Program-made: the position numbers and the translations under genes | Origin: Nocardioides sp. JQ2195 | Lineage (GTDB): Bacteria > Actinomycetota > Actinomycetes > Propionibacteriales > Nocardioidaceae | Length of the DNA stretch: 64,000 nucleotides | Direction: 5' to 3' | Assembly: GCF_012272695.1 (NCBI RefSeq) | Contig: NZ_CP050902.1 | Coordinates: 124,001 to 188,000, forward strand | Shown here: positions 1 to 64,000 of the stretch, in pieces | Layout of the letters: each line of letters opens with the position of its first letter | Numbering within the stretch: the first letter of the stretch is position 1 | The notes under the pieces: generated by a model | What the model was told of the DNA's origin: nothing | Databases searched by the model: none | What the model saw: the letters and a program-made list of their open reading frames with translations, nothing else

Positions 1-2
1 AC

Positions 3-332
3 GCTCGCGGAGGTGGCCGACGTCGGGGTGACGGCGTCGATGCCCTGCCCGAGGACGTGCACGGGTTGCGCCAGGAGGTGGCGGCCCTGCGTCGCGAGGC
101 AGCCGACGCCCTCAAGCACCTGGCCGTGGTGCGCTACGACGCCTTCGGCGACATGGGCGGGCACCTCAGCTGGTCGGTCGCGCTGCTCGACGACGGCGGC
201 AACGGCGTGACGATCACCTCGATCCACGGCCGGAGCGAGGCGCGCACCTATGCCAAGAGCATCAGTGCCTGGAAGTGCGAGCAGCAGCTGTCCCCGGAGG
301 AGGAGGAAGCGATCTCCCACGCTCGCGGCTGA
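3..332 (+). CDS. DUF4446 family protein, 5'-truncated by the window edge
   Basis: The reading frame is open from the first bases of the window, so only the C-terminal about 109 residues are present and the true start lies outside. The visible part has a short coiled stretch (LRQEVAALRREAADALKHL) followed by VVRYDAFGDMGG, LSWSVALLDDGGNGV and SIHGRSEARTYAK, the conserved pattern of the DUF4446 family as I remember it. Members are small proteins with an N-terminal membrane helix, a coiled coil and this globular tail; their function is unknown. An internal GTG at 57 is unlikely to be the start because the coding pattern continues upstream. It ends 59 bases before the convergent stop of the next gene. 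Confidence 0.8.
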   Translation, partial: ARGGGRRRGDGVDALPEDVHGLRQEVAALRREAADALKHLAVVRYDAFGDMGGHLSWSVALLDDGGNGVTITSIHGRSEARTYAKSISAWKCEQQLSPEEEEAISHARG

Positions 333-391
333 CGGCTGACCCCCCGCCGCCGTGCCCCACGTGGTGGGCCGGCACCACGCCCGGTCAGCGC

Positions 392-877
392 TCAGTGAGT
401 GGGTCGCAGGTGGAACACCCGGATCTGCCGGTCGGTCCGCTTCTCGTACTTCGCATAGTTCGGCCAGGTGCGGTTCATCACCGCCCACAGCTCATCCCGT
501 TCGGTGCCCACGGCCTCGTGGGGCACGACGGCGTACGTCCGGCCCTCGAAGTTGACCGACGCGCTGGAGGCAGCGGCGACGTTGGCCACCCAGGCGGGTG
601 GCTTCGGCGCTCCCCAGTTGGAGCCCGCGATCAGCCACCCGTCGTCGTGCGGGGCGCACAGCAACGGCGTACGCCGGAGCACGCCGGTCTTGGCGCCGGC
701 GACCGTGAGCATCAGCCCGGTGAGCCCACCGAGCCTGACCAGGCCGATGCGGCCGCGGGTGACCTTCTGGACGAAGCGGTCGATGGCCACGATCTGCTGG
801 TTGAAGCGGGGCAGCCAGGGCTGGCCGCCGAGCAGGATCGTGAGGGGCCGGATCAGCCGGGCGTAGACGTCGTACAT
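392..877 (-). CDS. Deazaflavin (F420)-dependent nitroreductase-family protein
   Basis: A 161-residue protein of the split-beta-barrel nitroreductase/deazaflavin-dependent oxidoreductase family, to which mycobacterial Ddn belongs. Recognisable family features are the segment LTVAGAKTGVLRRTPLLCAP, then DDGWLIAGSNWGAPKPPAW, the NFEG-type strand and the C-terminal WPNYAKYEKRTDRQIRVFHL. Such proteins bind F420 (or heme/FMN in some branches) and reduce quinones, nitro compounds or unsaturated metabolites; the substrate cannot be read from sequence. Length is normal for the family. The gene is monocistronic as far as can be seen, flanked by a convergent DUF4446 gene and the PAP2-kinase gene on the same strand about 125 bases downstream. 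A second, differently branched member lies at 31987-32430. Confidence 0.85.
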   Translation of the reverse strand: MYDVYARLIRPLTILLGGQPWLPRFNQQIVAIDRFVQKVTRGRIGLVRLGGLTGLMLTVAGAKTGVLRRTPLLCAPHDDGWLIAGSNWGAPKPPAWVANVAAASSASVNFEGRTYAVVPHEAVGTERDELWAVMNRTWPNYAKYEKRTDRQIRVFHLRPTH

Positions 878-1002
878 GGCCGGCAGCCTAGTCGCGACAC
901 TTCCGCGGTGCTGGTGTCACTTCACAGGTGACCAGTCGCGTGCGAAGGGAAATGGACACCGCGTTGCTCGCCGAAAAGGGGTCGGCGGATGAGGGCGCGG
1001 GG

Positions 1003-2589
1003 TCAGCGGGGGACGCGGACCAGCAGCCGACCGTGCACGCACTCCATGGCCAGCTCCCGGCCGGAGCCGATCGAGTCACCGTCGAGCTGGCGGGGGGTGT
1101 CGGTGGCAGCGCGGACCACGACCTTGCGCCCGGTGAACCGCTCGATCGTCTCGTCGGTCTTCGATCGCTTGGTCAGCACGCGCAGGGCCAGCGGGATCCA
1201 CGAGAGGAACCGCTTCGGGTGCAGCAGCACCACGTCGATCAGGCCGTCGTCGATGAGGGCGTCGGGCAGCAGCGGCATGCCGGCCTGCAGGAAGCCGACG
1301 TTGCCGACCAGGACGGTGCGGGCACGGTGCTTGGTGAACGGGCCGTCGTCGACGGAGACCTCCACACGCACCGCTGGGAACATCAGGGACTTGAGCCCCG
1401 AGAGCACGTACGCGAGCCAACCGACCTTCTTCTTGATGTCCTCGTTGACGCCCTCCATGATCGCGGCGTCGAAGCCCATCCCGGCCATCACCATGAAGTG
1501 CGCGTCGTCGATGCCGTCGCCGGTCACCTCGACCATGTCGATGGCACGGTCCTGGCCGTTGAGGGCGACGTCGATCGCGGAGCGGATGTAGAGCGGGATG
1601 TCGAGGTTGCGGGCCAGCAGGTTGCCGGTGCCGGCCGGGAGGATGCCGACGGGGATGCCGGTGCCGGCGAGCTCGGCGCAGACCTCACGCACCGTGCCGT
1701 CACCACCGCAGACGATCACCAGGTCGGCACCACCGACGGCGGCGGCCGCGGCCATCCCGGTGCCCGGGTCCTCGATGGTCGTGTAGTGCCACACCGGCTC
1801 GTTCCAGCCGTCCTCCCGGGCCATCGTCGCGACGATCGAGCGGAACTGACCGACGTCCTCCACCTTGATCGGGTTGAGCACGACGTGCAGGTCGCGCGAG
1901 GAGCCGGGCACGCTCGTGACCAGTGGGCTGGTGGTCTGGGCGCTGCTCCTGGGCAGCGGTGAGTAGAGCGCCAACCCGAGCACCACGAAGCCGCTGGCGA
2001 GCAGCAGGCCACCGAGCAGGTCGGTCGGGAAGTGGCGCCCGAGCAGGATCCGGTCCGCACAGATGAGCAGGAAGGCGAACCCCAGCAGCACGCCCACGAG
2101 GTGGCGCAACCCGCGCCGCCGCACCAGCATGACGGTGACCACCAGGAGGACCCCACCCAGCGCAGCGGCGTACGCCGCGTGGCCGGACGGGAAGGAACCG
2201 TTGGTCAGCTGTTCCTCGGGGACCCACCAGCGCGGTCGGTCCCGGTCGACGCCCCACTTCAGCAGGTGCACCGCGGCCATCGTCGCCGCGACGACCCCCA
2301 CCACGTAGCCGGCCGCGCGGCGGTGCCCCTTCGACCAGAGGAGTGCGCCGATCAGCACCGTCAGCACCGTGCAGGCGAGGGTGCCCGTGGCCAGCTCCAG
2401 CGTGTGCAGGGCGTCGGCCAGGCTCGCGTGGTCGCGGGTCCACTCCGCGGAGGGGCGGGTGACGTCGTGGTCCAGGGTCTGCAGGGGGCTCCACGCCGTG
2501 GTGACCAGGACCGTGAGCAGCACGAACAGCCCGAAGCACAGGGCGGACCAGCGCAGGAGGATGGCGCGGGGGCGGTCGATCACAGGCAA
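1003..2589 (-). CDS. PAP2 phosphatase fused to a diacylglycerol-kinase-type lipid kinase
   Basis: A 528-residue fusion. Residues 1 to about 210 form a membrane PAP2 phosphatase: hydrophobic helices with the three catalytic motifs KWGVDRDRP (111-119), PSGH (134-137) and RxxxxxHxxxD (R180, H186, D190). Residues 233-528 form a soluble DAGK catalytic domain with LNPIK, GGDGT (295-299) and PAGTGN (318-323), ending in the beta-rich C-terminal half. The two activities suggest coupled dephosphorylation and phosphorylation of isoprenoid or glycerolipids at the inner membrane face, which is inference. The two-domain arrangement is known in actinobacteria. ATG start at 2589. The gene is divergent from serS with 107 bases between, which must hold both promoters. 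Confidence 0.9.
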   Translation of the reverse strand: MPVIDRPRAILLRWSALCFGLFVLLTVLVTTAWSPLQTLDHDVTRPSAEWTRDHASLADALHTLELATGTLACTVLTVLIGALLWSKGHRRAAGYVVGVVAATMAAVHLLKWGVDRDRPRWWVPEEQLTNGSFPSGHAAYAAALGGVLLVVTVMLVRRRGLRHLVGVLLGFAFLLICADRILLGRHFPTDLLGGLLLASGFVVLGLALYSPLPRSSAQTTSPLVTSVPGSSRDLHVVLNPIKVEDVGQFRSIVATMAREDGWNEPVWHYTTIEDPGTGMAAAAAVGGADLVIVCGGDGTVREVCAELAGTGIPVGILPAGTGNLLARNLDIPLYIRSAIDVALNGQDRAIDMVEVTGDGIDDAHFMVMAGMGFDAAIMEGVNEDIKKKVGWLAYVLSGLKSLMFPAVRVEVSVDDGPFTKHRARTVLVGNVGFLQAGMPLLPDALIDDGLIDVVLLHPKRFLSWIPLALRVLTKRSKTDETIERFTGRKVVVRAATDTPRQLDGDSIGSGRELAMECVHGRLLVRVPR

Positions 2590-2696
2590 GCCATTCGGTG
2601 GGGAACAGGTGGGTCAAGGGCAAAGTATGCCGCGAGCGTTGCACCACCCCGGTATTCGACGCGACCTGTGGCAGCGACGCCAGATAGCCTTGCCGC

Positions 2697-3971
2697 ATGA
2701 TCGATCCACGAATCCTCCGAGACGAACCCGACCGCGTGCGTGCTGGCCAGGCCAAGCGTGGACTCTCCGACGACGTCGTGGACCGCGCCCTCTCGGCCGA
2801 CAAGGCCCGCCGCGAGGCGATCGCCGCCTTCGAGGCCAAGCGCGCGGAGCAGAAGCAGCTCGGGAAGCTGATCCCCCGGGCGCAGGGCGACGAGAAGGCC
2901 CAGCTTCTCGCGCAGACCAAGACCCTGGCCGCCGAGGTGAAGGCCGCGGAGGCAGCCCAGACCGGCGCCGAGGCCGAGTGGCAGCAGGCGCTGCTCAGCA
3001 TCCCCAACCTGGCTGCCGACGAGGCGCCGGCCGGTGGCGAGGACGACTTCGTCGTGCTCGAGACGATCGGCACGCCGAGGGACTTCACCCAGGAGGGCTT
3101 CGAGCCCCGCGACCACATCGAGCTCGGTCGGATGCTCGGCGCGATCGACCTTGAGCGCGGCGCGAAGGTGTCGGGCAGCCGGTTCTACTTCCTCACCGGC
3201 GTCGGCGCCGAGCTCGAGTTCGCCCTGATCAACCTGGCGATGGCGCAGGCCCGTGAGGCCGGCTTCACCCAGATGATCGCGCCCGCGCTGGTCAAGCCGC
3301 GGGCCATGGAGGGCACCGGCTTCCTCGGCCAGGCCGCCGACGACGTCTACCGGATCGAGGGCGAGGAGATGTACCTCGTCGGCACCTCGGAGGTCGCGAT
3401 GGCGGCGTACCACTCCGACGAGATCCTCGACGGCGAGACTTTGCCGCGTCGTTACGCCGCGTTCAGCCCCTGCTTCCGCAAGGAGGCAGGCTCGCACGGC
3501 AAGGACACCAAGGGCATCATCCGGGTGCACTGGTTCGACAAGGTGGAGATGTTCATCTACACGACCCCCGAGGAGGCCGAGGCCGAGCACCTGCGCCTGC
3601 TCGACTGGGAGAAGCAGTTCCTCGACAAGCTCGAGCTGGCCTACCAGGTGATCGACACCGCAGCCGGTGACCTCGGGCTGAGCGCGAAGCGCAAGTTCGA
3701 CTGTGAGGCCTGGATCCCCACGCAGGGCAAGTACCGCGAGCTCACCTCGACCTCGAACTGCACCGAGTTCCAGTCCCGCCGACTCGACATCCGGGGTCGT
3801 TTCGAGGGCACCATCAAGCCGGTGGCCACGCTCAACGGCACCCTCTGCGCGATCCCGCGCACGATCGTGGCGATCCTCGAGACCCACCAGCAGGCCGACG
3901 GCTCGGTGCGGGTCCCGAAGGCGTTGCAGCCCTACCTGGGTGGCCGAGAAGTCCTGGAGCCCGTGGTCTGA
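2697..3971 (+). CDS. serS: Seryl-tRNA synthetase
   Basis: Class II aminoacyl-tRNA synthetase charging tRNA-Ser (and tRNA-Sec where present) with serine in the cytoplasm. At 424 residues it has normal length. The N-terminal long antiparallel coiled coil (about residues 25-105) binds the long variable arm of tRNA-Ser. The catalytic core shows TSE near residue 228, motif 2 as [19 protein letters not shown] from about 260, and motif 3 as [15 protein letters not shown] near 382-396. ATG start at 2697 gives the canonical MIDPRILRD. Two tRNA-Ser genes occur 8-10 kb downstream. The stop codon is followed after two bases by the start of a HAD phosphatase gene, so the two are probably co-transcribed. 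Confidence 0.97.
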
Positions 3972-3973
3972 AG

Positions 3974-4948
3974 ATGACGGACAAGACGGTGGTTGAGGAG
4001 CCGAGGAACGAGGGGTCCTCCGAGTCGGTGGTTGAGGAGCCGAGGAACGAGGCGTCTCGAAACCACGACTGGACCCCCAAGCTGGTCGCCCTCGACATCG
4101 ACGGCACCCTCCTGCGCTGGGTCGACGGCGGAGGCACCGTGCACGGCGAGGTCGTGCCGGCGGTGCGTGACGCCGTACGCCGAGCACACGACGCCGGCGC
4201 GCACGTCGTGCTGGCCAGCGGTCGCTCGCTCCACGGGATGACCACGATCGCCGACCAGCTCGGGCTGCCCGACGACGGCGCCGAGCCGCTGTGGATCGTG
4301 GCCTCCAACGGTGCGGTCGTGCTCCGCTACCCACCCGTCGAGGTGGTGCACGAGGAGAAGTTCGACGCGAGCAAGGCGGTGCGCCAGGTCCTCGAGCTGC
4401 ACCCCAGCGCCCTCATCGGGGTGGAGAACCGTGGCAACGGCTACCGGGTCAACCGGCACTTCCCACCGGGCGAGCTGTCGGGCGAGATGACGATCACCGA
4501 CGTCGAGGAGATGATCGCCGAGCCGGTCAGTCGTGTGATCATCCGCGACCCCGACGCCACCGTCGAGGACTTCCAGCAGCTCGCGACCAGGCTCGGGCTG
4601 CACGGCACCGACTACGTGATCGGCTGGACCGCGTGGATGGACCTCGCCCCGGTCGGCATCTCCAAGGCCTCCGGGCTGGCCCACGTCGCGGCCCAGCTGG
4701 GCATCGACGAGGCCGAGGCACTGGCCATCGGTGACGGACGCAACGACCTCGAGATGTTTGCCTGGGCCGGCCGCTCCGTGGCCATGGGCCAGGCGGTGCC
4801 CGAGGTGAAGGAAGCCGCCGACCACGTCACCGCACCGGTCGACGAGGACGGCGCCGCGGTGGAGCTGGACCTGTGGTTTCGAGACGCCTCGTCCCTCGGC
4901 TCCTCAACCCAAGGGTTCAAGGGCGGCGCAAGCGCCGAAGGGCCGTGA
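3974..4948 (+). CDS. HAD-superfamily (Cof-type) phosphatase with repeat-encoded termini
   Basis: A 324-residue HAD hydrolase. Motif I is DIDGT (41-45), motif II lies at ASGRS, and motif IV is GDGRND near 253-258, with a C2-type cap between, as in Cof/sugar-phosphate phosphatases. The substrate is unknown. Residues 5-31 (VVEEPRNE twice) are encoded by two copies of a dispersed palindromic repeat, and the last about 25 residues (WFRDASSLGSSTQ...) by an inverted copy, so both termini have been rewritten by repeats. No ATG, GTG or TTG exists between the repeats and motif I, so the start must lie upstream of them. The stop overlaps the next gene's GTG by four bases (GTGA), indicating translational coupling. 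Confidence 0.85.
   Translation: MTDKTVVEEPRNEGSSESVVEEPRNEASRNHDWTPKLVALDIDGTLLRWVDGGGTVHGEVVPAVRDAVRRAHDAGAHVVLASGRSLHGMTTIADQLGLPDDGAEPLWIVASNGAVVLRYPPVEVVHEEKFDASKAVRQVLELHPSALIGVENRGNGYRVNRHFPPGELSGEMTITDVEEMIAEPVSRVIIRDPDATVEDFQQLATRLGLHGTDYVIGWTAWMDLAPVGISKASGLAHVAAQLGIDEAEALAIGDGRNDLEMFAWAGRSVAMGQAVPEVKEAADHVTAPVDEDGAAVELDLWFRDASSLGSSTQGFKGGASAEGP
3988..4013 (+). repeat. Dispersed palindromic repeat, family A (partial copy)
   Basis: Reads GGTGGTTGAGGAG then CCGAGGAACGAG, the left half of the family A unit, lacking the closing CTCGAAACC arm. It lies inside the coding start of the HAD phosphatase gene and is translated as VVEEPRNE. Confidence 0.8.
4027..4066 (+). repeat. Dispersed palindromic repeat, family A (complete copy)
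   Basis: A complete unit: outer arms GGTGGTTGAG and CTCGAAACCAC flank CCGAGGAACGAGGCG. It is translated in frame in the HAD phosphatase, starting 39 bases after the partial copy. Confidence 0.85.
4873..4909 (-). repeat. Dispersed palindromic repeat, family A, inverted copy
   Basis: Reads GTGGTTTCGAGACG..CTCGTCCCTCGGCTCCTCAACC, the reverse orientation of the unit at 4027-4066. It encodes the C-terminal tail of the first HAD phosphatase and directly precedes the GTG start of the second. Confidence 0.85.
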
Positions 4949-5736
4949 GGCCGAGGCTGGTCGCCACGGACCTGGACGGCACCCTGCTCGATCCCTCGGG
5001 CCAGGTCAGTGACCGGACCCGCGCCGCCCTGCTCGCGGTGGAGGCACTGGGCGTGCCCGTCGTCTTCGTCACCGGTCGCCCGATCCGTTGGATGGACGAC
5101 CTGTGGGCCGACGTCGGTGGCCACGGCCTGGCCGTCTGCTCCAACGGCGGCATCGTCTACGACGTCTCGTCCCACACCGTGCGCAACGCGCTCACCGTCC
5201 CGCGCGACACCGCGATGAGCGTGGCTGCGACGCTGCGCAAGGCAGTTCCCGGCACGTTCTTCGCGCTCGAGAAGACGGGTGGCTTCGCTCGGGAGGAGGG
5301 CTTCATGGGCCGGCACCGCGAGCCGCTCGGCATCGAGACCGGGCCCTTGGAGTCGATCTTCGACGACACCGTGGTCAAGCTGTTGGCGATCCACCACGAG
5401 ATCGGTCCGGAGACCTACTGGCGCCGTGCCGAGGAGATGGTCGGCACCCAGCTCGAGGTCACCTGGTCGTCGTCGTTCTCGCTCCTGGAGATGTCCGCCA
5501 GGGGCGTCACCAAGGCCACCACCTTGGCTCGGCTCTGCGCCGAGCTCGGGATCGACCAGGCGGACGTCGTGGCGTTCGGTGACATGCCCAACGACGTCCC
5601 GATGCTGGAGTGGGCGGGCACGTCGTTCGCGATGGCCAACGCGCACCCGACCCTGCAGCGGGTTGCCGACCACGTGGCCCCCGGCAACGACGTCGACGGC
5701 GTGGCCGCGACGCTCGAGGAGCTCTTCGAGCTCTGA
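4945..5736 (+). CDS. HAD-superfamily (Cof-type) phosphatase
   Basis: A 263-residue HAD phosphatase of the Cof/sucrose-phosphatase-like class: motif I DLDGT at residues 9-13, VFVTGRP for motif II, and FGDMPNDVPML for motif IV near residue 210, with VTKATTLARL ahead of it supplying the motif III lysine. The frame is open upstream to 4873, but that part is only repeat DNA. I chose GTG 4945 because it overlaps the upstream stop as GTGA and puts motif I at the usual distance from the N-terminus. It is a tandem paralogue of the preceding gene, co-transcribed with it and probably with serS. The phosphorylated substrate is not identifiable. Confidence 0.85.
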   Translation: MRPRLVATDLDGTLLDPSGQVSDRTRAALLAVEALGVPVVFVTGRPIRWMDDLWADVGGHGLAVCSNGGIVYDVSSHTVRNALTVPRDTAMSVAATLRKAVPGTFFALEKTGGFAREEGFMGRHREPLGIETGPLESIFDDTVVKLLAIHHEIGPETYWRRAEEMVGTQLEVTWSSSFSLLEMSARGVTKATTLARLCAELGIDQADVVAFGDMPNDVPMLEWAGTSFAMANAHPTLQRVADHVAPGNDVDGVAATLEELFEL

Positions 5737-5809
5737 ACCGGGCGATCGGGAACCAACCGTGGTGGGTGCACGTCCTACCCTGAGGACGAACTACCCTGAG
5801 ACGCTGGTG

Positions 5810-5837
5810 CGATCGGTGACGCCCACGCGACCGATCG
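5810..5837. promoter_or_regulatory. Inverted repeat CGATCGGT...ACCGATCG in front of the TIMP-like pair
   Basis: A perfect 8-bp inverted repeat with a 12-base spacer, 29 bases upstream of the ATG at 5867. It lies between the HAD genes and the secreted pair, so it could be an operator or a weak hairpin in the leader. Short direct repeats (CTACCCTGAG twice, GACAGACGGA twice) surround it. No experimental counterpart is known to me. Confidence 0.35.
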
Positions 5838-5866
5838 ACAGACGGAACCGACAGACGGAGGTGGCC

Positions 5867-6466
5867 ATGCGGCGCTTGATGGTGATCGTGCTGCTCGCCC
5901 TCGGCTGGGTGGCGCTCAGCCCCGCCACCGCGGCGTACGCCTGTGACACGGCTTCTGCGCCGCGGGCCAAGCAGCTCACCCAGGCCGAGGCGGTCTTCAC
6001 CGCGACCGTCAAGCGGGTCACGGCCGACCGGGCCGGCGCCGGCGCGACGACACTGTACGTCGTCGAGGTCGACCGGGTGTTCAAGGGCGAGCGCGTCAAC
6101 ACCGAGGAGACGGTCAGCTCGCCGACCAAGCGCGCCAAGTGCGGGCTCGTGGGGGTCACGGAGGGCAACCGCTATCTCTTCGTGGCCGGTCAGGTGACCA
6201 AGGGCACCTTCCAAGCGCGCAGCTTCCAGGGCACCCAGGCGATCAATGCCGAGGTGCGCGACGACGTCGAGCGGGTCCTCGGCGAGGGAACGCCGCCTGC
6301 GGACGCCGAGGAGCGGGCTGCCGACGACGCGCTGACCACCACCCGGGTCGACGAGACATCCGCTCCCAGCGTCGCCACCATGGTGGTTCCCGGACTCGTG
6401 CTGGCCCTCATCGGCTGCCTGGTGCTCGTGCTCACCCGCATCTTCGGCAGGCCCGATCACCCATGA
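5867..6466 (+). CDS. Secreted, membrane-anchored protein with a TIMP/NTR-like domain (first of a pair)
   Basis: A 199-residue exported protein. Residues 1-25 form a signal peptide (RRLMVIVLLALGWVALSP) ending near AYA, so the mature chain begins close to a cysteine (ACDTA). The domain that follows (EAVFTATVKRV, YVVEVDRVFKGE, CGLVGVTEGNRYLFVAG) resembles the OB-fold of tissue-inhibitor-of-metalloproteinase-like proteins of bacteria. A C-terminal helix (about 172-192) followed by RIFGRP suggests anchoring with the domain outside the cell. The start ATG has GGAG seven bases upstream. The stop overlaps the next start as ATGA. The function is unknown; protease inhibition should not be assumed. Confidence 0.7.
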   Translation: MRRLMVIVLLALGWVALSPATAAYACDTASAPRAKQLTQAEAVFTATVKRVTADRAGAGATTLYVVEVDRVFKGERVNTEETVSSPTKRAKCGLVGVTEGNRYLFVAGQVTKGTFQARSFQGTQAINAEVRDDVERVLGEGTPPADAEERAADDALTTTRVDETSAPSVATMVVPGLVLALIGCLVLVLTRIFGRPDHP

Positions 6467-7104
6467 CCGCGCGCCTGCTGCTGCGTCTGCTCGTCGTGTT
6501 CGGGCTCGCCGCCACGTGCCTGGTGCTCTTCGGAGCCCCGGCCCAGGCCTGCTCCTGCGCCGTGGTGGGGACGGACCGGCTGGTCGGCAGCGCCGACCAG
6601 GTGTTCAGCGGCACGGTGGTCGACTCCACGCGCACCGGTCGCGGCAACGTCGGCGAGATCACGTACGACGTCGAGGTCGACCGCGCCTTCAAGGGCGACG
6701 TCGCCGACACCGTGCAGGTGGCCACGGCGGCGTCGTCGGCGACCTGCGGCCTGGAGGGCATTCCCGACGGCGACCACTACCTGTTCTTCGGCCTGACCGA
6801 TGCCACGCGTGAGGGGGTCGTCAAGGCCTCCCTGTGCGGTGGCTCGGCGCCGCTCACCGACCGGGTGGTGAAGAAGGTCGAGGCCGTGGCCGGCCCCGGC
6901 ACCACACCGACCGGCACCCTCGCCGGTCCGCAACCCTCGGAGGGCGCCGACCCAGGAGACCGGGGTGCCGGCTCGAGCGTCGAGGCCAGCTCCGCCGCGG
7001 GCGGTTCCTCCGGCGACGACGGCGTCGCGGTCTGGCCGTTCATCGGCGGGGTGCTGGTGATCGCCCTGGTTGCCGGGACCTGGACCGCACGGCGAACGAG
7101 CTAG
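6463..7104 (+). CDS. Secreted, membrane-anchored protein with a TIMP/NTR-like domain (second of a pair)
   Basis: A 213-residue paralogue of the preceding gene, translationally coupled to it by ATGA. The signal peptide ends at AQA, leaving CSCAVVG at the mature N-terminus; a Cys-x-Cys at this place is typical of TIMP-type folds. ADQVFSGTVVD, YDVEVDRAFKGD and CGLEGIPDGDHYLFFG match equivalent positions of its neighbour. A Gly/Ser/Pro-rich linker (about 152-185) leads to a C-terminal transmembrane helix (VWPFIGGVLVIALVAG) and a short basic tail. The pair probably acts at the cell surface. Its stop abuts the stop of bpa on the other strand with no spacing. Confidence 0.72.
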   Translation: MTARLLLRLLVVFGLAATCLVLFGAPAQACSCAVVGTDRLVGSADQVFSGTVVDSTRTGRGNVGEITYDVEVDRAFKGDVADTVQVATAASSATCGLEGIPDGDHYLFFGLTDATREGVVKASLCGGSAPLTDRVVKKVEAVAGPGTTPTGTLAGPQPSEGADPGDRGAGSSVEASSAAGGSSGDDGVAVWPFIGGVLVIALVAGTWTARRTS

Positions 7105-7719
7105 CTAGAGGTACATCCCCGACTGGCCGCCGGAGTCGGGCTCGCCCGACGGCTGTCCGGGCTGGGGTTGCCCCGGTTGCCCGGGCTGACCGTCCGCCTG
7201 CTGCAGCATGCCCGGGGGCAACGCGCGACGCATCTGCTCGAGCTGGGCGCGCGAGGCGACCTGCTGGGCATAGATGGCGGTCTGGATGCCGTGGAACAGC
7301 CCCTCGAGCCACCCCACCAGCTGGGCCTGGGCGATGCGCAGCTCGCTGTCGCTCGGCGTGCCCTCGGCGAACGGCAAGGACAGCCGCTCGAGCTCGTCGA
7401 TCAGCTCGGGGGCGAGCCCGGCCTCCAGCTCCTTGATGGAGGACTGGTGGATCTCCTTGAGCCGGTTGCGGCTGGCCTCGTCGAGCGGCGCCGACTTCAC
7501 CTCTTCGAGGAGCTGACGGATCATGCTGCCGATGCGCATGACCTTCGCCGGCTGCTCGACCAGCTCGGTGATGTGGCGCTCGTCGTCCTCGTCACCCCCG
7601 GACGTCGAGGTCACTACCTCCATCGCCTCCGGGGTCAGGGCCTCGGCGGGGATGGTCCCGACCGGCTGGCCGTCAGGGCCGATGACGACGACGTGTTCTT
7701 CGGGCTGATTCTCGCTCAT
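7105..7719 (-). CDS. bpa: Bacterial proteasome activator (Bpa/PafE)
   Basis: A 204-residue protein matching mycobacterial Bpa (Rv3780 family, DUF2587). The signature helices are all present: LVEQPAKVMRIG, LDEASRNRLKEIH, GLAPELIDELERL and ELRIAQAQLVGWLEGLFHG. Known members form an ATP-independent dodecameric ring that docks on the 20S proteasome through a C-terminal GQYL motif and opens its gate for unfolded or heat-shock substrates. Here the C-terminus is GMYL after a Gly/Pro/Gln-rich linker, preserving the Tyr-Leu end with Met in place of Gln. This implies the genome encodes a 20S proteasome elsewhere. ATG start at 7719; the quinone oxidoreductase gene lies 16 bases upstream on the same strand. 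Confidence 0.92.
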   Translation of the reverse strand: MSENQPEEHVVVIGPDGQPVGTIPAEALTPEAMEVVTSTSGGDEDDERHITELVEQPAKVMRIGSMIRQLLEEVKSAPLDEASRNRLKEIHQSSIKELEAGLAPELIDELERLSLPFAEGTPSDSELRIAQAQLVGWLEGLFHGIQTAIYAQQVASRAQLEQMRRALPPGMLQQADGQPGQPGQPQPGQPSGEPDSGGQSGMYL

Positions 7720-7735
7720 GGCACCACCTTACGGG

Positions 7736-8704
7736 TCAGAGCGTGAGCAGGATCTTGCCGACGTGGCCGCTGTCCTCCATCAGCTGGTGGCCCTCGACGA
7801 CCTTCTCCAGCGGCAACGACGTGTGGATCACGGGCTTGACCTGCTTGTCCTCGACGAGCGGCCAGATGTGCTCCACGACGGACGCGCAGATCGCCGACTT
7901 CTCCTCGACCGGCCGGGCCCGCAGCGACGTGGCGATCACGGCGCCACGCTTGCTGAGCAGGCGACCGATGTCGAGCTCGCCCTTGGACCCGCCCTGCATC
8001 CCGATGATGACCAGGCGTCCCTCGGTGGCGAGCGCCTTGACGTTGGAGGGGAGGTACTTCGCGCCCATGTTGTCGAGGATGACGTCGGCGCCGCCGGCCT
8101 CCTTCAGCACCTCGACGAAGTCCTCCTCGCGGTAGTTGATGGTCACGTCGGCGCCCAGATCGGCGCAGACGGCCAGCTTCTCCGCAGACCCTGCGGTGGT
8201 GAACACCTTCGCGGACAGCGCGGTGGCGAGCTGGATGGCGAAGGTGCCGATGCCACCGGCACCGCCGTGCACCAGGAACTTCTCGCCCGGCTGCAGGCCC
8301 GCGGCCATGAACACGTTGGACCACACCGTGCAGGCCACCTCGGGGATGGCGGCGGCCTCGACGAGGGAGATCCCCTCCGGCACCGGCATCAGCTGGCCGG
8401 CCGGGACGGCGACCAGCTCGGCGTACCCGCCGCCGGCGAGCAGGGCGCAGACCTTGTCGCCGACCTGCCAGTCGGTGACCCCCTCGCCGATGCCGACCAC
8501 GGTGCCGCTGCACTCCAGGCCGAGCACGTCGGAGGCTCCGGGCGGCGGAGGGTAGAAGCCCTGCCGCTGCAGGGTGTCCGCCCGGTTGACGGCGGTCGCT
8601 GCGACCTTGACCAGCACCTCACCCGGGCCGGGCTCGGGATCGGGCAGGTCGGTGACGGTCAGGGCTTCGGGGCCACCCGGGTCGGTGACGATCACGGCAC
8701 GCAT
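7736..8704 (-). CDS. NAD(P)H-quinone oxidoreductase, zinc-independent MDR family
   Basis: A 322-residue medium-chain dehydrogenase/reductase of the quinone oxidoreductase (PIG3-like) type. It has the GroES-like N-terminal domain with NRADTLQRQGFYPPPPG (residues 40-56), the family's fingerprint, and a Rossmann domain with the nucleotide loop HGGAGGIG at 146-153. No structural zinc cysteines are present, as expected for this branch. It would transfer electrons from NADPH to quinones or activated alkenes in the cytoplasm. Length is normal. It reads in the same direction as bpa, 16 bases upstream of it, and may be co-transcribed. Confidence 0.88.
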   Translation of the reverse strand: MRAVIVTDPGGPEALTVTDLPDPEPGPGEVLVKVAATAVNRADTLQRQGFYPPPPGASDVLGLECSGTVVGIGEGVTDWQVGDKVCALLAGGGYAELVAVPAGQLMPVPEGISLVEAAAIPEVACTVWSNVFMAAGLQPGEKFLVHGGAGGIGTFAIQLATALSAKVFTTAGSAEKLAVCADLGADVTINYREEDFVEVLKEAGGADVILDNMGAKYLPSNVKALATEGRLVIIGMQGGSKGELDIGRLLSKRGAVIATSLRARPVEEKSAICASVVEHIWPLVEDKQVKPVIHTSLPLEKVVEGHQLMEDSGHVGKILLTL

Positions 8705-8745
8705 GCACCCAGCGTAGGAGGTGCCCGCGAATCACCCGCAGCGGC

Positions 8746-9078
8746 TCAGCTGTCGAACTCGTCGATGCTGTCGGCGGTGTGGTCGACCGTGCTGTCATCG
8801 GGGATCGGGTCGTCGATGTCCTCGGGGTCGGGGGCGTCGGCCGGTCGCTCCCAGCCGATCGCCAGCTGGCTGGCCGCTCCCGCTAGCTCCTCGACGCGAG
8901 CCGGGTCGGCGCCGTGGACGGCGGTGGCGTACCCGAGCAGGAAGGTGGTGATCGGAGCCGCCGGCCGCTGCACGTTGTGGGCGGCGTCGCGGGCCAGGTC
9001 GAGCACGAGGGCTTCATCCAGCTCGACCTCGACGTCGAGGACGTCGCAGAGTTCATCGATCCAGTCGTGGAGGTTCAC
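8746..9078 (-). CDS. DUF6457-type small protein next to mobA
   Basis: A 110-residue acidic protein starting at GTG 9078 (NLHDWIDELCDVLDV). The body AARDAAHNVQRPAAPITTFLLGYA-like segment and an Asp/Glu-rich tail match the small DUF6457 domain, which I recall being found beside, or fused to, MobA-type nucleotidyltransferases in actinobacteria. The function is unknown; a role with molybdenum cofactor guanylylation is suggested only by the neighbourhood. The frame is open further upstream, but that would overlap mobA in another frame, and the GTG gives the usual family N-terminus. It lies 52 bases downstream of mobA on the same strand. Confidence 0.7.
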   Translation of the reverse strand: MNLHDWIDELCDVLDVEVELDEALVLDLARDAAHNVQRPAAPITTFLLGYATAVHGADPARVEELAGAASQLAIGWERPADAPDPEDIDDPIPDDSTVDHTADSIDEFDS

Positions 9079-9130
9079 GCCTCCACCGTCCTGCGAACCG
9101 GCTCGGGTTGCAAGACCCCGGGGATGGTTT

Positions 9131-9697
9131 TCACGTGTCTCCGAGGTCGCGCAGGTCCGACCAGCCGTCGATGTCGCGCGCCTCGCCGCCCACGGCGACC
9201 ACCTCGGCCAGGTCGAGGTCGGCCACCAGGCGGTGGATCGGCAGGCCGAACTCCTCGCCGTACGCCGGCCGCACGGCCTGCAGGCGTTCCGCGTCCAGGA
9301 CCATCGCGAGCTGCCGTCGACCTGTCGTGTCGCAGAGCACGGCGCCGTCGTGACCCTCGGCGGCGGCACGCAGCCGGGACGTCGTCGCCATGGTCACCTG
9401 CGGCATGTCCACGGCCAGCACGACGACCTGCCGCGGCGCACGGACGAACGAGTCGAGTCCGTGGAGCAGCCCCGCCGCCGGCCCGCCCTGGGCCGGGTCC
9501 TCGCGGGTGAAGGTGACCGGCCTGTTCGTGGCCACCCAGTCGCCCAGGACGACCACCTCGCCGGCGTCGACCACGGCGTCGAGGGCATGGGTCAGCAGCG
9601 TGCGGCCGTGCAGCTCGATCGAGGCCTTGTCGACGCCACCCATCCGAGCGGCGGTTCCGCCGGCCAGGATGATCGCGCCGAGCGCGAGGGGATTCAT
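9131..9697 (-). CDS. mobA: MobA-like nucleotidyltransferase (molybdenum cofactor guanylyltransferase)
   Basis: A 188-residue NTP-transferase of the MobA type. The N-terminal nucleotide-binding motif reads IILAGGTAARMGGVDKASIEL (about residues 9-29), with the GG, R, G and K positions of the LAGG-x-(S/A)xRMG-x-DK signature; AVDMPQ carries the metal-binding Asp. MobA adds GMP to molybdopterin to make the bis-MGD form used by oxidoreductases; closely related MocA uses CTP, so the nucleotide is not certain. ATG 9697 was preferred over upstream starts because it places the motif at the usual distance. It is divergent from the nitrilase gene with 26 bases between and is followed by the DUF6457 gene. 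Confidence 0.8.
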   Translation of the reverse strand: MNPLALGAIILAGGTAARMGGVDKASIELHGRTLLTHALDAVVDAGEVVVLGDWVATNRPVTFTREDPAQGGPAAGLLHGLDSFVRAPRQVVVLAVDMPQVTMATTSRLRAAAEGHDGAVLCDTTGRRQLAMVLDAERLQAVRPAYGEEFGLPIHRLVADLDLAEVVAVGGEARDIDGWSDLRDLGDT

Positions 9698-9723
9698 GCA
9701 CGACATTCTGGCAGGCTGGGGGC

Positions 9724-10527
9724 ATGGCGGATGAGTTGACCGTGGCCCTGGTCCAGCAGGCATCATCGCTGGACCCTGCGGAGAACCGTGCCTTCCTGAC
9801 CGGCCTGTCGGGGTCGACCGGGGTGGGGGACGCGCAGCTCGTCGTGCTCCCCGAGGCCTTCGCCCGCGACTTCGGCAAGCCCGGCGAGGACATCGCTGCC
9901 TTCGCGGAGCCCCAGGACGGTCCGTTCGGCACCGCGGTCGCGGCGGCCGCCTCGCCGGGGCGCACGATCGTGGCCGGGATGTTCGAGACCGCAGCGGACC
10001 CCGAGCGGCCGTTCAACACGCTCGTCGTGCGAGGCGCCGCGACCGCCGCGTACCGCAAGATCCACCTCTACGACTCCTTCGGCTACAAGGAGTCAGACCG
10101 GCTCACCGCGGGCGAGTGGGAGCCGGTGGTGGTCGACGTGGACGGCTTCCGGCTCGGGCTGATGACCTGCTACGACCTCCGCTTCCCGGAGCTGGCGCGG
10201 GCGCTGGTCGACCGCGGGGCCGACGCGCTCGTCGTCCCGGCGGCGTGGGTGCCGGGACGCTCCGAGCAGGAGCACGCCCGCAAGGTCGACCACTGGCGCA
10301 CGCTGGCCCGGGCCCGGGCCATCGAGAACACGACGTACGTGCTGGCGTGTGGCCAGGCGGCTCCGCGCTACACCGGCCACTCGCTGGTGGTCGATCCACT
10401 CGGCGGGGTGGTGGCCGAGGCCGGTCCGGAGCCGACCGTGCTCGCCGCGACGTTGAGCAGGGCCGCGATCGACGAGGCTCGTGCGACGAACCCATCCCTG
10501 GCGAACAGGCGGACGGCGGCCGGATAG
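9724..10527 (+). CDS. Carbon-nitrogen hydrolase (nitrilase superfamily)
   Basis: A 267-residue nitrilase-superfamily amidohydrolase. The Glu-Lys-Cys triad is visible: E in LPEAFARD, K in YRKIHLYDSFGYKESD, and C in LMTCYDLRFPEL. The sequence pattern (KIHLYDSFGYKESD, CYDLRFPELAR) is close to the deaminated-glutathione amidase/omega-amidase (Nit1/Nit2) branch, so it may hydrolyse small amides as metabolite repair, but the substrate is not proven. ATG start at 9724. The gene is divergent from mobA and is followed 10 bases later by a membrane protein gene. Confidence 0.88.
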   Translation: MADELTVALVQQASSLDPAENRAFLTGLSGSTGVGDAQLVVLPEAFARDFGKPGEDIAAFAEPQDGPFGTAVAAAASPGRTIVAGMFETAADPERPFNTLVVRGAATAAYRKIHLYDSFGYKESDRLTAGEWEPVVVDVDGFRLGLMTCYDLRFPELARALVDRGADALVVPAAWVPGRSEQEHARKVDHWRTLARARAIENTTYVLACGQAAPRYTGHSLVVDPLGGVVAEAGPEPTVLAATLSRAAIDEARATNPSLANRRTAAG

Positions 10528-10537
10528 CCTGTGCGCC

Positions 10538-11626
10538 GTGTCCAGCCCCGAACGAGTCACCGGTCGACGGGTGGCTGAGCGTCCCCCGAGCCGGGCCGCC
10601 CGGTTGTCCAACCGGTTCCAGCGCTCGGGCAGGCCGTCGGACGACCGGGCCGCAATCGGTGTCCGCTCCGCCGCCCTGGTGGTCGGGACGCTGGCGACCG
10701 TGGCCGCGGTTGCCGCCGCCGCCTGCGCCGTGCTCGGCTTCGGACCCGGCTGGCTCGACCAGGCCGCCGCGGTCACGATCATCACCGTGGGTGCTGCCGC
10801 GCTGGCCGCGCGAACCGGTGGCCGTCCCTTCATCTTCGGTGGCCTGGCCCTGGCCATCGGGCTGGGTGCGGTGCTGTCCGACATGGAGCGTCTGCGCACC
10901 GGGGCGGCCGTCCTGACCGCGGTGTGCGCGGGCGTTCTCGCGGTGATGGCGACGGTGCCGGCCCGTCGGTTCCGGATCGCCGCCCGCGAGGTGCTGGTGG
11001 CCCTGCTGATCTCCTGCGTGGGAGCCCTGGCCGTGGTCGGCTTCCGGCCGATGATCAGCCTGGAGCGCTTCGACTACGTCTCCCTGGCGCTGGCGTTCCT
11101 GCTCGCCGTGGTCCTGGTCTACCGCCTCGGTGCCGGCCTGCACGGTCTCGGTCGGCGAGGTGCCGTGGTGCTGCTGGTGGGCGGTGTCTCGCTGGCCCTC
11201 ACCTTGGCGTACGCCGAGCTGCTGCGCCGCTACGGCTCCCAGTCGATGGTCGACGATGTGCTCGACGGCGTCCGGTGGGTGCGGGCCAACCTCGGCGCCG
11301 TTCCTCGTCCGATCCAGGTCCTGGTCGGTGTGCCGGCCCTGGTCTACGGGACGCACCTGAGGGCCCGGCGACGCCAGGGTTGGTGGGTGTGCGTCTTCGG
11401 TGTGGCGCTGACCTGCTCGGTGGCGGGCATCATGACCAACCCGATGACAGGTTGGCTCGAAGCGGGCCTGATCATCCTCTACTCGGTCCTGCCCGGGTTG
11501 GTCCTCGGCTATCTCGTGATCCGCGTGGACCTGGCGTTCACCGGCCCCCGGGGGCGCAGAGCCCGCCGTGAGGAGGAGCTGGCCGCCTCGCGCCCGGAGC
11601 CCGCCCGACTGCAGCCGCTGCACTGA
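10538..11626 (+). CDS. Polytopic membrane protein of unknown function
   Basis: A 362-residue integral membrane protein that I do not recognise. After a basic N-terminal tail of about 45 residues there are roughly ten hydrophobic segments, for example ALVVGTLATVAAVAAAAC, AAAVTIITVGAAALAA, EVLVALLISCVGALAVV, LALAFLLAVVLVY and AGLIILYSVLPGLVLGY, with a basic, Glu-rich cytoplasmic tail. A region between them (residues about 222-262, DDVLDGVRWVRANLGAVPRP) may be an extracytoplasmic loop. The start GTG 10538 is chosen because the longer frame overlaps the nitrilase gene. It is ten bases downstream of that gene. No transport signature was recognised. Confidence 0.7.
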   Translation: MSSPERVTGRRVAERPPSRAARLSNRFQRSGRPSDDRAAIGVRSAALVVGTLATVAAVAAAACAVLGFGPGWLDQAAAVTIITVGAAALAARTGGRPFIFGGLALAIGLGAVLSDMERLRTGAAVLTAVCAGVLAVMATVPARRFRIAAREVLVALLISCVGALAVVGFRPMISLERFDYVSLALAFLLAVVLVYRLGAGLHGLGRRGAVVLLVGGVSLALTLAYAELLRRYGSQSMVDDVLDGVRWVRANLGAVPRPIQVLVGVPALVYGTHLRARRRQGWWVCVFGVALTCSVAGIMTNPMTGWLEAGLIILYSVLPGLVLGYLVIRVDLAFTGPRGRRARREEELAASRPEPARLQPLH

Positions 11627-11696
11627 GGCACCGGCTCGTGCGCGAGTCGTGGGTGGTACTTCCAGGTAACCGGACGCAGCGAGTAGCGTCACCGGC

Positions 11697-11933
11697 ATGA
11701 CCCGGGAGAAGGCAACAGACATCGTGGCCGAGATGGTGGCCAACGTGATGACCGTGTCGGTCGACGTCGGTGACGAGGTCGGCGTCGGTGACCAGATGCT
11801 GATGCTGGAGTCCATGAAGATGGAGATCCCCGTGCTGACCGAGTGCGCGGGCACCGTCACCAACATCCGGGTGACCGCCGGTGACGTGGTGCAGGAGGGC
11901 GACATCCTGATCACCCTGCGCAACAAGCCCTGA
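11697..11933 (+). CDS. Small biotin/lipoyl-carrier protein
   Basis: A stand-alone 78-residue biotinyl domain. The biotinylation motif is LESMKMEIPV with the acceptor Lys near residue 41, in a hammerhead fold of eight predicted strands ending in GDVVQEGDILITL. Such carriers deliver carboxyl groups in acyl-CoA carboxylase or decarboxylase complexes; the partner enzyme is not in this window. ATG start at 11697. It is probably a separate transcription unit: 70 bases lie between it and the upstream membrane protein gene, and a small GGGCTC/GAGCCC hairpin at 11945-11964 follows its stop. Confidence 0.88.
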   Translation: MTREKATDIVAEMVANVMTVSVDVGDEVGVGDQMLMLESMKMEIPVLTECAGTVTNIRVTAGDVVQEGDILITLRNKP

Positions 11934-11944
11934 CCCACGCCGCT

Positions 11945-11964
11945 GGGCTCTCCACGGGGAGCCC
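11945..11964. terminator. Possible weak terminator hairpin after the biotinyl carrier gene
   Basis: GGGCTC and GAGCCC arms of 6 bp with an 8-base loop, between the carrier gene and the oppositely oriented tRNA-Ser. No U-tract follows. Confidence 0.35.
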
Positions 11965-12006
11965 CTCAGTGGTGGCACCGGCACGGGAGAACTGGCCCGG
12001 GGGCTT

Positions 12007-12094
12007 TGGCAGAGGGGGCGGGATTCGAACCCGCGGTAGGTCTCCCTACGACCGCTTTCAAGGCGGTTCCGATAGGCCACTCCGGCACCCCTCC
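12007..12094 (-). tRNA. tRNA-Ser (UGA anticodon)
   Basis: An 88-base type II tRNA with encoded CCA. On the minus strand the acceptor GGAGGGG pairs with CCCCTCT, the discriminator is G, the anticodon arm CCGCC-TTGAAA-GCGG carries UGA (TCA at 12058-12060 on the plus strand), a long variable arm GTAGGGAGACCTAC follows, and the T loop is GGTTCGAATCC-like. The long variable arm and discriminator G are serine identity features. Confidence 0.95.
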
Positions 12095-12206
12095 GTGCAC
12101 CCACCGTGGCAGGTGCACGCAGCATCCTACTGGTGCCGTCGGGGCCGCACGGACCGTGGCACTCCGACCGCGTCCACTCCCGGGTCAGTGCTGGGTCACT
12201 GCTGGG

Positions 12207-12581
12207 TCACTCCGACCCGCCGAGCTCCAGCTCCACCTCGTCGTAGGCCAGGTCGTGCAGGCGCTGCCGGTGGTGGCTGATGTCGGCCACGATGCGCCGC
12301 AGCTCCTCGCGCACCATGCTGACGTCGGATGCCTGGAGGACCGTCGGGCCCAGTGCACTGAGCCTGGTCATCAGGGCGGTGCGCTCGCGCAGCAGGGATC
12401 CCTCGCGCGCGACCAGCCATCCCTCGGTGGCCCGGGCCGACTCGAGCGCCAGGCCGTCGCGCACCGCGGACAGGCGCTGGCGCACCGTCCAGCGCCAGTT
12501 GCCGAGGGCCGTGCCGGCGGCTGTGGGCGCTTCGATCAGCTGGCTGAGCGCAGCGAGTGCGCGTTGTACGTCGTCTCGCAT
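12207..12581 (-). CDS. Small helical protein of unknown function
   Basis: A 124-residue, mostly helical protein that I cannot assign. It starts at ATG 12581 (MRDDVQRALAALSQ); an upstream start at 12638 is possible but adds unconserved-looking sequence. The charged heptad-like stretch from about 60 to 110 (REGSLLRERTALMTRL, REELRRIVADISHHRQRLHDL) suggests a coiled coil or four-helix bundle, with an acidic C-terminus. There is no signal peptide or membrane segment. It is divergent from the small membrane protein at 12682 and is followed by tRNA-Ser(UGA). Three direct GGGTCA-type repeats lie just after the stop (12182-12212). Confidence 0.55.
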   Translation of the reverse strand: MRDDVQRALAALSQLIEAPTAAGTALGNWRWTVRQRLSAVRDGLALESARATEGWLVAREGSLLRERTALMTRLSALGPTVLQASDVSMVREELRRIVADISHHRQRLHDLAYDEVELELGGSE

Positions 12582-12611
12582 CGTCGTCTCCCATCGGCCC
12601 GGTGCATCGAG

Positions 12612-12627
12612 TGTGACCTGTATCACG
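12612..12627. promoter_or_regulatory. CRP/FNR-like palindrome TGTGACCTGTATCACG
   Basis: TGTGA-N6-TCACG differs at one base from the classic CRP-family site TGTGA-N6-TCACA. It lies in the divergent intergenic space, 31 bases from the ATG at 12581 and 55 bases from the GTG at 12682, so it could control either gene. This is pattern recognition only. Confidence 0.4.
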
Positions 12628-12681
12628 TGCCCGGACAAGGCCGAGTTGGGCCGTTCCCGGCGAGTCGGCGAGAATTGCCCC

Positions 12682-13137
12682 GTGACGTCCGACTATCGCC
12701 TCGCCCCCCAGCTCGCCGCCCGCATGTTGGGGCTCTCCCTGATCGCCCTGGGCGCGCTCGTGTTCGTGGCGGCCGCCCTGGTGGTGATCTTCGCCCTGCC
12801 GGTCGTCGTGCTCAGCGTGGTCGTGGTGGTCTGTGTCGTCGGCGTCTTCGCCACCGGATGGTTGCTGAACCGTCGCGCCTACATCGTGCGGGCCACCGAC
12901 GACGGCTTTCGCGTGCGCTTCGTGCGCGGGGCAGGTGTTCGGCAGGCTCGCTGGATCGACGTCGAGGAAGCCGTGACCGACACCATCGCCGGGGCTCCCT
13001 GTGTGGTGCTGCGACTGCGGGACGGGCGCACGACGACCATCCCCGTCGAGGTGCTTGCGATCGACCGCGAACAGTTCGTCCGCGAGCTACAGGAACACCT
13101 CGCCGGCCACCCGCGCGAGGGCAGGGGACGACGCTGA
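12682..13137 (+). CDS. Small membrane protein with a PH-like C-terminal domain
   Basis: A 151-residue protein starting at GTG 12682. Two adjoining hydrophobic segments span about residues 14-65 (LGLSLIALGALVFVAAALVVI and VVVLSVVVVVCVVGVFATGWLL), followed by a soluble domain with alternating strands: AYIVRATDDGFRVRFVRG, RQARWIDVEEAVTD, CVVLRLRDGRTTTIPVE, ending in a helix. This resembles bacterial PH-like domains that follow two membrane helices, but I am not certain of the family. No function can be given. It reads toward tRNA-Ser(GCU), 89 bases away. Confidence 0.6.
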   Translation: MTSDYRLAPQLAARMLGLSLIALGALVFVAAALVVIFALPVVVLSVVVVVCVVGVFATGWLLNRRAYIVRATDDGFRVRFVRGAGVRQARWIDVEEAVTDTIAGAPCVVLRLRDGRTTTIPVEVLAIDREQFVRELQEHLAGHPREGRGRR

Positions 13138-13225
13138 TCCAGTCGGCGTTCCGAGTGCGCCGTGGTCGGGTGGCGACCCGATTCTGACTCGCGGCGCGAC
13201 TCCGGTAACCTGATCCGCGCATCAT

Positions 13226-13316
13226 GGAGGCGTCGCCTAGTCCGGTCTATGGCGCCCGCCTGCTAAGCGGGTTTGGGGCTACAACCCCATCGAGGGTTCA
13301 AATCCCTCCGCCTCCG
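13226..13316 (+). tRNA. tRNA-Ser (GCU anticodon)
   Basis: A 91-base type II tRNA. Acceptor GGAGGCG pairs with CGCCTCC, discriminator G, CCA not encoded. The anticodon arm CCCGC-CTGCTAA-GCGGG carries GCU at 13262-13264; the variable arm is TTGGGGCTACAACCCCA, and the T arm is GAGGGTTCAAATCCCTC. Confidence 0.95.
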
Positions 13317-13327
13317 CTGCTGCACAG

Positions 13328-13360
13328 AACCCCGTCCGGGCCGATGGCCCGGGCGGGGTT
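13328..13360 (+). terminator. Hairpin terminator after tRNA-Ser(GCU)
   Basis: AACCCCGTCCGGGCC and GGCCCGGGCGGGGTT form a 15-bp stem with one mismatch and a 3-base loop starting 12 bases after the tRNA. A CTCCTGT tail follows rather than a clean U-run, as is common in high-GC actinobacteria. Confidence 0.75.
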
Positions 13361-13476
13361 CTCCTGTCGTGGGTGCGACCTGCGGTTGTGCCCCGGGATG
13401 CCGTCGCGACGCCGGCTGCCGTGCCCCGGACGACGTGCAGCGCGCGGTCGGGAGACGGCCACGCGGGGCCCAACAT

Positions 13477-13492
13477 TTGCAAGTCCTTGCAA
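13477..13492. promoter_or_regulatory. Inverted repeat TTGCAAG-tc-CTTGCAA upstream of the secreted-peptide gene
   Basis: A perfect 7-bp inverted repeat with a 2-base spacer (outer CAT..ATG bases also pair with one bulge), 95 bases upstream of the peptide gene's ATG. It stands out in GC-rich surroundings and has the size of a dimeric HTH operator. The nearby LuxR/TrmB-like regulator is a candidate binder, by inference only. Confidence 0.45.
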
Positions 13493-13587
13493 TGCCGATT
13501 TGTGCAGTCGGAAAGAGTGGAGTTCTGATCCTGGCATGACGCACACTGGTGACCACGGGGAATCAAGCAGGCCTAGGTGGGGAGAAC

Positions 13588-13737
13588 ATGAACATGAAGA
13601 CTCTTGCTCGGCGGGTGGCAGCCATCCTCCTGACAGCTGGACTGGCCGTCGGGATCAGCGGCCTCACGTCCGCCGCCAACGCATCCGACGACACGGGCTG
13701 GGGCCGCATCGCACCCAGCGACATCGTCATCGACTGA
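13588..13737 (+). CDS. Small secreted peptide with DDTGWG motif
   Basis: A 49-residue precursor starting at ATG 13588, preceded by the purine-rich ribosome site GGTGGGGAG six bases upstream (two in-frame ATGs, MNMKTL). Residues 1-32 are a clear signal peptide: basic KTLARR, hydrophobic VAAILLTAGLAVGISGL, and a cleavage site TSAANA. The mature peptide would be 17 residues, SDDTGWGRIAPSDIVID, acidic and with a single Trp in TGWG. It is far too short for an enzyme. It is convergent with a LuxR/TrmB-like regulator 183 bases away and followed by strong hairpins. A role as an extracellular signal is inference. The frame extends upstream to 13549, but the signal peptide and ribosome site fix the start. 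Confidence 0.7.
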   Translation: MNMKTLARRVAAILLTAGLAVGISGLTSAANASDDTGWGRIAPSDIVID

Positions 13738-13745
13738 CAAATTCG

Positions 13746-13761
13746 GTTCTGCGACCGCAGA
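13746..13761 (+). ncRNA. Hairpin just after the peptide stop codon
   Basis: TTCTGC-GACC-GCAGAA, a 6-bp stem with a tetraloop, 8 bases after the stop. Together with the larger structure at 13775-13839 it makes the 3' region of the peptide transcript highly folded. Confidence 0.5.
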
Positions 13762-13774
13762 ATCCGACAAAGAC

Positions 13775-13839
13775 CTGAGACGGGGACCTTCAACCCCCCA
13801 CATGTTCGGTCCCTGAGCCATCCCCCCGGCCCGTCTCAG
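13775..13839 (+). ncRNA. Nested stem structure in the 3' region of the peptide gene
   Basis: Outer arms CTGAGACGGG (13775-13784) and CCCGTCTCAG (13830-13839) are perfectly complementary, and inside them GGGACC (13783-13788) can pair with GGTCCC (13808-13813). The loop contains C-runs. This is more elaborate than a simple terminator and may be a stable 3' UTR or a small structured RNA. Whether it is transcribed is unknown. Confidence 0.4.
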
Positions 13840-13840
13840 A

Positions 13841-13872
13841 GCAAGGGCAGCGACTCTCGTCGCTGCCCTTGC
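13841..13872. terminator. Bidirectional terminator between peptide and regulator genes
   Basis: A perfect 14-bp stem GCAAGGGCAGCGAC / GTCGCTGCCCTTGC with loop TCTC lies between the convergent peptide gene and the LuxR-like regulator, followed on the plus strand by CGCTTTCC. It can terminate both transcripts. Confidence 0.85.
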
Positions 13873-13920
13873 CGCTTTCCCCGGCCGCGTTCCCCTGTCG
13901 GCGGGGAGTGGTCGCGGGGG

Positions 13921-14907
13921 TCAGGACTTCTTGCGTGCCTTGGCCTGCTGCAGGCCCATCCGGTAGCCGAGCTGGAAGCGCGTCTGCGCGTCGTACTCCT
14001 CCTTGAGCTCGGCGACGTAGCCCGCATAGGTGCGGGGACTGACGCCGAGCCGCTTGGCACAGGTCGCGTCGGCGTGACCCTCGACCAGCATGCGGATCGC
14101 CATCGCGCGCTGCTCCTCGGCGATGCCCTTCATCACGCTGGTCTCGCTGCTGGCGAACGGGCGCCCGCGGTTCCAGAACCGTTCGAAGATGTCGACGAGG
14201 TAGGCGACCAGGGCGGTGTCACGGATCGCCAGGGCGATGTCGAGGTCGTCACCGGCCGGAATGATGGCGACCTGCCGGTCGACCACGATCAGCCGGTTGA
14301 AGAACTCGTCGAGCGTGCGCACCTCGCCACCCTCGGCGGAGATCTTGGAGACGTAGGCGCGGGTGGCCCGGTTCCGGCGGGCCGCGTGCTGATAGATGGT
14401 CCGCATGGACACGCCCCGCTGGAGGGCCGCGACGTCGCGCCTGCCGGCTTCCTTGAGCGCGGCGGAGGAGTGACCCGACTGGGGTTGTGCGGTGAGCAGC
14501 TCGCTCTGCGCGCTGGGCACGACGTCGGCGAGGAACCGGTCGATCTGGTCGCCGCGCAGCCGGGTGATCGGGCCGTCGTCCGTCGAGGGCGAGCGGCGGT
14601 AGGCGTGGCCCAGCGAGGTGAACGCCTGGGCCCAGTGGCTGGACTCGTTGATCAGCTGGGCGCCCTGCAGGCCCAGCGGCGCGACCACGGCGGCCTGGAC
14701 CGAGTGCGGGTCGACCACGACGTAGCGGGTGCCGTCGAGGCTGAGCAGGCCCAGCTCGATCAGCAGGTCGGTGGCGGCTCGGTCCTGCTCGAGCAGCGGG
14801 TCGTCGACCTCGACCCCGCCCACGGAGGCGATCTCCTCGAACAGCTGGGAGGCCGTGGACTCGAAGAGAGCGCGTCGCTCTGACCCACCTTGTCGTTCCA
14901 CAGCCAT
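13921..14907 (-). CDS. LuxR-type regulator with TrmB/PLD-like N-terminal region
   Basis: A 328-residue transcription regulator. Residues 15-70 look like a TrmB-type winged helix (LFEEIASVGGVEVDD, LLIELGLLSLDGTRYVVVDP); the middle has the effector/PLD-like pattern LQRGVSMRTIYQHAARRNRATRAYVSKI, VRTLDEFFNRLIVVDRQVAIIPA; the C-terminal about 60 residues form a LuxR-like HTH (QRAMAIRMLVEGHADATCAKRLGVSPRTYAGYVAELKE). It lacks a receiver domain, so it is not a classic response regulator. GGAAGGG sits five bases before ATG 14907. It is convergent with the secreted-peptide gene and lies downstream of pckG, separated by a terminator. The ligand is unknown; sensing of a peptide is speculative. Confidence 0.8.
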   Translation of the reverse strand: MAVERQGGSERRALFESTASQLFEEIASVGGVEVDDPLLEQDRAATDLLIELGLLSLDGTRYVVVDPHSVQAAVVAPLGLQGAQLINESSHWAQAFTSLGHAYRRSPSTDDGPITRLRGDQIDRFLADVVPSAQSELLTAQPQSGHSSAALKEAGRRDVAALQRGVSMRTIYQHAARRNRATRAYVSKISAEGGEVRTLDEFFNRLIVVDRQVAIIPAGDDLDIALAIRDTALVAYLVDIFERFWNRGRPFASSETSVMKGIAEEQRAMAIRMLVEGHADATCAKRLGVSPRTYAGYVAELKEEYDAQTRFQLGYRMGLQQAKARKKS

Positions 14908-14942
14908 CAGCCCTTCCAGTGCGTCCGCGGCCGATTATGCCT

Positions 14943-14977
14943 GACGGCCCCGGACTCGTGATGAGTCCGGGGCCGTC
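14943..14977 (-). terminator. Terminator of pckG
   Basis: A perfect 15-bp stem GACGGCCCCGGACTC / GAGTCCGGGGCCGTC with a 5-base loop, 25 bases beyond the pckG stop and 36 bases before the regulator's ATG. It separates the two genes on the minus strand. Confidence 0.85.
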
Positions 14978-15001
14978 ATTGTCGTTCTTCGGGCGAAGAG
15001 G

Positions 15002-16846
15002 TCAGCCCTCTTCGTTCTCCAGGTCGGCGGCCACGCGACGGTGGGCCTCCCAGATCGCCTCGGGGAGATTCTCGAACTGCTTGAGGTGCTCCTCGCGGTG
15101 CGCCATCTCCTCGAGCCAGCGGGCCTTGTCGATCGTCAGGATCGTCTCGAGGTCCTCGGGCTTGGTGTTCATGCCCTCGAGCATCAGCTCCTCCTCGAGC
15201 GGGATGATGCCGACCGCGGTCTGGCGGCCCTTCACCTCACCGTTCTTGAGCTGGAGCAGCCACAGCAGCGGACGCAGGTTGTCGCGGTAGCCGTTCCACA
15301 GGAAGTGGCCGTCCTCCGGGTCGCGCTGGAACCAGTTGACGTGCGCGAAGATCGGCTGGTCCTTGGCGGCGCCGACGATGTTCAGGTAGTGCTGCGCGTA
15401 GTCGCCCTCGCCGTACGCCATGAACGGGCGGTTGGACATCGGGTCGTAGCGGAGCACGCCCTCCTTGCCCTCGGCGGCGGCGGTCGCCTCGGCGCCCAGG
15501 GTGAGGCCGTCGTAGACGCCCTCGGCGAGGTCGGTGATCGCGCGGATCAGCGGCTCGCGGTCACGCGTGCGGCCACCGAAGATGATCGCGTCGATCGGCA
15601 CGCCGGCAGCGGCGTTGTAGTCCTTCGCGATGTTCGGGACGTTGTCGAGGGTGGTGGTGAAGCGGCTGTTCGGGTGTGCCCAGGGAGCGTCCTTCTCGTC
15701 GTCGGAGCGCTCCGAGATCGGGTTGCCCTTCCAGTCCAGCCAGCCCGTGGTGTCGGCCGGCGGCTCGGGGGTGCGCCCCTCCCACCAGACCTCCTTGGTG
15801 TCCGGGTTGTAGGCGATGTTGGTGAAGATCGCCTGGGTGCCCGGGTCGATGGAGTGCAGGGCGGTCGGGTTGGTGGACTCGTTGGTGTCCTTGGCCACGC
15901 CGAAGACGCCGTACTCCGGGTTCATCCCGTAGAGCTTGCCGTCCTTCTCGTTGACCCACAGCCAGGCGATGTCGTCGCCGTAGAACGAGACGTGGTAGCG
16001 CTCACCGAGGGAGTCGGGCGCCAGCATCATCGCGAGGTTGGTCTTGCCCGAGGCGCTCGGGAAGCCACCGCAGATGTGGTAGTCCTTGCCGGTCTCCTTG
16101 TCGTGGATCCCGATGAGCATGTACTGCTCGGCGAGGAACTTCTTGCTGGCCCAGCCGTCGTAGGCGCCCTGGCGCAGGCCGTGCGCGATCTTGCCGAGCA
16201 GCGCGTTGCCGCCGTACGACGAACCGAAGTGCAGGATCGTGCGCTCGTCGGCGACGGTCACGAAGTAGCGCTGGTCCTCGGGGGTGCCCTGGCCCAGGTT
16301 CTCCAGGTCGCCGGTCACGTGGACGGCGCGGACGAAGTGGTTGGGGTCCTCGAGGTCGTTGAGGAACTCGGCGCCGACGCGCGACATGCGGATCATGTGC
16401 AGCACGACGGTGCGGGCGTCAGTCAGCTCGACGCCGGCGGCCCACGGGGCGAGGTCGTTGCCGGGAGGGGACATCAGGTAGGGGATGACGTACATCGTCT
16501 TGCCCTTCGAGGCGCCGCGCATGCGGTCCTCGAGCATCGGCTTCATCTCCGAGGCGGGCTTCCAGTTGTTGTAGACGCCCTTGTCCTTGGGGTCGTTGGT
16601 CGCCACGATCGTGCGCTCTTCGGAGCGGGCGGTGTCCTTGAAGTAGGACCGTGAGTAGTAGAGCCCATCGCCGGCCGGGTCGAGCTCGCCAGCATCCAGG
16701 GCTTCCTGGATCAGGCGGGCGTCGTCGGCGGCGCTGACGACCTCGACGCGCTCTGCGCCGGTGAGCTCCGCGTAGTAACGGACATACTCACGAACGTGGG
16801 GGTTGGTGACCCCAGCCGCATCCAGTGTTGCCTCAACGTCTGCCAT
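15002..16846 (-). CDS. pckG: Phosphoenolpyruvate carboxykinase (GTP)
   Basis: A 614-residue GTP-type PEPCK converting oxaloacetate and GTP to PEP, GDP and CO2, the gluconeogenic entry step. Length and overall pattern fit (MYVIPYLMSPPG, GVELTD, FGSSYGGNALLGKI, the GTP-loop FPSASGKTNLAMM near residue 260, DDIAWLW, FGGRTRDREPLI, FNVNWF-equivalent HVNWFQRDP). The P-loop reads SASGKTN where the usual GTP enzyme has ACGKTN, so the reactive cysteine is replaced by serine; this marks a divergent branch. I start at ATG 16846 (MADVEATLDAAGV), since the longer frame to 16927 runs into the palindromic operator. The gene is divergent from an ArsR regulator and may be controlled by it. Confidence 0.95.
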   Translation of the reverse strand: MADVEATLDAAGVTNPHVREYVRYYAELTGAERVEVVSAADDARLIQEALDAGELDPAGDGLYYSRSYFKDTARSEERTIVATNDPKDKGVYNNWKPASEMKPMLEDRMRGASKGKTMYVIPYLMSPPGNDLAPWAAGVELTDARTVVLHMIRMSRVGAEFLNDLEDPNHFVRAVHVTGDLENLGQGTPEDQRYFVTVADERTILHFGSSYGGNALLGKIAHGLRQGAYDGWASKKFLAEQYMLIGIHDKETGKDYHICGGFPSASGKTNLAMMLAPDSLGERYHVSFYGDDIAWLWVNEKDGKLYGMNPEYGVFGVAKDTNESTNPTALHSIDPGTQAIFTNIAYNPDTKEVWWEGRTPEPPADTTGWLDWKGNPISERSDDEKDAPWAHPNSRFTTTLDNVPNIAKDYNAAAGVPIDAIIFGGRTRDREPLIRAITDLAEGVYDGLTLGAEATAAAEGKEGVLRYDPMSNRPFMAYGEGDYAQHYLNIVGAAKDQPIFAHVNWFQRDPEDGHFLWNGYRDNLRPLLWLLQLKNGEVKGRQTAVGIIPLEEELMLEGMNTKPEDLETILTIDKARWLEEMAHREEHLKQFENLPEAIWEAHRRVAADLENEEG

Positions 16847-16924
16847 CGTGTGCCTTGACCCTCTCGGTGGAAGTGTCGGTTTTGGTGGGACTGCGTAAGT
16901 CCCACCCCGTGTGCTGCAGGGTTC

Positions 16925-16952
16925 CATTAGTTGAAGAACTTTTCAACTAATG
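16925..16952. promoter_or_regulatory. Perfect 11-bp inverted repeat between pckG and the ArsR regulator
   Basis: CATTAGTTGAA and TTCAACTAATG flank GAACTT. The palindrome is equidistant from both starts (about 77-79 bases), is AT-rich against a GC-rich background, and has the form of known ArsR/SmtB operators. A forward promoter TTGAAG-16-TAGTGT (16931-16958) would overlap it. Confidence 0.75.
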
Positions 16953-17028
16953 TAGTGTTCATCTCTGGTGAATCTACCGCGTTGAGTCTTCGACGTTGAA
17001 TCCTCGGTTCAAACCTCAGGGAGGTGAG

Positions 17029-17364
17029 ATGACGACCAGTATCCCCATCAATCAGGCTAAGGCAGACCTCTTCCGCACGTTGGGACACCCCGTCCGGATC
17101 CGAGTGCTTGAGCTACTGGTCGAGAGGCCGACCCCGGTGCGCGACCTGCTCGCCACGATCGACGTCGAGTCGTCGAACCTCTCCCAGCAGCTCGCGGTGC
17201 TGCGCCGCGCCGGCCTGGTCACCTCCACCCGCGAGGGCTCCCTGGTCGTCTACTCGGTCACCACTGCCGCTGTCGCGGACCTGCTGGTTGCGGGCCGCGC
17301 GATCCTCGCGTCGCTGTGGAGCGACACCGAGGGACTGCTCCACGAACTGCGTGACGGCAACTGA
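17029..17364 (+). CDS. ArsR-family winged-helix repressor
   Basis: A 111-residue winged-helix protein of the ArsR/SmtB type: LFRTLGHPVRIRVLELL for helices 1-2, SNLSQQLAVLRRAGLVTSTREGSLVVYSVT for the recognition helix and wing. No metal-binding CxC motif is present, so it need not sense arsenic or metals; it matches a widespread actinobacterial branch often found near transporters. ATG 17029 has the strong ribosome site GGGAGGTGA. A perfect palindrome in the shared intergenic region probably is its own operator and would place pckG on the other side under the same control. The end is 60 bases before tRNA-Arg. Confidence 0.85.
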   Translation: MTTSIPINQAKADLFRTLGHPVRIRVLELLVERPTPVRDLLATIDVESSNLSQQLAVLRRAGLVTSTREGSLVVYSVTTAAVADLLVAGRAILASLWSDTEGLLHELRDGN

Positions 17365-17424
17365 TTTCGAGAAACCGACGGGTGTCGGCTATTCTCTTCC
17401 AGTCCTCGCTTCGGTGAGGGCGTT

Positions 17425-17497
17425 GCGCCTGTAGCTCAACGGATAGAGCATCTGACTACGGATCAGAAGGTTTGGGGTTCGAATCCCTACAGGCGCA
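17425..17497 (+). tRNA. tRNA-Arg (ACG anticodon)
   Basis: A 73-base tRNA. Acceptor GCGCCTG pairs with CAGGCGC, discriminator A, CCA not encoded. The anticodon loop CTACGGA in stem TCTGA/TCAGA carries ACG at 17458-17460, whose A34 is normally deaminated to inosine. Confidence 0.95.
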
Positions 17498-17509
17498 CAA
17501 GAGAAGCAG

Positions 17510-17538
17510 GAGGCCGGACCCACATCGGGTCCGGCCTC
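17510..17538 (+). terminator. Terminator after tRNA-Arg
   Basis: A 12-bp perfect stem GAGGCCGGACCC / GGGTCCGGCCTC with loop ACATC, 12 bases after the tRNA. Confidence 0.85.
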
Positions 17539-17719
17539 TGCGTTTCCGGCCGTCGATCCGGATGTCCGATTTGGGGGATTTCTCAAGAAATCAGAGACAG
17601 GGTCGGCACGCTTCGGGCACCATTTGAAGGGTTGGGGAGGTGACCCGAGACGCCTCCCCAACACCTCTTTCGGCGAGGCTCGCGCTGCTACCCCCGACGC
17701 GCGGGTCTCGTCCCAGGTC

Positions 17720-18448
17720 TCACCAGTTGAGGTCGATGAGGCGATTGGCCGAACGCACCAGCATCGGGTCGACGGTCCTGCTGGGCGGCTGGGCCGCGTC
17801 GACGGCGATCAGCGCCAGCCCGACGACGTCGTTCTGGCTGCGCACGAGGGAGTACTTCCCGGTCACCTCGTAGGTGTTCTGCTTCCACGTCATGGAACCG
17901 TCGATGTGCAGGTTCAGCTGCTCCTCGGCATCCACCGCGAGGTCCTCGTCATGACTCATGCGGAGGTCCCATCGACGCTTGTCCCGGGTGAACGTCACAC
18001 GCGTGCACTCGTCCACGTGCTCGCGGTAGTCGTCGTACGTGCTCTCGGCGGCGGTCTCGTTCTGGTAGGACGCCACGGAGGAGAGCACGGTCTCGCCCTG
18101 GTTGTGGGTCTCGGTGCCGAAGAACTCCGCGTCGTCGTGGGACTCGGGCTCGGCGAGCCCGAAGTTCGTCACGTCGAGGAGCTCGTGGAGGCAGTCGCGG
18201 GCCGGGTCGTCCGAGCGCTCGGTGTCCTCGGCATAGTCGGACCCCAGCTCGTCGACCTTCAGCAGCACGGTGGCCAGCTGCTCGTCGTCGAGCGGCTCGT
18301 CGGGATGCAGCGGCGCCCCCGTGGCGGCGGCGCCGATGCGGCCAGCCGGACCGTCCGCGGCACCGGTCGAGCCACAACCGCTGAGGACGAGGGCCGAAAG
18401 CGCCAGGCCCACCGTGGTGGTGTGCGCGATGAGTCTGCGTCGGTGCAT
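17720..18448 (-). CDS. Putative lipoprotein with a PknH-like sensor-type domain
   Basis: A 242-residue exported lipoprotein: the N-terminal signal ends in the lipobox LSGC (Cys near residue 25), followed by a Gly/Ala spacer and a globular domain with two cysteines (DCLHELL and VDECTRV). The pattern (LATVLLKVDELGSDYAED, SSVASYQNETAAESTYDDY, TGKYSLVRSQNDVVGLALIAVD) resembles the extracytoplasmic PknH-like sensor domains of actinobacteria, which have no known ligand in most cases. It sits alone: tRNA-Arg is beyond its 3' end and the damaged dehydrogenase gene lies 26 bases upstream on the same strand. The assignment to that family is tentative; the lipoprotein status is clear. Confidence 0.65.
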   Translation of the reverse strand: MHRRRLIAHTTTVGLALSALVLSGCGSTGAADGPAGRIGAAATGAPLHPDEPLDDEQLATVLLKVDELGSDYAEDTERSDDPARDCLHELLDVTNFGLAEPESHDDAEFFGTETHNQGETVLSSVASYQNETAAESTYDDYREHVDECTRVTFTRDKRRWDLRMSHDEDLAVDAEEQLNLHIDGSMTWKQNTYEVTGKYSLVRSQNDVVGLALIAVDAAQPPSRTVDPMLVRSANRLIDLNW

Positions 18449-18474
18449 GACGGCAGGTTAGCCGTGACCGGGGA

Positions 18475-19500
18475 TCAGGCGTCGACCGTGACCGCGGGCG
18501 GGAGCATCAGCTCGGCGTCGACCAGCGCATCGAGCAGGAACCGGTGGCCGAATGCCTGGCAGCCGGAGGCGAAGCCGGTTCGCCGCGGCGCTTCGGTCAG
18601 CAGGTACCGCGCGGCGACGGCATGGAGTGTGGCGGTCTGGTCGTAGGGGCGGGCCCCTTCCATCACCACGTGAGTACGCCGGCCGTGGCCCTCGGAGTAG
18701 ACCACGTCGATCGAGGTGTCGACCCGACGGCCGTGGGAGATCGGGCTGGCTCCTTCGTCGGACCCGCAGGTCAGCTCCTCGGCCAGCGCCCGCTCCAGCG
18801 CCGAGCGCTCGGCGGCGCCGCCGTACGCCCGCAGCTCGGTGACGCGTGCGTCGTCCCGGAACCACACCTCGTGGGGCGACTCGTCGCACCGGATCGCCAT
18901 GCCGGGCTCGCTCCTGCCGGGCACGCGGAGGTTCAGGACACGGTCCAACCGCCAGGTGCCGGGGTCGCGGGCGTCGAAGCCGTGGTGCTCGGCGACCCGG
19001 CTCAGCCACCGCACGGACGAGTCGGCCGCGAGCTCGGTCCAGAGCGTGAGGATGTCCAGGGCTTGGGCCCCCGGTGTCTCCAACGAGATGTTGGCGGCGA
19101 TCTCGCTGGTGGTGAACGGCTGGGCCAGCCCGGGCACCATGAGCAGCCCGCGGTCGGCGTACTGCTGGTGCCAGACCTCTCGGGCCTTGACCAGCCAGTG
19201 CTGCTCGTTGGAGGTGTCGACGTAGTGGCAACCGGCGGCGAGCGCGGCCCCGGCGACATCGTGCCCGGTGACAGCGAACGCGCCGTGGGCGTTGATCACG
19301 ACCCGCGCGTCGGCAAAGGCCCTGGTCAGCGCGTCCACGTTCTGGAGGCCGGGCTCGGTGGCCACCACGCAGTGGGGGTCCGCTGCTCGGTCAGTCGGTC
19401 CGTGATCCTGTCGACCAAGGGGCCGGGGTTGCCGAACACGACCGCGCGACGAGAGGGCAGCACATGAACTCCAAACGGGGGCAGAGTGGGGGACCTCATG
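18475..19500 (-). pseudogene. Saccharopine dehydrogenase-like (DUF5938) gene with a frameshift
   Basis: The C-terminal 300 residues clearly encode a saccharopine-dehydrogenase-like/DUF5938 protein (FADARVVINAHGAFAVTG, AALAAGCHYVDTSNEQHWLV, GLLMVPGLAQPFTTSEIAANI, RRTGFASGCQAFGHR). The matching N-terminus is in another frame: from ATG 19500 one reads RRAVVFGNPGPLVDRITDRLTE, then the homologous continuation DPHCVVATEPGLQNVDALTRAF switches frame around 19385-19400. The nucleotide loop is also degraded (GNPGPLVDR in place of GxxGxxGR), and the N-terminal domain appears about 20 residues short. So it is either a decaying gene, a sequencing error, or a gene restarted at an internal GTG. It is divergent from a TetR regulator, a common arrangement for this family. 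Confidence 0.65.
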
Positions 19501-19535
19501 GCTGACCAGACCACCGTCCAAGGGTGCGACCGAAG

Positions 19536-19551
19536 CTTGACGGTCGTCAAG
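19536..19551. promoter_or_regulatory. Palindrome CTTGACG-gt-CGTCAAG, candidate TetR operator
   Basis: A perfect 7-bp inverted repeat with a 2-base spacer in the divergent space between the dehydrogenase-like gene and the TetR gene, 79 bases before the latter's GTG. TetR regulators usually bind such sites next to their own gene. Confidence 0.5.
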
Positions 19552-19629
19552 GAGGCGGGCCGAACGGGGCTGGACTATCGCCAAGATTGGGTATGCCCGG
19601 GCTCCGTCGCACGAGCGTAAGGTGGTCGG

Positions 19630-20259
19630 GTGACGGGGACTGCGGGGAAGCAGCACAGGGCGAAGCGGTCGCGCGAGGAGAAGTACGACGAACGCCGGGC
19701 CCAGCTGGCCGAGTCCGCCCTGGCGACGCTGGGTGAGCTGGGCTACGCCCGGACCAGCCTGCGCGAGATCGCGCAGAACTCGGAGTTCTCCCACGGAGTG
19801 GTGCACTACTACTTCTCGGGCAAGGCTGACCTGATCCTGCACTGCGTGAGGTACTACAAGGCGGACTGCGCCACCCGGTACGACGAGATCATCGCCACCG
19901 CCACGAGCGCGGAGGAGCTGGCCGAGCGCTTCGTGGAGCGACTGGTCGCGACGATGTGCGAGGACGCCTCGATGCACCGCCTCTGGTACGACCTGCGGGG
20001 CCAGAGCATGTTCGAGCAGGAGCTCGCGGAGCAGGTTGCCGAGATCGACCTGCTGCTCGAGGACATGATCTGGCGTGTGGTGACCCGGTTCGCCGAGCTC
20101 AGCGGCCGGCAGCCGGCCTTCTCGCCCTCCGTGAGCTATGCGATGGTCGACGGGGTCTTCTTCAGGGCCTTGCTGGCCCACCTGCACGGCGACGACGCGG
20201 TGCCCGAGCGGTTGCGGGACGATGCGTGCGCCGTCCTGCCCCTGCTCTTCCGCGCGTAG
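19630..20259 (+). CDS. TetR/AcrR-family regulator
   Basis: A 209-residue TetR-type repressor. The N-terminal DNA-binding domain is intact: AQLAESALATLGELGYARTSLREIAQNSEFSHGVVHYYFSGKADLILHCVRYY covers the helix-turn-helix and the YYFSGK signature (about residues 30-80). The C-terminal all-helical domain would bind a small ligand and dimerise. GTG start at 19630 after a purine-rich stretch. It is divergent from the frameshifted saccharopine-dehydrogenase-like gene, presumably its original target, with a palindrome between them. If the target is dead, the regulator may be a leftover or act elsewhere. Confidence 0.88.
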   Translation: MTGTAGKQHRAKRSREEKYDERRAQLAESALATLGELGYARTSLREIAQNSEFSHGVVHYYFSGKADLILHCVRYYKADCATRYDEIIATATSAEELAERFVERLVATMCEDASMHRLWYDLRGQSMFEQELAEQVAEIDLLLEDMIWRVVTRFAELSGRQPAFSPSVSYAMVDGVFFRALLAHLHGDDAVPERLRDDACAVLPLLFRA

Positions 20260-20379
20260 TCGATCAGGCGCCGGCGGTGCCGCCACAGGTCGGCGAGCTC
20301 GTGGCTGACGCGGTGGTCCTCCAGCACCGACACGGGCACGGAGCCAAACCGCCCGAGACCTCGGTTCACGTGTGCAAGG

Positions 20380-23300
20380 GTGTCCCGCGTGAGCCTCCGC
20401 CTTCATCGTGCAGAACGCACCGATCTCCTGGCGGACGGGTTGGCCTCGCTCCTCGAGAAGCCGCTGGCGGACCCGTTCGCCCAGGAGGTCGTGGTGGTTC
20501 CTGCCCGCGGCGTGGAGCGGTGGCTGACCCAGCGCCTCTCCCACCGGCTCGGGGTGGGCGCCCGCGGCGGTGACGGGGTCTGTGCCGGGGTCCGCTTCCT
20601 GAGCCCCCACTCGCTCGTGTCGATGCTGATCGGTCGCGAGCGCGACGACCCGTGGGATGCCGATCGCCTGGTGTGGACGGTGCTCGAGGTCGTCGACGAG
20701 AGCCTCGGTGAGCAGTGGTGCACCACGCTGGCCACCCACTTGGGCCACGAGGTGCCGGGGGAGGACGGCGAGCTCCGGCGCAGTCGTCGCTTCTCCGTGG
20801 CGCGCCGGATCGCCGGCCTGTTCACGTCGTACGCCGCCCAGCGGCCGCAGCTGCTCACCGACTGGCGCGAGGGTCACGACACCGACGGGTGCGCCAGCCC
20901 GCTCGACCCGGACCTGCACTGGCAGGCCGAGCTGTGGCGCCGGGTGGTGGCCCGTCGTGACGTGGAGCCGCCCGACGTGCGCCACGAGCGGACGCTCGCT
21001 GCCCTGGCTGCCGGCGGGGACGGGCTCGACCTGCCGGACCGGCTCTCGCTGTTCGGCCACACCCGGCTGCCCTGCACCGAGGTCCAGCTGCTCGGTGCGC
21101 TGGGCGCGTTGCGTGACGTGCACCTCTGGTTGCCGCAGCCGTCCGGACGGCTCTGGGACGACCTCGTGGACGTCGCCGCCGCGGGTCCGGTCGCCCGGGC
21201 CGACGACCGGTCCGCCGAGCACGTCCACCATCCGCTGCTGGCCTCACTCGGGCGGGACTCGCGCGAGCTGCAGCGGAACCTGGCGCTGGCCGACGGCGAG
21301 GACTCCGCGTCCGCCGACACCATCGTCGCTCCGGAGACCCTGCTCGGGCACCTGCAGGCCGACCTGCGAGGCAACGCCACTCCCACGCCGCGCGCGGCGG
21401 ACCCGAAGGACGCCACCGTCCAGGTGCACGCCTGCCACGGGCCCTCACGCCAGGTCGACGTGCTGCGTGAGGTCCTCGTCGGACTGCTCGCCGACGACCC
21501 GACCCTCGAGCCGCGCGACATCCTGGTGATGTGCCCCGACATCGAGACCTATGCGCCGCTGATCCAGGCCGGCTTCGGGCTCGGCGAGGTCACCGGCGGG
21601 GCCGGCCATCCCGCCCACCGGCTGCGGGTGAGGCTCGCCGACCGGGCGCTGTCCAGCACCAACCCCCTCCTGGCGGTGGCGGCGCGACTGGTCGAGGTCG
21701 CCGGCGGTCGGGTCACCGCCACCGAGGTGCTCGACCTGCTCGCCTCCGCTCCGGTGCGGCAACGGTTCGCCCTCGACGAGGACGACCTCGACCAGGTGTC
21801 CCGCTGGGTCGGCCAGGCCGGCATCCGCTGGGGCATGGACGCGGCCGGCCGCGCCGACTACGCGCTCGGCCGCTTCGGCCAGAACACCTGGCGCGCCGGG
21901 CTGGACCGGGTCCTGCTGGGGGTGGCGATGGCCGAGGACGAGCACCAGTGGCTCGGCGCCGCGCTGCCCGTCGACGACGTTTCCTCCGGTGACATCGACC
22001 TGGTCGGCCGACTGGCCGAGTACGTCGACCGTCTCGACGCTGTCTTCTCCGCCATGGCCGACGCGCACTCGGTCCAGGACTGGGTGCGGGCCCTGGGTGA
22101 CGGAGTCCTCGCGCTGACCGACGTCGAGCGTGACGACGCCTGGCAGGTCGCGCAGTTCGACCGGGAGCTGGCCACGATCCGCGATGCGGTCGACGCGGTG
22201 GAGAGCACGGAGCTGCGGCATGCCGACGTCCGCAACCTGCTCGCCCATCGACTCTCCGGGCGTCCCACCCGCGCCAACTTCCGCACCGGCACGCTGACCG
22301 TCTGCACGATGGTGCCGATGCGGTCGGTGCCGCACCGGGTGGTCTGCCTGATCGGTCTCGACGACGGCGTCTTCCCCCGCACCGGCAGCCTCGACGGTGA
22401 CGACGTGCTCGCCCGGAGTCCGCAGACCGGTGAACGTGACGTGCGCAGCGAGGACCGGCAGCTCCTGCTCGACGCCGTGCTCGCAGCCACCGAACGACTG
22501 GTGGTCACCTACACCGGTGCCAACGAGCAGACCGGCGCGGAGCGGCCCCCCGCCGTACCCCTCGGGGAGCTGCTGGACGCGGTCGCCCGCACCGCGCCCG
22601 ACGCCGGCGTGCTGACCCGCCACCCGCTGCAGCCCTTCGACCGGCGCAACCTCGAGGTGCCGGGGCTGACCGACCCCGACCGGGTGTTCAGCTTCGACCG
22701 CGCAGCGGCCGCAGGTGCGCGCGCCGCGGTGGCCGAGCGGACAGTGCCCGGGCCCCTGATCGCCGACCCGCTGCCGGCGTGGCCGAGCGAGGACGTCGCG
22801 CTCGAAGACCTGCAGCAGTTCTTCGCGCACCCGGCCCGGGCATTCCTGCGCCGCCGGCTCGACGTCTCCTCGCCGCTGGAGGCCGAGGAGACCCTCGACG
22901 CGATCCCGATCGAGCTCGACCCGCTGGAGAAGTGGGGCGTGGGGGACCGACTGCTGCGCGACGTGCTCGACGGCCTCGACCCGGTCTCCAGCATGACGGC
23001 CGAGCAGCTGCGCGGCCTGCTGCCTCCCGCGCTGCTCGGCCAGCAGACGTTGCGGTCGGTGGTGAACGACGTGCAGGCCCTGGTGCAGAGGACCGACCAG
23101 CTGCGTCAGGGCACGCCGCGCAGTCTCGACGTGGACGTCGACCTGGGCGACGGGAGACGGCTGACCGGCACCGTCTCGGGCATCCGCGGCAACCGGATCG
23201 TCTCGGTGACCTACTCGTCGCTGCGTGCGAGGCAGCGGCTCGAGTCGTGGATCAACCTGCTGACGCTGAGCGCCTCGCGGCCCGACGACCACTGGATCGC

Positions 23301-23736
23301 CTCGGCCGTCGGCAAGGGCAAGGCCGGGCCGCAGCACGCGCTGGCCGGGCCGCTCGACCACCGTGCCGTGGGGTGGCTGCGTGAGCTCGTCGACCTGCAC
23401 GACCGCGGGCTCCGCGAACCCTTGCCCCTGCCCCTGCGCACCGGTCTGGCGTACGCCGAGGCGAGCGTGCGCTCCCGGATGGGTGACCCGAAGGACCCGG
23501 TGGAGATGGCCGAGCGGGAGTGGCGCACCGATCGTGACCGCGCGCTGGTGATCCCCGGTGAGCAGGACGACGCAGCGCATGTGCGCCTCTTCGGGGACGG
23601 TGCGCCGATCTCCGTGCTGACCGTGCCCCCGCGCGCCGACGAGGACTTCAACGACGAGCCGCACCGGTTGGGACAGTATGCGTGGCGGGTCTGGAGCCCG
23701 CTGTTGAGCGGAGCCGAGCAGGTGAGCTCCCTGTGA
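20380..23736 (+). CDS. recC: Exodeoxyribonuclease V gamma subunit
   Basis: A 1118-residue RecC. It is the non-catalytic scaffold of RecBCD that splits the duplex and reads the Chi sequence during double-strand-break repair. Family features are the N-terminal PARGVERWLTQRLSHRLG, VRFLSPHSLVSML, the central DILVMCPDIETYAPLI, and CTMVPMRSVPHRVVCLIGLDDGVFPR near residue 643-668, which corresponds to inactive helicase motifs. The first in-frame GTGs are 20380 and 20389; either could be used. It begins the recC-recB-recD operon, ending with a GTGA overlap with recB. Length is close to other actinobacterial RecC proteins. Confidence 0.95.
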   Translation: MSRVSLRLHRAERTDLLADGLASLLEKPLADPFAQEVVVVPARGVERWLTQRLSHRLGVGARGGDGVCAGVRFLSPHSLVSMLIGRERDDPWDADRLVWTVLEVVDESLGEQWCTTLATHLGHEVPGEDGELRRSRRFSVARRIAGLFTSYAAQRPQLLTDWREGHDTDGCASPLDPDLHWQAELWRRVVARRDVEPPDVRHERTLAALAAGGDGLDLPDRLSLFGHTRLPCTEVQLLGALGALRDVHLWLPQPSGRLWDDLVDVAAAGPVARADDRSAEHVHHPLLASLGRDSRELQRNLALADGEDSASADTIVAPETLLGHLQADLRGNATPTPRAADPKDATVQVHACHGPSRQVDVLREVLVGLLADDPTLEPRDILVMCPDIETYAPLIQAGFGLGEVTGGAGHPAHRLRVRLADRALSSTNPLLAVAARLVEVAGGRVTATEVLDLLASAPVRQRFALDEDDLDQVSRWVGQAGIRWGMDAAGRADYALGRFGQNTWRAGLDRVLLGVAMAEDEHQWLGAALPVDDVSSGDIDLVGRLAEYVDRLDAVFSAMADAHSVQDWVRALGDGVLALTDVERDDAWQVAQFDRELATIRDAVDAVESTELRHADVRNLLAHRLSGRPTRANFRTGTLTVCTMVPMRSVPHRVVCLIGLDDGVFPRTGSLDGDDVLARSPQTGERDVRSEDRQLLLDAVLAATERLVVTYTGANEQTGAERPPAVPLGELLDAVARTAPDAGVLTRHPLQPFDRRNLEVPGLTDPDRVFSFDRAAAAGARAAVAERTVPGPLIADPLPAWPSEDVALEDLQQFFAHPARAFLRRRLDVSSPLEAEETLDAIPIELDPLEKWGVGDRLLRDVLDGLDPVSSMTAEQLRGLLPPALLGQQTLRSVVNDVQALVQRTDQLRQGTPRSLDVDVDLGDGRRLTGTVSGIRGNRIVSVTYSSLRARQRLESWINLLTLSASRPDDHWIASAVGKGKAGPQHALAGPLDHRAVGWLRELVDLHDRGLREPLPLPLRTGLAYAEASVRSRMGDPKDPVEMAEREWRTDRDRALVIPGEQDDAAHVRLFGDGAPISVLTVPPRADEDFNDEPHRLGQYAWRVWSPLLSGAEQVSSL

Positions 23737-26700
23737 GCGAAGCGAGAGGCCGCGGCGGCCCGGGAGCAGACCTATTCGTCGAGGACCTCGAGCCCTTCGA
23801 CATCACGGACCCGCTGCCGACCGGGACCACCCTGCTCGAGGCCAGTGCCGGCACCGGCAAGACCTGGACCATCGGCGCACTGGTGACCCGCTTCGTGGCC
23901 GAGGGGGAGGCCCGGCTCGAGGAGATGCTGGTGGTCACCTTCGGGCGCGCCGCCAGCCAGGAGCTGCGTGAGCGTGTGCGCGCCCAGCTGGTCGAGGCCG
24001 AGCAGGCCCTGGCCGACCCGGCCGCGCCACACCAGGAGAACGACCTGATCGAGCTCCTCCTCACCGGCACGCAGCAGGAGGTCGCCGAGCGACGGCACAA
24101 CCTCCGCGAGGCGTTGGGCAGCTTCGACGCCGCCACCATCGCCACCACCCACCAGTTCTGCCAGCTGGTGCTGCGCAGCCTCGGCGTCGCCGGTGACACC
24201 GACTCCAGTGCCCGCCTGGTCGAGGACCTGGACGACCTTCTCGTGGAGGTGGTCGACGACCTCTACCTCCGCGGCTTCGCCGACGCGGAGGACGGCCCGC
24301 TGTTCAGTCGCTCCGAAGCGCTCAGCCTGGCCCGGGCCGCCGTCGGCGATCCCCAGGCCCGGCTCGAGCCCACGTCTGCTGAGCCGTCGAGCAAGCCCGG
24401 ACGGCGCCTCGGCTTCGCCCGTGCGGTGCGTGCCGAGATGGACCGCCGCAAGCGCCGGCTCGGTGTGCTCAGCTATGACGACCTGCTCTCCCAGCTCGCC
24501 CACGCCCTCGACGAGGAGGACGCCCCGGCCCGGGCACGGATGCGGCAACGCTGGAAGGTCGTGCTGGTCGACGAGTTCCAGGACACCGACCCGGTGCAGT
24601 GGCAGGTGCTCGACCGGGCCTTCACCGGGCACGCCCGGATGGTGCTGATCGGCGACCCGAAGCAGGCGATCTATGCCTTCCGTGGGGGCGACGTGGTCAC
24701 CTATCTCGCCGCCGCGGCCACCGCCGACACCCGCAAGACGCTGGCCACCAACTGGCGCGCGGACCAGCCGCTGCTCAGCTCCCTGCAGACGGTGCTCGAC
24801 GCCGCCGAGCTCGGCGACCCCCGCATCGTCGTACGCCCGGTGGAGGCGGCGCACGACGAGTCCCGGCTCGTGGGCGCTCCCGACGACGCTCCGTTCCGGT
24901 TGCGTGTGGTGCGCCGGGAGCAGTTCAACCTGCGCGGCGCCAAGGGCGTCCCGGTCGGACGCATCCGGCCGCTGGTCGCCCGGGACTGTGCGCACGACAT
25001 CAAGAACCTACTGACCTCCGGGGCGACCTACGACGGGCGCCCGATCGCGCCGGGGGACGTCGCGGTCCTCGCCCACACGGGCAAGAGCCTGCAGCTGGTG
25101 CGCGAGGCGCTGCACGAGATCGGCGTGCCGGCCGTCGTGGCCGGTGGCGGCAGCGTCTTCGCCACGCCTGCGGCCGTCGAGTGGTTGACCCTGCTCGAGG
25201 CGCTGGAGCAGCCGCACCGCTCGGCCCGGGTGCGCAGCGCGGCGCTCACCTCCTTCCTCGGGATCGACGCGGTGGAGCTCGACGCCGACGAGGACCTCAC
25301 CGACCGTGTCGCGAGCACGATGCGTGAGTGGGCGGAGCTGTTCAGCCTGCGTGGCGTCGCCGCGGTGATGGAGGCCGCCGTCATCGGTGGGCTCTATGCC
25401 CGCGTGCTCTCCCGTGTGGACGGCGAGCGTCACCTCACCGACCTGCGCCACGTCGCCCAGGCCCTGCACCAGGCCGCGTTGGTCGATCGGCTCGGACTGG
25501 TCGCCGTGCTGACCTGGCTGCGCGACCAGATGGCCGACGACAAGGTCCAGGTCGCCTCCGAGCGGACCCGACGCCTCGACAGTGACGCGGCGGCAGTCCA
25601 GCTGGTCACCATCCACGGCAGCAAGGGGCTGGAGTACCCCGTGGTGCACCTGCCGTTCGTGGCCGACAGGTTCTCCCGCGACCCGGCAATTCCCTTGTTC
25701 CACGCGCCCTCTGACGAACAACGGTGCATCGACGTCGGCAGCGGTGGAGACGACTGGCGGGGGAACGTCGCGCGCCACAAGGCGGAGGACCTGGGCGAGT
25801 CCCTGCGGTTGCTCTACGTCGCGATGACGCGTGCCCAGTCCCAGGTGGTGGCCTGGTGGGCACCGTCCAACAACGCCAAGACCTCGGCCCTGCACCGGAT
25901 GCTGATCGGTCGTGGGCCGTCGATGTCAGCGGTGCCGCCCGAGGTGCCGCTGTCCGACGACGACGCCACGCAGGCCTTCTTCGACGCCTGGCAGCGCCAC
26001 GGCGGACCGACGTGGCTGCCGGCCGTCCCGGCACAGCTCACCGACGCCGAGCTCCCGCGGCCCGGCGACGACCTGAGTGCCCGCACGTTCGACCGGTCGG
26101 TGGACACCGCGTGGCGGCGTACGTCGTACTCGGCGTTGAGCAGTGTCGACACGGTGGACCCGGTGGTGGCCGGCGTGGCCAGCGAGCCCGAGGAGACGCC
26201 GCGCGAGGACGAGCCCGATGTGCCGCAGGTGGTGTCGGTCGCTGGGTCTGGTGGTTTCGAGCCCTTCGAGACGGCTCGTACCTCGCCTCCTCAGGAACCA
26301 ACACTCGCTGGCGCTCGCTCCTCAACCACCGGAGGTGCTGTGGTGCCATCGCCGATGGGCGAGCTGCCGGTGGGAGCGACATTCGGCTCCTTGGTGCACG
26401 GCGTCCTGGAGACCGCGGACCCGTCTGCGCCCGACTTCCGGGCCGAGCTCCTCGTCCGGGTCCGGGAACAGCTGGTCCGATGGCCGGTGGAGCTGGACCC
26501 GGCCGGGCTGGCCGAGGCCCTGATCGTGGTCTGCGAGAGCCCGCTGGGCCCACTGGCCGGCGACGCGACGCTGCGTGCGATCCCGATGGCCGACCGGTTG
26601 TGCGAGCTCGAGTTCGAGCTGCCGCTCTCCGGCGGCGACGAGGTCCACTACCCGACGGAACCGGTGCGACTCGGTGACGTGGCGCCGCTGCTGCGTCGCC

Positions 26701-27167
26701 ACCTCCCCGCGGGCGACCCGCTGCTGCCCTATGCGGAGGCCCTGGCCGATCCGAACCTCGGTGGACAGGACCTGCGCGGCTACCTCACCGGGTCGGTGGA
26801 CGTGGTGCTGCGGATCGGTGGCACCTTCCTGATCGTCGACTACAAGACCAACTGGCTCGGCGGCTTCGACGAGGCGCTCACCTCGGCCGACTACCGGCCC
26901 GAGGCGCTGGAGGCGGCGATGGGCCACTCCGACTACCCGTTGCAGGCGCTGCTCTACGCCGTCGTGCTGCACCGCTACCTGCGCTGGCGACTCGCCGACT
27001 ACGACCCCTCGACCCACCTCGGTGGAGTGCTCTATCTCTACCTGCGCGGCATGTGCGGCCCGGACACCCCGACCTACGACGGGCACCCGACCGGTGTCTT
27101 CTCGTGGCGGCCGCCGGTGGCACTCGTCGAGGCGCTGAGCGACCTGTTGGACGGGGTGGCGCCATGA
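23733..27167 (+). CDS. recB: Exodeoxyribonuclease V beta subunit (helicase-nuclease)
   Basis: A 1144-residue RecB: 3'-5' SF1 helicase plus nuclease of RecBCD. Walker A is EASAGTGKTW (about 34-43), Walker B LVDEFQDTDPVQW near 278, further motifs VTIHGSKGLEYPVV and LLYVAMTRAQ, and the C-terminal nuclease shows GSVDVVLRIGGTFLIVDYKTN near 1023-1040. GTG 23733 overlaps the recC stop, and the recB stop overlaps recD as ATGA. Residues about 840-866 are encoded by a dispersed palindromic repeat of exactly 27 codons ([15 protein letters not shown]...SSTTG) inserted in the linker before the nuclease domain, an unusual in-frame acquisition that leaves both enzymatic domains intact. Confidence 0.95.
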   Translation: MSEARGRGGPGADLFVEDLEPFDITDPLPTGTTLLEASAGTGKTWTIGALVTRFVAEGEARLEEMLVVTFGRAASQELRERVRAQLVEAEQALADPAAPHQENDLIELLLTGTQQEVAERRHNLREALGSFDAATIATTHQFCQLVLRSLGVAGDTDSSARLVEDLDDLLVEVVDDLYLRGFADAEDGPLFSRSEALSLARAAVGDPQARLEPTSAEPSSKPGRRLGFARAVRAEMDRRKRRLGVLSYDDLLSQLAHALDEEDAPARARMRQRWKVVLVDEFQDTDPVQWQVLDRAFTGHARMVLIGDPKQAIYAFRGGDVVTYLAAAATADTRKTLATNWRADQPLLSSLQTVLDAAELGDPRIVVRPVEAAHDESRLVGAPDDAPFRLRVVRREQFNLRGAKGVPVGRIRPLVARDCAHDIKNLLTSGATYDGRPIAPGDVAVLAHTGKSLQLVREALHEIGVPAVVAGGGSVFATPAAVEWLTLLEALEQPHRSARVRSAALTSFLGIDAVELDADEDLTDRVASTMREWAELFSLRGVAAVMEAAVIGGLYARVLSRVDGERHLTDLRHVAQALHQAALVDRLGLVAVLTWLRDQMADDKVQVASERTRRLDSDAAAVQLVTIHGSKGLEYPVVHLPFVADRFSRDPAIPLFHAPSDEQRCIDVGSGGDDWRGNVARHKAEDLGESLRLLYVAMTRAQSQVVAWWAPSNNAKTSALHRMLIGRGPSMSAVPPEVPLSDDDATQAFFDAWQRHGGPTWLPAVPAQLTDAELPRPGDDLSARTFDRSVDTAWRRTSYSALSSVDTVDPVVAGVASEPEETPREDEPDVPQVVSVAGSGGFEPFETARTSPPQEPTLAGARSSTTGGAVVPSPMGELPVGATFGSLVHGVLETADPSAPDFRAELLVRVREQLVRWPVELDPAGLAEALIVVCESPLGPLAGDATLRAIPMADRLCELEFELPLSGGDEVHYPTEPVRLGDVAPLLRRHLPAGDPLLPYAEALADPNLGGQDLRGYLTGSVDVVLRIGGTFLIVDYKTNWLGGFDEALTSADYRPEALEAAMGHSDYPLQALLYAVVLHRYLRWRLADYDPSTHLGGVLYLYLRGMCGPDTPTYDGHPTGVFSWRPPVALVEALSDLLDGVAP
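26250..26330 (-). repeat. Dispersed palindromic repeat, family A, inside recB
   Basis: An 81-base inverted copy with an expanded centre: it begins GGTGGTTTCGAGCCCTTCGA and ends CGCTCCTCAACCACC. It is an exact multiple of three and keeps recB in frame. Confidence 0.85.
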
Positions 27168-28939
27168 CCGACCTCTATGAGCTGAGCGGCGAGCACGACC
27201 GCCGACTGGCTCGTCGCTCGTCGGGCCTGCTGCGCGACTTCAACGAAGCCGGGGTGCTCACCGCCGCCGACGTGCACGTCGCCACCAGGCTCGGTGTGCT
27301 CGGTGGGGAGGTCGACGAGTCCGTGCTGCTGGCGGTCGCGCTGGCCTCGCGGGCTGTTCGTCACGGCTCGGTGTGCCTGGAGCCGGCCACCGTCGCCGAC
27401 GTCGAGCCGTCGCTGGCCTGGCCCGAGCCGGAGCCGTGGGTCGCGGCGATCGAGGCGAGCCCGCTGGTCCGGGCAGGCGTGCTGCACTGGGAGTTCGAGC
27501 TGCTGCACCTCGACCGCTACTGGCGCCAGGAGACCGCGGTCGTCGCCGACCTGCGGGCCCGGCGCGCTCTCGAGCCCCCGATGGTGGACGAGACGGTGCT
27601 GTCCGCGGGACTGGCCCGGGTGTTCCCGGTCGACGGCTACGAGGAGCAGGTCGCCGCGGTCGCCCAGGCGGTGCGCCAGCGCACGACCGTGCTGACCGGC
27701 GGTCCGGGGACCGGCAAGACGACCACCGTGGCCGGCCTGCTGGCCGTGCTCGCCGAGCAGGCCGAGGCCGCCGACCAGGACCTCCGGATCGCGCTGGCGG
27801 CGCCCACGGGCAAGGCCGCCGCCCGGCTCCAGGAGTCGGTCCGTGCGGAGACCGCACGCTTCACCGACCCGGCCGATCGGGTCAGGCTCGACGGCCTCAC
27901 CGCCTCGACGTTGCACCGGCTCCTCGGGTCGCGGCGCGACAACGGCACCCGCTTCCGGCACCACCGGGCCAACCGGTTGCCCTACGACGTCGTGGTGGTC
28001 GACGAGACCTCGATGGTCTCGCTGACGATGATGGCGCGCCTGCTCGAGGCGGTGCGGCCCGATGCCCGGTTGGTCCTGGTCGGCGACCCCGACCAGCTCG
28101 CCTCGGTCGACGCCGGCGCCGTGCTCGGCGACCTGGTCCGCGGCCTGCCCGACGACGGCACGGTCGCGGCGCTGCGGACCAACCACCGCTCGACGACACG
28201 GATCATTGCCTTGGCCGAGGCCCTCAAGGCCGGCGATGCCGAGCAGGCCCTCGCCGTTCTGCACGACGCCTCGTCCTCGGACGGCGAGATCGGCTTCGTC
28301 ACGGACCCCGACCCCGGGCCGCTGCTGCGCACCCGCGTGGTCACCGCCGCCCTGGACGTACGCCGTGCCGCCGAGCAGGGCGACGCGCTCGGTGCTCTGG
28401 CGGCCCTCGACCAGCACCGGCTGCTCTGTGCGCACCGCGAGGGACCACACGGCGTACGCCACTGGAACCGGCAGGTGGAGGCGTGGATCTCCGAGACGAC
28501 CGGCGACCCGCTCTACGACACCTGGTACGTCGGCCGGCCGGTGCTGGTGACCGCCAACGACTACGCCCTGGGCCTGCACAACGGCGACACCGGCGTGGTG
28601 GTGCGCCGGCCGGAGGACGGTGCGGCGCGGGTGGTCTTCGACGGGCCGAACGGCCTGCTCGACTTCGCGCCGAGTCGTCTCGACTCCGTGAAGACGATGC
28701 ACGCGATGACGATCCACAAGGCGCAGGGCAGCCAGGCCGAGGAGGTCACGGTGCTGCTGCCCGACGAGGACTCACGCCTGCTGACGCGCGAGCTCTTCTA
28801 CACGGCCGTGACACGTGCCGAGGAACGGGTGCGCGTGGTCGGTGCGGAGGCGACCGTGCGCGGTGCCGTCGAGCGGCGCGCCGTCCGGGCCTCGGGGTTG
28901 CGCCAACGCCTCGAGCAGGCCGCGACTACCGGCGAGTAG
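27164..28939 (+). CDS. recD: Exodeoxyribonuclease V alpha subunit (5'-3' helicase)
   Basis: A 591-residue RecD. Walker A is GGPGTGKTTT near residue 179, Walker B VVDETSMVS near 280, motif III VGDPDQLASVDAGAVLGD, and the C-terminal VKTMHAMTIHKAQGSQAEEV with FYTAVTRAEERV for motifs V-VI. It is the fast 5'-3' motor of RecBCD. The N-terminal 100 residues (ARRSSGLLRDFNEAGVLTAADVH) contact RecC. ATG 27164 overlaps the recB stop (ATGA), so all three subunits are translationally coupled. Length is normal for actinobacterial RecD. Confidence 0.95.
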   Translation: MTDLYELSGEHDRRLARRSSGLLRDFNEAGVLTAADVHVATRLGVLGGEVDESVLLAVALASRAVRHGSVCLEPATVADVEPSLAWPEPEPWVAAIEASPLVRAGVLHWEFELLHLDRYWRQETAVVADLRARRALEPPMVDETVLSAGLARVFPVDGYEEQVAAVAQAVRQRTTVLTGGPGTGKTTTVAGLLAVLAEQAEAADQDLRIALAAPTGKAAARLQESVRAETARFTDPADRVRLDGLTASTLHRLLGSRRDNGTRFRHHRANRLPYDVVVVDETSMVSLTMMARLLEAVRPDARLVLVGDPDQLASVDAGAVLGDLVRGLPDDGTVAALRTNHRSTTRIIALAEALKAGDAEQALAVLHDASSSDGEIGFVTDPDPGPLLRTRVVTAALDVRRAAEQGDALGALAALDQHRLLCAHREGPHGVRHWNRQVEAWISETTGDPLYDTWYVGRPVLVTANDYALGLHNGDTGVVVRRPEDGAARVVFDGPNGLLDFAPSRLDSVKTMHAMTIHKAQGSQAEEVTVLLPDEDSRLLTRELFYTAVTRAEERVRVVGAEATVRGAVERRAVRASGLRQRLEQAATTGE

Positions 28940-28949
28940 GATCCCGGTC

Positions 28950-30095
28950 ATGAAGCGCACCATCTATGACGCCGACCACGAATCCTTCCGCTCCTCCGTC
29001 CGGGAGTTCCTCGACCGCGAGGTCGTCCCGCACGTCGAGGAGCACGCCCGCGACAAGGCGCTGCCGCGCGAGTACTGGCTCGGCGCGGGGCGCCAGGGCT
29101 TCCTCGGGCTCGAGATCCCCGAGGAGTACGGCGGCTCCGGGGCCGGCGACTACCGCTTCAACGCGGTGTTCTTCGAGGAGCTCAGCAAGATCAACGCGGC
29201 ACTGGGTGCCTGCACCGGGATCCATGCCGACATCACCGCTCCCTACATCGTCGAGCTCGGCACCGAGGAGCAGAAGCAGAAGTGGCTGCCGGGCGTCGCT
29301 GCCGGCGAGATCCTGCTCGCGATCGGGATGACCGAGCCGTCCGGCGGCTCCGACCTGGCCGGCCTCAAGACCACCGCGGTCCGCGACGGCGACCAGTGGG
29401 TCATCAACGGGTCGAAGACCTTCATCACCAACGGCTACTCCGCCGACCTGGTCATCACCGCGGTGCGCACCAGCCCGGAGAAGAAGGCCCGCGGCATCAC
29501 GCTCTTCGCGATCCCCGCCGACGCCGAGGGCTTCAGCCGCGGCCGCAAGCTCGACAAGGTCGGGCAGGACGAGTCCGACACCGCCGAGCTGTTCTTCGAG
29601 AACGTGCGCTTGGGCGACGACCACATCATCGGCGAGCTCGACAACGGCTTCATCCACATGATGCAGAAGCTGCCCCAGGAACGCATCGGTTGCGCGATCT
29701 CCAACGTCGCCCACGCCAAGCAGATCCTGATCGAGACGCTGCAGTACACCAAGGACCGCAAGGCGTTCGGCCAGGGCATCGGCTCCTTCCAGCACAACAA
29801 GTTCCTGCTCGCCGAGCTGTTCACCCAGATCGAGGTCACCGAGACCTACCTCGACCAGTGCGTCCTCGCGCACACCAAGGGTGAGCTGACGCCGGTCGAC
29901 GCGGCCAAGGCCAAGTGGTGGACCTCGCAGGTCCAGAACGAGGTGCTCGACCACTGCGTGCAGCTGCATGGTGGCTACGGCTTCATGAACGAGTACCGCG
30001 TGGCCCGCGCCTGGCGCGACGCCCGCGTCTCGAAGATCTGGGCCGGCTCCAACGAGATCATGAAGGAGCTCATCGGCCGCGATCTCGGTCTCTAG
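28950..30095 (+). CDS. Acyl-CoA dehydrogenase
   Basis: A 381-residue FAD-dependent acyl-CoA dehydrogenase, first step of a beta-oxidation cycle. The family signatures are present: GMTEPSGGSDLAGLKTTA near residue 128-146, the C-terminal DAAKAKWWTSQVQNEVLDHCVQLHGGYGFMNEY and ARVSKIWAGSNEIMKELIGRDLGL; the catalytic Glu of the short/medium-chain class would be E in NEIMKE or its neighbour, so it is of the C-terminal Glu type. The chain-length preference cannot be read. ATG 28950 lies 10 bases after the recD stop and has weak GGTC spacing; it may be read through from the rec operon, although functionally unrelated. Confidence 0.93.
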   Translation: MKRTIYDADHESFRSSVREFLDREVVPHVEEHARDKALPREYWLGAGRQGFLGLEIPEEYGGSGAGDYRFNAVFFEELSKINAALGACTGIHADITAPYIVELGTEEQKQKWLPGVAAGEILLAIGMTEPSGGSDLAGLKTTAVRDGDQWVINGSKTFITNGYSADLVITAVRTSPEKKARGITLFAIPADAEGFSRGRKLDKVGQDESDTAELFFENVRLGDDHIIGELDNGFIHMMQKLPQERIGCAISNVAHAKQILIETLQYTKDRKAFGQGIGSFQHNKFLLAELFTQIEVTETYLDQCVLAHTKGELTPVDAAKAKWWTSQVQNEVLDHCVQLHGGYGFMNEYRVARAWRDARVSKIWAGSNEIMKELIGRDLGL

Positions 30096-30114
30096 TCCGG
30101 CGTACCGTGATGGC

Positions 30115-30684
30115 GTGAGGCTGTTCGTCGCCGTCGTCCCACCGGTCGAGGCCATCGACCACCTGGATACGTTCGTCGAACCCCGCCGTGCCGCGGCCGA
30201 CTTCCGCTGGGCCGCCGTCGACCAGTGGCACCTGACGCTCACGTTCATGCCCCAGGTGGATCCGTGGCGGATCGACGACCTGGTCGCACGGTTGGGTGAG
30301 GTGGCGGGTCGGCGGGCGTCGTTCCGACTGACGTTGCGCGGAGGCGGTGCCTTTCCGAATCCGGCGCGGGCCAAGGTGCTGTGGTGCGGCGTCGGTGGGG
30401 AGACTGACGCGCTCGCGTCGACGGCGGCGGCAACCCGCAACGCGGCCAACGCGGCCGGTGCCGTGCCGAGCGGGGGGCCGTTCCGCGCCCACCTGACCCT
30501 CGGCCGGTTGGGGCGTCCGAGCGAGATCTCGAGCTGGGTCCGGCTGCTCGACGCCTACGAGGGTCCATCCTGGACCGTCCACGAGCTCGGCCTGGTCGCC
30601 TCGCACCTCGGCGAGGGCCCGCGCCGACGGCCCCGGCACGAGGTGATCGCGACGGTGCCGCTCGCGCAGCCACCGAAGGAGTGA
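30115..30684 (+). CDS. thpR: RNA 2',3'-cyclic phosphodiesterase (2H family)
   Basis: A 189-residue 2H phosphoesterase of the ThpR/LigT type. The two catalytic tetrapeptides are HLTL at WHLTLTFMP (about 42-45) and HLTL at FRAHLTLGRLG (about 124-127). The enzyme opens 2',3'-cyclic phosphates of RNA to 2'-phosphates and can ligate tRNA halves in vitro. The N-terminal MRLFVAVVPP is typical for the family. GTG start at 30115 follows the acyl-CoA dehydrogenase by 19 bases. Length is normal. Confidence 0.93.
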   Translation: MRLFVAVVPPVEAIDHLDTFVEPRRAAADFRWAAVDQWHLTLTFMPQVDPWRIDDLVARLGEVAGRRASFRLTLRGGGAFPNPARAKVLWCGVGGETDALASTAAATRNAANAAGAVPSGGPFRAHLTLGRLGRPSEISSWVRLLDAYEGPSWTVHELGLVASHLGEGPRRRPRHEVIATVPLAQPPKE

Positions 30685-30767
30685 CCCGGTGCCGCCCGTG
30701 CGGCGCGCGTCGTCCCAACAAGGAAATTCGCAATCCGGGCGAAACATCCGGCGGATAGAGTCGGGGC

Positions 30768-31382
30768 ATGGCCTTCCTGCTCCGTGTCGAGTTGCCCGAC
30801 GTCCCCGGGTCGTTGGGGCGCCTGGCCACCACGATCGGTGAGGCCGGCGGTGACATCGAGGCGATCGAGATCGTCGAGCACCGCCACGACGGCACCGCGG
30901 TCGACGACGTCCTCCTCGAGATGGTGCCCGGCACGATGCCCGACTCGATCGTCTCCGCGTGCAACTCGGTCGACGGTGTCAACGTCGTGTGGATCTCGCG
31001 GTACGCCGCCGGCGGCAGCCTGGTGATGGACCTGGAGGCGGTCGAGGAGCTGACCGCCCACCCGAGCGATGCGCTCAATCGGCTGGTCGACCTGTTGCCC
31101 GCAACCTTCCGTGTCGACTGGGGCGCCCGGGTCCGACGTACGCCGGAGGGTGCGGTGCGCGTGCACGGCACCCCCGCGGCTCCCGATGTCGTCGAGTGGC
31201 ACGACGTCGACCGGGCCATGCAGCTCCCGTCGGAGGACGAGAACAACCTCCTGGCCGCGGTGCCGCTGGTCTCCGAGGAGCTGATCCTGGTCGGACGGCG
31301 CGGTGGTCCGGCGATCCTCGAGTCCGAGATGGCCCGACTCAACCACCTGGTCAGCCTGGCGGTCTCGATCTCCCGGTCGTGA
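30768..31382 (+). CDS. ACT-domain protein
   Basis: A 204-residue cytoplasmic protein beginning with an ACT domain: FLLRVELPDVPGSLGRLATTIGEAGGDIEAIEIVEHRHDGTAVDDVLLEM (residues 3-52), the usual amino-acid-sensing fold with the Gly near position 14. A second part of about 100 residues (DVVEWHDVDRAMQLPSEDENNLLAAVPLVSEELILVGRRGGPAILESEMARL) has the look of a degenerate second ligand domain. No catalytic domain is attached, so it is probably a small-molecule sensor or regulator of an unknown partner. ATG 30768; upstream 83 bases contain no obvious hairpin. It ends convergent with the FBP gene. Confidence 0.8.
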   Translation: MAFLLRVELPDVPGSLGRLATTIGEAGGDIEAIEIVEHRHDGTAVDDVLLEMVPGTMPDSIVSACNSVDGVNVVWISRYAAGGSLVMDLEAVEELTAHPSDALNRLVDLLPATFRVDWGARVRRTPEGAVRVHGTPAAPDVVEWHDVDRAMQLPSEDENNLLAAVPLVSEELILVGRRGGPAILESEMARLNHLVSLAVSISRS

Positions 31383-31413
31383 GTCGTCGAGGGGTCCCGC
31401 CGGGCGGGGGACC

Positions 31414-31908
31414 TCAGCCCGCGAGCACTCGGCGTACGAACCCGTCCAGGTGGACCTGGACCCGCTCCACCATCGCCTCGATCGGCAGGGTCTCGCGCAG
31501 CCTGGGGACCCCTGAGGCCTTCTTGCCGCGCGCGTAGAGGGAGCAGCCCAGGTCGCGACATATGTGGATCCCGGTGGTGTCGCCTCGCTTGCCGGCTGGC
31601 CCGGTCTTGGCGGCCACGGTCAGGCAGACACCGGTGTCGGTGTGCGCGGTCAGGCAGATCTCGCAGAGCTTGCTGCGCCGAGCGGTGCCCTTGCCGGCCG
31701 GGTTCTGGCGCAGCAGCAGGCCGATGAGCCCCTCCTCGCGCGGCACCACGAGGTAGGCGCGCGAGGAACCGGACGGGTCCGCCCAGCCGAGGAAGTCGAG
31801 GTCCGACCACGGAACTTCGTCCAGGTCGGGGAGCACGGCCCGCTTCGCCTCACCCTTGGAGCAGTTCAGGAACGAGGCCCGGATCTCGGCAGCGGTCAGC
31901 GGTTCCAC
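31414..31908 (-). CDS. FBP-type treble-clef zinc-finger protein (EF-G-binding family)
   Basis: A 164-residue protein of the FBP domain family, named after the C-terminal zinc finger of FusB-like EF-G-binding proteins. Four zinc ligands can be seen: CEIC (about 89-92), with HICRDLGC near 121-128 providing the second pair. Before it lies the strand-rich part LDFLGWADPSGSSRAYLVVPREEGLIGLLLR. FusB proteins release EF-G stalled by fusidic acid; actinobacterial relatives are uncharacterised, so a link to translation is only a family inference. ATG start at 31908. It is convergent with the ACT-domain gene and lies downstream of the nitroreductase-like gene on the same strand. Confidence 0.82.
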   Translation of the reverse strand: MEPLTAAEIRASFLNCSKGEAKRAVLPDLDEVPWSDLDFLGWADPSGSSRAYLVVPREEGLIGLLLRQNPAGKGTARRSKLCEICLTAHTDTGVCLTVAAKTGPAGKRGDTTGIHICRDLGCSLYARGKKASGVPRLRETLPIEAMVERVQVHLDGFVRRVLAG

Positions 31909-31986
31909 GCGCAGACGGTACGTGCCGCCCGTGGGTCGGCGCCACGGGTTATCCGGCCAAGGCTCGTGGACCGAGGGGGTGTGTGC

Positions 31987-32430
31987 TCAGGCGCGCTCGA
32001 GCAGGAAGAGCGGGATCGTGCGGTCGGTCTTCTCCTGGTACTCGGCGTACGGCGGGAACGCCTCGACCGCACGTGGCCACCACTCGGCGCGCTCGTCGTC
32101 GGTGGCGAGCCGGGCGACGTACTCGTGGGGCTCGGGGCCGTCCTGCAGGTCGACGTGCGGGTCGGCCACGAAGTTGTGGAACCACTCCGGGTGCTCCGGG
32201 GCGCCGCCCTTCGACGCGACAGCGGCGTAGACCCCGTCGTGCTCGACGCGCATGACCGGGTTCTTGCGGAGGTTCTGGGACTTGTGGCCGCGGGAGGTGA
32301 TCACCACGATCGGTCGACCGTCAGGAAGCGTGTTGGCCTCCTTGCCACCGGAGGCCTCGTAGGCCGCGACCTGGTTGCGGACCCATTCGGCCGCACTGGG
32401 CTGGTATTCGCCTTGAAGTGTCATGTCCAC
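31987..32430 (-). CDS. Deazaflavin (F420)-dependent nitroreductase-family protein, second copy
   Basis: A 147-residue split-barrel protein of the nitroreductase/deazaflavin-dependent oxidoreductase family: AEWVRNQVAAYEASGG, PIVVITSRGHKSQNLRKNPVMRVEHDGVYAAVASKGGAPEHPEWFHNFVADPHVDLQDG, and the C-terminal WPRAVEAFPPYAEYQEKTDRTIPLFLLER. This GHKSxxxRKxPxMR and GGAPxxPxWxxNL pattern is more typical of the Ddn branch than the copy at 392-877. It likely uses F420H2 to reduce quinones or nitro compounds. Start at ATG 32430 or the ATG six bases inside it. The gene is divergent from menB; the 220-base intergenic space holds a large inverted repeat. Confidence 0.88.
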   Translation of the reverse strand: MDMTLQGEYQPSAAEWVRNQVAAYEASGGKEANTLPDGRPIVVITSRGHKSQNLRKNPVMRVEHDGVYAAVASKGGAPEHPEWFHNFVADPHVDLQDGPEPHEYVARLATDDERAEWWPRAVEAFPPYAEYQEKTDRTIPLFLLERA

Positions 32431-32471
32431 AAGAACAGCACGCGCGGGCGTGCCATTCCAGAGGCCTCAGC

Positions 32472-32559
32472 GTTCATTTCAGCAGGAAGTTCGCGCAGAG
32501 CGCGCGGCGGTTGAGCGTCAGTTCCCCAGTACAACGGCGAACTTCCTGCCGCCGTGAAC
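32472..32559. promoter_or_regulatory. Two inverted copies of GTTCA-N5-GCAGGAAGTTCGC
   Basis: The left copy spans 32472-32494 and the right copy, inverted, 32537-32559. The 13-bp core is a perfect inverted repeat, with the outer GTTCA boxes also matched at the same 5-base distance. The 42 bases between the cores are unrelated. It lies in the divergent space between the nitroreductase-like gene and menB. A pair of binding sites or a long hairpin are both possible. Confidence 0.5.
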
Positions 32560-32651
32560 ATCAGCGCCGAAACGGGTGGAACTGGAGCGATCAACTGTGA
32601 GGCCGCCGGTCTCGCTGTCAGCCTGCCGTCTGCGGCCGATAGCCTGCGCCC

Positions 32652-33596
32652 ATGAGCGCGATTGACGGAGTCTCCGAGATCTTCGACCCCGAGGCCTGGG
32701 ACGTGGTCCCCGGATTCGAGGGCATGACCGACCTGACCTACCACCGGGCGAGGGACCACGGCACGGTGCGCGTGGCCTTCGACCGGCCGGACGTGCTCAA
32801 CGCGTTCCGTCCCCACACCGTCGACGAGCTGCTCACGGTCCTGGAGCACGCGCGGACGTCGGCCGATGTCGGGTGCGTGCTGCTGACCGGCAACGGTCCC
32901 AGCGAGAAGAACGGCAAGTGGGCGTTCTGCACGGGCGGCGACCAGCGGATCCGGGGGCGGGCCGGCTACCAGTACGAGGCCGGGGAGGCCGGCAACACCG
33001 ACACCGGGGCCGAGGAACCCAGCCCGATCGACAAGGCCAGGCTCGGTCGCCTGCACATCCTCGAGGTGCAGCGACTGATCCGCTTCATGCCGAAGGTGGT
33101 CATCTGCGTGGTCAACGGCTGGGCGGCCGGTGGGGGGCACTCGCTGCACGCTGTCTGTGACCTGACCCTGGCCTCTCGGGAGCACGCCCGTTTCAAGCAG
33201 ACCGACGCCGACGTCGGCTCGTTCGACGGCGGCTTCGGGTCGGCGTACCTCGCCCGCCAGGTCGGGCAGAAGTTCGCCCGGGAGATCTTCTTCCTCGGCG
33301 ACGAGTACGACGCCGAGCAGATGCACGCCATGGGTGCGGTGAACAAGGTCGTCGACCATGCCGACCTGGAGAAGGAGGCCCTCGAGTGGGGTCGCAAGGT
33401 CAACGGCAAGTCGCCCACGGCACAGCGGATGCTGAAGTACTCCTTCAACCTGATCGACGACGGCCTGGTCGGCCAGCAGCTCTTCGCCGGCGAGACCACA
33501 CGCCTGGCCTACATGACCGACGAGGCGGTCGAGGGGCGCGACCAGTTCCTGGAGAAGCGCGACCCCGACTGGTCACCCTTCCCCTGGTACTACTGA
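32652..33596 (+). CDS. menB: 1,4-dihydroxy-2-naphthoyl-CoA synthase
   Basis: A 314-residue crotonase-fold enzyme of menaquinone synthesis, closing the second ring of o-succinylbenzoyl-CoA. Diagnostic are VAFDRPDVLNAFRPHTVDELL, the GKWAFCTGGDQRIRGRAGYQYE segment (about 97-119), VVNGWAAGGGHSLHAVCDLTLASREHARFKQTDADVGSFDGGFGSAYLARQVGQK and the C-terminal W-SPFPWYY. The extended N-terminus (IFDPEAWDVVPGFE) matches the actinobacterial form. ATG start at 32652. Other men genes are not in this window, so menaquinone genes appear scattered here. No operon partner downstream is apparent; the sirtuin gene begins 132 bases later. Confidence 0.95.
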   Translation: MSAIDGVSEIFDPEAWDVVPGFEGMTDLTYHRARDHGTVRVAFDRPDVLNAFRPHTVDELLTVLEHARTSADVGCVLLTGNGPSEKNGKWAFCTGGDQRIRGRAGYQYEAGEAGNTDTGAEEPSPIDKARLGRLHILEVQRLIRFMPKVVICVVNGWAAGGGHSLHAVCDLTLASREHARFKQTDADVGSFDGGFGSAYLARQVGQKFAREIFFLGDEYDAEQMHAMGAVNKVVDHADLEKEALEWGRKVNGKSPTAQRMLKYSFNLIDDGLVGQQLFAGETTRLAYMTDEAVEGRDQFLEKRDPDWSPFPWYY

Positions 33597-33728
33597 CGGA
33601 TCCGACGCGCTGGGCCCGGTTCGCGGAGCTCGCGTGAGGCGGACCAGGTGCGCTCACACTCGCGGGCTGATCCGTCATTCGGGAGGGATCGCCGTGTCCC
33701 CGGTCACTGTGCACATAGGGTGCTGGAT

Positions 33729-34427
33729 GTGAACGTCGTCGTGCTGACCGGTGCTGGCATCTCCGCGGAGAGCGGAGTGCCGACCTTTCGTGACGCCGAC
33801 GGACTCTGGGAGGGACACCGCATCGAGGACGTCGCCACCCCCGAGGCCTACGACGTGAAGCCGAGCATGGTCCAGAAGTTCTACGACGACCGTCGTGCCG
33901 CGCTGGCCCAGGTCGCTCCGAACCCGGCCCACGAGGCGTTGGCCCGGCTCGAGGACGTCCTGGGCGAGGACCTGCTGCTGGTCACCCAGAACATCGACGA
34001 CCTCCACGAGCGCGGTGGCTCACGGCGCGTGGTGCACATGCACGGCGAGCTGCTCTCGGCCCTGTGCCGCAGCTGCAACCGACGTACGCCGTGGGCCGAC
34101 GGTCTCAGTGACTTCCCGCCCTGCCCGCGCTGCGGTGTCAACGAGCTGCGCCCGGACGTCGTCTGGTTCGGCGAGGTGCCCTACGAGATGGACCGGATCC
34201 AGCGGGCCCTGATGAGCACCGACGTCTTCGTCTCGATCGGCACCTCCGGTGCGGTCTATCCGGCCGCCGGGTTCGTGCAGCTGGCCAGGGCCTGCGGCGC
34301 CCAGACCCTGGAGCTGAACCTGGTCCCGAGCGAGGGGTCGTCGTTCTTCGCCGAGGCCCGGCACGGCCGGGCCAGCGACCTGGTGCCGTTGTGGGTCGAC
34401 GAGATGCTGGAGCGCACCACGCTCTGA
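33729..34427 (+). CDS. cobB: NAD-dependent protein deacylase (sirtuin)
   Basis: A 232-residue sirtuin that removes acetyl or succinyl groups from lysines with consumption of NAD+. All core motifs are present: GAGISAESGVPTFRD (7-21), the Tyr/Arg pair in QKFYDDRRA typical of class III desuccinylases, TQNIDDLHERGGS, catalytic His in HMHGEL, the zinc cysteines CRSC and CPRC, and GTSGAVYPAAGF and NLVPSE. The class III Tyr-x-x-Arg suggests desuccinylase/demalonylase activity. GTG 33729 is used as start so that the NAD motif sits near the N-terminus; an in-frame GTG nine bases earlier is possible. Two palindromic repeats follow its stop. Confidence 0.93.
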   Translation: MNVVVLTGAGISAESGVPTFRDADGLWEGHRIEDVATPEAYDVKPSMVQKFYDDRRAALAQVAPNPAHEALARLEDVLGEDLLLVTQNIDDLHERGGSRRVVHMHGELLSALCRSCNRRTPWADGLSDFPPCPRCGVNELRPDVVWFGEVPYEMDRIQRALMSTDVFVSIGTSGAVYPAAGFVQLARACGAQTLELNLVPSEGSSFFAEARHGRASDLVPLWVDEMLERTTL

Positions 34428-34439
34428 GTCGTGGGCCGG

Positions 34440-34480
34440 GGTGGTTTCGAGACGGCTCGTTCCTCGCCTCCTCAACCACC
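34440..34480 (-). repeat. Dispersed palindromic repeat, family A
   Basis: GGTGGTTTCGAGACGG through CTCCTCAACCACC; first of two direct copies 53 bases apart between the convergent sirtuin and TetR genes. Its dyad could also act as a transcription terminator. Confidence 0.85.
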
Positions 34481-34492
34481 GGGTGGGCCCGG

Positions 34493-34532
34493 GGTGGTTT
34501 CGAGACGGCTCGTTCCTCGCCTCCTCACCACC
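34493..34532 (-). repeat. Dispersed palindromic repeat, family A
   Basis: The second copy, identical to the first except for one missing A in the closing arm (CTCCTCACCACC). Confidence 0.85.
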
Positions 34533-34556
34533 GGGGAGCTCGGATGCCGCGAGCGC

Positions 34557-35324
34557 TCAGCGCGCCAGCTCGGCCACGATGAACGGCTCGAGCCGGGGCA
34601 GCTCGTCAGCCAGGCCGAGGACTCTCGCCTGGTCGCGGAACATCTGGCGGAACAGCACCCCGGTGGTGGTCATCCGTGGGTCGACGTGGCCGAACACCTC
34701 CAGCGTCACCGTGCCGTAGAGCGCGGACCATGACCTGGTGAACACCCACAGCAGGCCGCGCAGGTCGTCGGGGATCTCGATCGGTGTGACCGGCATGATC
34801 GGGTCGCGCAGGATCTCGACGAGGTCGTCGTCGAGGTCGGCCAGTGCCGGGTAGGGGCTGTCGTACTTCTGCCAGATCTGCACGAGCAGGTCGTTGAAGA
34901 GCGCGCCCGATGCGGATGCCTCGGCGAGCGTGGTCTCGCTCAGGGTCGGGTCGATGCAGAGCGAGGCGACATCCATGTTGGTGAACACGACGTCGAACTC
35001 CTTGCGCGAAGCCAGTGCCCAGCGGCGGAAGGCCAGGGCCGCTGCCGTGATGCGCATGGCCGGGTCGTCGGCGGGGTGGGCCGCCACGGCTGGTTGGAGG
35101 TGCTCGGCCGTCATCGCGGCATCGATGCCGATCGCGACCACCCGCAACAGGTCTTGGTAGGACGCGACGTAGCGGTAGAGCGCGGGAGCGGTCATGCCCA
35201 TGCGCTGGGCCACGGCGCGCAGCGACAGCTCGCCGTCCTCGGCGAGGATCGCGCGCGCAGAGTCGACGATCTCGTCGAGGGTCGCCTGGCGCTGGCGCTC
35301 GCGTCGGCCGGGTGCTGGTGTCAC
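34557..35324 (-). CDS. TetR/AcrR-family regulator
   Basis: A 255-residue TetR-type protein. The DNA-binding head reads RRERQRQATLDEIVDSARAILAEDGELSLRAVAQRMGMTAPALYRYVASYQDLLRVV (about 6-63); the C-terminal part has the WHG-type pattern (RRWALASRKEFDVVFTNMD, LLWVFTRSWSALYGTVTLEVFGHVDPRMT). It is divergent from an MMPL exporter gene, and two overlapping palindromes lie between them, so it most likely represses that exporter and itself. ATG/GTG start at 35324, 90-99 bases from the exporter start. The ligand is unknown. Confidence 0.88.
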   Translation of the reverse strand: MTPAPGRRERQRQATLDEIVDSARAILAEDGELSLRAVAQRMGMTAPALYRYVASYQDLLRVVAIGIDAAMTAEHLQPAVAAHPADDPAMRITAAALAFRRWALASRKEFDVVFTNMDVASLCIDPTLSETTLAEASASGALFNDLLVQIWQKYDSPYPALADLDDDLVEILRDPIMPVTPIEIPDDLRGLLWVFTRSWSALYGTVTLEVFGHVDPRMTTTGVLFRQMFRDQARVLGLADELPRLEPFIVAELAR

Positions 35325-35363
35325 GAAAGTTCCTCCGAATTGACGTTGACGGGACGAGTTTAC

Positions 35364-35388
35364 ACTGTTTACAGTTAACGGCGTTAAC
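35364..35388. promoter_or_regulatory. Two overlapping palindromes, candidate TetR operator for the MMPL exporter
   Basis: ACTGT-TT-ACAGT (35364-35375) overlaps GTTAACG-G-CGTTAAC (35374-35388). The AT-rich island is the only one in the divergent space and is close to where promoters for both genes should be. Confidence 0.65.
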
Positions 35389-35422
35389 CTTCCTGATACC
35401 TCGTCACAAAGGGATGTCCACC

Positions 35423-37537
35423 ATGGAGCGCTGGGGTGCTGTCATCGCCCGTCGGGCCGTGCACGTCGTCGTCATCGGAGTCCTCGTCGTGCTCGGCGCG
35501 GGTGCCTACGGCGCGGGAGTCTTCGGCGACCTGTCCCAGGGTGGCTTCGACGATCCGAGCAGTGAGTCCTCACGGGAGCTGGCCAAGGAGCGGGAGGTCT
35601 TCGGCAACCAGACCGTCGACGTGGTCGCGATCTACTCCAGCGACGACAAGACCGTCGACGACCCCGAGTTCGAGGCATCGGTGCGGGAGGTCGTCGCCGG
35701 GCTGCCGGACGTCACCACCACGGTCGTGAACCACTACGACACCCCGTCGCCGGCCCTGGTCAGCCACGACCAGCACGCCGTGCAGGTGCTGATCTCCCTG
35801 GAGGGAGAGTCCCAGAACGAGCTGCTCGAGAGCTGGGACGCCCTCGAGCCGCACCTCGAGGCGGACGGGCTCGAGACCGACGTGGCGGGTGCCTTCGCGG
35901 TCTACGGCGACGTCAACGAGATCACCGAGAAGGACCTGGCGCAGGCCGAGACGATCTCGGCGCCCGTCGTGCTGCTCCTGTCGCTGCTGATCTTCGGCAG
36001 CCTGGTCGCCGCCTCGATGCCGGTGCTGGTGGGGGCGATCGCGGTGGTCGGCGCGCTGGCCGTCGTCCGCCTCCTGACCGTCTTCACCGAGGTCTCGATC
36101 TTCTCCGTCAACGTGATCACCCTGATCGGCCTCGGCCTGGCGATCGACTACGCGCTCTTCATCATCAGCCGGTTCCGGGAGGAGCTCGCCCTCCGTCCGG
36201 TCGACGACCCGTACGCGGTCGCCGAGGCGATCACGGTGACCATGGCGACGGCCGGGCGCACGGTCCTCTTCTCCGGCCTGACCGTCGCCGCGGCGCTCAG
36301 CTCGCTGATGGTCTTCCCGCAGAGCTTCCTCAAGTCGATGGGGTACGGCGGCATGGCGGCCGTGGTCGTGGCCATGCTCTCGGCGCTGACCGTGCTGCCG
36401 GCCGTGCTCCGGCTGCTCGGCCGGCGGGTCGACGGCGGGCGGCTTCCGTGGCGTCGGCACCGGCCGGTCCCGGTCGGCAGCGACCACGGCGCGTGGGCGC
36501 GCCTGGCCCATGGCGTCATGCGCCGACCCGTGGTCGTGACCGTGCTGGTCACGGTGGTCCTGATCGCGATCGCTTCACCGTTCCTGGGCGTGAAGTGGGG
36601 CAGCGTCGACTATCGCGTCCTGCCGGCCGATGCCCCTGCCCACGTGGCCGCCGACAAGCTGAACAGCGACTTCGGCCCGGAGACCTCGAGCGCCAACCTG
36701 CTGCTCGACGGAACCACGAGGGCCGACGTGGCGGCGTACGAGGCCGAGCTCGCCCGGATCCCCGGCCTCACGGTCGAACCCGTGGCTGCCGAGGGCGAGG
36801 TGACGCTGCTGCGGGCGAGCTGGCAGGGAAACAGCCAGACCGAGCAGTCCCAGGAGATGGTCGAGCGCATCCGCGAGGTCGCCCCGGACAGCGGGTCGGT
36901 GCTCGCCGGTGGGCTCAGCGCATCCACGGTCGACCTGCTCGACTCGGTCGGCAGCCACCTGCCGTGGATGGGCCTGATCGTGGTCGGCGTGATGCTGTTG
37001 CTGCTCTTCCTGGCCTTCGGCTCGCTGGTGCTGCCCCTGAAGGCGGTGGTGATGAACGCGATCTCGATCTCCGCCTCGTTCGGTGTGGTCACCTGGATCT
37101 TCGCGGAAGGCCACCTGGAGGGTCTGCTCGGCTTCGAGTCGCAGGGTTACCTCGATGCCACCCAGCCGATCCTGATGCTCGCCATCCTCTTCGGGCTGTC
37201 GATGGACTACGAGGTGTTCCTGCTGTCCAGGGTGCGCGAGCAGTGGGACCTGACCCACGACAACGACCGGGCGGTCGCGACGGGACTGCAGAAGACCGGG
37301 CGCATCATCACCAGCGCCGCGCTGCTGCTCGCGATCGTGATCGGAGCCTTCGGGCTCAGTGGGATCGTGTTCATGAAGATGATCGGCATCGGCATGCTGG
37401 TCGCGCTGCTCCTCGACGCGACGGTGGTGCGCGCGCTGCTGGTCCCGGCCACGATGAAGCTGCTCGGGCGGTTGAACTGGTGGGCCCCGGGGCCGTTGCT
37501 GCGGTGGTGGGAACGCTACGGTTTCCGGGGCCACTGA
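35423..37537 (+). CDS. MMPL/RND-family exporter
   Basis: A 704-residue transporter of the MMPL class (704 counted from ATG 35423; an ATG at 35414 is also in frame). AAAGGG stands directly before 35414, which leaves a nine-base spacing to 35423, so I prefer the latter. It has the RND layout: one helix at residues 10-30, a periplasmic domain (about 40-170), a six-helix bundle (VVLLLSLLIFGSLVAASMPVL, GLGLAIDYALFIISRFREE with the proton-relay Asp/Tyr), a second external domain, and a second bundle (LFGLSMDYEVFLLSRVREQW). Substrates may be lipids or drugs. It is divergent from the TetR gene and probably repressed by it. Confidence 0.9.
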   Translation: MERWGAVIARRAVHVVVIGVLVVLGAGAYGAGVFGDLSQGGFDDPSSESSRELAKEREVFGNQTVDVVAIYSSDDKTVDDPEFEASVREVVAGLPDVTTTVVNHYDTPSPALVSHDQHAVQVLISLEGESQNELLESWDALEPHLEADGLETDVAGAFAVYGDVNEITEKDLAQAETISAPVVLLLSLLIFGSLVAASMPVLVGAIAVVGALAVVRLLTVFTEVSIFSVNVITLIGLGLAIDYALFIISRFREELALRPVDDPYAVAEAITVTMATAGRTVLFSGLTVAAALSSLMVFPQSFLKSMGYGGMAAVVVAMLSALTVLPAVLRLLGRRVDGGRLPWRRHRPVPVGSDHGAWARLAHGVMRRPVVVTVLVTVVLIAIASPFLGVKWGSVDYRVLPADAPAHVAADKLNSDFGPETSSANLLLDGTTRADVAAYEAELARIPGLTVEPVAAEGEVTLLRASWQGNSQTEQSQEMVERIREVAPDSGSVLAGGLSASTVDLLDSVGSHLPWMGLIVVGVMLLLLFLAFGSLVLPLKAVVMNAISISASFGVVTWIFAEGHLEGLLGFESQGYLDATQPILMLAILFGLSMDYEVFLLSRVREQWDLTHDNDRAVATGLQKTGRIITSAALLLAIVIGAFGLSGIVFMKMIGIGMLVALLLDATVVRALLVPATMKLLGRLNWWAPGPLLRWWERYGFRGH

Positions 37538-37612
37538 GGCGTGGCTCACGTTCCGTATCGTGGGATCAATGCCCAAATGGTGGTCACCCGACCTCTAGAT
37601 TGCATCTCAACT

Positions 37613-37626
37613 GGCAGAACTCTGCC
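37613..37626. promoter_or_regulatory. Short inverted repeat GGCAGA-ac-TCTGCC before pntA
   Basis: Six-bp arms, 30 bases upstream of pntA. A possible -10 box TAGATT lies at 37596-37601. Either an operator or chance. Confidence 0.3.
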
Positions 37627-37655
37627 CACCGCAGCATCGAAATCGGAGTGATCAC

Positions 37656-39182
37656 ATGCTCATCGGCGTCCTCAGGGAGGCACAGACCGGGGAGACCCGC
37701 GTCGCCGCCACCCCTGCCACCGTCGGCCAACTGCTCAAGCTCGGCTACGACGTCGTCGTCGAAACGGGCGCCGGCACGGCCTCCAGCTTCGCGGACGAGG
37801 CGTACGTCGAGGCCGGCGCGACGATCGGCGATCCGTTCGATGCCGACATCGTGCTCGGCGTGAACAACCCGGCGGACGAACAGCTTGACCAGCTTCGGCA
37901 GAACGCGACCCTGATCGGCATCCTGAATGCCCGCCTGGACGAGTCGGTCGTCGCCGACCTCACGTCGCGGCAGATCACTGCCCTGTCGATGGACGCCGTC
38001 CCGCGCATCTCGCGCGCGCAGTCGCTCGACGTGCTGTCCTCGATGGCCAACATCGCGGGCTACCGTGCGGTCGTCGAGGCAGCGCACGTCTTCGGTCGGT
38101 TCTTCACCGGCCAGGTCACCGCGGCCGGCAAGGTCCCACCGGCCACGGTGCTGGTCGCCGGCGCCGGTGTGGCCGGGCTGGCGGCGATCGGTGCTGCGGG
38201 TTCGCTGGGCGCGGTGGTCAAGGCCACCGACCCGCGTCCCGAGGTGGCCGACCAGGTGAAGTCGCTCGGTGGTGAGTACCTCGCGGTCGAGGACCCCGAG
38301 GCCGAGGTGTCGGCGACGGGCTACGCCAAGGAGATGGGCGACGACTACAACGCCCGTGCCGCGCAGCTCTACACCCAGACCGTGCCCGACGTGGACATCA
38401 TCGTCACGACGGCGCTGATCCCGGGCCGCCCCGCGCCCCGACTGATCACCGCCGACATGGTCGCGTCGATGAAGTCCGGCTCGGTCATCGTCGACATGGC
38501 CGCCGGCTCCGGCGGCAACGTCGAGGGCTCGGTGCCAGGTGAGGCGATCACCACCGACAACGGCGTGACGATCATCGGCTACACCGACCTCGCCGGGCGG
38601 TTGCCCGCCCAGGCCTCGCAGCTCTACGGCACGAACCTGGTCAACCTGCTCAAGCTGATGACCCCGGAGAAGGACGGCCGGCTCGTCCTCGACTTCGACG
38701 ACGTCGTCCAGCGCTCGATCACCGTCGTCCGCGACGGCCAGTCGACCTGGCCCCCGCCGCCGGTGCAGGTCTCTGCGGCCCCGGCCGCTGCCCCGGCCGC
38801 GGCGGAGGTCGTGGTCAAGGAGGAGAAGGAGCCCCTCGCCCCGGCAGCCAAGTTCGGTGGCATCTTGGCCGGTGGCGCTGCTTTGGTGCTGCTGGTCGCC
38901 GCTTCTCCGGCGGTCCTACAGCTCCAGCTGGTGACCTTCGCCCTGGCGATCATCATCGGCTTCTACGTAATCACCGGCGTACACCACGCGCTGCACACGC
39001 CGCTGATGTCCGTGACCAACGCGATCTCCGGGATCATCGTGGTCGGAGCGCTGCTCCAGATCGGACACGACGGAACCCTGATCACCGTCATTGCGGCTGC
39101 AGCGATCCTGCTGGCCTCCATCAACATCTTTGGTGGCTTCGCGGTGACGCGCCGCATGCTCGCCATGTTCTCCCGATCCTGA
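37656..39182 (+). CDS. pntA: NAD(P) transhydrogenase alpha subunit
   Basis: A 508-residue subunit of the proton-pumping transhydrogenase, which makes NADPH from NADH using proton-motive force. Residues 1-375 form the NAD(H)-binding domain I ([53 protein letters not shown] near 165-200, [30 protein letters not shown]). A Pro/Ala/Glu linker (about 370-395) leads to four membrane helices of domain II. This is the single-chain alpha type as in E. coli rather than the split PntAA/PntAB form. ATG 37656 has GGAGTG nine bases upstream. pntB follows after 13 bases. Confidence 0.96.
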
Positions 39183-39195
39183 AACGAGCTGACCC

Positions 39196-40617
39196 ATGGA
39201 TATCGAATCTGCATCCTTTGCGGCCTACCTCGTAGCAGGCCTGTTCTTCATTCTTGCCCTGGCTGGGCTGTCGAAGCACGAGTCCGCCCGTATGGGCAAC
39301 TCCTTCGGCATCACCGGCATGGTGGTCGCGCTGCTCGCGACCGTCGCCCTGGCCTTCGACCGGGAGCCCTCGGGCCTCGGCATTGGCCTAATGATCGGCG
39401 CGATCCTGATCGGTGCGCTGATCGGTCTGCAGCGGGCCAAGGTCGTCGAGATGACCGGTATGCCGGAACTCATCGCCCTGCTGCACAGCTTCGTCGGTGC
39501 TGCTGCGGTCCTGGTCGGCTGGAACGCCTACCTGCACGCTGAGCACGAGGGCCCGAACAGCGCCGCGGTGCGCGAGCTCGAGGCGTTCGACATGCTCGGC
39601 ATCCACTCGGCCGAGGTCTTCATCGGCGTCTTCGTCGGCGCGGTGACCCTCACCGGGTCGATCGTGGCCTACCTGAAGCTCTCGGCGAAGATGAAGTCGT
39701 CCCCGCTGGTGCTGCCGGGCAAGAACTTCATCAACCTAGGTGCCCTGGTCGTGTTCCTTGCCCTGACCGTCTGGTTCGTCATCGACCCGCAGCTGTGGCT
39801 GCTCATCGTCGTCACGGTCCTGGCGCTCGCGCTGGGTTGGCACCTCGTTGCCTCCATCGGTGGTGGCGACATGCCCGTCGTCGTGTCGATGCTGAACAGC
39901 TACTCCGGTTGGGCCGCTGCGGCCTCGGGCTTCCTGCTCAACAACAACCTGCTGATCATCACCGGTGCGCTGGTGGGCTCCTCGGGTGCCTTCCTGTCCT
40001 ACGTGATGTGCAAGGCGATGAACCGCTCGTTCATCTCGGTGATCGCCGGTGGCTTCGGTATCGAGGCCGGTCCGTCGGAGGACACCGACTACGGCGAGCA
40101 CCGCGAGACCAACGCCGACGACGTCGCCGACCTGCTCACCCACGCCAAGTCGGTGATCATCACCCCCGGCTACGGCATGGCGGTGGCCCAGGCGCAGTAC
40201 GGCGTCGCGCAGCTGACCGGCAAGCTCCGGGAGAAGGGCGTCGATGTCCGCTTCGGCATCCACCCCGTCGCGGGTCGCCTGCCCGGCCACATGAACGTGC
40301 TGCTGGCCGAGGCCAAGGTGCCCTACGACATCGTCCTCGAGCTCGACGAGATCAACGACGACTTCGACGAGACCTCGGTCGTGCTGGTCATCGGTGCCAA
40401 CGACACGGTGAACCCGGCGGCCGCCGAGGACCCGTCCAGCCCGATCGCCGGCATGCCGGTGCTCAGTGTCTGGGAGGCGGAGAACGTGATCGTGTTCAAG
40501 CGGTCGATGGCCTCGGGCTACGCCGGCGTGCAGAACCCGTTGTTCTTCCGCGAGAACTCGCAGATGCTCTTCGGTGACGCCAAGGACCGCGTGGAGGACA
40601 TCCTCCGCGCCCTCTGA
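39196..40617 (+). CDS. pntB: NAD(P) transhydrogenase beta subunit
   Basis: A 473-residue partner of pntA. The N-terminal about 260 residues hold eight to nine membrane helices of the proton channel ([48 protein letters not shown] with the channel His). The C-terminal about 180 residues form the NADP(H)-binding domain [77 protein letters not shown], and [17 protein letters not shown]. Both halves are intact. It is co-transcribed with pntA. After its stop comes a 180-base segment filled with inverted repeats. Confidence 0.96.
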
Positions 40618-40630
40618 GTTCCGCTTCCCG

Positions 40631-40784
40631 CCGAGTCGGCACGAGTTGACGACTGAGAGCGTCGAGCCGGCACGAGTTGACGACCAACGCGTCAACACGT
40701 GCCGGCTCGGCGCTCTTGTGGGTGAACACGTGCCGGGTCGGGTTGTCTCATCGCGCAGGAGCGTCAACACGTGCCGGGTCGGCG
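40631..40784. repeat. Cluster of five copies of a CACGTGCCGGgTCGG repeat in both orientations
   Basis: Two copies in one orientation (40631-40653, 40663-40685; CCGGCACGAGTTGACGACC) face three in the other (40689-40712, 40722-40741, 40761-40784; CGTCAACACGTGCCGGsTCGG). Copies two and three form a 20-bp inverted repeat with one mismatch. The cluster fills the pntB to TrpE/G-fusion intergenic space and ends 16 bases before the next start. Confidence 0.85.
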
Positions 40785-40800
40785 TGGATAGGGTCTGGTC

Positions 40801-42708
40801 ATGACCGACGCCTCCGCCGCCCCGACCGACGCGCGTGCTGCGCTCGAGGAGCTGCGGACCCGGGAGGCGTGGGCGGTCATCCGGCAACGGGACTCCGCCA
40901 CGATCACCCTCGTGGGTGGTCGGCGCAGCGTCGTGGAGAGCCTGCTCGACATCCCGCTCGAGAGCGGTGTCCCGCAGGAGCGACGCCAGTTCGACCGCCT
41001 GGTCGCGGTGCCGTTCCGGCAGGTCCGCGAGCGCGGCTTCGACGCCGTCGACGACGGCACCCCGCTGGTCGTGGTCGACCTCGACGTCGAGCAACACGTG
41101 GCGTACGACGACCTGCTGGCCGCGCTGCCCGACGTACCCGTCGAGTTCGACGACCCGGGTGGGTTCGACACCACCGACGAGGACTACACCCACGTCGTCG
41201 AGAAGGTCATCGCCGAGGAGATCGGCCACGGCGAGGGCGCGAACCTCGTGGTCGCCCGTAACTACCGGGCCAAGGCCCGCGGGTGGGGTGACGACGAGGC
41301 GCTGACCGTGCTGCGCCGACTGCTCGAGCGTGAGCGCAGCGCCTACTGGACCTACGTCTTCTTCACCGGCGACCGCTACCTGGTCGGCGCGAGCCCCGAG
41401 CGCCACGTCAGCATCCAGGGCGGTGACGTGCGGATGAACCCCATCTCCGGCACCTTCCACCTGCCCAAGCAGGTGCAGTCGCAGGCCGAGACCAAGGCCC
41501 AGCTCCTCGACTTCCTGGCCGACGAGAAGGAGATCTACGAGCTCTTCATGGTCGTCGACGAAGAGCTCAAGATGATGTGCGACGTCTGCCAGGAGGGCGG
41601 GCAGGTGCTCGGCCCGTTCCTGAAGCCGATGACCCACCTGGTGCACACCGAGTACCTCCTCGCCGGTCGCACCAACTCCGACCCGCGCGAGGTCCTGCGC
41701 GACACGATGTACGCCGCCACCCTCACCGGCTCGCCGGTGGAGAACGCCTGTCGTCTCATCGCGCAGTACGAGCCCGCCGGTCGCGCCTACTACGGCGCGG
41801 CGCTGGCGCTGTTCGGCCGCGACCACGAGGGGCAGCCCACGCTGGACAGCCCGATCGTGATCCGCACCGCCGACGTCAGCCCCGACGGCGACCTGACCGT
41901 GGTCGCCGGGGCCACCCTGGTCCGCGACTCCGACCCGGCCACCGAGGTACGGGAGACGCACGCGAAGGCCGGTGGCATCCTGAGCGCGTTCGGCCTGGTC
42001 CCGCCGGCCGCGGCGCCCCCGGGCAGCCTGGGCGAGCTGGCTCGCGACGAGGACGTGCTGATCGCCCTCAACGCCCGCAACCAACGGCTCAGCAAGTTCT
42101 GGCTGACCGACCAGGGCGGCGCCGATCCCGACCCCCGGCTGCGCGGCAAGTCGGTGGTGATCCTCGACGGCGAGGACGACTTCGTGAACATGCTCCGTCA
42201 CGTCCTCACCGTCCTCGGCATGACCTCGAGCGTGGTGCGGCACGAGGACTGGGAGCCGGGCTCGCTCGACGGACGCGACCTGGTGATCGTCGGACCCGGC
42301 CCGGGCGACCCGCGCGATGGCGACCACCCCAAGATCAGCGCCTTCCGTGCCGCCGTCGACGAGCTGCTCGCCACCGAGCAACCGTTCCTGGCGGTCTGCC
42401 TCGGCCACCAGACGCTGTGCCAGCGGCTGGGCATCCCCCTTGCCTACAAGGACATCGTCTTCCAGGGCACCCAGTCCCCGGTCACCATCGACGGGCGCAC
42501 CGAACGCGTCGGCTTCTACAACACGTTCGTCGGACGCACGGGCGCAGAGCTCCCCGAGGGGGTCAGCGTCGAGGCCGATCCCGAGACCGGTGACGTCCAC
42601 CTGGTGCGTGGCCCGCACTACCGGGGCATCCAGTTCCATGCCGAGTCGATCCTGACCGAGAACGGCTTCGACCTGATCCACGAGCTGGTTCGCGACCTGC
42701 TCGTGTGA
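40801..42708 (+). CDS. Anthranilate synthase-type TrpE/TrpG fusion (PhzE-like)
   Basis: A 635-residue chorismate-utilising fusion. The first about 430 residues are a chorismate-binding domain (EKVIAEEIGHGEGANLVVARNY, YWTYVFFTGDRYLVGASPERHVSIQGGDVRMNPISGTF, LTGSPVENACRLIAQYEPAGRAYYGAALALF); the C-terminal about 200 residues are a class I glutamine amidotransferase with the nucleophile Cys in VCLGHQTLC near 535 and FHAES near 613. The order and short domain lengths resemble PhzE/anthranilate synthase fusions rather than the separate TrpE and TrpG of tryptophan operons. The product may be anthranilate or ADIC. No phenazine or tryptophan genes are adjacent. ATG 40801, preceded by repeats. Confidence 0.88.
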   Translation: MTDASAAPTDARAALEELRTREAWAVIRQRDSATITLVGGRRSVVESLLDIPLESGVPQERRQFDRLVAVPFRQVRERGFDAVDDGTPLVVVDLDVEQHVAYDDLLAALPDVPVEFDDPGGFDTTDEDYTHVVEKVIAEEIGHGEGANLVVARNYRAKARGWGDDEALTVLRRLLERERSAYWTYVFFTGDRYLVGASPERHVSIQGGDVRMNPISGTFHLPKQVQSQAETKAQLLDFLADEKEIYELFMVVDEELKMMCDVCQEGGQVLGPFLKPMTHLVHTEYLLAGRTNSDPREVLRDTMYAATLTGSPVENACRLIAQYEPAGRAYYGAALALFGRDHEGQPTLDSPIVIRTADVSPDGDLTVVAGATLVRDSDPATEVRETHAKAGGILSAFGLVPPAAAPPGSLGELARDEDVLIALNARNQRLSKFWLTDQGGADPDPRLRGKSVVILDGEDDFVNMLRHVLTVLGMTSSVVRHEDWEPGSLDGRDLVIVGPGPGDPRDGDHPKISAFRAAVDELLATEQPFLAVCLGHQTLCQRLGIPLAYKDIVFQGTQSPVTIDGRTERVGFYNTFVGRTGAELPEGVSVEADPETGDVHLVRGPHYRGIQFHAESILTENGFDLIHELVRDLLV

Positions 42709-42800
42709 CTTCGTCCCGAACCGGGGCAACCAAACCGGGGCCCGGTGCGTCTATCTGATCGACGGGCTCGGACAGCGAGCAGTTCGGCGGGGGAGTCAGC

Positions 42801-44489
42801 ATGCGGTTTCGAGTGACGGCGATTGCGCTCCTGGGCATCCTGGTGGCTGCCGCGGTGCTCACCGCCAACGAGCCCGGCCGGATCGCGGCCGCCACCGAGG
42901 CACCGGGGAAGACTGTGGCTGCCGCGGTCACCGTCAGTCCTCGCCCCAACATCGTCCTGGTGCTGATGGACGACTTCTCCCTCGACCTGCTGCAGACCAT
43001 GCGCTCCGCCGAGTCGATGCGTCGCGACGGTGCTTCGTATGACGCGGCGTTCGTGGTCGACTCGCTGTGCTGCGTGTCGCGCTCCAGCCTGATGACGGGT
43101 CAGTACCCGCACCAGACCGGGGTCCTGACGAACACCGCGAACCTGCCCAACCCCTACGGACCGATCGGCGGGTTCGACGCGTTCGAGGCCCACGGCAACC
43201 CCGACCGCTCCGTCAACCTCCAGCTCCAGCAGAGCGGCTACACCACCGGCTTCGTCGGGAAGTACCTGAATGCCTACGAGCCGCGCGACGGGCTGGTGCC
43301 CGAGCTGATGCCGGGATGGGACGAGTTCGACGTGCTGTTCGGCTCGGCCTACGACGGCTGGGGCTTCGTCCAGTCACACGTCGAGGACGGCCGGCTGCGC
43401 CTCGTCGACCACCCGATTCCGTCCTCCGCGGCGACGCCCGAGGAGAAGGACGCGGCGTACGCCGGCACGGTGACCAGCGACCTGGCCCTCGACTTCCTAC
43501 GACGCCACCGCGACGACGAGAAGCCGTTCTACCTCGAGGTGGCGCCGTACGGCCCGCACAGCCGGACCAACCCCGACACCCCGTGGCCCGGCGAACCCCT
43601 CTTCCCGCCGGCGATGCAGGACCGGCCCGGTGTGGTCGAGCCCGGCGGCAACTGCGGGCAGGTGGCCTGCTCCGACCTCGACCTCGACGACCTGTCCGGC
43701 CACGGCGACGACCAGGCCGACAACCGTCCGGTCAGGGAGGACGGCACCCCGGCACCGGCATGGAAGCCGCAGAAGACCGCGCTGACGGACGGCGCCGCCG
43801 TGGTCGACCTGCGCAACCGGGCCCGCATGGTGCAGTCGATCGACCGGATGGTGGAGCAGGTCCTCGCCGAGGTCGACGCCGACACGTTCGTGGTGCTCAC
43901 CTCCGACAACGGATTCCACCTCGGTCAGCACGACCTCGAGCGTGGCAAGGGAGCGCCGTACGCCTCGGACTCCCACGTGCCGCTGCTGGTGGTCGGTCCC
44001 GGCGTCGAGCCGGGCCTGCGCACGCAGGTGGTCAACAACATCGACCTCGCCGCGACCTTCGAGGACCTGGCGGGGCTGCAGCCCGCGCCCTGGCGCTCCG
44101 GCACCTCCTTCGCCGCCAGCCTCGACGACCCGACAGCGCGGGGCAATCGCTTCGCGTTCCTCGAGCACACCTATGCGCCCTCGCTCGGCGCGGATCCGGA
44201 TCGGGCCTACGCGGGCGGCACGATCGACATCATCCCGTCCTACGTGGCGGTGCGCAGCCGGGATGCGCTGCTGGTGCGTCTCGACCTGGATCCGGACTGG
44301 GAGGCCACCGACTTCGCGTGGGAGTTCTACGACTACCGCGACGCGGCCTTCGAGCGCACCAACAGCTTTGCCGACCCGGCCAAGCGCGACCAGGTGCGCC
44401 GACTGCAGCGTCGGCTGGAACGTTTCGCGACCTGCCACGAGAAGGCGGGCACGACCGTTGCCACGAGGTGCCGGGCGCTGACCCACTAG
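42801..44489 (+). CDS. Sulfatase-family hydrolase with N-terminal signal/anchor
   Basis: A 562-residue exported sulfatase-like enzyme. Residues 1-22 are a signal or anchor helix. The metal-binding start is PNIVLVLMDDFSLD (49-62). The modification site is LCCVSRSSLMTGQYPHQTGV (from residue 89); the formylglycine motif would be C90-x-V92-x-R94, with Val where Pro or Ala is usual. Other ligands are seen in FVVLTSDNGFHLGQHDLERGKG and FVGKYLNAY. Such enzymes hydrolyse sulfate esters, or in some branches phosphate esters, outside the membrane. ATG 42801 has GGGGGAG nine bases upstream. A formylglycine-generating enzyme is not in this window. The pabA gene follows after 10 bases. Confidence 0.88.
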   Translation: MRFRVTAIALLGILVAAAVLTANEPGRIAAATEAPGKTVAAAVTVSPRPNIVLVLMDDFSLDLLQTMRSAESMRRDGASYDAAFVVDSLCCVSRSSLMTGQYPHQTGVLTNTANLPNPYGPIGGFDAFEAHGNPDRSVNLQLQQSGYTTGFVGKYLNAYEPRDGLVPELMPGWDEFDVLFGSAYDGWGFVQSHVEDGRLRLVDHPIPSSAATPEEKDAAYAGTVTSDLALDFLRRHRDDEKPFYLEVAPYGPHSRTNPDTPWPGEPLFPPAMQDRPGVVEPGGNCGQVACSDLDLDDLSGHGDDQADNRPVREDGTPAPAWKPQKTALTDGAAVVDLRNRARMVQSIDRMVEQVLAEVDADTFVVLTSDNGFHLGQHDLERGKGAPYASDSHVPLLVVGPGVEPGLRTQVVNNIDLAATFEDLAGLQPAPWRSGTSFAASLDDPTARGNRFAFLEHTYAPSLGADPDRAYAGGTIDIIPSYVAVRSRDALLVRLDLDPDWEATDFAWEFYDYRDAAFERTNSFADPAKRDQVRRLQRRLERFATCHEKAGTTVATRCRALTH

Positions 44490-44499
44490 ATTTCAGGGC

Positions 44500-45084
44500 G
44501 TGACCGACGCGCGAGTGGTGGTGGTCGACCACCACGACTCCTACACCTGGAACCTCGTGCACCTGGTGGCGCAGGTCGCAGGCGTGCTGCCGGAGGTGGT
44601 GCAGCACGACGCCACCACGGCCGACCACCTGCTCGGGTTCAGCCACGTCGTGCTCTCGCCCGGGCCGGGGCACCCGGCTGACCCGGTCGACTTCTCGGTG
44701 GGCAACGACGTGCTGCTCGCCGGGACTACACCCGTGCTGGGCGTCTGCCTCGGCATGCAGGGCCTGGTCACGGCGTACGGCGGAACGGTCGCGCGCATCG
44801 CCCCGGCGCACGGCGACGTGGCACTGGTCCGGCACCAGCGAGACTCGGTCTTCGCCGACCTGCCGAGTCCCTTCGAGGCGGTGCGCTACCACTCGCTCGC
44901 CGCCACCGAGATCCCCGGCGCCCTGCGGGTGACCGCGGTCTGCGACGGCGAGCCGGGCCAGCCTGACGTGGTGATGGGCGTCCGCCACCGCACCCTGCCG
45001 CTGCACGGCGTGCAGTTCCACCCCGAGTCGATCCTCAGCCGGCACGGAGCCGACCTGGTCCGCACCTTCCTGGAGAGCCCATGA
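44500..45084 (+). CDS. pabA: Aminodeoxychorismate synthase glutamine amidotransferase
   Basis: A 194-residue class I glutamine amidotransferase. The triad is Cys in GVCLGMQGL (about residue 84), with His and Glu in QFHPESILS near 168-172. The N-terminal VVVVDHHDSYTWNLVHLV and HVVLSPGPGHPADPVDF are typical of the PabA/TrpG group. It supplies ammonia to the adjacent pabB product to make 4-amino-4-deoxychorismate for folate. GTG start at 44500; the stop overlaps the pabB start as ATGA. This pairing, rather than sequence, is the main reason to call it pabA and not trpG. Confidence 0.88.
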   Translation: MTDARVVVVDHHDSYTWNLVHLVAQVAGVLPEVVQHDATTADHLLGFSHVVLSPGPGHPADPVDFSVGNDVLLAGTTPVLGVCLGMQGLVTAYGGTVARIAPAHGDVALVRHQRDSVFADLPSPFEAVRYHSLAATEIPGALRVTAVCDGEPGQPDVVMGVRHRTLPLHGVQFHPESILSRHGADLVRTFLESP

Positions 45085-46349
45085 CGGATCCAGTGGCCCA
45101 CTTCGAGGAGATCGCCGCCAGTCACGACCGGTGCTTCTGGCTCGACGGAGGCGGGTCGCGGCCGTGGTCCGGCCGTCGGTCGATCCTCGGCTGGTTGGAG
45201 GGCGACGACGTCTCGCTCACCTACGATGCAGGAACGGGCGAGGTGACCCGGCACCGCGGCGGCAGGACCGAGGTGGTCGGTGACGACATCTTCGCCGTCC
45301 TCGAGGCCGAGTCCGCAGGTGACGGCGCCGACGTGCACTGGGTGGGCCACTTCGGCTACGCCAGCCGGTCGGACCTTCCGGCCGCGATCGACCCGACGGA
45401 CCCGATGCCCACCGCGGTCTGGATGCGGACCCGCAACGTGCGGATCTTCGAGCACGAGGTGAATGGTCCCGCGGACCCGGCGGAGTGGTCCCGACCGCCG
45501 GGGACGATGGTGCCGGAGGTCCCCGCGGCGCCGGTGCCGGAGGTCGTGGTTCCGGCGGAGTACCGGAACGAGTTCGAGCGCGTGCAGGAGGAGCTGCGTG
45601 CCGGCAACTCCTACGAGGTGAACCTCACCTACCGCCTCGCCGTGCGGAGCGGGCTGGACCCGGTGACGGCGTACCTGCGCCTGCGCGAGCTCAACCCCGC
45701 GCCGTACGCCGGGTTCCTGCAGCACCACGGCACCTGGCTGCTCAGCTCGTCACCCGAGCGCTACGCCACCATCGACCGGCACCGGATGATCGAGGCGAAG
45801 CCGATCAAGGGCACCACTCCTCGCGGTGCGACGCCCGAGGAGGACGAGCGCCAGCGCAGGCACCTGGCCGCAGATCCGAAGTTCCGTGCCGAGAACCTGA
45901 TGATCGTCGACCTGCTGCGCAACGACCTCGCGACGGTCTGCGCGCCCGGCACCGTCGACGTGCCGGTGCTGATGGACGTCGAGTCCTACGCGTCCGTGCA
46001 CCAGCTCGTCTCGACGGTGCGCGGTCGCCTGCGCGACGACCTGGGCACGATCGCCGCCCTGCGGGCGCTGTTCCCGGCGGGATCGATGACCGGCGCGCCG
46101 AAGCTGCGCACGATGGAGATCATCCAGGACGTCGAGGCCACCGCACGCGGGGTGTACGCCGGGGCGTTCGGCTGGATCTCCGGCGACGGACGGGCCGACC
46201 TCGGGGTGGTCATCCGCAGCATGACCACCGCCGGCGACCAGATCTGGAGACTCGGCACCGGCGGTGGCATCACGGTTCGTTCCGACGTCGAGGAGGAGTA
46301 CGCCGAGTCCCGGTGGAAGGCGGAGCGGCTGCGTCGGGTCCTTGACTGA
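45081..46349 (+). CDS. pabB: Aminodeoxychorismate synthase component I
   Basis: A 422-residue chorismate-binding enzyme. The C-terminal catalytic region is well preserved: EFERVQEELRAGNSYEVNLTYRL, SSSPERYATIDRHRMIEAKPIKGTTPRG (the PIKGT signature of PabB), AENLMIVDLLRNDLATVCAPGTVDVP, and FPAGSMTGAPKLRTMEIIQDVEATARGVYAGAFGWISGDGRADLGVVIRS. PIKGT rather than PIAGT is the usual mark of aminodeoxychorismate synthases. The N-terminal part is shorter than in E. coli. It is coupled to pabA by ATGA. A lyase (pabC) is not seen next to it. The stop is nine bases from the convergent htrA stop. Confidence 0.9.
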   Translation: MTDPVAHFEEIAASHDRCFWLDGGGSRPWSGRRSILGWLEGDDVSLTYDAGTGEVTRHRGGRTEVVGDDIFAVLEAESAGDGADVHWVGHFGYASRSDLPAAIDPTDPMPTAVWMRTRNVRIFEHEVNGPADPAEWSRPPGTMVPEVPAAPVPEVVVPAEYRNEFERVQEELRAGNSYEVNLTYRLAVRSGLDPVTAYLRLRELNPAPYAGFLQHHGTWLLSSSPERYATIDRHRMIEAKPIKGTTPRGATPEEDERQRRHLAADPKFRAENLMIVDLLRNDLATVCAPGTVDVPVLMDVESYASVHQLVSTVRGRLRDDLGTIAALRALFPAGSMTGAPKLRTMEIIQDVEATARGVYAGAFGWISGDGRADLGVVIRSMTTAGDQIWRLGTGGGITVRSDVEEEYAESRWKAERLRRVLD

Positions 46350-46358
46350 GCAGTCCTG

Positions 46359-47807
46359 CTACTCGAGCAGCTGGCCCTTCTCGCCCAGCGTGACGTCGAA
46401 CTTCTCCTCGGCGCCGTCACGGATGACGGTGATCGAGACCTGGTCGCCGGGGCGGTAGTTCAGCGCGGTGGTGACCAGGCCCAGGCCCTCCGCGACGGGG
46501 TAGTCGTCGATGTGCACGACCACGTCGCCGACCTCGAGACCGGCCTGCTCGGCCGGGCTGTCGGAGGTGAACTCGTCGACCCGGGCTCCCTGCGCCACAC
46601 CGGACTGGCGGGCGTCGCCGGGGATGACGCCGAGCCAGGCATGGGTGGGCTCCTCGCCGTTCCTCAGCTGCTCGACGATCGGCTCGAGCACGTTGATCGG
46701 GATCGCGAAGCCGATGCCGATGGAGCCGAGGTCCCCGGTTCCACCGGACGAGTCCGACGCCATCCGGTTGCTGGAGTTCATCCCGACCAGCTCGCCCTTG
46801 ATGTTGACCAGGGCGCCACCGGAGTTGCCGGGGTTGATCGCGGCGTCGGTCTGCAGGGCCGGGTAGATCATCGCCTCCTGCGAGGCGTCCATCCCGGGCA
46901 GCTGCATCGGCCGGTTGACCGTGCTGATGATGCCCGCGGTGACGGTGGACTCGAGGCCGTAGGGCGAGCCCAGGGCGACCACGGCCTGGCCCACGTGGAG
47001 GTTCTCGGCAGCGCCGAACTCCATGGGGGTCAGACCGGAGACGTCGTCGGCCCTGATCACGGCGATGTCGAGGTCGGGGTCGGTGCCGACTACCTCGGCC
47101 GTGGTGCTGGTGCCGTCGTCGAAGTAGACGTCGAGCTCTCCGTCGATACCGTCGAACGCGACGTGGTAGTTGGTCAGGATCATCCCGTCGTCGCTGATGA
47201 CGATGCCCGACCCGGTGGAGCCGGAGCTGCTGCCGAACGCCTCGATCTTGACCACGGACGGCAGCGACTTGTCGGCGACCGTCTGCACGGAGACCAGGTC
47301 CTGCAGGTTCACGCCGCCGATGTCGATCTGGCCGGCATCGACCGTGGCGTCGCCGCCGCCTCCACCCGAGGTCTCGTCCTGCAGCCAGCCACCGCCGAAG
47401 CCGGCGCCTGCGCCGAGGACGACCGCGCCGGCGAGGAGGCCGATGCCACCGAGGCGACTCCTCGAGGACCGGGCGGCACGCTTGTCCGAGCCACCGTGGG
47501 CCGGCTGGTCGGAGTACGGCGCCGGTGTCGGCCACTGCGGTCCCGGAGGTGGCGCGTAGGCAGGCTGGCCGTGGGCGGGCTGGCCCGGTCCGGGTTGTCC
47601 TGGTGCGTGCTGGCCTGGTGGGTGCTGGCCTCGTGCGGGCTGGCCCTGTGCGGGCGGAGGGAACTGCGGTCCCTGGTGCGCGTGGCCCTGCGGGGCGGCG
47701 TACTGCTGGCCCGACCCCTGCTGGCCCGATCCCTGCTGGCTCGGCTGCGCAGCCGGCCGGACGTTGGTCTTCGGGTTGGGCTCCGGGGCGCCGTTCTCGT
47801 CGCTCAT
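46359..47807 (-). CDS. htrA: HtrA/DegP-type serine protease with a PDZ domain (PepD-like)
   Basis: A 482-residue membrane-anchored protease. Residues 1 to about 105 form a Gln/Gly/Pro-rich cytoplasmic region, then a helix (LGGIGLLAGAVVLGAGAGF, about 115-134). The trypsin-like domain has the triad His in TNYHVAFDG, Asp in DPDLDIAVIR and Ser in NPGNSGGALVN. A PDZ domain occupies the last about 95 residues (AWLGVIPGDARQSGVAQGARVDEF, AGLEVGDVVVHIDDYPVAEG). It degrades or refolds damaged envelope proteins. I start at ATG 47807; ATGs at 47816 and 47819 are alternatives. Its presence near an MprAB-like pair recalls the MprAB-PepD system of mycobacteria. Confidence 0.92.
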   Translation of the reverse strand: MSDENGAPEPNPKTNVRPAAQPSQQGSGQQGSGQQYAAPQGHAHQGPQFPPPAQGQPARGQHPPGQHAPGQPGPGQPAHGQPAYAPPPGPQWPTPAPYSDQPAHGGSDKRAARSSRSRLGGIGLLAGAVVLGAGAGFGGGWLQDETSGGGGGDATVDAGQIDIGGVNLQDLVSVQTVADKSLPSVVKIEAFGSSSGSTGSGIVISDDGMILTNYHVAFDGIDGELDVYFDDGTSTTAEVVGTDPDLDIAVIRADDVSGLTPMEFGAAENLHVGQAVVALGSPYGLESTVTAGIISTVNRPMQLPGMDASQEAMIYPALQTDAAINPGNSGGALVNIKGELVGMNSSNRMASDSSGGTGDLGSIGIGFAIPINVLEPIVEQLRNGEEPTHAWLGVIPGDARQSGVAQGARVDEFTSDSPAEQAGLEVGDVVVHIDDYPVAEGLGLVTTALNYRPGDQVSITVIRDGAEEKFDVTLGEKGQLLE

Positions 47808-47914
47808 GGCGCTCATCATGCCGCGGAGGTGACGTGTGCAAACCTCGCGCCCACTAGCATCCAGCGGGTGGAACCGAGGACGCCGCACCGAGCCGGCCAT
47901 GTGGGAGATGCATC

Positions 47915-49210
47915 ATGACAGCGCGGGATGCCGTGGGACTGCCCGAGCACCTTCCGGACGAGGCGGAGCGCGCCCGGGTGCAGAAGCGGACCCTCACCGT
48001 CGTGGTGGCCAGCCAGGTCCTCGGCGGTGCCGGCCTCGCGGCCGGGATCACGGTCGGGGCCCTGCTGGCCGAGGACATGCTCGGGTCGGAAGGCCTCGCC
48101 GGCGTCCCGATCGCGCTGTTCACGTTGGGGTCCGCACTGGCGGCGTTCCTGATCGGCCGGTTCAGTCACCGCTGGGGACGACGAGTCGGTCTCGGCGTCG
48201 GTTTTGCAGCGGGTGGCCTGGGCGCGATCGGCGTCGTGCTGGCCGCGATCGCGGACAACGTGCCCCTGCTGTTCATCGCACTCTTCGCCTACGGCGCGGG
48301 GTCGGCGACCAACCTGCAGGCGCGGTACGCCGGCACGGACCTGGCGGAGCGCGGCAAGCGGGGCAACGCGATCAGCATCGCCCTGGTCTCCACGACGCTC
48401 GGGGCGGTGGCCGGCCCCAACCTGGTCGAGCCGCTCGGCGAGCTGGCGACTGCCTTGGGCATCCCGGCGCTGGCCGGTCCCTTCCTGCTGGCCGCAGCTG
48501 CCTACCTGGCGGCCGGCGCGGTGCTGCTGCTGATGCTCCGTCCCGACCCCTACCTGCTGGCACGTTCCATCACGGCGGCGGAGGAGGCCAGCCTCGATCC
48601 CGGTCGGCCCGTCGTCGCCGTCCCGCGGCCGGGAGTCGGTGCCTACGTGGGTGCCACGGTGATGGTGCTGACCCAGGTCGCGATGGTCGCGATCATGACC
48701 ATGACTCCGGTCCACATGCGTGCCCACCACCACGAGCTGGGCGCCGTCGGGTTGGTCATCGGGCTGCACATCGCCGGCATGTACCTGCCCTCGCTGGTCA
48801 CCGGCATGCTGGTCGACAGGCTCGGCCGCACGCCGATGGCGATCGCCTCCGGCATCACCCTGCTGGCGGCGGGCATCGTCGCCGCGTTCGCCCCGGGTGA
48901 CTCTCTGGGCATGCTGGTCCTCGCGCTGGTCCTGCTCGGCGTGGGCTGGAACTTCGGGCTCATCTCGGGCACGGCGCTTGTCGTCGACGCCACCGTGCCG
49001 CAGAACCGACCCCGCACCCAGGGCACCATCGACGTGCTCATCGCGCTCGCCGGCGCCGGCGGTGGAGTGATGTCGGGCATGGTCATGTCCGCCACCAGCT
49101 TCCAGACACTCTCCGTGGGCTTCGGGCTCCTCGCCCTGCTGCTGGTGCCGGTCCTGGTGTGGGCGCGCGCCCGGACCCCGTTGACCGAGGGCGGGGCGAG
49201 CGTCGCGTAG
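47915..49210 (+). CDS. MFS transporter
   Basis: A 431-residue major facilitator with about twelve hydrophobic helices in two bundles. The signature loop between helices 2 and 3 reads GRFSHRWGRRVGLGVG (about 90-105), and an equivalent in the second half is GMLVDRLGRTPMAI. No hallmark of a particular substrate group is visible; drug or metabolite export are possible. The ATG 47915 is preceded by GTGGGAGATG with a usable spacing. It is divergent from htrA, with 107 bases between, and ends seven bases before the convergent stop of the M50 protease gene. Confidence 0.85.
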   Translation: MTARDAVGLPEHLPDEAERARVQKRTLTVVVASQVLGGAGLAAGITVGALLAEDMLGSEGLAGVPIALFTLGSALAAFLIGRFSHRWGRRVGLGVGFAAGGLGAIGVVLAAIADNVPLLFIALFAYGAGSATNLQARYAGTDLAERGKRGNAISIALVSTTLGAVAGPNLVEPLGELATALGIPALAGPFLLAAAAYLAAGAVLLLMLRPDPYLLARSITAAEEASLDPGRPVVAVPRPGVGAYVGATVMVLTQVAMVAIMTMTPVHMRAHHHELGAVGLVIGLHIAGMYLPSLVTGMLVDRLGRTPMAIASGITLLAAGIVAAFAPGDSLGMLVLALVLLGVGWNFGLISGTALVVDATVPQNRPRTQGTIDVLIALAGAGGGVMSGMVMSATSFQTLSVGFGLLALLLVPVLVWARARTPLTEGGASVA

Positions 49211-49216
49211 GCCGGC

Positions 49217-49933
49217 TCAGACCGGCAGCAGGGTGGTCACCCCGACGGCCAGCCCGGCCAAGTTGGCCACCAGGAAGACGGCCACCCACAACCCGGCAGG
49301 CAGGGGCGTGTGCCGGGCCAGCTGGTCTGCGTCGGAGCCGGTACGCCGGCTGCTGCGGCGCTGGCCGATCAGCTCCAGCACCGGCTTCGGAGCGGCCAGC
49401 AGCAGCGACCAGGTGATCGCGTAGGCCACAGCCGACTGCCACACGGGGGAGAGGTACCAGGTGATCGCGAAGACCCCGCCCCCGAGGACCAGCAGCACCA
49501 GGGCGCCGTACCAGTTCCGGATCTGCACGAACATCAGCACCAGCGCGAGCAGCAGCAGCCACAGCACGGCCAGGCCGTGCCCGGCGGCCAGCAGTGTCGC
49601 GGCGCCGAGCCCGACAACGGCCGGCGCCAGGTAGCCGGCAGCCAGCATCGCGACCATGCCCGGACCGCTCGGACGGCCGCGGGAGACGGTCAGCCCGGAG
49701 GTGTCGGAGTGCAGGCGGATGCCCGAGAGGCGACGGCCCACCAGCAGCGCCACGAACGCGTGGCCGGCCTCGTGCACGACGGTCACCAGGTGGCGCACCC
49801 AGTGCCAGGTCGTGGGGAACAGCACCAGCAGCAGGGCGACGATCGCGATGAACAGCACCAACCCGGGCTCGGGTGGGGTCTGCTCGGCCGTGGCCCGCGA
49901 CCAGACCTGGCTGGCCGCCTCGGTGAGGTCCAC
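49217..49933 (-). CDS. M50-family membrane metalloprotease
   Basis: A 238-residue integral membrane protease-like protein. The zinc site is VVHEAGHAFVALLVGRR (HExxH with the Glu) near residues 52-68, followed by LSGIRLHSDTSGL. Several hydrophobic helices occupy most of the chain (MVAMLAAGYLAPAVVGLGAAT, AVLWLLLLALVLMFVQI, WVAVFLVANLAGLAVGVTTLL). This is the compact M50B-like type. It starts three bases from the histidine-kinase stop, so it is the third gene of a regulator-kinase-protease operon. A role in envelope signalling by intramembrane proteolysis is plausible but not shown. Confidence 0.82.
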   Translation of the reverse strand: MDLTEAASQVWSRATAEQTPPEPGLVLFIAIVALLLVLFPTTWHWVRHLVTVVHEAGHAFVALLVGRRLSGIRLHSDTSGLTVSRGRPSGPGMVAMLAAGYLAPAVVGLGAATLLAAGHGLAVLWLLLLALVLMFVQIRNWYGALVLLVLGGGVFAITWYLSPVWQSAVAYAITWSLLLAAPKPVLELIGQRRSSRRTGSDADQLARHTPLPAGLWVAVFLVANLAGLAVGVTTLLPV

Positions 49934-49936
49934 GGA

Positions 49937-51277
49937 TCAGACTCGCTGCAGGGTGCGCCCGGGCAACCGCAGCTCCAGGCAGGCGCCGCCGTCGGGGAGG
50001 TTGCTGGCCTCGACCGAGCCGGAGTGCCGGATCGCCGTCTGCCGGACGATCGACAGTCCCAGCCCGGAGCCGGGCATCGCCCGCGACTCCGTCGAGCGAT
50101 AGAACCGGTCGAAGACGTAGGGCAGGTCCACCTCGGCGATCCCCGGCCCCTCGTCGCAGACGGTGAGCACGCCGTCGACCAGGCGCACCGTGACGGTGCC
50201 GTCCGCCGGGCTCCACTTGGCGGCGTTGTCGAGCAGGTTCATCACCGCCCGCTCCAGGGCAGCCGACTCCCCGGTCACCCACCAGTCGTGGGCCTCGACG
50301 TCGAAGTCGATGCTCGAGGCCCGGCGACGGACGCGTGAGATGGCACGGTCGAGCACCTCCTTGAGGTCGACCAGCTCGACCTGGTGTGGCGCGTGCTCGT
50401 CACGGCCGAGCTCGACCAGGTCACCGATCAGCGTGGTCATCTCCTCGATCTGGGCGCCCACGTCGTCGAGCAGCTCGGCCCGTGCCTCGGCCGGCATGCC
50501 ACCTGCCTGGTCGGCCTGCAGGAGCAGGTCGAGGTTGGTGCGCAGAGAGGTGAGCGGCGTGCGCAGCTCGTGGCCGGCGTCGCCGACCAGCTGGCGCTGG
50601 CGCTCGCGTGAGGCCTCGAGGGCGGCAAGCATCGCGTTGAACCCGGAGGACAGTCGGGCGATCTCGTCGTTGCCCTCGACCTCGATGGGGGTGAGGTCCT
50701 CGGTGCGGGCGATCTCCTCGACCACCTCGGTCAGGCGGCGGACCGGACGCAGACCGTTGCGGGCCACGCCCCATCCTGCGACGCCGGCCGCGATCACGCC
50801 GGCCGCACCGAAGAGCAGCATCACGATGCCGAGACGACCGAGCACCCGCTCCTGGGAGTCGAGCGACTGGGCGATGACCAGGGCGACACCGCGGTCGCGC
50901 GTCGGCACGGCGACGACGCGGTAGCGGGTGTCGCCAGCCTCGATCGTGCGGATCGAGTGGGACGTCGTGCCCCGCACGACCGCGAGCTCCTGGTGGCCCA
51001 GGTCGAGGGAGGGGCCACCGTCGATGGACCAGCTGCGGGACGCGGTCACGAACGCGATGCGTACGTCGGCGGCACCGAAGGCCCACGAGGGCACCTTCAT
51101 CTCCGCGGTCAGCTCCGAGAGGGTCGGGGTCTGCGCGGCGCTCTGCGCACGATCGAGCAGCGAGGCATCGAGACTGGCCTGCATCTGCATCCGCACCGTG
51201 AGGTAGGCGCCCAACGCGAGGACCGTCACGGTCAGGCCCACGGCGAAGGTGGTCAGGAGGGTGACTCGACTGGCCAA
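49937..51277 (-). CDS. Sensor histidine kinase, MprB-like
   Basis: A 446-residue membrane kinase. TM1 lies at about 5-28, an extracytoplasmic sensor of about 110 residues follows, then TM2 (LGIVMLLFGAAGVIAAGVAGWG), a HAMP domain (NGLRPVRRLTEVVEEIARTEDLTPIEVEGNDEIARLSSGFNAM), the H box GDAGHELRTPLTSL with the phospho-His near 236, and the HATPase boxes NLLDNAAKWSP, DEGPGI, and GSGLGLSIVRQTA. The order and length match MprB-type envelope-stress sensors. The TTG at 51277 is the first usual start; CTG codons upstream, next to the response regulator stop, could extend it. It is the second gene of the operon. Confidence 0.9.
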   Translation of the reverse strand: MASRVTLLTTFAVGLTVTVLALGAYLTVRMQMQASLDASLLDRAQSAAQTPTLSELTAEMKVPSWAFGAADVRIAFVTASRSWSIDGGPSLDLGHQELAVVRGTTSHSIRTIEAGDTRYRVVAVPTRDRGVALVIAQSLDSQERVLGRLGIVMLLFGAAGVIAAGVAGWGVARNGLRPVRRLTEVVEEIARTEDLTPIEVEGNDEIARLSSGFNAMLAALEASRERQRQLVGDAGHELRTPLTSLRTNLDLLLQADQAGGMPAEARAELLDDVGAQIEEMTTLIGDLVELGRDEHAPHQVELVDLKEVLDRAISRVRRRASSIDFDVEAHDWWVTGESAALERAVMNLLDNAAKWSPADGTVTVRLVDGVLTVCDEGPGIAEVDLPYVFDRFYRSTESRAMPGSGLGLSIVRQTAIRHSGSVEASNLPDGGACLELRLPGRTLQRV

Positions 51278-51321
51278 GGACCTGCGGTAGTGCCACCCCT
51301 CGGGGTTGCGGGTCAGGGAAT

Positions 51322-52026
51322 TCAGGGCGAGTCCTTCAGCACGTAGCCGACGCCGCGCACGGTGTGCAGCAGCCGGGGCTCACCCTCGGCCTCGGTCTTG
51401 CGCCGCACGTAGCCGACGTAGACCTCGAGCGAGTTGGCGGTGGTGGGGAAGTCGTAGCCCCAGACCTCCTCGAGGATGAACGACCGCTCGAGGACCCGTT
51501 TGGGTCGCCGCATGAACATCTCCAGGAGGGCGAACTCCGTGCGGGTGAGCTCGATCGAGCGCTTGCCGCGGCGCACCTCGCGACTGGCCAGGTCCAGCGT
51601 CAGGTCGGAGAAGGTCAGCGTCTCGTCGATGAACTCGTCCTGCGGCACGACTCGGCGCAGCAGCGCACGTAGCCGAGCCAGCAGCTCCTGCAGGGCGAAC
51701 GGCTTGGTGAGGTAGTCGTCGGCGCCGGCGTCGAGGCCGTCGACACGGTCGCCGACGGCGTCACGGGCGGTGAGCACCAGGATCGGCACGTCGTTGCCAG
51801 CGGTGCGCAGGGCCTTGGTGGTCTCGATGCCGTCGAGCCGCGGCATCATCACGTCCATCACCACGGCGTCGGGCTTGAGGGTGCCGATGCCGGCCAGCGC
51901 CTGGGCGCCGTCCTCGGCCATCGACACCATGAATCCGTTGAACTCCAGCGAACGGCGGAGCGACTCACGAACCGCTCGGTCGTCGTCGACGACGAGGATG
52001 TGGGGCTTGGGCGCAGTGGTGCTCAC
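51322..52026 (-). CDS. OmpR-type response regulator, MprA-like
   Basis: A 234-residue response regulator. The receiver has DDDR near the start, the phospho-acceptor Asp in [12 protein letters not shown] near residue 56, the Thr/Ser in VLTARD and the Lys in YLTKPF. The C-terminal winged helix ([80 protein letters not shown]) is of the OmpR/PhoB class. GTG 52026 is the start; the frame is open further upstream only through repeat DNA. It heads the kinase and protease operon. Its promoter must lie in a region adjoining three 56-bp tandem repeats. Confidence 0.92.
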
Positions 52027-52112
52027 GACACCACTGTGCCAAACCCTCCTGAATCGTGGCTGAGAATGCCCCGAGTCGCCGCGCCGCCAGTCCTCGTTGG
52101 TCGAAACCGCCC

Positions 52113-52280
52113 CGTACGTCGCCCCCGCCGGTGGTTGAGGAGCGAGGAACGAGCGTCTCGAAACCGCCCGTACGTCGCCCCCGCCGGTGGTTGAGGAGCG
52201 AGGAACGAGCGTCTCGAAACCGCCCGTACGTCGCCCCCGCCGGTGGTTGAGGAGCGAGGAACGAGCGTCTCGAAACCGCC
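52113..52280. repeat. Three perfect tandem 56-bp units containing family A repeats
   Basis: Units at 52113-52168, 52169-52224 and 52225-52280 are identical base for base; a fourth is cut after about 19 bases (to 52299). Each holds a 33-base family A core (GGTTGAGGAGCGAGGAACGA..CTCGAAACC) and a 23-base filler CCCGTACGTCGCCCCCGCCGG-type. The identical filler rules out a CRISPR array. It lies upstream of the response regulator and of the HNH gene. Confidence 0.95.
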
Positions 52281-52352
52281 CGTACGTCGCCCCCGCCGGG
52301 CCGAGTTCACACCACCGGCAGTCCACCGGGAAAGATTCTGGAAATAGTTTCT

Positions 52353-52390
52353 CCGAACCCTGTGGAGAACCCCCTTTTTCGGGGGTTCGG
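52353..52390 (+). promoter_or_regulatory. Leader with mutually exclusive hairpins upstream of the HNH gene
   Basis: Segment CCGAACCC (52353-52360) and segment GAACCCCC (52367-52374) can each pair over 8 bp with the same GGGGGTTCGG (52381-52390). The second pairing has a TTTTT-containing loop, and a third stem TCTCC/GGAGA (52350-52368) overlaps both. It ends 28 bases before the ATG. This layout could be an attenuator-like switch. Confidence 0.4.
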
Positions 52391-52418
52391 TGTCAGTGCT
52401 CGGTGATGCAATGGGGGC

Positions 52419-53840
52419 ATGTTCGAAATCGACGCAGCACTGCACCCCTACGAGGTCTGTGACCTCGGCGGCGCCGTCCTGTTCGACCTCATCTCGGACA
52501 CCCGCGACACCGAGTTCCGCACCGACCGCCGCAAGGTCAGGTTGGCCTACCAGCTCTGTGTCACCAACCCCGCCGGCCCGGACGTCGACCCCGCGACCTG
52601 GGGCGACGGACTGCCCGGCATGGCCGGAGACTTCGACGCCGTGTTGGGTGGCGAGGGCACCCCACTGGTGGCCGCGTTCGTGACCGAGGACCTCGCCGCA
52701 GCCACCAGGAAGTCCCGGGAATCTGCGAAGCAGTTCCTCGCCAACACCCTCGACCTGCACCACCGGCTGCCACGAACCCACGCCCGCTTCGAGGACCTCG
52801 AGCTGGAGCTGTGGAAAGCCTTCCGCCTCGCCGAGGAAACCCACGACCTCTCCCTGGAGGCAGCCCGGTGGATCGACAACCACCTCCACGAGGGTGGTTC
52901 GTACTCGATGGCCGCGATGGCCCGGGCCGTCAAGCACGGCATCGCGAAGTTCCACCCCGACAAGCTCGAGGACGACAACGGGCTCCCCGGCAAGGACGAC
53001 TGGGACGTCGAGGTCGACCATGACGCGGGGGCTGAGGGCACCAGCACCCTGCACGCCACCGGCGGGTCGTTGGACCTGGCAAAGTTCGAAGGCCTCGTCT
53101 GTGATGAGGCGACCACCCTGGGACGCCTCGGCGACACCGACACGTTGGGCCAACGCAAGGCCAAGGCGTTGGGTGTGATCGCCGACCGGCAAGCATCGCT
53201 GGATCTGCTGGGGATCCTCGACCAGGACCCGCCGGTCCACCCGGAGACCGGGGAGCCGGTCATCCCGCGCAAGTCCTACCTCAAGGCCCGCCTGTTCGTG
53301 CACCTGTCCCTCACGGACCTGGCCACCATGTGCGCCGCCTCCGCGACTGTGCCCGGCGACCTCGTGGAGGGCCCCGACTCAGACACCGAGCAGGGTGAGA
53401 TCGGGGTGGTGGACACGAACATGTTCGGCCCCGCCACCACCACCCTGATCGCCGGCTACCTGAAGCAGCTCGGAGCCGATGCCCGCCTCACACCGGTGAT
53501 CGACACCACCAGGCAATGGGCCATCGACGCCCACGACCCGCCGCAGTCGATGCGGGACCAGGTCACCGAACGCGACCCCCACTGCGTGCACCCCTACTGC
53601 GGCAGGTCATCGAAGACCTGCGACCTCGACCACATCGTGCCCTATGACGACACCGGACCACCGGGGCAGACGAACCCGGAGAACCTGGCCCCCCTGTGCC
53701 GCCGACACCACCTGCTCAAAACCCACGGTGGATGGCGATACCAACGCAACCGCGACGGCACCTATACCTGGACCAACCAGCACGGCCGGACCTGGTTGGT
53801 CACCCACACCGGAACAGTCGAACTCACCCAAGAACTCTGA
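52419..53840 (+). CDS. DUF222-HNH endonuclease-like protein (REP13E12 type)
   Basis: A 473-residue protein with the DUF222 helical domain in its first about 350 residues and a C-terminal HNH motif: RDPHCVHPYCGRSSKTCDLDHIVPYDDTGPPGQTNPENLAPLCRRHHLLKTHGGW (about 383-437). The His-Asn-His core and flanking cysteines are intact. Such genes are multi-copy in actinobacteria and include the REP13E12 elements of mycobacteria, where phage-like elements integrate. Their function is unknown; nuclease activity is likely. The copy is framed by repeat DNA: tandem family A units on the left, one family A copy and two family B copies on the right. ATG 52419. Confidence 0.88.
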   Translation: MFEIDAALHPYEVCDLGGAVLFDLISDTRDTEFRTDRRKVRLAYQLCVTNPAGPDVDPATWGDGLPGMAGDFDAVLGGEGTPLVAAFVTEDLAAATRKSRESAKQFLANTLDLHHRLPRTHARFEDLELELWKAFRLAEETHDLSLEAARWIDNHLHEGGSYSMAAMARAVKHGIAKFHPDKLEDDNGLPGKDDWDVEVDHDAGAEGTSTLHATGGSLDLAKFEGLVCDEATTLGRLGDTDTLGQRKAKALGVIADRQASLDLLGILDQDPPVHPETGEPVIPRKSYLKARLFVHLSLTDLATMCAASATVPGDLVEGPDSDTEQGEIGVVDTNMFGPATTTLIAGYLKQLGADARLTPVIDTTRQWAIDAHDPPQSMRDQVTERDPHCVHPYCGRSSKTCDLDHIVPYDDTGPPGQTNPENLAPLCRRHHLLKTHGGWRYQRNRDGTYTWTNQHGRTWLVTHTGTVELTQEL

Positions 53841-53847
53841 ATCGACG

Positions 53848-53886
53848 TTGGTTGAGGAGGTCGCCCAGCGACCGTCTCGAAACCAA
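53848..53886 (+). repeat. Dispersed palindromic repeat, family A, variant
   Basis: TTGGTTGAGGAGG..CGTCTCGAAACCAA with a different centre (TCGCCCAGCGA). It is located eight bases after the HNH gene's stop and may serve as its terminator. Confidence 0.8.
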
Positions 53887-54000
53887 CTCCCCGTCAGGGC
53901 ACCGACACATCAAGCACCGGCCGAACACGTAGCACCACGACAGCAGGCCCACACCGAGGACAAGAACCCGGTGACTGGGCCTACTGCCACGCCCGGTACT

Positions 54001-54042
54001 GGTCTCGACACAACCGCTCGTGCCTCGCGGTCACTCGACCAC
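54001..54042 (+). repeat. Dispersed palindromic repeat, family B
   Basis: GGTCTCGACACAACCGCTCG..TCACTCGACCACC, related in design to family A but with different arms. Confidence 0.75.
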
Positions 54043-54073
54043 CGAACATCAGACCACTGCCACGCCCGGCGCC

Positions 54074-54111
54074 GGTCTCGATACAACCACTCGTATGCGT
54101 CGTGTCGACCA
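54074..54111 (+). repeat. Dispersed palindromic repeat, family B (degenerate)
   Basis: GGTCTCGATACAACCACTCG then a decayed right half ending GTGTCGACCA. It shares the preceding GCCACGCCCGG phrase with the copy at 54001. Confidence 0.6.
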
Positions 54112-54297
54112 TGATGTCGTGGTCCTTGTGCTCGAACACGCGCTGGCAACGGGCGAGGCCGATCGGTCTGTCGCCTCGGGTGCGCTCCCGTAGCTCCAGC
54201 TCATCCGCGCGGCCCTGTGACGGCATGACGCCCCAATTCCATGGAGGGGCGGGCGTACAGACATCGGCGCGCCCGAGCGGCAAGCCGTCGAGCGGCC

Positions 54298-55148
<851 letters not shown>

Positions 55149-55152
<4 letters not shown>

Positions 55153-55652
55153 GTGCGCACCACCTCCTGCTCGAGGGCGGCAATGAGACCGTCGGCGCTG
55201 CGCTCGACCAGCTCGAGCACGGCGCTGAAGCCGTCGTCACCGCCGTAGTAGGGATCCGGGACGTCACCGTCGCCGGGGGTCGGGTCGAAGTCACGGAAGA
55301 GGCGCAGGCGGTCATCGGGAACACCGAGCGCGCGCAGGTCACGGGCGTTGTCGTGGTCCATCGCCACGACCAGGTCGTACGTCGCGGCTGACGCGGCGTC
55401 GATCTGCCGCGCCCGGTGGCTGCTCGAGTCGTGGCCGACCGCATCGAGAGTGGCCGCGGACCGGGGATCCATCGGGTTCCCGATGTGCCAGCCGGCCGTG
55501 CCGTAGCTGTCGGCCGAGACCAGAGCGTCGAGGCCTGCCTCGTGGAGTCGGTGGTTCACCACCACGTCGGCGATCGGCGATCGGCAGATGTTGCCCAAGC
55601 AGACCAGGGCGATGCGATAGGCGCCGGCGGTGCGGGGAGGGGGCAGGCTCAT
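55149..55652 (-). CDS. Low-molecular-weight protein-tyrosine-phosphatase family protein
   Basis: A 167-residue LMW-PTP. The P-loop CLGNICRSPIAD (CX5R, about 17-28) is intact, the general acid Asp is in DPYYGGDDGF near 138, and GTAGWHIGNPMDPRS and HDSSSHRARQID are typical. It could dephosphorylate tyrosine residues, or, given the coupled fructosamine-kinase gene, sugar-phosphate products of deglycation. ATG 55652 touches the stop of the holin-like gene upstream. The three genes (holin-like, phosphatase, kinase) form a tight operon on the minus strand. Confidence 0.9.
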
Positions 55653-56027
55653 TCAGTCGTCCTCGAGGATCACGGCGTTGATCAGGCTGCCGACCAAGGT
55701 GATGATCAAGGCGCCGAAGAACGCGTTCCAGAAGCCGTCGACGTGGAAGCCCACGTCGGCCTTGTCGGCGATCCAGGCAGTCAGCAGGAGCATCGCGGCG
55801 TTGATCACCAGCAGGAACAGGCCGATGGTCAGGATGATGAACGGGAACGAGAGGAACTTGACCACCGGCGCGACGAACATCGTCACGATCGTGAGGATCA
55901 GGGAGACCAGCGCCACGGGGACGAGCTTGGCCTCCCAGTCGGCTCCCTTGAAGCTGATGCCGTCGAGCATCCACGCGGCCACGGAGAGTGCGACCGCGTT
56001 GGTCAGGAGCCAGGCAACGAACTTCAC
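55653..56027 (-). CDS. Phage-holin-family (PF04020-like) membrane protein
   Basis: A 124-residue, four-helix membrane protein of the phage holin family 4 / YvlD type: FVAWLLTNAVALSVAAWMLDGISF, LVPVALVSLILTIVTMFVAPVVKFLSFPFIILTIGLFLLVINAAMLLLTAWIAD, and a C-terminal helix FGALIITLVGSLINAVI. Chromosomal members are not tied to phages; their function is unknown, with possible roles in envelope stress. ATG 56027. It is directly followed by the LMW phosphatase gene without a gap. Confidence 0.88.
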   Translation of the reverse strand: MKFVAWLLTNAVALSVAAWMLDGISFKGADWEAKLVPVALVSLILTIVTMFVAPVVKFLSFPFIILTIGLFLLVINAAMLLLTAWIADKADVGFHVDGFWNAFFGALIITLVGSLINAVILEDD

Positions 56028-56125
56028 GCGGCCAGCCTACTCAGACCGGGGTTGCCGCCTGTTCCGTGCGGGACTCGTGCGCCCGCGGCCGACAGGGGCG
56101 CACCGGAAAGTTAGCCTTCTGCCCG

Positions 56126-56713
56126 ATGAGTGATTTCGGTGGCACCGGCGCGATGCTGCTGGGCGCAGCTGCGTCGGCAGTGGTCTTCGGGCTGCTCGCC
56201 CTGGCGCTGCTCCGGCCCCTCGGCTGGGTGTCGGCCTTCTCGATGGCCGGCTTCCTCTGGGCAGTCACCGTGATCGCCCTGGTCACCCTCACCCCGTTGA
56301 CGGCGGTCGACCTGGCGATTCCGGAGGAGGCGCGCAGCACCACCTGCTCCTTCGACGTCGGGGGACCGGCCCCTGACGGCTTCTGGATCTTCCAGTCCGG
56401 GCAACGCACCCTCAACACGGTGTTGTTCATCCCGGCTGGGGCGCTGCTGGTGCTGTCCGTGGCCCGGTGGCGGGCCGGATGGGTGCTCACGCCCTTGGGC
56501 CTGGTGGGGCTCGCGGTCTACTCCGCGGTGATCGAGAAGGCCCAGCTCGAGCTGGATCGCATCGACCGGGCCTGCGACGTGACCGACATCGTCGACAACG
56601 TCACGGGTGCCGTCTTCGGGGTGGCCCTGGGGCTGGTGCTGATCGTGATCTTCCGGCCGTGGCGCCACAAGCACCGCAAGCGCCAGAGCAGGCAGCCCGG
56701 CCGCATGCCCTAG
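56126..56713 (+). CDS. VanZ-like membrane protein
   Basis: A 195-residue protein with about five membrane helices. The VanZ-type pattern is NTVLFIPAGALLVLSVAR, LGLVGLAVYSAVIEKAQLELDRIDRACDVTDIVDNVTGAVFGVALGLVL, in which the E-Q-x-x-x and D-V-x-D-x-x-x-N-x-x-G residues are the family's hallmark. VanZ proteins affect teicoplanin sensitivity in enterococci; in actinobacteria their role is unknown. ATG 56126 was chosen over the longer frame because the upstream part overlaps the divergent gene. It ends with a basic tail and lies 10 bases before the aminotransferase gene. Confidence 0.82.
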   Translation: MSDFGGTGAMLLGAAASAVVFGLLALALLRPLGWVSAFSMAGFLWAVTVIALVTLTPLTAVDLAIPEEARSTTCSFDVGGPAPDGFWIFQSGQRTLNTVLFIPAGALLVLSVARWRAGWVLTPLGLVGLAVYSAVIEKAQLELDRIDRACDVTDIVDNVTGAVFGVALGLVLIVIFRPWRHKHRKRQSRQPGRMP

Positions 56714-56723
56714 CCTGACCGGC

Positions 56724-57803
56724 ATGACCGAGCAGACCACCCCCCAGCCGCGTGCCAACGTCGGGAAGATCCCCGCCTACGTTCCCGGCAAGCCTCCCGT
56801 CCCGCGAGCAGGTCTCACGACCTACAAGCTGAGCTCGAACGAGAACCCCTACCCGCCGCTGTCCGGCGTGGTCGAGGCGGCGATGGGCGTGGTCGGCCAG
56901 ATGAACCGCTACCCCGACATGGGCTGCACCGATCTCTATGCGGCGCTCGCCGAGCACTTCGACGTACCCGTCGAGGACCTGTCCGCGGCGACCGGTTCGG
57001 TCGCGCTGATCTACCAGATCCTGCAGGCCTTCTGCGATCCCGGCGACGAGGTCGTCTACGCGTGGCGCTCGTTCGAGGCCTACCCGATCGCGGTGACCGC
57101 GGCCGCGGCCACGTCCGTGCAGGTGCCGGTCACCGCGACCGGGGAGCACGACCTCGACGCGATGGCCGAGGCGATCACCGACCGCACCAAGGTCGTCATC
57201 GTCTGCACCCCGAACAACCCCACCGGCCCGGCGGTCACCCAGACCGCGTTGCTCGGGTTCCTGGCCAAGGTGCCGTCGCACGTGCTGGTGATCCTCGACG
57301 AGGCGTACGTCGAGTTCGTCCGCATGGACGACGCCGTCGACGGGCTGGCGGTCTACCGCGAGCACGCCAACGTGGTCGTCACCCGCACCTTCTCCAAGGC
57401 CTACGGGTTGGCCAACTTCCGGGTCGGGTACGCCGTTGCGCGAGCGCCGCTGGCCGGTGCCCTCCGCGCCGTCTCGCTGCCGTTCGGGGTCTCGGGTGTC
57501 GCGCAGGCCGCAGCCATCGCGTCGTTGCAGGCCGAGGAGCACCTGCTGGCCCGGGTCGAGTCGCTGGTGGCCGAGCGCAAGCGCGTCGTCGACGGCGTCC
57601 GCGCGGCCGGGTGGGACATCCCCGACGCGCAGGGCAACTTCATCTGGTTCGCCCTCGGCGACCGGACTGCGGACTTCGCGGCCGCCGCCGACGAGGTCGG
57701 CATCGTCGTGCGTCCGTTCGCGGGCGAGGGCGCGCGGGTGTCGATCGGCGAGCCGGAGGCCAATGACCGACTCATCGACCTGGCCGGCAGCTTCCGGCGC
57801 TGA
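56724..57803 (+). CDS. Histidinol-phosphate/aromatic aminotransferase (HisC-type)
   Basis: A 359-residue PLP-dependent class I/II aminotransferase: KLSSNENPYPPLSGV (33-48), NRYPDMGCTDLYAALAEHF, CTPNNPTGPAV, LDEAYVEF, and the PLP lysine in RTFSKAYGLANFRVGYAV near 222. This fits HisC. It is far from any his gene, and in actinobacteria such lone copies are often aromatic amino-acid aminotransferases (Pat), so I leave the symbol empty. It may share a transcript with the VanZ gene, 10 bases upstream. A family B repeat follows the stop. Confidence 0.85.
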   Translation: MTEQTTPQPRANVGKIPAYVPGKPPVPRAGLTTYKLSSNENPYPPLSGVVEAAMGVVGQMNRYPDMGCTDLYAALAEHFDVPVEDLSAATGSVALIYQILQAFCDPGDEVVYAWRSFEAYPIAVTAAAATSVQVPVTATGEHDLDAMAEAITDRTKVVIVCTPNNPTGPAVTQTALLGFLAKVPSHVLVILDEAYVEFVRMDDAVDGLAVYREHANVVVTRTFSKAYGLANFRVGYAVARAPLAGALRAVSLPFGVSGVAQAAAIASLQAEEHLLARVESLVAERKRVVDGVRAAGWDIPDAQGNFIWFALGDRTADFAAAADEVGIVVRPFAGEGARVSIGEPEANDRLIDLAGSFRR

Positions 57804-57805
57804 GC

Positions 57806-57848
57806 GGTCTCGATACACCCGCTCGTTCCTCGCGGGCACTCGACCACC
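57806..57848 (+). repeat. Dispersed palindromic repeat, family B (best copy)
   Basis: GGTCTCGATACACCCGCTCG, then TTCCTCGCGGG, then CACTCGACCACC. CCCGC and GCGGG form an inner stem. It begins two bases after the aminotransferase stop. Confidence 0.8.
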
Positions 57849-57860
57849 GGGACTTCTTGC

Positions 57861-57885
57861 TGGTCCTGGCGGGCACTCGACCACC
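57861..57885 (+). repeat. Family B repeat, right half only
   Basis: TGGTCCTGGCGGGCACTCGACCACC; the 3' portion repeats GCGGGCACTCGACCACC of the copy just upstream. Confidence 0.6.
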
Positions 57886-57925
57886 ACCGACTATCGTTGA
57901 AGAGGCAACCACAGGAGGAGCAGTC

Positions 57926-58921
57926 ATGGGCGAGGACCACACCCCGACGTACGTCGCCAAGGGCGAGGAGTTCAGTCGCGACATGAACTACATCCCCGAC
58001 CGCATCCTGGCCGGTGCCTCCTCGCAGGACCCGCGTGACGACGAGTTCCCCAGCGGCAGCAAGGACAGCCCGCGCGACGTGCAGGTGTGGCCCGTGGAGC
58101 CGGGGCGCTACCGATTGGTGGCTGCCAAGGCGTGCCCGTGGGCGAACCGCGCGATCATCGTGCGCAAGCTCCTCGGCCTCGAGGACGTGATCTCACTCGG
58201 GCTCCCCGGTCCCACGCACGACAAGCGCAGCTGGACCTTCGACCTCGACCCCGGTGGCGTCGACCCGGTCCTCGGCTACGAACGGTTGCAGCAGGCCTAC
58301 TTCGCCCGCTTCCCCGACTACTCGCGTGGCATCACGGTGCCGGCGATGGTCGACGTGCCGACCAAGGCGGTGGTCACCAACGACTTCCCGCAGATCACCC
58401 ACGACCTCTTCTTCGAGTGGCGCGACCACCACCGACCCGATGCCCCCGACCTCTGGCCCGACGACCTCCGCGAGGAGATGGAGTCGGTGATGAAGCGGGT
58501 GTTCACCGAGGTGAACAACGGCGTCTACCGCTGTGGCTTCGCCGGGTCCCAGGAGACGTACGACGCGGCGTACGACCGGCTCTGGACGGCGATGGACTGG
58601 CTCGAGGATCGGCTCACCGACCGGCGCTTCCTCATGGGGGACGCGATCACGGAGGCCGACGTCCGGCTCTTCACCACGCTGGCCCGGTTCGACGCCGTCT
58701 ACCACGGACACTTCAAGTGCAACCGCAACAAGCTCGCCGAGATGCCCGCCCTGTGGGGCTACGCGCGCGACCTGTTCCAGACGCCCGGCTTCGGCGAGAC
58801 GATCGACTTCGACCAGATCAAGGCGCACTACTACGTCGTGCACACCGACGTGAATCCCTCGGGGATCATCCCGAAGGGGCCTGCGCTGGAGGCCTGGCAC
58901 TCACCGCACGGCCGGGCCTGA
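57926..58921 (+). CDS. Glutathione S-transferase-like protein (Xi class/YqjG type)
   Basis: A 331-residue thioredoxin-fold transferase like glutathionyl-hydroquinone reductases. The active-site motif is KACPWANRAII with Cys70; the C-terminal domain carries YDAAYDRLWTAMDWLEDRLTDRRFLMGDAITEADVRLFTTLARFDAVYHGHFKCN, characteristic of the Xi class. In other bacteria the enzyme reduces glutathionyl-hydroquinones. Most actinobacteria make mycothiol instead of glutathione, so the natural thiol substrate here is an open point. ATG 57926 has the strong ribosome site GGAGGAG. No operon partner; the next gene is convergent. Confidence 0.88.
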   Translation: MGEDHTPTYVAKGEEFSRDMNYIPDRILAGASSQDPRDDEFPSGSKDSPRDVQVWPVEPGRYRLVAAKACPWANRAIIVRKLLGLEDVISLGLPGPTHDKRSWTFDLDPGGVDPVLGYERLQQAYFARFPDYSRGITVPAMVDVPTKAVVTNDFPQITHDLFFEWRDHHRPDAPDLWPDDLREEMESVMKRVFTEVNNGVYRCGFAGSQETYDAAYDRLWTAMDWLEDRLTDRRFLMGDAITEADVRLFTTLARFDAVYHGHFKCNRNKLAEMPALWGYARDLFQTPGFGETIDFDQIKAHYYVVHTDVNPSGIIPKGPALEAWHSPHGRA

Positions 58922-58935
58922 GCGCCGGTCGAGGA

Positions 58936-60132
58936 TCACCACGCGCTCCGCAGCAGCTCCTGGAGCTCGGTGCGCGAGGGCCGACGCGGTGCCTGGGACA
59001 GTGACCAGTCGTCCAGTGCATGGTCGACGATGCTGTCCAGGTCCTCGCGGGCAATCCCCACGTCACGGAGTCGGACGGGGGCGTTCAGCTTCCCGAGCAC
59101 CGAAGTCACGGCGCAGGTGGCAGCTTCAGCAGGTGCTTCGTCTGGGTCTCGGCCCAAGGCCTCCGCAACCTTGCGCAGGCCGGGTGCGCACGCCGGTGCA
59201 TTGAACCGCATCGCGTGCGGCAACAGGATCGATTCGATGATCCCGTTGGAGACGTCGAATGCCGGGCCAACGGCGTGCGAGAGGGCCTGTGCCAGTCCGC
59301 TGCCCGAATGGTCGCTGGCCTGCCCGGCGAGGAGTGCGGCGGACATCAGGCGCAATCTGGGCTCGGGATCCACCGGTGAAGCAACCGACCGAGGTCCCCA
59401 GACCGCGATCTCGCGGAGAGCGTGCAAGGCCAGCGCATCGGTGAGTGGATCGTCGAGCGGGGCCTGCAACCCCTCCACAGCCATCGAGAACGCATTGAGC
59501 GTCGCGGACAGGAAGAGGGGTTGGGGCGTGGTCGCGATCATCGCTGGATCGAGGAAGACGCCCTGGGCCCTGGTCTTCGGATCGAACAGCGCCAGACGCT
59601 CACCGGTCTCGGGGTCCCTGACCGCGCTTCCGGCCTTGGCGTAGGCCGTGGTCGGCGTCGTGGGCAGGATCCACTGGGGGATCTTCGGCTCGAGGAGCCT
59701 GGGGCTGTGCAGGCTCCCGTCCGCAGCCCGGGAGGTGCACAGCTGCCGCAGTGGAGCGCGTTCGGCCAGGAGGATGCTCGCTGCGCGTGCCGTCACGACC
59801 GCGGAGCCTCCACCGACGGCGATGACGGCGTCGGCGCCGACCTCGGCGAGGTAGCGACTCGCCGCCTCCACCGTGGGCACGGGACTGTGGGCCCGCACCT
59901 CGGTGAAGGCACCGACCAGCCTGTCGCCGACAGCCTGACGGACTCGACCGATGGCCGGCTCGTCGCGGCCGACGGAAGCGCCGTGGACGAGGACCACCCG
60001 AGCCCGGCCGGTGCGTTGCAGTTCGCGTGGCAGGGCTGCCATGGCCCGGTCCCCGCAGAAGGTGCGGAACGCAGGGGTCGCGTGACTGAACGCGGGCGGG
60101 CTCGCGGTGGTCACGCGTCGTCGGCCGGTCAC
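58936..60132 (-). CDS. Iron-containing alcohol dehydrogenase family protein
   Basis: A 398-residue member of the group III (iron-containing) dehydrogenases, possibly of the maleylacetate reductase branch. The NAD-binding region shows AVGGGSAVVTARAASILLA (about 105-124) and LPTTPTTAYAKAGSAVRD; the metal site would involve HAVGPAFDVSNGIIESILLPHAMRFNAPA with two histidines. The exact alcohol or keto substrate is not evident. GTG 60132 overlaps the stop of the enoyl-CoA hydratase as GTGA. It is the last gene of the TRAP operon, so it probably metabolises a compound imported by that transporter. Confidence 0.82.
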   Translation of the reverse strand: MTGRRRVTTASPPAFSHATPAFRTFCGDRAMAALPRELQRTGRARVVLVHGASVGRDEPAIGRVRQAVGDRLVGAFTEVRAHSPVPTVEAASRYLAEVGADAVIAVGGGSAVVTARAASILLAERAPLRQLCTSRAADGSLHSPRLLEPKIPQWILPTTPTTAYAKAGSAVRDPETGERLALFDPKTRAQGVFLDPAMIATTPQPLFLSATLNAFSMAVEGLQAPLDDPLTDALALHALREIAVWGPRSVASPVDPEPRLRLMSAALLAGQASDHSGSGLAQALSHAVGPAFDVSNGIIESILLPHAMRFNAPACAPGLRKVAEALGRDPDEAPAEAATCAVTSVLGKLNAPVRLRDVGIAREDLDSIVDHALDDWSLSQAPRRPSRTELQELLRSAW

Positions 60133-60932
60133 TTCTTGACGAAGGCTTCCACGGCGGCCCGGTGCTCTGGTGTGTGGTGGGCCAGCGCCTGCATGGACGC
60201 ACTCAGCTCGAGCACGTCGGCCAGGTCGCGACGGCGCGACTCCCGGAGCAGCTTCTTGGCCATCCGGAGACCGTGAGGCGGGTTCTTGGCGACCCTCTCA
60301 GCCAAGGCGTTCGCATCGTCGAGCAGTGCCTCAGGTGTGGAAACACGGGAGACCAGGCCCCACTCGAGTGCGGTCGCGGAGTCCACCCGATCTCCGGTGA
60401 GCGCCATCTCGGCCGCCCGCGCGGGGCCGACGGCATGGGTCAGGAACCATGCGCCACCGTCGCCGGGGATCAGTCCGAGCTGGACGAACGACTCGGCGAA
60501 GAAGGCGCGCTCGGACATGATTCGCAGGTCGCACATCATCGCCAGGTCGCAGCCGGCACCCACTGCGGGACCGTTCACTGCAGCGATCAGCGGAACCTCG
60601 CAGTTGTGCAGCGCCAGCGGGATCTGCTGGATGCCGTGGCGGTAGCCGTTGCGCTGCTCGTAGGGCGATCCGCCGAACATGCCATTTCCGTCGGCCATCT
60701 CGCGAACGTTCCCGCCGGCGGAGAAGGCGCTGCCGGCGCCGGTGATGATGACGCACCTGACATTCGGGTCGCGGTCGACGCGGGAGGCATTGTCGACGAA
60801 CGCCTCGACGACATCGGGCCCGGAGATGGGGTTGCGCATGTCGGGCAGGTTGATGGTCCAGGTCTCGATGTGACCGGATGCTTCAACGGTGAGGACTTCA
60901 GACACGGGGGTTTCTCCATTCATTTCGTTCAC
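60129..60932 (-). CDS. Enoyl-CoA hydratase/isomerase family protein
   Basis: A 267-residue crotonase-fold enzyme. The oxyanion-hole segments are GAGSAFSAGGNVREM and AVNGPAVGAGCDLAMMCDLRI, and the catalytic Glu region FVQLGLIPGDGGAWFL. It would hydrate or isomerise an acyl-CoA during breakdown of the imported substrate. I start at GTG 60932, which overlaps the stop of the TRAP permease as GTGA, mirroring the same overlap at the other end of the gene; ATG 60923 is an alternative. No acyl-CoA ligase or thiolase is present in the visible part of the operon. Confidence 0.88.
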   Translation of the reverse strand: MNEMNGETPVSEVLTVEASGHIETWTINLPDMRNPISGPDVVEAFVDNASRVDRDPNVRCVIITGAGSAFSAGGNVREMADGNGMFGGSPYEQRNGYRHGIQQIPLALHNCEVPLIAAVNGPAVGAGCDLAMMCDLRIMSERAFFAESFVQLGLIPGDGGAWFLTHAVGPARAAEMALTGDRVDSATALEWGLVSRVSTPEALLDDANALAERVAKNPPHGLRMAKKLLRESRRRDLADVLELSASMQALAHHTPEHRAAVEAFVKK

Positions 60933-62203
60933 AGGACCATGAGGGCGAGATCGGGCCACACGAGCAGGACCACTGCCATGCACAGCATGGCTCCGGCGAA
61001 GGGCAGGGCACCGCGGAAGACCTCCTCGGCAGGACGATCCGCTGCCCGGGCCACTACGAAGACGTTGAGGCCCATGGGTGGTGTCACCAGTCCGACCTCG
61101 GCGAGGAGCACCACGAAGATGCCGAACCAGATGGGGTCGTAGCCGAGCTCGAGCACCACGGGAAGCATCACGGGAACGGTCAGGGCGATGATTGCGATCT
61201 GGTCCATGAAGAATCCCAGGACGACGTAGACCAGGCCGATGCAGAGCATGATCACGAAGGCGGGCAGACCCAGGCCACTGATCCACTCCACCATCTTCGG
61301 GGTGACCTGGGTGTCGGTCAGGAAGTGACCGAAGATGTGCGCACCCACGATGATCGCGAAGATCATCGCGCTGGTGTGGACCGACTCGACCATCACGTGC
61401 CGAAGACCGGCGACGGTGGCCCTCCCCCGTGCCACGGTCAGGAGGAACGCGGCCAGGGCGCCGACCGCCGCGGCCTCGGTCGGGGTGGCGATCCCGGTGT
61501 AGATGGATCCGACGACGGCACCGAAGAGGAGGATGATCGGCAGGGCAGGAACGACCGCCTTCGCCTTCTCCTTCATCGACGTGGCCTCGCCGCTGGGTGC
61601 GGCCGAGGGGTTGAATGCGAAGACGATGTAGAGCGTCAGCACCAGCGTGGCCGCGATGCAGAGGCCGGGTATCACTGCGGCGATGATGGTGTCACCGACG
61701 CTGACCTCGGCGGTGATGGCGTAGAAGACCAGGATCACGCTGGGCGGGATCATGGCCGCCAACGTGCCGACCACCGCGACCAGCCCGCTCGCGGTGCGCG
61801 GGTCGTAGCCCTCGCGGATCATCTGCGTGGTGGAGGTGGAGGCAAGCGTGGCAGCCGAGGCGGTGCTGGACCCGGAGACCGCGGCGAAGGCGGTGCCTGC
61901 GGCCACTGAGGCCACGGCGGTCCCTCCGCGCACCCGCCCGACGCAGGTGCGAGCCGCGTCGAACATGCTGTCGGCGAGGCCGGACAGCAAGATGAGGTGG
62001 GCCATGAAGATGAACAGGGGCGCCGCGGACAGCGTGTAGCTCATCACCGACGTGGGTGCCGCTGTGGCGAGGACGCCGATCGCTTCCGGCAGGCTGCCCA
62101 AGGTCAGCAGGCCCACGATCCCGGTGCCGAGCACTGCGAAGGAGACCGGGACGCGCAGCAGGATCAGCGCCAGCATGAGCAGGGTGAAGGCAAGGGCGAT
62201 CAT
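60929..62203 (-). CDS. dctM: TRAP transporter large membrane subunit
   Basis: A 424-residue DctM-type permease of a tripartite ATP-independent periplasmic transporter, driven by sodium or proton gradients. About twelve hydrophobic segments; typical are MIALAFTLLMLALILLRVPVSFAVLGTG, SGSSTASAATLASTSTTQMIREGYDPRTASGLVAVVGTLAAMIPPSVILVFYAI and GSIYTGIATPTEAAAVGALAAF, ending FGIFVVLLAEVGLVTPPMGLNVFVV. ATG 62203 lies one base after the dctQ stop; a longer frame upstream is only dctQ in another phase. It translocates the substrate delivered by the binding protein. Confidence 0.93.
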   Translation of the reverse strand: MIALAFTLLMLALILLRVPVSFAVLGTGIVGLLTLGSLPEAIGVLATAAPTSVMSYTLSAAPLFIFMAHLILLSGLADSMFDAARTCVGRVRGGTAVASVAAGTAFAAVSGSSTASAATLASTSTTQMIREGYDPRTASGLVAVVGTLAAMIPPSVILVFYAITAEVSVGDTIIAAVIPGLCIAATLVLTLYIVFAFNPSAAPSGEATSMKEKAKAVVPALPIILLFGAVVGSIYTGIATPTEAAAVGALAAFLLTVARGRATVAGLRHVMVESVHTSAMIFAIIVGAHIFGHFLTDTQVTPKMVEWISGLGLPAFVIMLCIGLVYVVLGFFMDQIAIIALTVPVMLPVVLELGYDPIWFGIFVVLLAEVGLVTPPMGLNVFVVARAADRPAEEVFRGALPFAGAMLCMAVVLLVWPDLALMVL

Positions 62204-62204
62204 G

Positions 62205-62807
62205 TCAGACCCCTTCCGAGAGTTCGGCCTGGATGGTGTCGTCCTGGTCCGGGACATGGCCACCCCGAAGGGTGTGCCAGATCTCGCACAGGGCGATGAA
62301 CGCGCCCAGGATGGAGGCGACCGGCATGATCGCCTTCCACCACCACGTGGGCAGGGGCAGCTCGGCCATGCCCGGAACCGGAGCCTCGTCGAGACGGAAG
62401 GAGAACCAAGCGGCCCCCGTGCCCGCCCAGACGAGCAGGACGAAGCAGGCGAGAACGATGGCGTGTGCCAAGAGGGTCAGTGCCCTTCGCACCGGCTCGG
62501 GGAACCGGTCGTAGACCGTGGCCACCGCGATGTGGGCGCCGGCGTAGTAGGCGGTGACCGCGCCGAAGAAGGCCATCGCCATCATGAGGTACTGCTCGAC
62601 GATCGCGACGTTCCAACCGAGTGGGGTCGAGGCCAGGTTGCGACTGATCACCTCAGCAACGGTCAGCACGGTGATGCCCACCAGGCTGAACCCGGCAATC
62701 GCCGCGCAGACCGAGGAGATGGCCTTCTCGACCCTGACCAGGGCTGTGTCCCTGGGGGGCGGAGGGGTCATCGTTCGTTCGTCGACGTGAAGAATGGTCT
62801 CGGTCAT
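62205..62807 (-). CDS. dctQ: TRAP transporter small membrane subunit
   Basis: A 200-residue DctQ-type protein with four membrane helices: AISSVCAAIAGFSLVGITVLTVAEVISRNL, EQYLMMAMAFFGAVTAYYAGAHIAVATVYDRFPEPVRRAL, LAHAIVLACFVLLVWAGTGAAW and AIMPVASILGAFIALCEIWHTL. The E-V-x-x-R-N pattern at the end of helix 1 and the A-Y-x-x-G-A-H-I segment are usual for the family. ATG 62807 overlaps the dctP stop as ATGA. It links the large permease to the binding protein, and its C-terminal end is acidic. Confidence 0.9.
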   Translation of the reverse strand: MTETILHVDERTMTPPPPRDTALVRVEKAISSVCAAIAGFSLVGITVLTVAEVISRNLASTPLGWNVAIVEQYLMMAMAFFGAVTAYYAGAHIAVATVYDRFPEPVRRALTLLAHAIVLACFVLLVWAGTGAAWFSFRLDEAPVPGMAELPLPTWWWKAIMPVASILGAFIALCEIWHTLRGGHVPDQDDTIQAELSEGV

Positions 62808-63880
62808 CTACGGGTCTCCTCGAGCGCGGTCTCGAACTCGGTCAGCACTTCGCTGGCCGGGCGGCCGGTGCTCTCCAGGTCACTGACCCAGTTCTCGCGC
62901 ACGGGTTCGGCGAGCTCGTCCCAGGCCGCGCGCTCGCCGTCGGTGATCTCGTGGATCCGGACCCCTTGCTGACGCATCTCCTTGAGTGCTTGCGCCTGCT
63001 CTTCCTCGATGGCCTTGCAGGCGCCGTCCTGGGCCGCTTCGCCGGCCTCGCGGAGGAGGTCTCGTTGGTCGTCGTCGAGCATGTCCCAGACGTCCTCGGA
63101 GATGGAGAACGTGACGGTGAAGGCGCCGAGGCGCGCGTCCTCCGTGCTGTAGTGGAGCACCTCGCCGAGCTTGTAGGAGCCGATGCTGGCCGGGCTGGCC
63201 AAGGTGCCGGCAACGGTCTTCCGCGAGATCGCCTCGTAGAGGTCGCCCAGGGGCATGGAGACGCCGGCAGCGCCCACCTCGTCGACCACTCGGTCTGCGA
63301 CACCGCCGGTGGACCGCAGGATCTCACCGTCGAGATCGCTGGGATCCTGCACCGGCAGTCCCGCGGTCATCGCCTCGTAGTGGGGCACGACTGCCACCCA
63401 CAGCGGCCTGATGCCGCGCGGTTCCAGCTCCTCCTCGAAGAGGGTGCCGCCCTCCTGCATCGTGGCGAGAACCGCGTCGGCGCCGGTGCAGGCATCGGAG
63501 ATCAGCCCGGGAAGGTCACCGACGTTCGACAGTGGGAGCTCGGTTCCGACGTATGCCGGTGACACGGCGCCCAGCTGGATGACCCCGGATCGCAGCAGCG
63601 CGGCCATGTCACGCTGCTTGCCCATCTGGCCGCTGGCGAAGTACTCCACGTCCAGGCCGAGGTCGTCGCCGCGTTCCTGGAGCGTGTCGATGAACGGGGT
63701 GACGCCTCCGGCCCCGATGGGGTGCGTCGCGGAGAAGCTGTCTCCGAACTTGAGGATCAGGTCGCCCTCTGCGTTGGGGTGTGGCGGCGATGCGCATGCG
63801 CTGCTCGCGAGGAGGAGGGCCGCGCCGGAGAGTGCACCAATGGTGCCCCGCCGGGTGCGGCCGTGGTTCTTCCGGGCCAT
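62804..63880 (-). CDS. dctP: TRAP transporter substrate-binding lipoprotein
   Basis: A 358-residue extracytoplasmic solute receptor. The N-terminus has a basic stretch (RKNHGRTRRG), a hydrophobic core and the lipobox LASSAC (Cys about 28). The DctP fold is seen in LKFGDSFSATHPIGAGGVTPFIDTLQERG, EYFASGQMGKQRDMAALLRSGVIQLGAVSPAYVG, and DLDGEILRSTGG with the carboxylate-binding Arg near R190, then AISRKTVAGTLASPASI. The Arg suggests an organic acid ligand. GGGAGACAGG precedes ATG 63880. It is the first gene of the operon and lies downstream of a perfect palindrome. Confidence 0.92.
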   Translation of the reverse strand: MARKNHGRTRRGTIGALSGAALLLASSACASPPHPNAEGDLILKFGDSFSATHPIGAGGVTPFIDTLQERGDDLGLDVEYFASGQMGKQRDMAALLRSGVIQLGAVSPAYVGTELPLSNVGDLPGLISDACTGADAVLATMQEGGTLFEEELEPRGIRPLWVAVVPHYEAMTAGLPVQDPSDLDGEILRSTGGVADRVVDEVGAAGVSMPLGDLYEAISRKTVAGTLASPASIGSYKLGEVLHYSTEDARLGAFTVTFSISEDVWDMLDDDQRDLLREAGEAAQDGACKAIEEEQAQALKEMRQQGVRIHEITDGERAAWDELAEPVRENWVSDLESTGRPASEVLTEFETALEETRR

Positions 63881-63905
63881 CCTGTCTCCCTAATTACGGT
63901 GGTGA

Positions 63906-63921
63906 CTACGTATTTACGTAG
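63906..63921. promoter_or_regulatory. Perfect palindrome CTACGTATTTACGTAG upstream of the TRAP operon
   Basis: Two 7-bp arms CTACGTA and TACGTAG around TT, 26 bases upstream of dctP, next to an AT-rich stretch (CGTAATTA on the minus strand at 63890-63897) that could be the -10 region. It is probably the operator of a GntR- or TetR-like regulator not present in this window. Confidence 0.65.
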
Positions 63922-64000
63922 ACGTGACCGTAGCCACATGCCCCGGACCATGTCAACGCCCAGGTGCTGGAGAGTTTCAGTCGCGCTGGTGCCAGCGTGC

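What the first reader, a model, noticed from the sequence alone, without database searches (positions are those of the whole stretch)
52113..52299. Three identical 56-bp tandem units upstream of an MprA-like response regulator
Perfect identity over 168 bases implies recent amplification, possibly strain-variable. The array sits 87 bases upstream of the response regulator start and could alter its promoter or act as a roadblock. The filler between dyads is identical, unlike CRISPR.
Basis: seen in the sequence. Interest (0 to 1): 0.6.

Follow-up and report, generated by a model that had tools for sequence, protein, structure and literature searches.

The report
Palindrome array of a mobile nuclease gene
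The triple repeat is not mainly a switch for the neighbouring regulator gene: it is part of a multicopy DNA-cutting-enzyme gene that landed beside that regulator, and it belongs to a family of hairpin-like repeats that sits before the same kind of nuclease gene, always pointing the same way, in about a dozen Nocardioides and related genomes, which suggests an undescribed partnership between a nuclease family and its own selfish repeats.

Summary
In detail: three perfect 56-bp units (period-56 identity over 52111-52299). The reading as a device of the response regulator is not supported. Each unit carries a 34-nt imperfect palindrome, "T1" (GGTTTCGAGAC-core-CTCCTCAACCA), present 84 times exactly in this Nocardioides genome, in 48 clusters. 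The array is the 5' flank of the divergent gene at 52419-53840, an HNH endonuclease of the DUF222 superfamily with six relatives at 79-94% in the genome. Four copies have T1 both 142-143 bp before the start and just after the gene; random placement never hit more than 2 flanks in 20,000 draws. The nuclease locus is absent beside the orthologous regulator in three relatives, and 29 regulator loci from related genomes have no T1. Across about a dozen genomes, with nucleases as little as about 30% alike, the nearest upstream T1 always has the same orientation (46 of 46 genes). Inner stems covary. No IS200/IS605 (RAYT) transposase exists in 13 genomes tested. Predicted fold: a ParB/KorB-like DNA-binding domain plus an HNH nuclease. 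Best explanation: a REP/RAYT-like partnership in which an HNH protein recognises the palindrome and the unit spreads by cleavage and repair. The association is shown; recognition and mobilisation are inferred.

The parts
52111..52299 (.). Perfect period-56 array (3.4 units), the reported feature
52132..52165 (-). T1 palindrome 1, GGTTTCGAGACGCTCGTTCCTCGCTCCTCAACCA
52188..52221 (-). T1 palindrome 2, identical
52244..52277 (-). T1 palindrome 3, identical; ends 142 bp before the nuclease start
52097..52108 (.). TTGGTCGAAACC, apparent remnant of the outermost left palindrome that is longer in two paralogous loci (L063, L064)
   Evidence: inference from comparison
52300..52418 (+). Leader shared with the paralogous nuclease loci; holds a terminator-like hairpin at 52349-52369
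52419..53840 (+). HNH endonuclease gene, 473 aa, DUF222 superfamily; N-terminal ParB/KorB-like helical domain (31-177), C-terminal HNH domain (about 371-470)
53849..53884 (-). Downstream T1 with strong hairpin core GGTCGC-TGG-GCGACC, 9 bp after the stop; same place in three of the paralogs, and after the broken frame in a fourth
54001..54041 (+). Palindrome of the related family T2 (GGTCTCGAYAC...CACTCGACCA), right end of the unit, opposite orientation to T1
54074..54111 (+). Second, diverged T2 copy
51322..52026 (-). OmpR/PhoB-type response regulator; neighbour, not part of the unit
54298..55152 (-). Fructosamine kinase-like gene; directly next to the regulator in relatives without the insert

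Best explanation
The array is the 5' end of a multicopy unit made of T1 palindromes plus a DUF222-superfamily HNH nuclease gene. The nuclease probably recognises the T1 palindrome through its ParB/KorB-like domain, and nicks or cuts DNA there through its HNH domain. Repair of the cuts from other copies then spreads nuclease plus palindrome (and converts copies to one another), while bare T1 palindromes travel as satellites. The tandem array arose by slippage or unequal recombination between T1 copies after the unit had landed between the regulator and the kinase gene. Shown: association, fixed orientation, near-constant distance within a genome, covarying hairpins, insertion relative to three relatives, gene-conversion-like mosaics. 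Inferred: binding, cleavage, and the nuclease as the agent of spread.
For: 84 exact T1 copies in the genome against 0 for the reversed control pattern. Four of seven close nuclease copies carry T1 within 250 bp on both sides (8 flanks); random placement of the 48 clusters averages 0.05 and never exceeded 2 in 20,000 draws; all 17 nearby T1 have the same orientation relative to the gene. The same orientation holds for the nearest upstream T1 of 37 of 37 intact nuclease genes in 11 genomes and 9 of 9 genes of another DUF222 clade in G354 at 259-266 bp; the distance is near-constant inside a genome (58-62, 81-83, 105-107, 108-109, 142-143 bp). All 8 genomes without a nuclease hit have 0 T1; 61 of the other 139 have some (Fisher p 0.02). 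The inner stem covaries: 97.7% of cells paired, 5 pairs with double changes, slid controls 38-47%. Insert absent in G104, G107, G007; bare T1 pair at 34431-34557 absent from the same place in three relatives. ParB-family structures fill ranks 1-15 for the N-terminal model, Z 4.1-6.7; McrA-, TagI- and IscB-type HNH structures match the C-terminal part, Z 5.2-6.2. Paralogs are mosaics, for example L062 against L065: 61-85%, then 95-99%. REP13E12 loci, the DUF222-HNH repeats of M. tuberculosis, are among its most gene-converted loci and 'lack defined biological function' (PMC13061034).
Against: No binding or cutting data. Many nuclease genes lack T1 (all of those examined in G106, G060 and G098; 59 of 96 in the tree), and the T1 label needs 11-13 changes on the nuclease tree. 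Some T1-rich genomes (G130, G028) have few nuclease hits, none seen next to T1. The empty sites in G104 and G107 hold no T1, so simple homing into an existing T1 site is not seen. No target-site duplication was found. The orthologous insert in Soil797 lacks the array. ParB-like Z values are under 8, and no Foldseek match reaches E 0.001. The array copies are weak hairpins on their own.
Confidence: 0.5

Rival explanations
1. T1 is a cis-acting control or insulation element of the nuclease genes: an operator bound by the nuclease itself (autorepression) or a hairpin that ends upstream transcription. It moves only because it is copied with the gene, and the bare copies are leftovers or useful terminators.
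For: Fixed orientation and distance before the start codon; the ParB/KorB relatives include a repressor (KorB) that binds a palindromic operator; many bare T1 lie just after stop codons.
Against: 84 to 209 copies per genome, mostly far from nuclease genes, are more than leftovers would explain; many nuclease genes do without T1; no T run follows T1.
Confidence: 0.25
2. T1 and T2 are autonomous REP/MITE-like repeats moved by some other enzyme; the nuclease loci are merely frequent landing sites or hitch-hikers.
For: T1 label is patchy on the nuclease tree; some T1-rich genomes have no T1-linked nuclease found here; T2 is abundant in other families of the class.
Against: Same orientation in 46 of 46 genes and near-constant distances are hard to get from random landing; no Y1 transposase in 13 genomes.
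Confidence: 0.17
3. The array is a copy-number-variable promoter or roadblock element of the response regulator.
For: It lies 87 bases before the regulator start; tandem arrays can vary in length.
Against: No T1 at 29 related regulator loci; conserved regulator leader kept; the same array occurs before nuclease paralogs elsewhere in the genome.
Confidence: 0.05
4. Assembly artefact: copy number mis-estimated by the assembler.
For: No reads were available.
Against: Nearly complete assembly (2 contigs, 4.08 Mb); many independent T1 arrays with their own unit lengths occur in this and other genomes.
Confidence: 0.03

Closest known systems
REP sequences and RAYTs (REP-associated tyrosine transposases; PMC2817692)
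   Same: Short, dispersed, mostly intergenic imperfect palindromes with covarying stems, singly or in arrays, tied to a multicopy protein gene that is flanked by them.
   Different: No GT(A/G)G head; no Y1 transposase in the genome; partner is a ParB-like plus HNH protein; palindromes flank the gene in direct orientation here (an inverted pair only in G057).
REP13E12 / 13E12 repeat family (DUF222-HNH loci of mycobacteria; PMC13061034, PMC10589994)
   Same: Multicopy DUF222-superfamily HNH genes with frequent gene conversion among copies.
   Different: A flanking palindrome family has not been reported there in the papers I could search; not tested on mycobacterial genomes here.
HNH homing endonucleases
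   Same: Selfish HNH nuclease gene, spread inferred to use cut-and-repair.
   Different: No intron or intein; empty sites carry no visible recognition site.
ParB/KorB/Noc/Spo0J DNA-binding proteins
   Same: Predicted helical DNA-binding core; those proteins bind palindromic sites.
   Different: Weak structural match only (Z up to 6.7); fused to a nuclease.

Membership tests
REP/RAYT system | Dispersed, abundant, mostly intergenic imperfect palindrome with compensatory stem changes | tested here: met
REP/RAYT system | GT(A/G)G head at the 5' end of the REP | tested here: not met
   T1 ends are GGTTTCGAGAC and CTCAACCA in the copies found; definition from PMC2817692
REP/RAYT system | Associated Y1 (PF01797) transposase gene | tested here: not met
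   0 hits in the own genome and in 12 T1-bearing genomes, controls positive
REP/RAYT system | Partner gene flanked by two repeats in inverted orientation | tested here: inconclusive
   Direct T1 in G000, inverted pair in 7 of 10 copies in G057 (downstream copies with 2-3 mismatches), upstream only elsewhere
DUF222-HNH (REP13E12-like) superfamily | HNH nuclease domain with conserved motif | tested here: met
   PF01844 24.6 bits over cut-off 21.4; invariant C389, C394, D402, D404, H405, C427, H430, H431 in 37 homologs
DUF222-HNH (REP13E12-like) superfamily | PF02720 (DUF222) match | tested here: inconclusive
   Window protein itself has no match; three of four homologs tested from other genomes pass the cut-off
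ParB family | ParB fold and palindromic site binding | tested here: inconclusive
   Top structural neighbours, Z 4.1-6.7, all under 8; binding not testable here
CRISPR array | Unique spacers between repeats | tested here: not met
   Units identical over the full 56 bp
Homing endonuclease element | Recognition site present at the empty locus | tested here: not met
   Empty regulator-kinase junctions in G104 and G107 show no T1 or T2; turnover of sites could hide it

The most novel reading that the evidence does not exclude
DUF222-HNH proteins are the recognition and mobilisation partners of a previously unlinked family of actinobacterial palindromes: a second, independent kind of REP system that uses a ParB-like plus HNH nuclease in place of a tyrosine transposase, which would also give the REP13E12 loci of mycobacteria, now without a defined function, a role.
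Probability: 0.4. Interest if true: 0.85.

Novelty: new variant of a known kind. Interest (0 to 1): 0.66.

Why it matters
DUF222-HNH genes occur in many copies in many actinobacteria (REP13E12 in M. tuberculosis among them) and are still described as lacking a defined function (PMC13061034). A defined palindromic partner sequence with fixed place and orientation gives a concrete substrate to test. It would also extend the REP idea, repeats kept by a domesticated or selfish enzyme, beyond Y1 transposases.

Tried and rejected
Rfam: no match. RAYT/Y1 transposase: none. CRISPR: rejected, identical units. Regulator promoter element: rejected as the main role, T1 absent at 29 related loci. De novo hairpins upstream of nuclease genes that lack T1: nothing in G060; in G106 an unrelated 24-bp palindrome 51 bp before the start in 3 of 10, and hairpins after the stop. 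Whole-protein and N-terminal Foldseek searches gave no match under E 0.001; only the realignment showed the ParB and HNH neighbours. No PDB sequence relative. No close phage or plasmid copy. Defence-system library: only a marginal hit to the HNH part. Papers: sequence strings of T1 and T2, and terms linking DUF222/REP13E12 with palindromes, found no prior report in the open-access library. A clean target-site duplication was looked for at the window locus and at the bare T1 pair and not found.

Full report
Observation. The array is real. Units at 52113, 52169 and 52225 are identical over 56 of 56 bases and the period-56 identity runs from 52111 to 52299 (TRF).

What a unit is. Each unit contains one 34-nt imperfect palindrome, called T1 here: GGTTTCGAGAC-core-CTCCTCAACCA (gene-oriented: TGGTTGAGGAG...GTCTCGAAACC). 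T1 with fixed arms and free core occurs 84 times in this 4.08-Mb genome and its reversed control never. The copies form 48 clusters, 16 of them with two or more copies, such as six copies with 59-bp spacing near 2025097 and six with 63-bp spacing near 2913028. The array in the finding is therefore one of many T1 arrays. Across genomes the arms are constant while the core changes; 26 of 47 distinct cores close with at least 4 perfect pairs, against 0.7 in shuffles. On 20 distinct 36-nt copies the hairpin has 97.7% paired cells and five pairs with changes on both sides, while slid controls have 38-47% paired cells and at most one such pair. The arms were fixed by the search pattern, so only the inner stem is evidence. 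The particular core used in the array (GCTCGTTCCTCGC) folds poorly by itself.

To whom the array belongs. The + strand gene at 52419-53840 encodes a 473-aa protein with an HNH domain. Distant homologs in other genomes carry DUF222 (PF02720, over the cut-off) and, more weakly, HNH. The genome holds six relatives at 79-94% identity and more distant ones. Aligning the copies shows that the array and the leader to its right are shared among four nuclease loci, L061 (the window), L062, L063 and L064, and that a T1 with a strong hairpin follows 9 bp after the stop in L061, L062, L063 and L065, and at the corresponding place behind the frameshifted gene of L064. Further out, three of the units end in palindromes of a related family, T2 (GGTCTCGAYAC...CACTCGACCA), in the opposite orientation. 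With the 48 T1 clusters placed at random, the mean number of nuclease flanks hit is 0.05 and the maximum in 20,000 draws is 2, against 8 observed; all 17 T1 near nuclease genes have one orientation relative to the gene.

Insertion history. In G104, G107 and G007 (same genus) the regulator lies directly beside the fructosamine kinase gene that in the window lies beyond the nuclease. None of 29 other regulator loci has T1. So the nuclease unit arrived between regulator and kinase before the split from Soil797, and the array was gained or amplified in the window's lineage, or lost in the other. The conserved stretch just before the regulator (52027-52066) remains. A bare pair of T1 at 34431-34557 is likewise absent from the same intergenic site in three relatives.

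Beyond this genome. T1 is found in 61 of 147 Nocardioides genomes, in 13 of 394 Actinomycetes genomes sampled, most of them Nocardioides, and reaches 209 copies in G079. In many of these genomes T1 precedes DUF222-HNH genes: G057 (nuclease about 37% identical) at 105-107 bp in nine of ten copies, G128 at 58-62 bp in six of ten and 88 bp in one more, G091 at 108-109 bp in five of five, G039 at 81-83 bp, G079 at 107-109 bp. In G354 nine copies of a different DUF222 clade have it at 259-266 bp. The nearest upstream T1 has the same orientation in 37 of 37 intact genes within 200 bp and in the nine G354 genes. Paralogs are not independent; by genome it is 12 of 12. Genomes without a nuclease hit have no T1 (0 of 8, against 61 of 139; p 0.02). 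The link is not universal: 59 of 96 genes in the tree lack T1 nearby and the label changes at least 11 times.

The protein. AlphaFold models (mean pLDDT 80.6 for the whole protein and 88.2 for the N-terminal part) give ParB, Noc, KorB, Spo0J and SopB structures as the first 15 neighbours of residues 31-177 (Z 4.1-6.7; the first unrelated row is 3.9) and McrA-, TagI- and IscB-type HNH domains for about 371-470 (Z 5.2-6.2). These Z values are middling and show no function, but a domain type that reads palindromic sites fused to a nuclease fits the DNA evidence. No Y1 transposase exists in this or 12 other T1-bearing genomes.

Mechanism. Shown: T1 is a covarying palindrome; it is a regular, oriented component of many DUF222-HNH loci; units and bare palindromes appear and disappear at orthologous sites; nuclease paralogs are mosaics as after gene conversion. 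Inferred: the nuclease binds T1, cuts or nicks there, and repair spreads unit and satellite. REP13E12 loci of M. tuberculosis are DUF222-HNH repeats, are among its most gene-converted loci, and lack a defined function (PMC13061034; PMC10589994), which agrees with this model but does not prove it. The main rival is that T1 is a control element of the nuclease genes, copied along with them; both may be true at once.

Comparison with known systems. It works like the REP/RAYT pairing (PMC2817692) but is not a member: the GT(A/G)G head and the Y1 transposase were tested and not found. I found no earlier report of a palindrome family tied to DUF222-HNH genes in the open-access library, which misses subscription papers.

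Verdict. The reported array is genuine; its first interpretation is largely displaced. What remains is a plausible, testable new type of nuclease-palindrome partnership.

Noticed in passing
window 34431-34557: Two T1 palindromes between two genes, precisely absent in G132, G104 and G107; a clean recent gain of bare palindromes with no evident target-site duplication.
   Followed up: partly
window 57806-57846: A T2 palindrome (GGTCTCGATAC...CACTCGACCA) directly after a stop codon. T2 is a second, wider family: 146 exact copies in G339, which lies in another family of the class, so it reaches well beyond Nocardioides.
   Followed up: partly
L235 (G000:C1:2025097-2025425) and L239 (G000:C1:2913028-2913379): Other perfect or near-perfect T1 arrays, six copies each with 59- and 63-bp units, with no nuclease gene found nearby; candidate strain-typing markers.
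   Followed up: partly
window 52349-52369: Terminator-like hairpin followed by CCCCCTTTTT in the nuclease leader, largely conserved among the close paralogs; possible attenuator of the nuclease gene.
   Followed up: no
G106 (L156-L165), 10-18 bp after the stop: Nuclease copies without T1 mostly carry instead a conserved hairpin CGCCGCCCG...CGGGCGGCG after the stop; may be an ordinary terminator or another palindrome partner.
   Followed up: no
window 47559-47740: Short GGCTGGCC-type tandem repeats (15 and 30 bp) found by TRF, unrelated to T1.
   Followed up: no
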